Shown here: positions 1 through 17,589 of the stretch, one piece after another
How the letters are laid out: each line of letters begins with the position of its first letter
Numbering within the stretch: position 1 is the stretch's first letter
From: Candidatus Methylomirabilota bacterium
Lineage (GTDB): Bacteria > Methylomirabilota > Methylomirabilia > Methylomirabilales > JACPAU01
Length of the DNA: 17,589 nt
Direction of reading: 5' to 3'
NCBI GenBank assembly: GCA_016180705.1
Contig: JACPAU010000203.1
Span: 1 to 17,589 of the forward strand
Program-made: the position numbers and the translations under genes
The notes under the pieces: model-generated
The model's database searches: none
What the model saw: the letters and a program-made list of their open reading frames with translations, nothing else
Told to the model about the DNA's origin: nothing

Positions 1-122
1 GGCCCATCGGCTCTTGGCCGATGGGGGGAACCACGGGAGGGTTCCCCAGGGGGGCCGGGGGCCGGGGCGGCGCCGGCGACAGGACCCGGACCTTGTCACC
101 TTCGTTCTGTCGCTCGTATTAG
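1..122 (+). repeat. Palindromic MITE-like element, copy 1 (cut by window edge)
   Basis: This is the first of three copies of the same element (others at 1198-1393 and, inverted, at 3948-4142). The window edge removes its left part. The visible part holds hairpin I (CCCATCGGC at 3-11 pairing with GCCGATGGG at 17-25) and hairpin II (GGGGAACC at 25-32 pairing with GGTTCCCC at 40-47). A GC-rich arm follows, and the end reads GTCCTGTCGCC, TCCGGGT, GTGACA and CTAATAC when read inward on the minus strand. The end falls in the stop codon of the HIT gene: its TAA occupies 121-119. No protein is encoded. It is a non-coding, probably mobilised repeat placed just after the last gene of the his operon. 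Confidence 0.85.
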
Positions 123-472
123 CCGGGGGGCCAGGCCATCGGGCGGCCCGCGAGCAGGTGCATGTGGAGGTGGAAGATGAGTTGCCCCCCGTCCCGGTTC
201 GTATTCAGAACCAGCCGGAACCCGCTCTCCGCGACCCCGCGGTCCCGGGCCACCCGGTTGCCTGCCAGGATGAGGCGGCCCATCAGGGGGATTGAGGCCT
301 CCGTCAACTCCAGCGTGTGGGCCAGGTGCTGCTTGGGCACCAGCAGGACGTGGACCGGGGCCTGGGGATGGATGTCCTCGAAGGCGTAGATCTCTCCGTC
401 CTCGTAGACCGCCTTGCTCGGGACCTCCTTGGCCACGATCCTGCAAAAGAGGCACTGGGCCACCGCGCTCAC
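119..472 (-). CDS. HIT (histidine triad) family nucleotide-binding protein
   Basis: This is a small cytoplasmic HinT-like nucleotide hydrolase or transferase of about 117 residues, the usual length. An N-terminal CLFCRIV segment, which in this family often contributes a zinc site, is followed by the core [17 protein letters not shown]. The catalytic triad HLHMHLL lies near the C terminus, and the protein ends in WPPG like typical HinT proteins, so it is complete. The start is taken as GTG at 472, which overlaps the hisIE stop as GTGA. A second in-frame GTG at 463 has better spacing from GAGGAG and is the alternative. HIT genes are frequent last genes of his operons after hisI/hisE. The stop codon lies in the edge of the repeat at 1-122. 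The physiological substrate is unknown. Confidence 0.93.
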
Positions 473-1170
473 CTCTCCTCCGGACGCCCGTAGTCCGGCT
501 TCCGCTTCCCCTCCCGCCGCGCCAGCTCCGCCGCCAGGTCCTCCAGGGTGAGGTCGCACTCGGCGAGGAGGACCAGCGTGTGGAACCAGAGGTCGGCGAC
601 CTCGTAGCGGACGGCCTCGCGATCCCCCCCCTGGGCCGCGAGGAGGACCTCGGTCGTCTCCTCGCCGATCTTCTTCAGGATCCGCTCCCGGCCGCCGGCG
701 AACAGGTCCCCCACGTAGGAGCCGGCGGGGGCCGCGGCCTTCCGGTCGCGCACGGTCGCGAAGACACGCCGCAGGACGGCCGGGAGGCCGCCGTACACCG
801 CGGTGGGGTCGAAGCGCGCCTGCCCCTCCTCCGCCAGACCGCCCCCCGGCTCCACCCGCGTGAAGAAGCAGGAGCGGTTCCCGGTATGGCAGGCCGCCAC
901 CACCTGCTCGACCCGGATGAGCAGGGCATCGGCGTCGCAGTCCAGGTGCAGGCTCCGCACCCGCTGGACGTGGCCGGAGGTCTCCCCCTTCTGCCAGATG
1001 CGCTGGCGGGAGCGGCTGTAGAAGTGCGTGAGCCCGCTCGCCAGCGTCCGCTCCACGGCCTCCCGGTTCATGTAGGCGACCATGAGGACGTCGCCGTTCG
1101 CGTCGTCCTGGATGACGGCGGGGATCAGGCCCTGCGCGTCGAAGGCCAGTCTCTCCAGCAATGCGTTCAT
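469..1170 (-). CDS. hisIE: Bifunctional phosphoribosyl-AMP cyclohydrolase / phosphoribosyl-ATP pyrophosphatase (HisIE)
   Basis: This 233-residue protein catalyses steps 2 and 3 of histidine synthesis: PR-ATP pyrophosphohydrolysis, then opening of the PR-AMP adenine ring. The N-terminal HisI domain (about 1-125) has the metal-binding [10 protein letters not shown] stretch and the cysteine motif [10 protein letters not shown]. The C-terminal HisE domain (about 130-233) has the acidic helical signature [10 protein letters not shown] and [13 protein letters not shown]. The start is ATG at 1170, preceded by the purine-rich GGGGAGGAGG. The gene lies 27 nt downstream of repeat copy 2, so that element may affect its expression. 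Its stop overlaps the GTG of the HIT gene. Both domains look intact. Confidence 0.96.
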
Positions 1171-1197
1171 CCTCCTCCCCTTCCCAACGCGGGGCGG

Positions 1198-1393
1198 CTA
1201 ATACAAACGACATACATCGTGTCACCCAGAGTCCGGGTGGCGCCGGATGCCGCCCCCGGGCCCCCGTAGCGGAGGGGGGTCCCATCGGCGCTTGGCCGAT
1301 GGGGGGAACCACGGGAGGGTTCCCCAGGGGGGCCGGGGGCCGGGGCGGCGCCGGCGGCAGGACCCGGACGGTGTCACTGTCGTCCTGGCGTTG
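1198..1393 (+). repeat. Palindromic MITE-like element, copy 2 (between hisF and hisIE)
   Basis: The left end reads CTAATACAAACGACA, then GTGTCAC, GTCCGGGTGGCGCCGG and TGCCGCCCC. The right end read inward on the minus strand gives GTGACA, CGTCCGGGTCCTGCCGCC and GGCGCCGCCCC. The two ends therefore form an imperfect terminal inverted repeat of about 60 bp. Between them lie hairpin I (1281-1289 with 1295-1303) and hairpin II (1303-1310 with 1318-1325, loop ACGGGAG). The right boundary is less sharp than the others: similarity is clear to 1376 and weak to about 1393-1400. The hisF stop codon (1376-1374) lies inside this end. The 27 nt between the left end and hisIE hold the hisIE ribosome binding site. 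Confidence 0.85.
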
Positions 1394-1958
1394 CCGTCAG
1401 GGCCAGGTCGTAGCCGTCCTTCGTCCCGTCGCGGTCCATGCTGGTGAGGAGGATCTCGCCGGCCCCGAGCGCGGCGCCGCGCGCCGCCCACTCCACAGCC
1501 TCGAGGCCCGTGGGCGTGCGCCCGCCGTGGACGAAGACCTCCCACCCCCCGCCCGGCCGCCCCTTGGCGTCGATGGCCAGGACGATGCACTGGCTCCCGA
1601 AGCGCCCGGCCGCCTCGCGGATGAGGTCGGGATCCTTCACGGCCGCCGTGTTCAGGGAGACCTTGTCCGCGCCGGCGAGCAGCAGGGCCCGGATGTCCTC
1701 GAGGGAGGTGATCCCGCCCCCGACCGTCAGGGGCATGAAGGCCTGCTCCGCCGTCCGCTGGAGCACGTCCAGCATGATCTTGCGCCGCTCGTGCGAGGCG
1801 GTGATGTCCAGGAAGACCAGCTCGTCCGCCCCGGCGGCATCGTAGGCCGCCGCCGCCTCGGCGGGATCCCCCGCGTCCCGGAGGTTCACGAACCGCACCC
1901 CTTTCACCACCCGCCCGTCCCGGACGTCCAGGCACGGGATGATCCGCTTCGCCAGCAC
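1374..1958 (-). CDS. hisF: Imidazole glycerol phosphate synthase cyclase subunit HisF, C-terminally truncated
   Basis: HisF is the cyclase half of IGP synthase. It uses ammonia from HisH to turn PRFAR into IGP and AICAR. The frame starts with GTG at 1958, 1 nt after the hisA stop. The catalytic Asp of IIPCLDV near residue 11 and the second Asp of [10 protein letters not shown] are present, as is [15 protein letters not shown]. HisF-like sequence then stops at DLALT, followed by ATPGRQ and a TGA inside repeat copy 2. The product has 194 residues against about 250-255 normally, so the last one or two beta-alpha units with the second phosphate site are missing. The roughly 200 nt before hisIE cannot hold both the element and the lost part. 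It is probably non-functional unless this is an assembly artefact. Confidence 0.9.
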
Positions 1959-1959
1959 C

Positions 1960-2691
1960 TCACGCCCCGCCCTGGAAGCGCCGGATCACCGCGCCCAGAT
2001 CCACCGTCCCCTCGTAGAGCGCCCGGCCCAGGATGGCGCCGCCGACGCCGCGGGACTCGAGCCCCGCCACCGCCTCCAGGTGGGCGACCGTCGCGATGCC
2101 ACCAGACGCCAGGACCGGGACGCGGGCCGCCGCCGCGACCCGCGTGAGTTCCGCCACGTTCGGCCCGCCGAGCATCCCGTCGGACGCGATGTCGGTGTGG
2201 ACGATCCCCGAGGCGCCGAGGGCGGCGGCGGCTGCAGCCACCTCCGCGGCGTCCCGGCCCGTCTCCAGCTGCCAGCCCCGGACGGCGACCCGCCCGTTCC
2301 GGGCGTCCACCCCGACCAGAATCCGCCCCGGGAACCGCGCAGCCGCCGCCCGGACCAGGTCCGGGTCCTCCACGGCCGCGGTGCCGAGGACGGCCCAGGC
2401 CGCCCCGGCTGCGAGGACCGCCTCGACGTCCGCGAGCCGCCGGAGCCCCCCGCCGACCTGGAGGGGGAGACCGGTCGCGGCCGCGATGCGGGCGATGAGG
2501 GGCCGATTGCCGCTCCCGGTCCCGAGCGCCGCGTCCAGATCCACCACGTGCAGGCGGGACGCTCCGACCCCCGCGAACGCCGCGGCCGTGGCGACGGGAT
2601 CGGCGCTGTAGGTCTTCTCCCGGGTCGGGTCCCCCTGGAGGAGCCGGACGCACCGCCCCCCCCGGAGGTCGATCGCCGGGATGATCAGCAT
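1960..2691 (-). CDS. hisA: ProFAR isomerase HisA
   Basis: HisA is the 1-(5-phosphoribosyl)-5-[(5-phosphoribosylamino)methylideneamino] imidazole-4-carboxamide isomerase, which carries out the Amadori rearrangement that makes PRFAR. It is 243 residues long, normal for the family. The general base/acid aspartates are visible in [15 protein letters not shown] (near residue 8) and in [16 protein letters not shown] (near 130). Phosphate-binding glycines appear in LQVGGGLR and VLASGGIAT. The C-terminal half repeats the half-barrel fold with [14 protein letters not shown]. The ATG at 2691 overlaps the end of hisH by 7 nt, which suggests translational coupling because no good Shine-Dalgarno is seen. 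HisF follows after 1 nt. No defects were seen. Confidence 0.97.
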
Positions 2692-3329
2692 CGGAGGGCC
2701 AGGTCGCCGAAGTTCTTCAGGAGATGGAGGCCCAGGGCCTGGCTCTTCTCCGGGTGGAACTGGGTGGCCATGAGGTTGTCCCGCCAGAGGACCGCCGTGA
2801 AGGGGACGCCGTAGGCCGCCGTGGCCGCGACCACCTCCGCGTCCGCCGGGGCCACGTAGTAGGAGTGGACGAAGTAGAAGTGACTCCCGTCCGGGATGCC
2901 CTGGAGCAGGGGCGCGGCCTTGCGGATCCGGATGGGGACCCAGCCGATGAGGGGGACCTTGAGGGGGACGGGGGCCGTCCCGCCGGCGGCAGGCCCGTGC
3001 ACCGGGAACCGGACCACCTTCCCCGGGAGGAGGTCCAGGCCGCGGTGCCGCCCGAACTCCTCGCTCTCGGAGAAGAGGAAGTGCAGCCCCAGGCAGATGC
3101 CCAGGACCGGCTTGCCCTGCGCGATCTCCCGGCGGAGGGGCTCCACGAACCCGGCGGTCGTGAGCTTCGCGATCCCGTCGGCGAACGCCCCGACCCCGGG
3201 CAGGACGATCCCCCGCGCCTCCCGGAGCAGCCGGGGGTCCTCCACCACCTTGGCGGGATGGCCCACGCGCTCGAACGCCTTCTGGACGCTCCGGAGGTTG
3301 GCAATCCCCGAGTCGATGATGGCGATCAC
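2685..3329 (-). CDS. hisH: Imidazole glycerol phosphate synthase glutaminase subunit HisH
   Basis: HisH is a class I glutamine amidotransferase that hydrolyses glutamine and passes ammonia through the HisF barrel. It has 214 residues. The nucleophile Cys79 lies in GKPVLGICLGLHFLF, where the more usual continuation is GMQ, so the Gln position is His here. The catalytic His and Glu are in TQFHPEKSQ near the C terminus. The N terminus IAIIDSGIANLRSV and the oxyanion-strand segment LPGVGAFADG are typical. The start is GTG at 3329, 4 nt after the hisB stop. HisH is intact while its partner HisF is truncated, so the ammonia acceptor would be defective if the hisF lesion is real. Confidence 0.96.
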   Translation of the reverse strand: MIAIIDSGIANLRSVQKAFERVGHPAKVVEDPRLLREARGIVLPGVGAFADGIAKLTTAGFVEPLRREIAQGKPVLGICLGLHFLFSESEEFGRHRGLDLLPGKVVRFPVHGPAAGGTAPVPLKVPLIGWVPIRIRKAAPLLQGIPDGSHFYFVHSYYVAPADAEVVAATAAYGVPFTAVLWRDNLMATQFHPEKSQALGLHLLKNFGDLALRC

Positions 3330-3333
3330 GGCC

Positions 3334-3921
3334 TCAGAGCCTCCCCTTCGTCGAGGGAACGTCGCGGACCCGCGGGTTCCGGGAGGTCGCCTCGCCGAGG
3401 GCCCGGGCGGCCGCCTTGAAGATGGCCTCGGCCATGTGGTGGGTGTTCTCCCCGTGGGGGACGCCGACGTGCAGGTTGGCCTTCGCGGCCGTCGCGAACG
3501 CCCGGAAGAACTCCTTCAGGAGGAGGGCGTCGAACTCCCCGATCTTCCCCGTGAGCCGCTCGGCCTGGTAGACGAGGTAGGGGCGGCCGCCCAGGTCCAC
3601 CGCCACCCAGGCGAGGGCGTCGTCCATGGGGACGGCGGCGTGCCCGTAGCGGCGGATTCCCGCCTTCTCTCCCAGCGCCCGCGTCAGGGCCTCCCCGAGC
3701 GCGAGCCCCACGTCCTCCATGGTGTGGTGCGGGTCGACCTCCAGGTCTCCCTTCGCCCGGATCGTGAGATCGAAGGGGGCGTGGCGGGCCAGCTGGATCA
3801 GCATGTGGTCGAAGAAGGGGAGGCCCGTTTCCACCTTGAAGTGTCCCCGGCCGTCCAGGGTGACCTCGACGAGGACGTCGGTCTCGGTCGTCTTCCGGTG
3901 GACTCGCCCGCGGCGCGGCAT
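3334..3921 (-). CDS. hisB: Imidazoleglycerol-phosphate dehydratase HisB
   Basis: HisB dehydrates IGP to imidazole acetol phosphate in the cytoplasm. This is the monofunctional form of 195 residues, with no fused phosphatase domain. All manganese-binding signatures are present: LPFFDHML, DPHHTMEDVGLALG, ENTHHMAEAIFKA and a C-terminal PSTKG. The frame stays open upstream to 4050, but that part only translates repeat copy 3. ATG at 3921 is chosen because it is preceded by AAGGAG at 9 nt spacing and gives the family length. The gene lies 26 nt downstream of repeat copy 3, which separates it from hisC, so it may depend on read-through or on a promoter in the element. Confidence 0.96.
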   Translation of the reverse strand: MPRRGRVHRKTTETDVLVEVTLDGRGHFKVETGLPFFDHMLIQLARHAPFDLTIRAKGDLEVDPHHTMEDVGLALGEALTRALGEKAGIRRYGHAAVPMDDALAWVAVDLGGRPYLVYQAERLTGKIGEFDALLLKEFFRAFATAAKANLHVGVPHGENTHHMAEAIFKAAARALGEATSRNPRVRDVPSTKGRL

Positions 3922-3947
3922 CCTCTTCGTCTCCTTCTCCTCTTCTC

Positions 3948-4142
3948 CTAATTCAAACGACAGAATCAGAGTGACAACGTCCGGGTCCTGTCGCCGGCGC
4001 CGCCCCGGCCCCCCTGGGGAACCCTCCCGTGGTTCCCCCCATCGGCCCAAGGCCGCTGGGCCCCCCCTCCGCTACGGGGGCCAGGGGGCGGCATCCGGCG
4101 CCACCCGGACTTTGTGTCACACAAATTATATCGTAGTCCTAG
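3948..4142 (-). repeat. Palindromic MITE-like element, copy 3 (inverted, between hisC and hisB)
   Basis: This is the same element as copies 1 and 2 in the opposite orientation, about 195 bp long. Its left end on the plus strand reads CTAATTCAAACGACAGAA, then GTGACA and GTCCGGGTCCTGTCGCC. The right end read inward gives CTAGGACTACGATATAA, GTGTGACAC and GTCCGGGTGGCGCCGG. Hairpin II is at 4016-4023 with 4031-4038. Hairpin I is at 4038-4047 with 4051-4060 and carries one mismatch. It lacks a short GGGGCCG unit found in copies 1 and 2. The CTAG at 4139-4142 contains the hisC stop codon. The whole hisC-hisB intergenic space is this element plus the hisB leader. Confidence 0.85.
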
Positions 4143-5209
4143 CCCAGGATCCCCCGCAGGGCCGCGAGCAGCGCGTCGTTCTCCTCCGGCGTCCCCACCG
4201 TGATCCGCAGGCAGTCCCGGAGGTACCGGGCATCGTCGAAATCCCGGACCAGGATCCCCCGGTCGAGCAGTCCGCGGAAGACCTCCCGGGCCGGACGCGC
4301 CGTCCGGACCAGGAGGAAGTTGGCCTCCGAGGGAAACACGGTCAACCCCCGCAGCGTCCGCAGGGCCGCCGCGACGCGCTCCCGCTCGGCCACGATCTGC
4401 CGGACCTGCTGCCGGAGCAGATCCCGGTGCTTCAGGACCGCGGTCGCCGCCGCCTGCGAGAGGGCGTTGAGGTTGTAGGGGAGGCGGACCTTCTCCAGCT
4501 CGGCGAGGACGGCTTCGTCCGCCACCAGGTACCCCACCCGGAGCCCGGCGAGCCCCACCTTGGACAGGGTCCGAAGAATGAGGAGGTGGAGATGGGCGGG
4601 GAGCTCCGGGAGGAAGGTCTTCCCGGAGAAGTCCGCGTAGGCCTCGTCGAGGACGACGAGGCCCGGGGCGGCGGCTAATGCTGCCCGGATCACGTCGGGG
4701 TCGTAGCAGTTGCCCGTCGGGTTGTTGGGGGAGGCGATGAAGGTCACAACGGGCCGGGCCTCCGCGAGCCTCCGGAGGAAGGCGTCCCGGTCGAGGGTGA
4801 AGCCGTCCCCGGGCGGCACCTCCACACACGTCAGACCGAGCGCCTGCCCCGTCACCGCGTACATGGAGAAGGTCGGAACCGGGACCAACACCGCGGCCCC
4901 CGGCCGGGCCACCGCCATCAGGATCATCTGAATCAGCTCGTCGGAGCCGTTGCCCAGCAGGATCTGCTCCGGGGGGACACCGACCATCGCAGCCAGCTGG
5001 CGCTTCAGGGCTCGTCCCGCCGGGTCCGGGTAGCGGTTCGCCGGGACCCGCCCGAGGGCCTCCTGCACCGCCGCCTGGACGGGGGCCGGGAGCGGATAGG
5101 GGCTCTCGTTGGCGTCCAGCTTCACCCGGTGCGGGCGGTCCTCCACCTGGTAGGCCGTAAGACGGGCCAGCTCGGGACGGAGGATCTCGGACAGGGATCG
5201 CGTGCTCAT
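4139..5209 (-). CDS. hisC: Histidinol-phosphate aminotransferase HisC
   Basis: HisC is a PLP-dependent fold-type I aminotransferase that converts imidazole acetol phosphate and glutamate to histidinol phosphate. It has 356 residues, the standard length. Visible hallmarks are KLDANESPYPLP at the N terminus, LLGNGSDELIQM, SPNNPTGNCY, the strand VVLDEAYADF with its PLP-pyridine Asp, the Schiff-base lysine in RTLSKVGLAGLRVGY, and the substrate-binding arginine near DCLRITVGTPEEN. ATG at 5209 overlaps the hisD stop as ATGA. A much longer frame continuing upstream is only the antisense-like shadow of hisD. The TAG stop lies in the edge of repeat copy 3, and the C terminus appears complete. Confidence 0.97.
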   Translation of the reverse strand: MSTRSLSEILRPELARLTAYQVEDRPHRVKLDANESPYPLPAPVQAAVQEALGRVPANRYPDPAGRALKRQLAAMVGVPPEQILLGNGSDELIQMILMAVARPGAAVLVPVPTFSMYAVTGQALGLTCVEVPPGDGFTLDRDAFLRRLAEARPVVTFIASPNNPTGNCYDPDVIRAALAAAPGLVVLDEAYADFSGKTFLPELPAHLHLLILRTLSKVGLAGLRVGYLVADEAVLAELEKVRLPYNLNALSQAAATAVLKHRDLLRQQVRQIVAERERVAAALRTLRGLTVFPSEANFLLVRTARPAREVFRGLLDRGILVRDFDDARYLRDCLRITVGTPEENDALLAALRGILG

Positions 5210-6528
5210 GCCTGCAACCGGATCCGGACCGCCTCTCGGTGCCCCTGGAGCCCCTCGAGGGCGGCGAGCGCCATGGCCGGCCGGCCGAGCCGGCGGAGTC
5301 CCGCTGCCGTCGCGGCGATGACGCTGCTCCGCTTCTGGAAGTCCTCCACGGACAGCGGCGAGGCGAACCGCGCCCGCCCTCCCGTCGGCAGGACGTGGCT
5401 CGGCCCGGCCACGTAGTCTCCCAGGGTCTCCGGCGTGTACTGGCCGAGGAAGATGGCCCCGGCGTTCCGGACGGCCTCGAGGTGCGCCCAGGGCTTCGCC
5501 ACGCAGAGCTCCAGGTGCTCCGGGGCGAGGGCGTTGGCCACCTCCAGGGCCTGGCCCAGGTCGGCCGTGAGGCACAGGGCCCCCCAACGCGCCAGCGAGG
5601 CGGCGGCCACCGCCCGCCGGGGGAGAGCCGCGAGCTGCGCCGTGAGCGCCCCCGCCACCGCCTCCGCGAACGGCCGGCTCGGCGTGAGGAGCAGGGCGGA
5701 GGCGCTCTCGTCGTGCTCCGCCTGGGAGAGCAGGTCCGCCGCCACGTAGGGGGGACTGGCGCTCCCGTCCGCCACCACCACGATCTCCGTCGGGCCCGCC
5801 ACCATGTCGATCCCGACCTCGCCGGCCACGAGGGCTTTGGCCGCCGAGACGTACAGGTTCCCGGGGCCGACGATCTTCTCCACCTTCGGAACCGCGGCGG
5901 TACCGTACGCCAGGGCGGCGATGGCCTGCGGTCCGCCGACCTTGTAGACCTCTCGCACCCCCGTGAGCGCCGCGGCCAGCAGGACGGCAGGCGGGACCCT
6001 CCCGTCCCGGCCGACGGGCGTCACCATCGCCACCCGGGGCACCCCCGCGACCGCGGCCGGGATGGCCATCATCAGGACCGAGGAAGGATAGGCCGCCTTC
6101 CCTCCGGGGACGTAGACGCCCACGGACGCGAGCGGCCGGGTGAGGACCCCGACGGTCACGCCCGGCTCGGTCGCCAGCCACGATTCCCGGAGGGCCCGCC
6201 GGTGGAAGGCCTCGATCCGGGCCGCGGCCAGCCGGAGGGCGGCGGCCGCCTCGCGCGGCACCGCCCGCCGCGCGGCGGCGAACTCCCCGGGCCTGACCCG
6301 AACCGTCGCCGCAGTGAGGCGCGCGCCGTCCAGCCGCCGCGCCCAGGCCAGGAGCGCCCGGTCGCCCTCCTCCCGCAGCGCCCGCAGGATCGGCCGGACG
6401 GCCCGCTCGGCGGCCGCCGTGCTCCGGGCGCGCCGCCGGCGCCACTGGTCGAGGAACGCCGACGCCTCCGGTCTCGTGAGATCCAGGAGCCGGACCGGAG
6501 GCCGACCGGACGGTCCCCGCCGCCTCAC
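5206..6528 (-). CDS. hisD: Histidinol dehydrogenase HisD
   Basis: HisD is a zinc enzyme that oxidises L-histidinol to histidine in two NAD-dependent steps, the last reactions of the pathway. The start is GTG at 6528, overlapping the hisG stop as GTGA. This gives 440 residues, close to the usual 430-440; the frame is open further upstream but that part overlaps hisG. Zinc ligands are visible: Gln and His in LLSQAEHDESA, Asp in LGDYVAGPSHVLPTGG and the late His in LQGHREAVRI. The catalytic Glu-His pair is in LAPEHLELC. NAD-site segments VYVPGGKAAYPS and VGPGNLYVSAAK are normal. The N-terminal about 20 residues are Arg-rich and poorly conserved. Confidence 0.96.
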   Translation of the reverse strand: MRRRGPSGRPPVRLLDLTRPEASAFLDQWRRRRARSTAAAERAVRPILRALREEGDRALLAWARRLDGARLTAATVRVRPGEFAAARRAVPREAAAALRLAAARIEAFHRRALRESWLATEPGVTVGVLTRPLASVGVYVPGGKAAYPSSVLMMAIPAAVAGVPRVAMVTPVGRDGRVPPAVLLAAALTGVREVYKVGGPQAIAALAYGTAAVPKVEKIVGPGNLYVSAAKALVAGEVGIDMVAGPTEIVVVADGSASPPYVAADLLSQAEHDESASALLLTPSRPFAEAVAGALTAQLAALPRRAVAAASLARWGALCLTADLGQALEVANALAPEHLELCVAKPWAHLEAVRNAGAIFLGQYTPETLGDYVAGPSHVLPTGGRARFASPLSVEDFQKRSSVIAATAAGLRRLGRPAMALAALEGLQGHREAVRIRLQA

Positions 6529-7178
6529 CGCCCCCCCTGCTCGATCCGGGCCCGGAGCAGCCCGATGAGCGTCCGGATCCGGTGGTACCGGGTCTTGAGG
6601 GCCGCCCGGTTCACGATGAGGCGAGCGGAGCACCGGGCGATCTCCTCCACCTCCACCAGGCCGTGCTCGCGCAGCGTGCGCCCACTCGCCACCAGGTCCA
6701 CGATCCGCTCCGCGAGCCCCACCAGGGGGGCCAGCTCGATGGAGCCATACAGTTTAATGATCTCCACCTGAATCCCCCGCTGGGTGAAGTGCCGCTCGGT
6801 GACGCTCGGGTACTTGGTGGCGACGCGCAGGGAGGACCACTCTTCGGGTCGCCCGTCCCCCGTCAGGTCCGCCGGCTGGGCCACCACCAGCCGGCAGGCG
6901 CCGAAGCGCAGATCGAGCGGCTCGTAGAGGTCGCGGCCGTGCTCGAGGAGCTGGTCCTTCCCCACCACGCCGAGGTCCGCCGCCCCGTGCTCCACGTAGG
7001 TCGGGACATCGGCGTCCCGGAGGGCCAGGAAGCGGTACCGGCCGCTCCCGTCCTCCACGATGAGGCGCCGGGAGTCCCGGAAGGCCTCCAGCCCCGTGAT
7101 CCCGACGGCCTCGAACAGCGCCACGGCCTCGGCGAAGAGGCGCCCCTTGGGCAGGGCGATGGCGATCGGTGTCTCCAT
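6525..7178 (-). CDS. hisG: ATP phosphoribosyltransferase, short form HisG
   Basis: HisG condenses ATP with PRPP to form PR-ATP, the committed step of histidine synthesis. At 217 residues this is the short (HisGS) form, which lacks the C-terminal regulatory ACT-like domain. Family members of this type work with HisZ, a histidyl-tRNA synthetase paralogue. No hisZ is present in the window. Visible motifs are IALPKGRLFAEA at the N terminus, HGAADLGVVGKDQLLE, and the PRPP-binding region YGSIELAPLVGLAERIVDLV. The ATG at 7178 directly abuts the murA stop (TAGATG). This joins the his genes to the upstream translation and cell-wall genes. Confidence 0.96.
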   Translation of the reverse strand: METPIAIALPKGRLFAEAVALFEAVGITGLEAFRDSRRLIVEDGSGRYRFLALRDADVPTYVEHGAADLGVVGKDQLLEHGRDLYEPLDLRFGACRLVVAQPADLTGDGRPEEWSSLRVATKYPSVTERHFTQRGIQVEIIKLYGSIELAPLVGLAERIVDLVASGRTLREHGLVEVEEIARCSARLIVNRAALKTRYHRIRTLIGLLRARIEQGGR

Positions 7179-8435
7179 CTAGGCACGCACGCGCCGGACG
7201 TCGGCGCCCAGGCCCGAGAGCTTGCGCTCGATCGTCTCGTAGCCCCGGTCCAGGTGGTAGATCCGGTGGACGACCGTGGTCCCATCGGCGACGAGCGCCG
7301 CGAGCACGAGCGACGCGCTCGCCCGCAGATCGGTGGCCATGACCGGCGCCCCCCGCAGACGCGGGACCCCCCGGACGAGGGCGGCCCGCCCCGCGATCGT
7401 GATGTTGGCCCCCATGCGGAGGAGCTCGTTGACGTGCATGAAGCGGTTCTCGAAGACCGTCTCCGTGATGACCGAGCGGCCCTCCGCCACGCTCATCAGG
7501 GCCATGAGCTGGGCCTGCATGTCGGTGGCGAAGCCGGGGTAGGGGGCGGTCTGGACGTTCACCGCGGCAGGGCGCGCCCCCATCCGGACCCGGAGCGACG
7601 CCGGAGACGCTGTGACCTCCGCCCCCGCCTCCCGCAGCTTCGCCTGGACGGCCTCCAGGTGCTCGGGCACGCAGTCGGTCAGGGTCACCTCCCCCCGGGT
7701 GATCGCGGCGGCCGCGGCGAAGGTCCCGGCCTCGATCCGGTCGGCGATGATGCGGTGGTCCGCCGGGCCCAGGGTCGGCACCCCCTCGACCGTGATGGTG
7801 TCGGTCCCGGCTCCGCGGACGCGCGCCCCCATCGTGTTGAGGAGGGCGGCCAGGTCCTGGACCTCCGGCTCGCGGGCGGCGTTCTCCAGGACCGTGGTTC
7901 CCTCGGCGAGCGCCGCCGCCATGAGGAGGTTCTCGGTCCCGGTGACGGTCACCGGGTCGAAGACGATCCGGGCCCCCCGCAGCCGGCGGGCCTTCGCCTC
8001 CACGTACCCCTCGCTAAGGTCGATCTCCGCCCCCATCTGCTGGAGCCCGGCCAGGTGGAGGTTGATGGGGCGGGGGCCGATCGCGCAGCCGCCGGGGAGC
8101 GAGACCCGGGCCCGGCCGAAGCGGGCGACGAGGGGGCCCAGCACGAGGACGGAGGCCCGCATCGTCCGGACGAGATCGTAGGGGGCCTCGAAGCGGCTCA
8201 CGCTCCGGGCGGAGAGGGTGAGGCCCTCCACCCCGGCCGGCTCCGCCGCGACCCCCATGTGGCGGAGGAGGCGACAGATGGTCTCGATGTCCCTCAGGCG
8301 GGGCACGTTGGCCAGGCGGACCTCCCCGTCGCTCAGGAGACCGGCGGCGATGCAGGGGAGGGCCGCGTTCTTGGCCCCGCTGATGCGGACGCTCCCCTGC
8401 AGGGGGAGCCCGCCGCGGATGTGCAGCTGGTCCAT
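7179..8435 (-). CDS. murA: UDP-N-acetylglucosamine 1-carboxyvinyltransferase MurA
   Basis: MurA transfers enolpyruvate from PEP to UDP-GlcNAc, the first committed step of peptidoglycan synthesis, in the cytoplasm. It has 418 residues with the two-domain inside-out barrel pattern. The active-site Cys is present as C117 in [12 protein letters not shown], so the enzyme belongs to the fosfomycin-sensitive Cys class. K22-N23 in [10 protein letters not shown] and the RTMRAS segment at 90-95 contribute to substrate binding. The ATG at 8435 is preceded by TGGAG and lies 22 nt after prmC. The stop abuts the hisG start. Sequence similarity to EPSP synthase is expected for the fold, but the motifs are clearly those of MurA. 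Confidence 0.97.
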
Positions 8436-8457
8436 GGGCGCTCCAGGCGGATCGCCC

Positions 8458-9363
8458 CTACCCGGCGGGACCGTGCCGCCGGGCGAGGCAGACCCGGTCC
8501 CGGCCGGCGAGATCCTGCACGGTGGGGAGGGGAGCGAGGTCGGGGGTGCCGGCGAGCAGCGCGCGGACCGCGCCGGCCTGCCCCGCCCCTACTTCGACGG
8601 CGAGGAAGCCGCCCGGCCGGAGGAGTCGGGGGGCGCCGGCCGCCAGGTGCCTGTGGAACGTGAGGCCGTCCGCGCCGCCATCCAGGGCGAGGCGGGGTTC
8701 GAACCGCGCGACCTCCGGCGGGAGCGCCGCTAACTCGGCGGTCGGGATGTACGGCGGGTTGGCGGCGAGGACGTCCAGCGCGCCCGCGAGGCCCGTCGCA
8801 AAGAAGGGAGCGGTCCCGTCCCCCTGGAGGAAGGTGATGCGCTTCTCGACCTGGAAGCGGTGGGCGTTCTCCGCCGCTAGCGACAGCGCCTCGGGGCTCA
8901 CGTCCACCGCATACAGATGCGCCCCCGGCAGCGCCACCGCGAGGGCGATGGCGATGGCGCCGCAGCCGGTCCCCACGTCGGCCACGGTGGCCGGTGTCCG
9001 GGCGCGGTCCGCCAGCAGCCCCAGGACCGCCTCCACGAGGATTTCGGTGTCGGGGCGGGGGATGAGGACCGCGGGGGTCACCTTCAGCGGGAGGGACCAG
9101 AATTCGCGGATCCCGGTGAGATAGGCGACCGGCTCCCGGGCCGCGCGCCGGTCGAGGAGGGCCGCGAAGCGGGCGGTCGCGGCGGGCGGCACCGCCTCCC
9201 GCCTCCCGTAGAGGGCGGCGCGCTCGCAGCCGAGGGCGGCGGCGAGGAGGCACTCCGCGTCCAACCGGGGGGTGGGCAGGCCGCCGGCCGCAAGACGCTC
9301 GGCTGCCTCCCGGAGGAGGGCGGCCACGTCGCGGGCGCTCCCGCCTTCCCGCTCCCCCCGCAC
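8458..9363 (-). CDS. prmC: Peptide chain release factor N5-glutamine methyltransferase PrmC (HemK)
   Basis: PrmC methylates the glutamine of the GGQ motif in release factors, using SAM, and so raises termination efficiency. Its substrate RF1 is encoded directly upstream. The product has 301 residues. An N-terminal helical release-factor-recognition domain (about 1-90, including [15 protein letters not shown] and [11 protein letters not shown]) is followed by a Rossmann methyltransferase domain with the SAM site [16 protein letters not shown]. The catalytic NPPYIP motif binds the substrate glutamine. The start is GTG at 9363, immediately after the prfA TAG with no spacer, so coupled translation is likely. 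No defects were seen. Confidence 0.96.
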
Positions 9364-10440
<1,077 letters not shown>

Positions 10441-10479
10441 CGTCGCCCTCGGGCACGCGGCCGGCCGGCCGCGAGTCCG

Positions 10480-10701
10480 TCACTCCGCCGCCGGGGCCGC
10501 CTTCTTCCCCCGGTACTTCCGCTGGAAGCGCTCCACCCGGCCCTCCGTGTCGATCAGCTTCTGCCGCCCGGTGAAGAAGGGGTGGCACTTGGAGCAGATC
10601 TCGACCCGGATCTGGGGCACGGTGGAGCGGCTGTGGAACACCTCCCCGCACGCACAGATGATGGTGCAGGGGCTGTACTGGGGATGGATCTCGGACTTCA
10701 T
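10480..10701 (-). CDS. rpmE: 50S ribosomal protein L31
   Basis: L31 is a large-subunit ribosomal protein that helps bridge the subunits. This is the zinc-binding (C+) type, 73 residues: C16 and C18 in IICACGEVF and C36 and C39 in [12 protein letters not shown] are in place. The start HPQYSPCTI is typical. The ATG at 10701 is preceded by AAGGAG at 6 nt, a strong ribosome binding site. It is the first gene after its own promoter (10752-10780) and heads the rpmE-prfA-prmC-murA-his transcript. The C-terminal Lys- and Ala-rich tail is variable in the family. Confidence 0.97.
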
Positions 10702-10751
10702 CGGCCGCTCCTTTCCCGCTGCCGCCTCTCGCGCGCCGGCGGCAACTGTTT

Positions 10752-10780
10752 AGTATAGGAAAGCCTCCCGGCCCCCACAA
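10752..10780 (-). promoter_or_regulatory. Sigma70-type promoter for rpmE and downstream genes
   Basis: Read on the minus strand, a -35 element TTGTGG (10780-10775) and a -10 element TATACT (10757-10752) are separated by 17 nt. Transcription would begin near 10745, leaving a leader of about 43 nt with the AAGGAG site of rpmE. The -10 context TTTCCTATACT closely resembles that of the rho promoter. The -35 begins only 1 nt beyond the T-run of the rho terminator. This is sequence inference only. Confidence 0.6.
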
Positions 10781-10781
10781 C

Positions 10782-10810
10782 AAAAAAGGCAGCCGCGGGC
10801 GGGCTGCCTT
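10782..10810 (-). terminator. Rho-independent terminator downstream of rho
   Basis: On the minus strand AAGGCAGCC (10810-10802) can pair with GGCTGCCTT (10794-10786) around a 7-nt loop, giving a 9-bp stem followed by a run of T (10787-10782) and then G. It lies 23 nt after the rho stop codon. The order stem, then T-run, in the direction of rho transcription fits an intrinsic terminator. Confidence 0.85.
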
Positions 10811-10833
10811 CGGCATCCGGGGAGGGCCGGACG

Positions 10834-12147
10834 TCAGGCGTTCATGGCGTGCAGGAAATCCAGGTTGGTCTTCGTCTCCCGGAGCTTCTCCAGCAGGAGT
10901 TCCATCGCCTCCACCACCCCCATGGTGGAGAGGACCTTCCGGAGGACCCACATCCGGTTCAGCTCCTCCTGGGTGAGCAGCAGCTCCTCCTTCCGGGTGC
11001 CGGACCGGAAGATGTCGATGGCCGGGAAGACCCGCTTGTCCACCAGCCGCCGGTCCAGGTGGAGCTCCATGTTGCCCGTCCCCTTGAACTCTTCGAAGAT
11101 CACGTCGTCCATCCGGCTGCCGGTGTCGATGAGGGCGGTGGCCATGATGGTGAGGGAGCCCCCCTCCTCGATGTTCCGGGCGGCCCCGAAGAAGCGCTTC
11201 GGTCGCTGGAGCGCGTTGCTGTCCACGCCCCCCGAGAGGACCTTCCCCGAGGGCGGGACGATCGTGTTGTAGGCCCGGGCCAGCCGGGTGATGGAATCGA
11301 GCAGGATGACCACGTCCCGCCGGTGCTCGACCAGGCGCCTGGCCTTCTCCAGCACCATCTCGGAGACCTGGACGTGGCGGGTCGCGGGCTCGTCGAAGGT
11401 GGAGGAGACCACCTCCCCCTTGACGGTCCGCTGCATCTCCGTCACCTCCTCCGGCCGCTCGTCGATGAGCAGCACGATGAGGATGCACTCCGGATGATTC
11501 TTGGCGATGGAGGTGGCGATCTTCTGGAGCAGGATCGTCTTCCCGGTCCGCGGCTGGGCCACGATGAGCCCCCGCTGTCCCTTCCCGATGGGGGTGACCA
11601 AGTCCATGACCCGCATGTTGAGCTCGTCGGAGGTCGTCTCCAGCTTGAAGCGGCGGTTCGGGAAGAGGGGGGTCAGGTTGTCGAAGAGGATCTTCTCTTT
11701 GATCTGCTCCGGCGGCTCGAAGTTGACCGCCTCGACCTTCAGGAGGGCGAAGTAGCGCTCCCCCTCCTTCGGCGGCCGGACCTGCCCGGAGACGGTGTCG
11801 CCCGTCCGGAGGTCGAACCGGCGGATCTGGGAGGGGGAGACGTAGATGTCGTCCGGCCCCGGGAGGTAGTTGTAGTCCGGCGAGCGGAGGAAGCCGAAGC
11901 CGTCCGGGAGGATCTCCAGGACCCCCTCGGCGAAGATGAGGCCGTTCTTCTCCGTCTGGGCCTCCAGGATCTTGAAGATGAGCTCCTGCTTCCGGAGGCC
12001 GCTCGCCCCCACCACCCCGACCTGGCGTGCCAGGGCGTTCAACTCCGAGATGGTTTTGTCCTTCAGGTCCGCGATATTCATGAGGTCGGCGCGGGGCGCG
12101 TCGGCGCGCGGGGGATCCTTGACGGCTTCTTCGCGCTCTGGGGTCAT
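10834..12147 (-). CDS. rho: Transcription termination factor Rho
   Basis: Rho is a hexameric RNA-dependent ATPase that terminates transcription. It has 437 residues with no large N-terminal insertion. The N-terminal helical domain ([19 protein letters not shown], from residue 23) is followed by the cold-shock RNA-binding domain ([16 protein letters not shown]). Then comes the ATPase core: Walker [13 protein letters not shown] (canonical APPKAGKT with three changes), Walker [18 protein letters not shown]-loop [19 protein letters not shown] and R-loop [14 protein letters not shown] at 12147 is chosen because AGAGGAA lies 8 nt upstream. A later ATG at 12081 (MNIADL) has no ribosome binding site. 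It is transcribed from its own promoter and followed by a terminator, so it is probably monocistronic. Confidence 0.96.
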
Positions 12148-12438
12148 GCGCAACGTTCCTCTGGGCGGCGAGGCCCCACCCGGGGCATCCCTCGCCGTCC
12201 CTCCCGGAGCGCCGGCACCGGCTCCCGGGGCGGGGGGAAAGAACCTATCGCCTCGTGCGCGAACGGGATCGCCGTCCACGGCTCACACACGCGGCCTCTC
12301 TCGACCTCGCGCGCCCTTTCGGGCCAGGCGCTCACCGGGACGTGACATCCAACGGTCGTGGCAAGATCCGCAGGGGGTGTTGGGCTGGCGTCCTTCCGGG
12401 ATGTCCAAAGAGGTGACTGGCGTGCGCCGTTCGAACTT
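12148..12438 (-). promoter_or_regulatory. Long 5' leader of rho
   Basis: This non-coding stretch of about 290 nt lies between the predicted rho transcription start and its ATG. It holds a GCCC-GAAA-GGGC hairpin near 12315-12330 and a GCCCC-GGGT-GGGGC hairpin at 12173-12186, just upstream of the AGAGGAA ribosome binding site (12162-12156). A 21-codon Arg-rich frame (12283-12348) has an ATG but no ribosome binding site. Long leaders subject to autogenous control are known for rho genes in other bacteria; whether this one is regulated is inference. Confidence 0.45.
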
Positions 12439-12444
12439 TTTTGC

Positions 12445-12473
12445 AGTATAGGAACGCCCTCCGACCGTGTCAA
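12445..12473 (-). promoter_or_regulatory. Strong sigma70-type promoter for rho
   Basis: On the minus strand there is a perfect -35 TTGACA (12473-12468), a 17-nt spacer and a -10 TATACT (12450-12445, 5 of 6 consensus positions). An AT-rich stretch follows in an otherwise very GC-rich region. The TGA stop of coaE lies inside the -35 hexamer. The expected start site is near 12438. Confidence 0.8.
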
Positions 12474-13093
12474 GGGGTTTTTTGCCCCGCCGCGGCCTCC
12501 CCGAGGAGGATGTCCGCCAGCGCATCGACGTCCCGGGCCAGGGCCGCCAGGTCGCCATCGTTCACCAGGACGTGATCCGCGCGGCCGGCCTTGGCGGCCG
12601 ACGGGAGCTGCGCCCGAACCCGTCGCCAGGCCTCCTCCTCGCCGAGCCCGGTCTTCGCCCGCAGCCGCGCCACCTGCTCCGCTTCGGGGGCCGTGACCAC
12701 CACGATCCGGTCCACGATGCCCCGCCGTCCCCCCTCGACCAGGAGGGCGGCCTCGACGATGCAGAGCCGGGTCCGTCCCTCCCGCCGGAGGACCTCCACG
12801 CGCCGCCGGATCTCGGCCGCGACGGCGGGGTGGACGATCGCCTCGAGCCTGCGGCGCGCCTCCGGATCGGCAAAGATGCGGGTGCCGAGTTTCTGCCGGT
12901 CCAGCGTCCCGTCGGGGGCCAGGATGTCCGAACCGAAGGCGTCGAGAATGGTGCGGTAGACCTCGGTCCCCGGAGCCTGCAATTCGTGGACCAGCGCATC
13001 CGTGTCGAGGACCGCCGCGCCCCGTGCCCGGAGCATCCGGGCGACCGTGCTCTTCCCGGTGGCGATGCCCCCGGTGAGGCCCACCACCAGCAT
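12470..13093 (-). CDS. coaE: Dephospho-CoA kinase
   Basis: CoaE phosphorylates the ribose 3' hydroxyl of dephospho-CoA, the last step of coenzyme A synthesis. It has 207 residues, the usual length. The P-loop VGLTGGIATGKSTVARML is at the N terminus, followed by the substrate-binding AAVLDTDALVHEL. The lid and core segments IVHPAVAAEIRRR and the strand VEAALLVEGG are typical, and VTAPEAEQVARL precedes the adenine-site region. The ATG at 13093 lies 3 nt after the stop of the polymerase gene, so the two are probably co-transcribed. Its stop codon overlaps the -35 of the rho promoter. No terminator separates it from rho. Confidence 0.96.
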   Translation of the reverse strand: MLVVGLTGGIATGKSTVARMLRARGAAVLDTDALVHELQAPGTEVYRTILDAFGSDILAPDGTLDRQKLGTRIFADPEARRRLEAIVHPAVAAEIRRRVEVLRREGRTRLCIVEAALLVEGGRRGIVDRIVVVTAPEAEQVARLRAKTGLGEEEAWRRVRAQLPSAAKAGRADHVLVNDGDLAALARDVDALADILLGEAAAGQKTP

Positions 13094-13096
13094 CCC

Positions 13097-15364
13097 TCAG
13101 TCGCCCTCCGGCCCCGCCGCCTCCGCCTCCTCCGCCACCGGTCCGCCGCCCTGGAGGAAGGGGAGGAACTTCGCGTGCAGTTCCTCCAGTTTCCCGATGT
13201 AGTACTCTACGTTCTCGTCCGGGTGGGCCGGATCCCACTCCGCCGCCAGCCTCCCGTGCTCGTGCACCTTGACCTTCCGGCCCCGCCCGGTCACGTAATA
13301 CGAGATTTGATCCCCCGGCTGGTAGGGGCGCTCGGCCTTGAGGCCCAGTTCGTAGGCGGCGGCCGGGTTCCGCTTCTTCTGCCGGACCTTCTCCCGGTAG
13401 CTCTCCAGCGACTCCTGGAGGGTCTCCGTCTTCATGAACATCTCGACGTCGAACTCGTGGCGCCGGAAGGCCTCCCGGTAGCGCTCCAGCAGGGCCGGGA
13501 CCTTCTCCCGCTCCCCCGTGAGGGCCAGCCGGAACATCTCCTCCATCCAGCGCCGCTGGAACAGCTCCAGTCCCCGCGACCGGAGACCGGAGCCGCGGAT
13601 GATCAGCCGGTCCGCCTCGTCCAGGAGGGCGTAGTTCTTCATCTTGTACGAGAACATGGCCGGGTAGCGGCCGTCGAACTCCAGCGTGATGCCCGCCGGG
13701 AGGGTGCGGATGAGCTCCTCGACCAGCGCCTCGGCCTCGGCCTCCCCCACGGTGGGCGGGGGCATGAAGTAGAGGCCGTCCGTGTCCACCTCGATCACCT
13801 GGCAGCCCCGGCGCTCCAGCCACGCCACGATCTGCCGGATGAGGGCGCGGCCGGCCGCCGCCACGCGCTTCGCCTGGTCGAAGTCGTTGAAGTGGCCGAG
13901 CGCGAAGCCCAGGTAGCCGTAGAAGGAGTTGATCAGAACCTTGAAGGTGGCCTGGAGCGCCTCGATCCCCTGCCGCTCCCGCTCCGTCGGGGCGGCCCGG
14001 GCCGCCGCCTTGGCCTCGAGCCGGAAGGCCCGCAGGTCCGTGAGGAGCACCGGGAAGACCCCGAGGGTGTCGCTCCGGGGGAACAGGCCGTCCTTCAGCA
14101 TGAGGGACGGGTACAGCGAGGCCACGTCGCAGTGCAGGACGGAGCGGGCGACCCCGACGTACTTGACCGCCGTGTAGCCCCCGGCGAACGGCTGGGCGGG
14201 GCCCGGGAGCGGGATGGCCTGCCGCTGCCGGAGGTACTCCCGGAGGAGGAGCGCGTCGATCTTCGTGGCGGTCCCCCGCAGGACGACGTTCTGGTAGGAG
14301 TAGGGGAAGATCTGGGCCTGGACGAAGTAGGACCGGCTGAGGAGCGCGGCCAGCGCCTCGGTCTCCCGGACGTCGTCCAGGGCGTACCGGCAGAGCGTCT
14401 CGGGGTCGTGATCGAAGTACCAGGAGGCCCGGTGCGCCGGGATCGTCACCCGGTCCGGCGAGGTGAGGCCGAAGTGCCGGGCCACCTCCTTCAGCCCGTA
14501 GCCCTCCAGTTCCCGCGCCGCCACGTCGTAGAAGTTGGCCAGCATCCAGGTGTCCACGACGTGCCGGCCGGCGATCTCGTACTTGGTGTAGGTGATGGTC
14601 CGCTCCGCCACCTGCAGGCGCGAGGGGTGCCCGGCGAGCGCGCCCCCGTCCCGACCCCACGCGAGCGGCACGGCGTGCCGCCTGGCCCGGGCCTCGAGGT
14701 AGGGGAGGTCGAAGCGGAAGAGGTTGTGGCCCTCCAGGATGTCCGGGTCGCGCGCCTGGAGTTCCCGGCTGACCTCCCGGAGCATGCTCGCCTCGTCCCA
14801 CTCCCGCCCCGACAGGACCCGCTCCCAGCCGGTGCTGTCCCGGAGCGCGACGGCCGTGATGCGGTCCGACTCCCGCTCCGCGTTGGGGAACTCGAAGCCC
14901 GAGGCGCAGTAGGTCTCGATGTCGAGCTGCAGGCGCCGGAGGTCCTCGAAGGCGAGGCCGAGGAAGAGGGTCTGGCCCGAGAGGAGGAGATGCTGGTGGA
15001 CGGGGTCGTTGAAGAAACGGTAGGGGGCGTCCGGGGCGGCGGCGGTCTTCCCCGAGCCCTTCTGGAGGTGCGCCCGGAGTCGCAGCGCCTCCCCCCAGCC
15101 CGGCACCCGGGCCAGGTAGCGGAGGGGGGCCTCCCCCGCCAGCGCCTCCACGTCGGCGGCCCCGGCGTAGCCCTTCAGCAGGTCGGTGCTGGCCAGGAGG
15201 AGGAAAGGGGAAAAGGGGAGGCGCCGGGTGACGAGCCGGCCCCCCTCGCGGAGGTAGCAGCAGATCTCGCTCTCGCCGGCCCGCTCCACGGCGACCAGGC
15301 GGGGCGTCGCATCGTGCCCGAAGAGGAGCGCATTCTCGTAGAGGCTGAGGGCGCCGAGCCTCAC
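13097..15364 (-). CDS. polB: Family B DNA polymerase with 3'-5' proofreading exonuclease
   Basis: This is a DNA-directed DNA polymerase of the PolII/archaeal B type, 755 residues. The 3'-5' exonuclease motifs are intact: ExoI LDIETY (148-150), ExoII GHNLFRFDLPYLEAR (from 212) and ExoIII YALDDVRETEAL (from 327). The polymerase motifs follow: A with DVASLYPSLML (413-423), B with KVLINSFYGYLGF (475-487) and C with EVDTDGLYF (527-530), where Gly replaces the usual Ser of DTDS while both aspartates remain. The start is GTG at 15364, overlapping the stop of the upstream 5'-3' exonuclease gene as GTGA, so the two are coupled. The frame is open far upstream without a stop, but that part is a shadow. 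A role in repair or primer replacement with the exonuclease is inferred. Confidence 0.93.
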   Translation of the reverse strand: MRLGALSLYENALLFGHDATPRLVAVERAGESEICCYLREGGRLVTRRLPFSPFLLLASTDLLKGYAGAADVEALAGEAPLRYLARVPGWGEALRLRAHLQKGSGKTAAAPDAPYRFFNDPVHQHLLLSGQTLFLGLAFEDLRRLQLDIETYCASGFEFPNAERESDRITAVALRDSTGWERVLSGREWDEASMLREVSRELQARDPDILEGHNLFRFDLPYLEARARRHAVPLAWGRDGGALAGHPSRLQVAERTITYTKYEIAGRHVVDTWMLANFYDVAARELEGYGLKEVARHFGLTSPDRVTIPAHRASWYFDHDPETLCRYALDDVRETEALAALLSRSYFVQAQIFPYSYQNVVLRGTATKIDALLLREYLRQRQAIPLPGPAQPFAGGYTAVKYVGVARSVLHCDVASLYPSLMLKDGLFPRSDTLGVFPVLLTDLRAFRLEAKAAARAAPTERERQGIEALQATFKVLINSFYGYLGFALGHFNDFDQAKRVAAAGRALIRQIVAWLERRGCQVIEVDTDGLYFMPPPTVGEAEAEALVEELIRTLPAGITLEFDGRYPAMFSYKMKNYALLDEADRLIIRGSGLRSRGLELFQRRWMEEMFRLALTGEREKVPALLERYREAFRRHEFDVEMFMKTETLQESLESYREKVRQKKRNPAAAYELGLKAERPYQPGDQISYYVTGRGRKVKVHEHGRLAAEWDPAHPDENVEYYIGKLEELHAKFLPFLQGGGPVAEEAEAAGPEGD

Positions 15365-16188
15365 GACGCCCGTCCCGCCGGCAGGCCCGGCAACTCCCCC
15401 TGGGCGGTCGCCTCGAGCAGCCGGGAAAACCCCAGGCCCCGGAAGAGCGTCGCGAGGGCGGCGAGGTCGGGCGGCAGCCGACGGAAGGTCTCGGGCTCGA
15501 AGGCGATGGGTAGGTCGGTGCGGATCGTGGCCAAGGTCCGGCTGAGCCGCGCCTGCTCCGCGTGGGCCGCCAGCGCCTCCCGCAGGCGCGGGCGCGTGAC
15601 CTCCGGGAGGCGGGCGAGGAGGTTCTCGATCGAGCCGAACTCCGCCACGAGCAGCTTCGCCGTCTTCTCCCCCACCCCGGGGACGCCCGGGATGTTGTCC
15701 ACGCTGTCCCCCATCAGGCCCAGCACCTCCGGCACGGCGGCGGGCGGGACCCCGAACCGCTCCCGGACCTCCGCCTCCCCCGTCCAGCGCTCCCGCATGC
15801 TGTCGTAGAGGCGGATGTGCGGCCCCACCACCTGGCACATGTCCTTGTCGGCCGTGACCAGGACCACGTCGAAGCCGGCCCGCTCGGCCTGAACCGCCAG
15901 GCTGCCCAGCAGATCGTCCGCCTCCTGCCCCGGCTCCGCGACGAGCGGGAGGCGCAGCCCGCGCACGACCTCCTGGATATCCGGGAGCTGGGCGGCCAGC
16001 GCCTCGGGCATGGGGGGGCGCTGGGCCTTGTAGGCCTCGAAGGCCAGGTGCCGCTCGGTCGGCCCCTCGGTGTCGAAGACGACCCCCGCGGACTCCGGCG
16101 CCTGCTCCCGCAGGAGCTTCAGCAGCATCCCCGTGAACCCGTAGGTGGCGTTGGTCGGGCGCCCGCCCGGGCTGGTGAGGGGGGGCAG
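15361..16188 (-). CDS. Stand-alone 5'-3' exonuclease (PolI N-terminal domain type), 5' end missing
   Basis: This is a FEN-like 5' nuclease corresponding to the N-terminal domain of DNA polymerase I, which removes RNA primers and flaps. Recognisable sequence runs from LPPLTSPGGRPTNATYGF (from 16188) through EPGQEADDLLGSLA, VLVTADKDMCQVVG and the helix-hairpin region LMGDSVDNIPGVPGVGEKTA. It ends at 15361 with no polymerase domain. The first in-frame ATG is at 16128 and would give 255 residues. Homology starts about 20 codons earlier, with no ATG, GTG or TTG before an in-frame TGA at 16236-16234. The usual first segment with the metal-binding Asp (VDG-like) is absent in all three frames of this strand. 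Either the 5' end has been deleted or the assembly is wrong here. Confidence 0.85.
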   Translation of the reverse strand: MPPLTSPGGRPTNATYGFTGMLLKLLREQAPESAGVVFDTEGPTERHLAFEAYKAQRPPMPEALAAQLPDIQEVVRGLRLPLVAEPGQEADDLLGSLAVQAERAGFDVVLVTADKDMCQVVGPHIRLYDSMRERWTGEAEVRERFGVPPAAVPEVLGLMGDSVDNIPGVPGVGEKTAKLLVAEFGSIENLLARLPEVTRPRLREALAAHAEQARLSRTLATIRTDLPIAFEPETFRRLPPDLAALATLFRGLGFSRLLEATAQGELPGLPAGRAS

Positions 16189-16210
16189 GGGAGCCCCCCG
16201 CCGCCGCGGG

Positions 16211-16557
16211 GCCCCCCAGGGGGAGCGTGACCGTCACGGTGGTCCCCTGGGGCTCAGCCGGGCAGAGCGCGATGCTCCCCCCGTGCGCCTCGACGATCGC
16301 CCGGGCCACCGAGAGGCCCAGCCCCAGGCCGCCCGCCGCGCGCGTGAGGGTCATGTCCCCCTGGGTGAAGGGCTCGAAGACGCGGGAGAGGCGCTCCGGG
16401 GGGATCCGGCCGTAGGTGTTGGTGATGGAGACGGTGGCCGCGCCGTCCGCCGCCCACGCGTCCAGCAGGATCCGCTCCCCGGCCCGATTGAACTTGATGG
16501 CGTTCTCCACCAGGTTGCCGAAGAGAAGGGCGAGTTTCTCGGGGTCCGCCCGGAAAC
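16211..16557 (-). pseudogene. Out-of-frame HATPase domain of the disrupted histidine kinase
   Basis: This stretch reads in a different frame from the receiver-HisKA part upstream but is clearly the ATP-binding domain of the same kinase. It begins with RADPEKLALLFGNL, has the N box ENAIKFN, the F-box region RVFEPFTQGD and the G2 loop GGLGLGLSVARAIVEAHGG, and ends with TTVTVTLPLGG. It has no start site of its own. No stop codon follows: this frame runs on without meaning through the exonuclease gene into the polymerase gene. The end given is where kinase similarity fades. It would not be translated as part of the kinase unless ribosomes shift frame. Confidence 0.75.
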
Positions 16558-17294
16558 TCCACCCGGACCCGCTTCTCGGCATACTCGGCGGCGAGCTGCG
16601 TCGCGGTGGTCCGCAAGATCTCCCCCAGGTCCACGACCTGGTCCTGGAACGCCGCCTCCTGCCGCTCGAACTCCACGTAGGCCAGGAGATTCGCGATGAG
16701 GCGCCCTAGGCGGCGGGCCGAGTGCCCGATGGCCTCCACGCCCTCCCGGGTACCGCCGGCGAGGTCCCCGAACTGCCCCGTGAGGAGCAGGTCCATCCAG
16801 CCGTAGATGATGGTGAGGGGGGTCCGGAACTCGTGGGTGATCGCCGACAGGAGGTCCGACTTGATCTGGTCGATCTCGGTGAGCCGGCGGTTGATCTCGG
16901 CCAGCGCGAGGTTCTCGCGCCGGAGGCGCTGCTGCTCCAGGCCCCGCCCCATCACGTGGAAGACCTCCTCCAGCTTGAACGGTTTCAGGATGTAGTCGTA
17001 GGCCCCGCCCTTCAGGGCGCGGATGGCCGACTCCACCGTCGCCTGGCCCGTCATGAGGATGATCACCGCCTCGGGCAGCAGGACGCGGGCCTTCTCCAGG
17101 AGGGAGAGGCCGTCGAGCCCGGGCATCATGAGGTCGCTCAGGAGGACGTCGAAGGTGGCTCCCTGGATGAGGCTGAGGGCCTCCTGGGCGTCGGCCGCCC
17201 CGGTCACCTCGTAGCCCTCCATCCGGAAGGCCTGGCAGAGGGAACTGCGGAGGTTCTCCTCGTCGTCCACGATGAGCAGGCGCGCCACATCCAT
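16254..17294 (-). CDS. Receiver domain fused to histidine kinase (frameshifted after HisKA)
   Basis: This is a two-component protein with an N-terminal receiver and a C-terminal kinase and no membrane segment, so a cytoplasmic sensor. The receiver has the acidic pair in LLIVDDEENL, phospho-acceptor D54 in LLSDLMMPGLDG, T82 and K104 (ILKPF). A charged helical linker leads to HisKA with H154 in ITHEFRTPLTII. The intact kinase frame ends at EKRVRVEF near 16555. Beyond that the annotated frame is unrelated up to TGA at 16254, while the HATPase domain continues in another frame. ATG at 17294 next to GGAAGAGG is chosen; GTG at 17288, ATG at 17336 and TTG at 17363 are alternatives. It would be an inactive kinase if the break is real. 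Confidence 0.8.
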   Translation of the reverse strand: MDVARLLIVDDEENLRSSLCQAFRMEGYEVTGAADAQEALSLIQGATFDVLLSDLMMPGLDGLSLLEKARVLLPEAVIILMTGQATVESAIRALKGGAYDYILKPFKLEEVFHVMGRGLEQQRLRRENLALAEINRRLTEIDQIKSDLLSAITHEFRTPLTIIYGWMDLLLTGQFGDLAGGTREGVEAIGHSARRLGRLIANLLAYVEFERQEAAFQDQVVDLGEILRTTATQLAAEYAEKRVRVEFPGGPRETRPSLRQPGGERHQVQSGRGADPAGRVGGGRRGHRLHHQHLRPDPPGAPLPRLRALHPGGHDPHARGGRPGAGPLGGPGDRRGARGEHRALPG

Positions 17295-17376
17295 CCTCTT
17301 CCGCGAGGCCGAGAGGCGGATCCGCGGCGAGGCCATGGTCACACACGGCCCCCGAAAAATCAAGGTGGCCGCACCC

Positions 17377-17589
17377 TCAGCCGAGGTCCCCCGCGAGGAA
17401 CTGCAGCACGGCGAGGGCCGCCAGGGGGGCCGTTTCGGCCCGGAGGATCCGGGGGCCGAGCGTGAGCAGCGTGAAGCCCGCCTCCCGGAGGGCCGCGACC
17501 TCGGTCGCGTCGAGGCCGCCCTCCGGCCCCACCACGAGGACGGCGGGCCGGGACCGCAGGGCCGCCGCGTCGAGGGCGCGCAGCTGGAG
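17377..17589 (-). CDS. rsmE: 16S rRNA m3U1498 methyltransferase RsmE, C-terminal part
   Basis: Only the last 70 codons lie in the window; the 5' end is beyond the right edge. RsmE is a SPOUT-family enzyme that methylates N3 of U1498 in 16S rRNA using SAM. The trefoil-knot SAM-binding signatures are very clear: [18 protein letters not shown] followed by [20 protein letters not shown]. The TGA stop is at 17379-17377. An 82-nt gap follows before the receiver-kinase start, in which no terminator or convincing promoter was found. Confidence 0.93.

Follow-up and report, generated by a model that had tools for sequence, protein, structure and literature searches.

A hisF gene cut short beside a repeat found on stop codons in a Candidatus Methylomirabilota genome

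The histidine gene cluster examined here raises a simple question: what became of the 3' end of hisF, which is missing at a copy of a repeat, beside neighbours that are full length? The window, meaning the whole stretch of 17,589 nt that was analysed, comprises all of contig C150 in a Candidatus Methylomirabilota MAG of 302 contigs and 1.65 Mb with 64% completeness. It was compared with three genomes of the same genus (G001, G002 and G003, hereafter the sisters), which belong to other species than the window's MAG. The his genes lie on the minus strand, and hisF and hisIE have the same order and strand as in the sisters. As originally predicted, hisIE (469..1170, minus strand), hisA (1960..2691, minus strand) and hisH (2685..3329, minus strand) are intact and of full length by profile, with hisA covering profile positions 1-228 of 231 and scoring slightly under its cut-off (226.8 against 228.95 bits). 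The gene that we take from its sequence to be hisB (3334..3921, minus strand) is full length against the three sisters, and a gene that from sequence alone is presumably HIT-like (119..472, minus strand) ends on a TAA (119-121) supplied by copy 1 of the repeat. The position of the break in hisF is explained by a repeat family that lies on stop codons, a point absent from the original prediction, and we regard this repeat as a more interesting object than the loss of hisF itself.

Extent of the hisF truncation

The truncated hisF (1374..1958, minus strand) encodes 194 aa, its sequence being native from 1958 through 1393 and the remainder being read from the element. Against the HisF profile TIGR00735 it scores 287.3 bits over positions 1-192 of 254, without reaching the cut-off of 294.55, and solved HisF proteins of 252-258 residues (the three best among the matches listed) align only to residue 186, 188 or 189. 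The GGAG stretch of the solved proteins, which we take to have a functional role, lies past the aligned part, and this C-terminal part is absent from the truncated gene together with the end of the barrel. The profile range and a break at the repeat bear out the claim that hisF loses its C terminus at repeat copy 2.

All three sisters carry a complete hisF, and none has an element in the gap between hisF and hisIE. The first 188 residues of the window's hisF are 90-92% identical to those of G001-G003, and 190 nt separate the matching point from the hisF stop in each sister, which puts the loss at about 62 residues. It had also been suggested that about 170 extra nucleotides in a sister genome would speak against the truncation. 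Such nucleotides are present, 190 of them in all three, but as the sisters are other species, what they show is the ancestral condition and not a fault of assembly. The identity of the 188 residues, together with an element present in dozens of copies, argues that the truncation is not a product of chance.

No trace of the missing 3' part exists ahead of hisIE in the window, which agrees with the original prediction and was confirmed by comparison with the sisters. Searching the MAG with the 62 C-terminal HisF residues of a sister gave nothing convincing, the sole match at E up to 10 having an E of 0.51 and lying inside hisA. Because the 3' part is absent rather than displaced, a spliced or skipped insertion in hisF was set aside. 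The HisF model found no second hisF in this 64% complete MAG; one may sit in the missing third. Each of the three options first raised keeps some probability: that histidine synthesis is broken, that another hisF exists, or that the assembly is wrong.

Across 41 genomes, the window's own included, 36 have a hisF match over the cut-off, with the best match reaching model position 254. The other five are the window's MAG, G012, G029, G034 and G038, the last four with pieces of HisF; the pieces in G029 and G034 reach contig edges, as does one of the two G038 pieces. G029 was considered as a parallel truncation, its only HisF piece above 60 bits starting at model position 194, and rejected: the match ends at 14711 of 14715, and this stop 4 nt short of the contig end marks a cut contig. 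Among the 80 loci kept, in a list that may omit the window's own kin, no hisF of a named genome exceeds 74% identity. One of these loci, L139 from a Candidatus Methylomirabilota record, was compared further: over long pieces its DNA is about 77-79% identical to several loci of the order studied here, which probably places the order in that phylum.

The repeat family, its target site and its placement

The consensus element, modelled from 13 copies with complete ends, is 203 nt long, with ends of the form CTAATACAAACGA... and an interior that is an imperfect palindrome. Its terminal inverted repeats (CTAATACAAACGACA / TGTCGTTTGTATTAG), short length and many copies are those of a MITE, as is the lack of a transposase of its own, for which 203 nt is far too short. 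At least 90 copies were collected in the examined stretches of G000-G003, from part of the places listed in searches that scored at most 40 candidates per genome; 55 are complete, 26 are cut only by the edge of a contig or stretch, and 9 are of other kinds. The end pattern gave 65, 40, 19 and 6 matches in G000-G003, against none for a reversed control pattern. Within the order, where at most 23 candidates were scored per genome, the element was found in 4 of 35 genomes, all four from this genus. No Rfam family matches the element in window positions 1-4300 at E up to 1. A short form of 95-99 nt without the middle also occurs in G000, G001 and G002 (L280 490-588, L281 497-591 and L235 5943-6037).

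Besides copy 2 at hisF, the window holds copy 1 (1..122, plus strand; model positions 83-203 at 2-122), cut by the contig start, and copy 3 between hisC and hisB (3948..4134, minus strand; model positions 10-203). The hisC-side end of copy 3 is diverged, and G001 shares its hisB-side part as far as the contig there extends. At the corresponding place between hisC and hisB, G002 carries a different sequence of about 240 nt directly 3' of the CTAG of hisC (L064, about 5535-5776), with arms that resemble the inner arms of the element; this is possibly another subfamily. At L007 1206-1409 and L018 1499-1701 the element lies mid-way in a flanking inverted repeat, as though a terminator-like hairpin had been split at a CTAG in its loop.

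The target site was read from empty sites. When 107 element flanks from G000, G001 and G003 were compared with 694 kb of G002, 29 had a match, and CTAG stands at the junction in all nine sites that read as empty (11 rows); for a few of them the final bases lie past the aligned part and were matched by eye. Six further rows (four sites) are occupied in G002 too, and 12 could not be read cleanly. These 12 include the hisF site, as the G002 gene ends in TGA, and the hisB site, at which a different sequence stands in G002. The cluster itself holds two comparable cases: in all three sisters the HIT-like gene ends GGC-TAG, an empty CTAG, and the window's version ends GGC-TAA-TAC; likewise hisC ends GCC-TAG-GAG in G003, again an empty CTAG, where copy 3 of the window reads ...TTAG-GAG at the same place. 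An arrangement of C-TA-[element]-TA-G against an empty CTAG means that TA was doubled on insertion, and on these alignments the element is read as inserting at CTAG with TA doubling.

The ends were also surveyed for genes running into them. Of 142 intact ends, the 129 with at least 310 nt of flank were examined for a coding-like frame, defined as one open for at least 80 codons with G+C highest at the third and lowest at the second codon position, exactly one being accepted per end. Sixty-four ends had such a frame and 65 had none. In 62 of the 64 the stop is formed by element positions 2-4, turning TAG into TAA; of the remaining two, one stops at position 25 and the other has no stop within 60 nt. 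A further 16 ends were listed, of which 15 were tested with 245 nt of flank or more: 10 of 10 coding-like frames stopped at position 2, and five ends lacked such a frame, one of these five being shared with the first set. The frame rule of 62 in 64 is largely a consequence of the target word CTAG. Taken copy by copy, both ends could be tested in 41, and in 34 of these one or more genes end on the element, some copies in this count being related by descent (four sites common to genomes). As a control, the rule was applied to those CTAG sites of the G002 stretches that do not belong to elements; it holds for 85 of the 183 that are not inside a coding-like frame and for one of a further 36 that are. 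The difference between 34/41 and 85/183 has p = 2e-5 by Fisher's test, with a control drawn from one sister genome and crude gene calls. CTAG is itself depleted in these stretches, with 237 occurrences where base composition predicts about 1,804; by a simpler gene count 76 of the 237 are called stop codons, 60 are inside genes, 99 are between genes and two are in elements.

The surplus over the available CTAG sites suggests either selection against insertions elsewhere or targeting. A broader and tentative reading, to which we give somewhat less than an even chance, is that the element is a stop-codon specialist by way of its CTAG target, selection elsewhere and perhaps targeting of gene ends, with the loss of hisF as a cost of that habit. 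Were this true, each insertion would leave a gene with TAG changed to TAA and a long RNA hairpin 3' of it, and the loss of hisF would be a deletion from the element reaching back into its host gene. In the same cluster copies 1 and 3 (119-122 and 3948-4141) also lie on stop codons, those of the HIT-like gene and hisC. Two convergent genes both end on the element in 4 of 41 copies and on 6 of 183 control CTAG sites; such pairs are as expected if both genes once used one CTAG palindrome as their stops.

The junction and the history of the break

Copy 2 (1198..1392, plus strand) covers model positions 1-195 of 203. Its hisIE-side end is complete, with CTAATACAAACGACA at 1198-1212, 27 nt ahead of the hisIE start codon, and the 27-nt spacer (1171..1197) holds the ribosome-binding-like GGAGGAGG. 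On the hisF side only, the final 8 model positions are gone. The boundary between native hisF and element, likely a deletion junction, lies at 1392..1393: at 1392 the element takes over, its model positions descending from 195 to 1, and the native coding strand up to 1393 reads CTGACGGC, against CTGACCGC in G002 and G003 and CTCACCGC in G001. Positions 1393-1400 equal the sister hisF at 7 of 8 places for G002 and G003 and at 6 of 8 for G001. The break thus falls inside the interval 1365-1400 first given for it, and not at 1374, the boundary being 19 nt further into the gene. Ala189 takes its first two bases from native sequence and its third from the element, which also supplies the TPGRQ codons and the TGA that follow. 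The RNA of copy 2, taken together with 8 nt of flank, is predicted to fold at -114.8 kcal/mol (z = -4.4).

We prefer to think in terms of a two-step history, at a probability of roughly two in three: a harmless insertion at or near the hisF stop, followed by a deletion of about 200 bp that left a product most likely inactive. Copy 2 is one of many short non-autonomous elements, MITEs, with CTAG as target and a doubled TA. The genus is rich in G+C and CTAG is rare in it, and many of the surviving sites are stop codons (xxC TAG), where insertion does no more than turn TAG into TAA. Judged by the rule of the family, the original site having been deleted, copy 2 would have landed at or near the stop of hisF, the stop codon itself being the place expected; the G001 gene, ending CCC-TAG-GGG, offers a ready target, against which stand the TGA ends of G002 and G003. 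A later deletion, deduced from the junction seen in the contig, would have removed the last 62 or so codons of hisF and the outermost 8 nt of the element, its size of about 200 bp being the sum of 190 nt from hisF, judged from the gene in the sisters, and 7-8 nt from the element. Translation would then pass from codon 189 into the element and end at the TGA there, and the 194-aa product is most likely an inactive cyclase subunit. On this reading the break happened recently or is carried by few members of the population. Insertion followed by one deletion explains both the complete end on the hisIE side and the 8 nt lost on the hisF side.

The state of that hisF-side end also bears on an account in which one copy of the element, or a pair, went directly into hisF, the segment being lost on insertion or by recombination between the copies. 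Element and break do coincide, and two nearby copies could, by reasoning, be collapsed by an assembler. A fresh insertion would nevertheless keep a complete hisF-side end, of which 8 nt are gone, and coding-like frames entering the element in another frame make up only 2 of 64, so that we consider direct insertion improbable.

The junction might instead be an artefact, a chimeric molecule or faulty assembly having dropped about 200 bp from an organism whose complete hisF ends on the element. A MAG in 302 contigs and 64% complete leaves room for this, as do the 26 of 90 examined copies that are cut by an edge and the lack of decay in the remaining 188 codons. Against it, a mis-join at a repeat would fall inside the repeat, and here unique hisF meets an element without 8 nt; no word common to both sides of the junction is visible by eye, and hisF and hisIE keep the order and strand seen in the sisters. 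An artefact is therefore unlikely, if still the strongest competitor of the two-step history. Since the contig joins unique hisF to a repeat lacking 8 nt of its end, molecules or reads that span the junction should probably exist.

The 188 codons that remain carry no sign of relaxed selection. Their dN/dS is 0.090-0.145 for the window against its sisters and 0.094-0.159 between sisters. There are 8 private hisF residues in the window's lineage against 4-5 per sister; this lineage has the most private residues in four of five other genes as well, the exception being the HIT-like gene. The unrelaxed codons point to a break that is young, absent from most of the population or an artefact, and the missing decay could also reflect a truncated allele other than the common one. 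They could also be claimed for a shortened HisF that still works or is re-used, the break being retained, as could the full length of hisIE, hisA and hisH. What is gone, however, includes the GGAG stretch and last barrel strands of the solved HisFs, in 36 of 41 genomes the best match extends as far as model position 254, and a recent break is the simpler account of the missing decay; a working short HisF is very improbable. In practice, an enzyme part missing beside such a repeat should be checked in the reads before a pathway is called broken.

Comparison with known systems

The truncated hisF resembles the HisF family (TIGR00735) closely over its first 188-189 residues, through the DRDGT stretch, and differs from it in lacking the C-terminal 62 or so residues and in falling under the cut-off. 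The repeat offers a simple account of the way in which a mobile element may multiply in a compact genome and break few genes: occurrences of its target word are depleted, many of those left are stop codons, and at those sites its own end rebuilds the stop. Among the titles and abstract beginnings in the matches listed, a literature search gave no element lying on stop codons, which is no proof of absence.

A transposase with the ends of the element was not found in the four genomes searched with DDE_3 (PF13358) only, two of the MAGs being about 64% complete; DDE_3 occurs in one of the four, at a contig edge in G002 and without the element's ends. Inward-facing pairs of ends 0.8-3 kb apart were absent among the matches to one end pattern with one mismatch allowed. 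The G002 match (L216 12-454, G002:C23) is a partial transposase of IS630 type, and after it, at 445-454, the sequence reads ...ACTGCA-C-TA-G, a different end and possibly a CTAG site too.

By the title of a 1991 paper by Tenzen and Ohtsubo, an IS630-associated transposon reportedly prefers TA in 5'-CTAG-3'. MITEPsy1 of Pseudomonas syringae is described in passages of PMC3189936 as using CTAG or YTAA as its target, as producing a 4-nt duplication and as linked to ISPsy2. The present element is likewise short and non-autonomous with a CTAG target, as far as those passages describe MITEPsy1; unlike MITEPsy1 it has other ends and a placement on stop codons, of which the same passages make no mention. 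For IS630 and ISY100, the passages of PMC2170065 describe a doubling of TA on insertion. Our element differs from the IS630/Tc1-mariner group in that its membership is assigned from its ends and target, and in its placement on stop codons, which does not appear in the passages on those families. It shares with that group, and with MITEs, the doubled TA, the CTAG target, the short non-coding body and the terminal inverted repeats, and by these features of its sequence it is probably a MITE of IS630 type.
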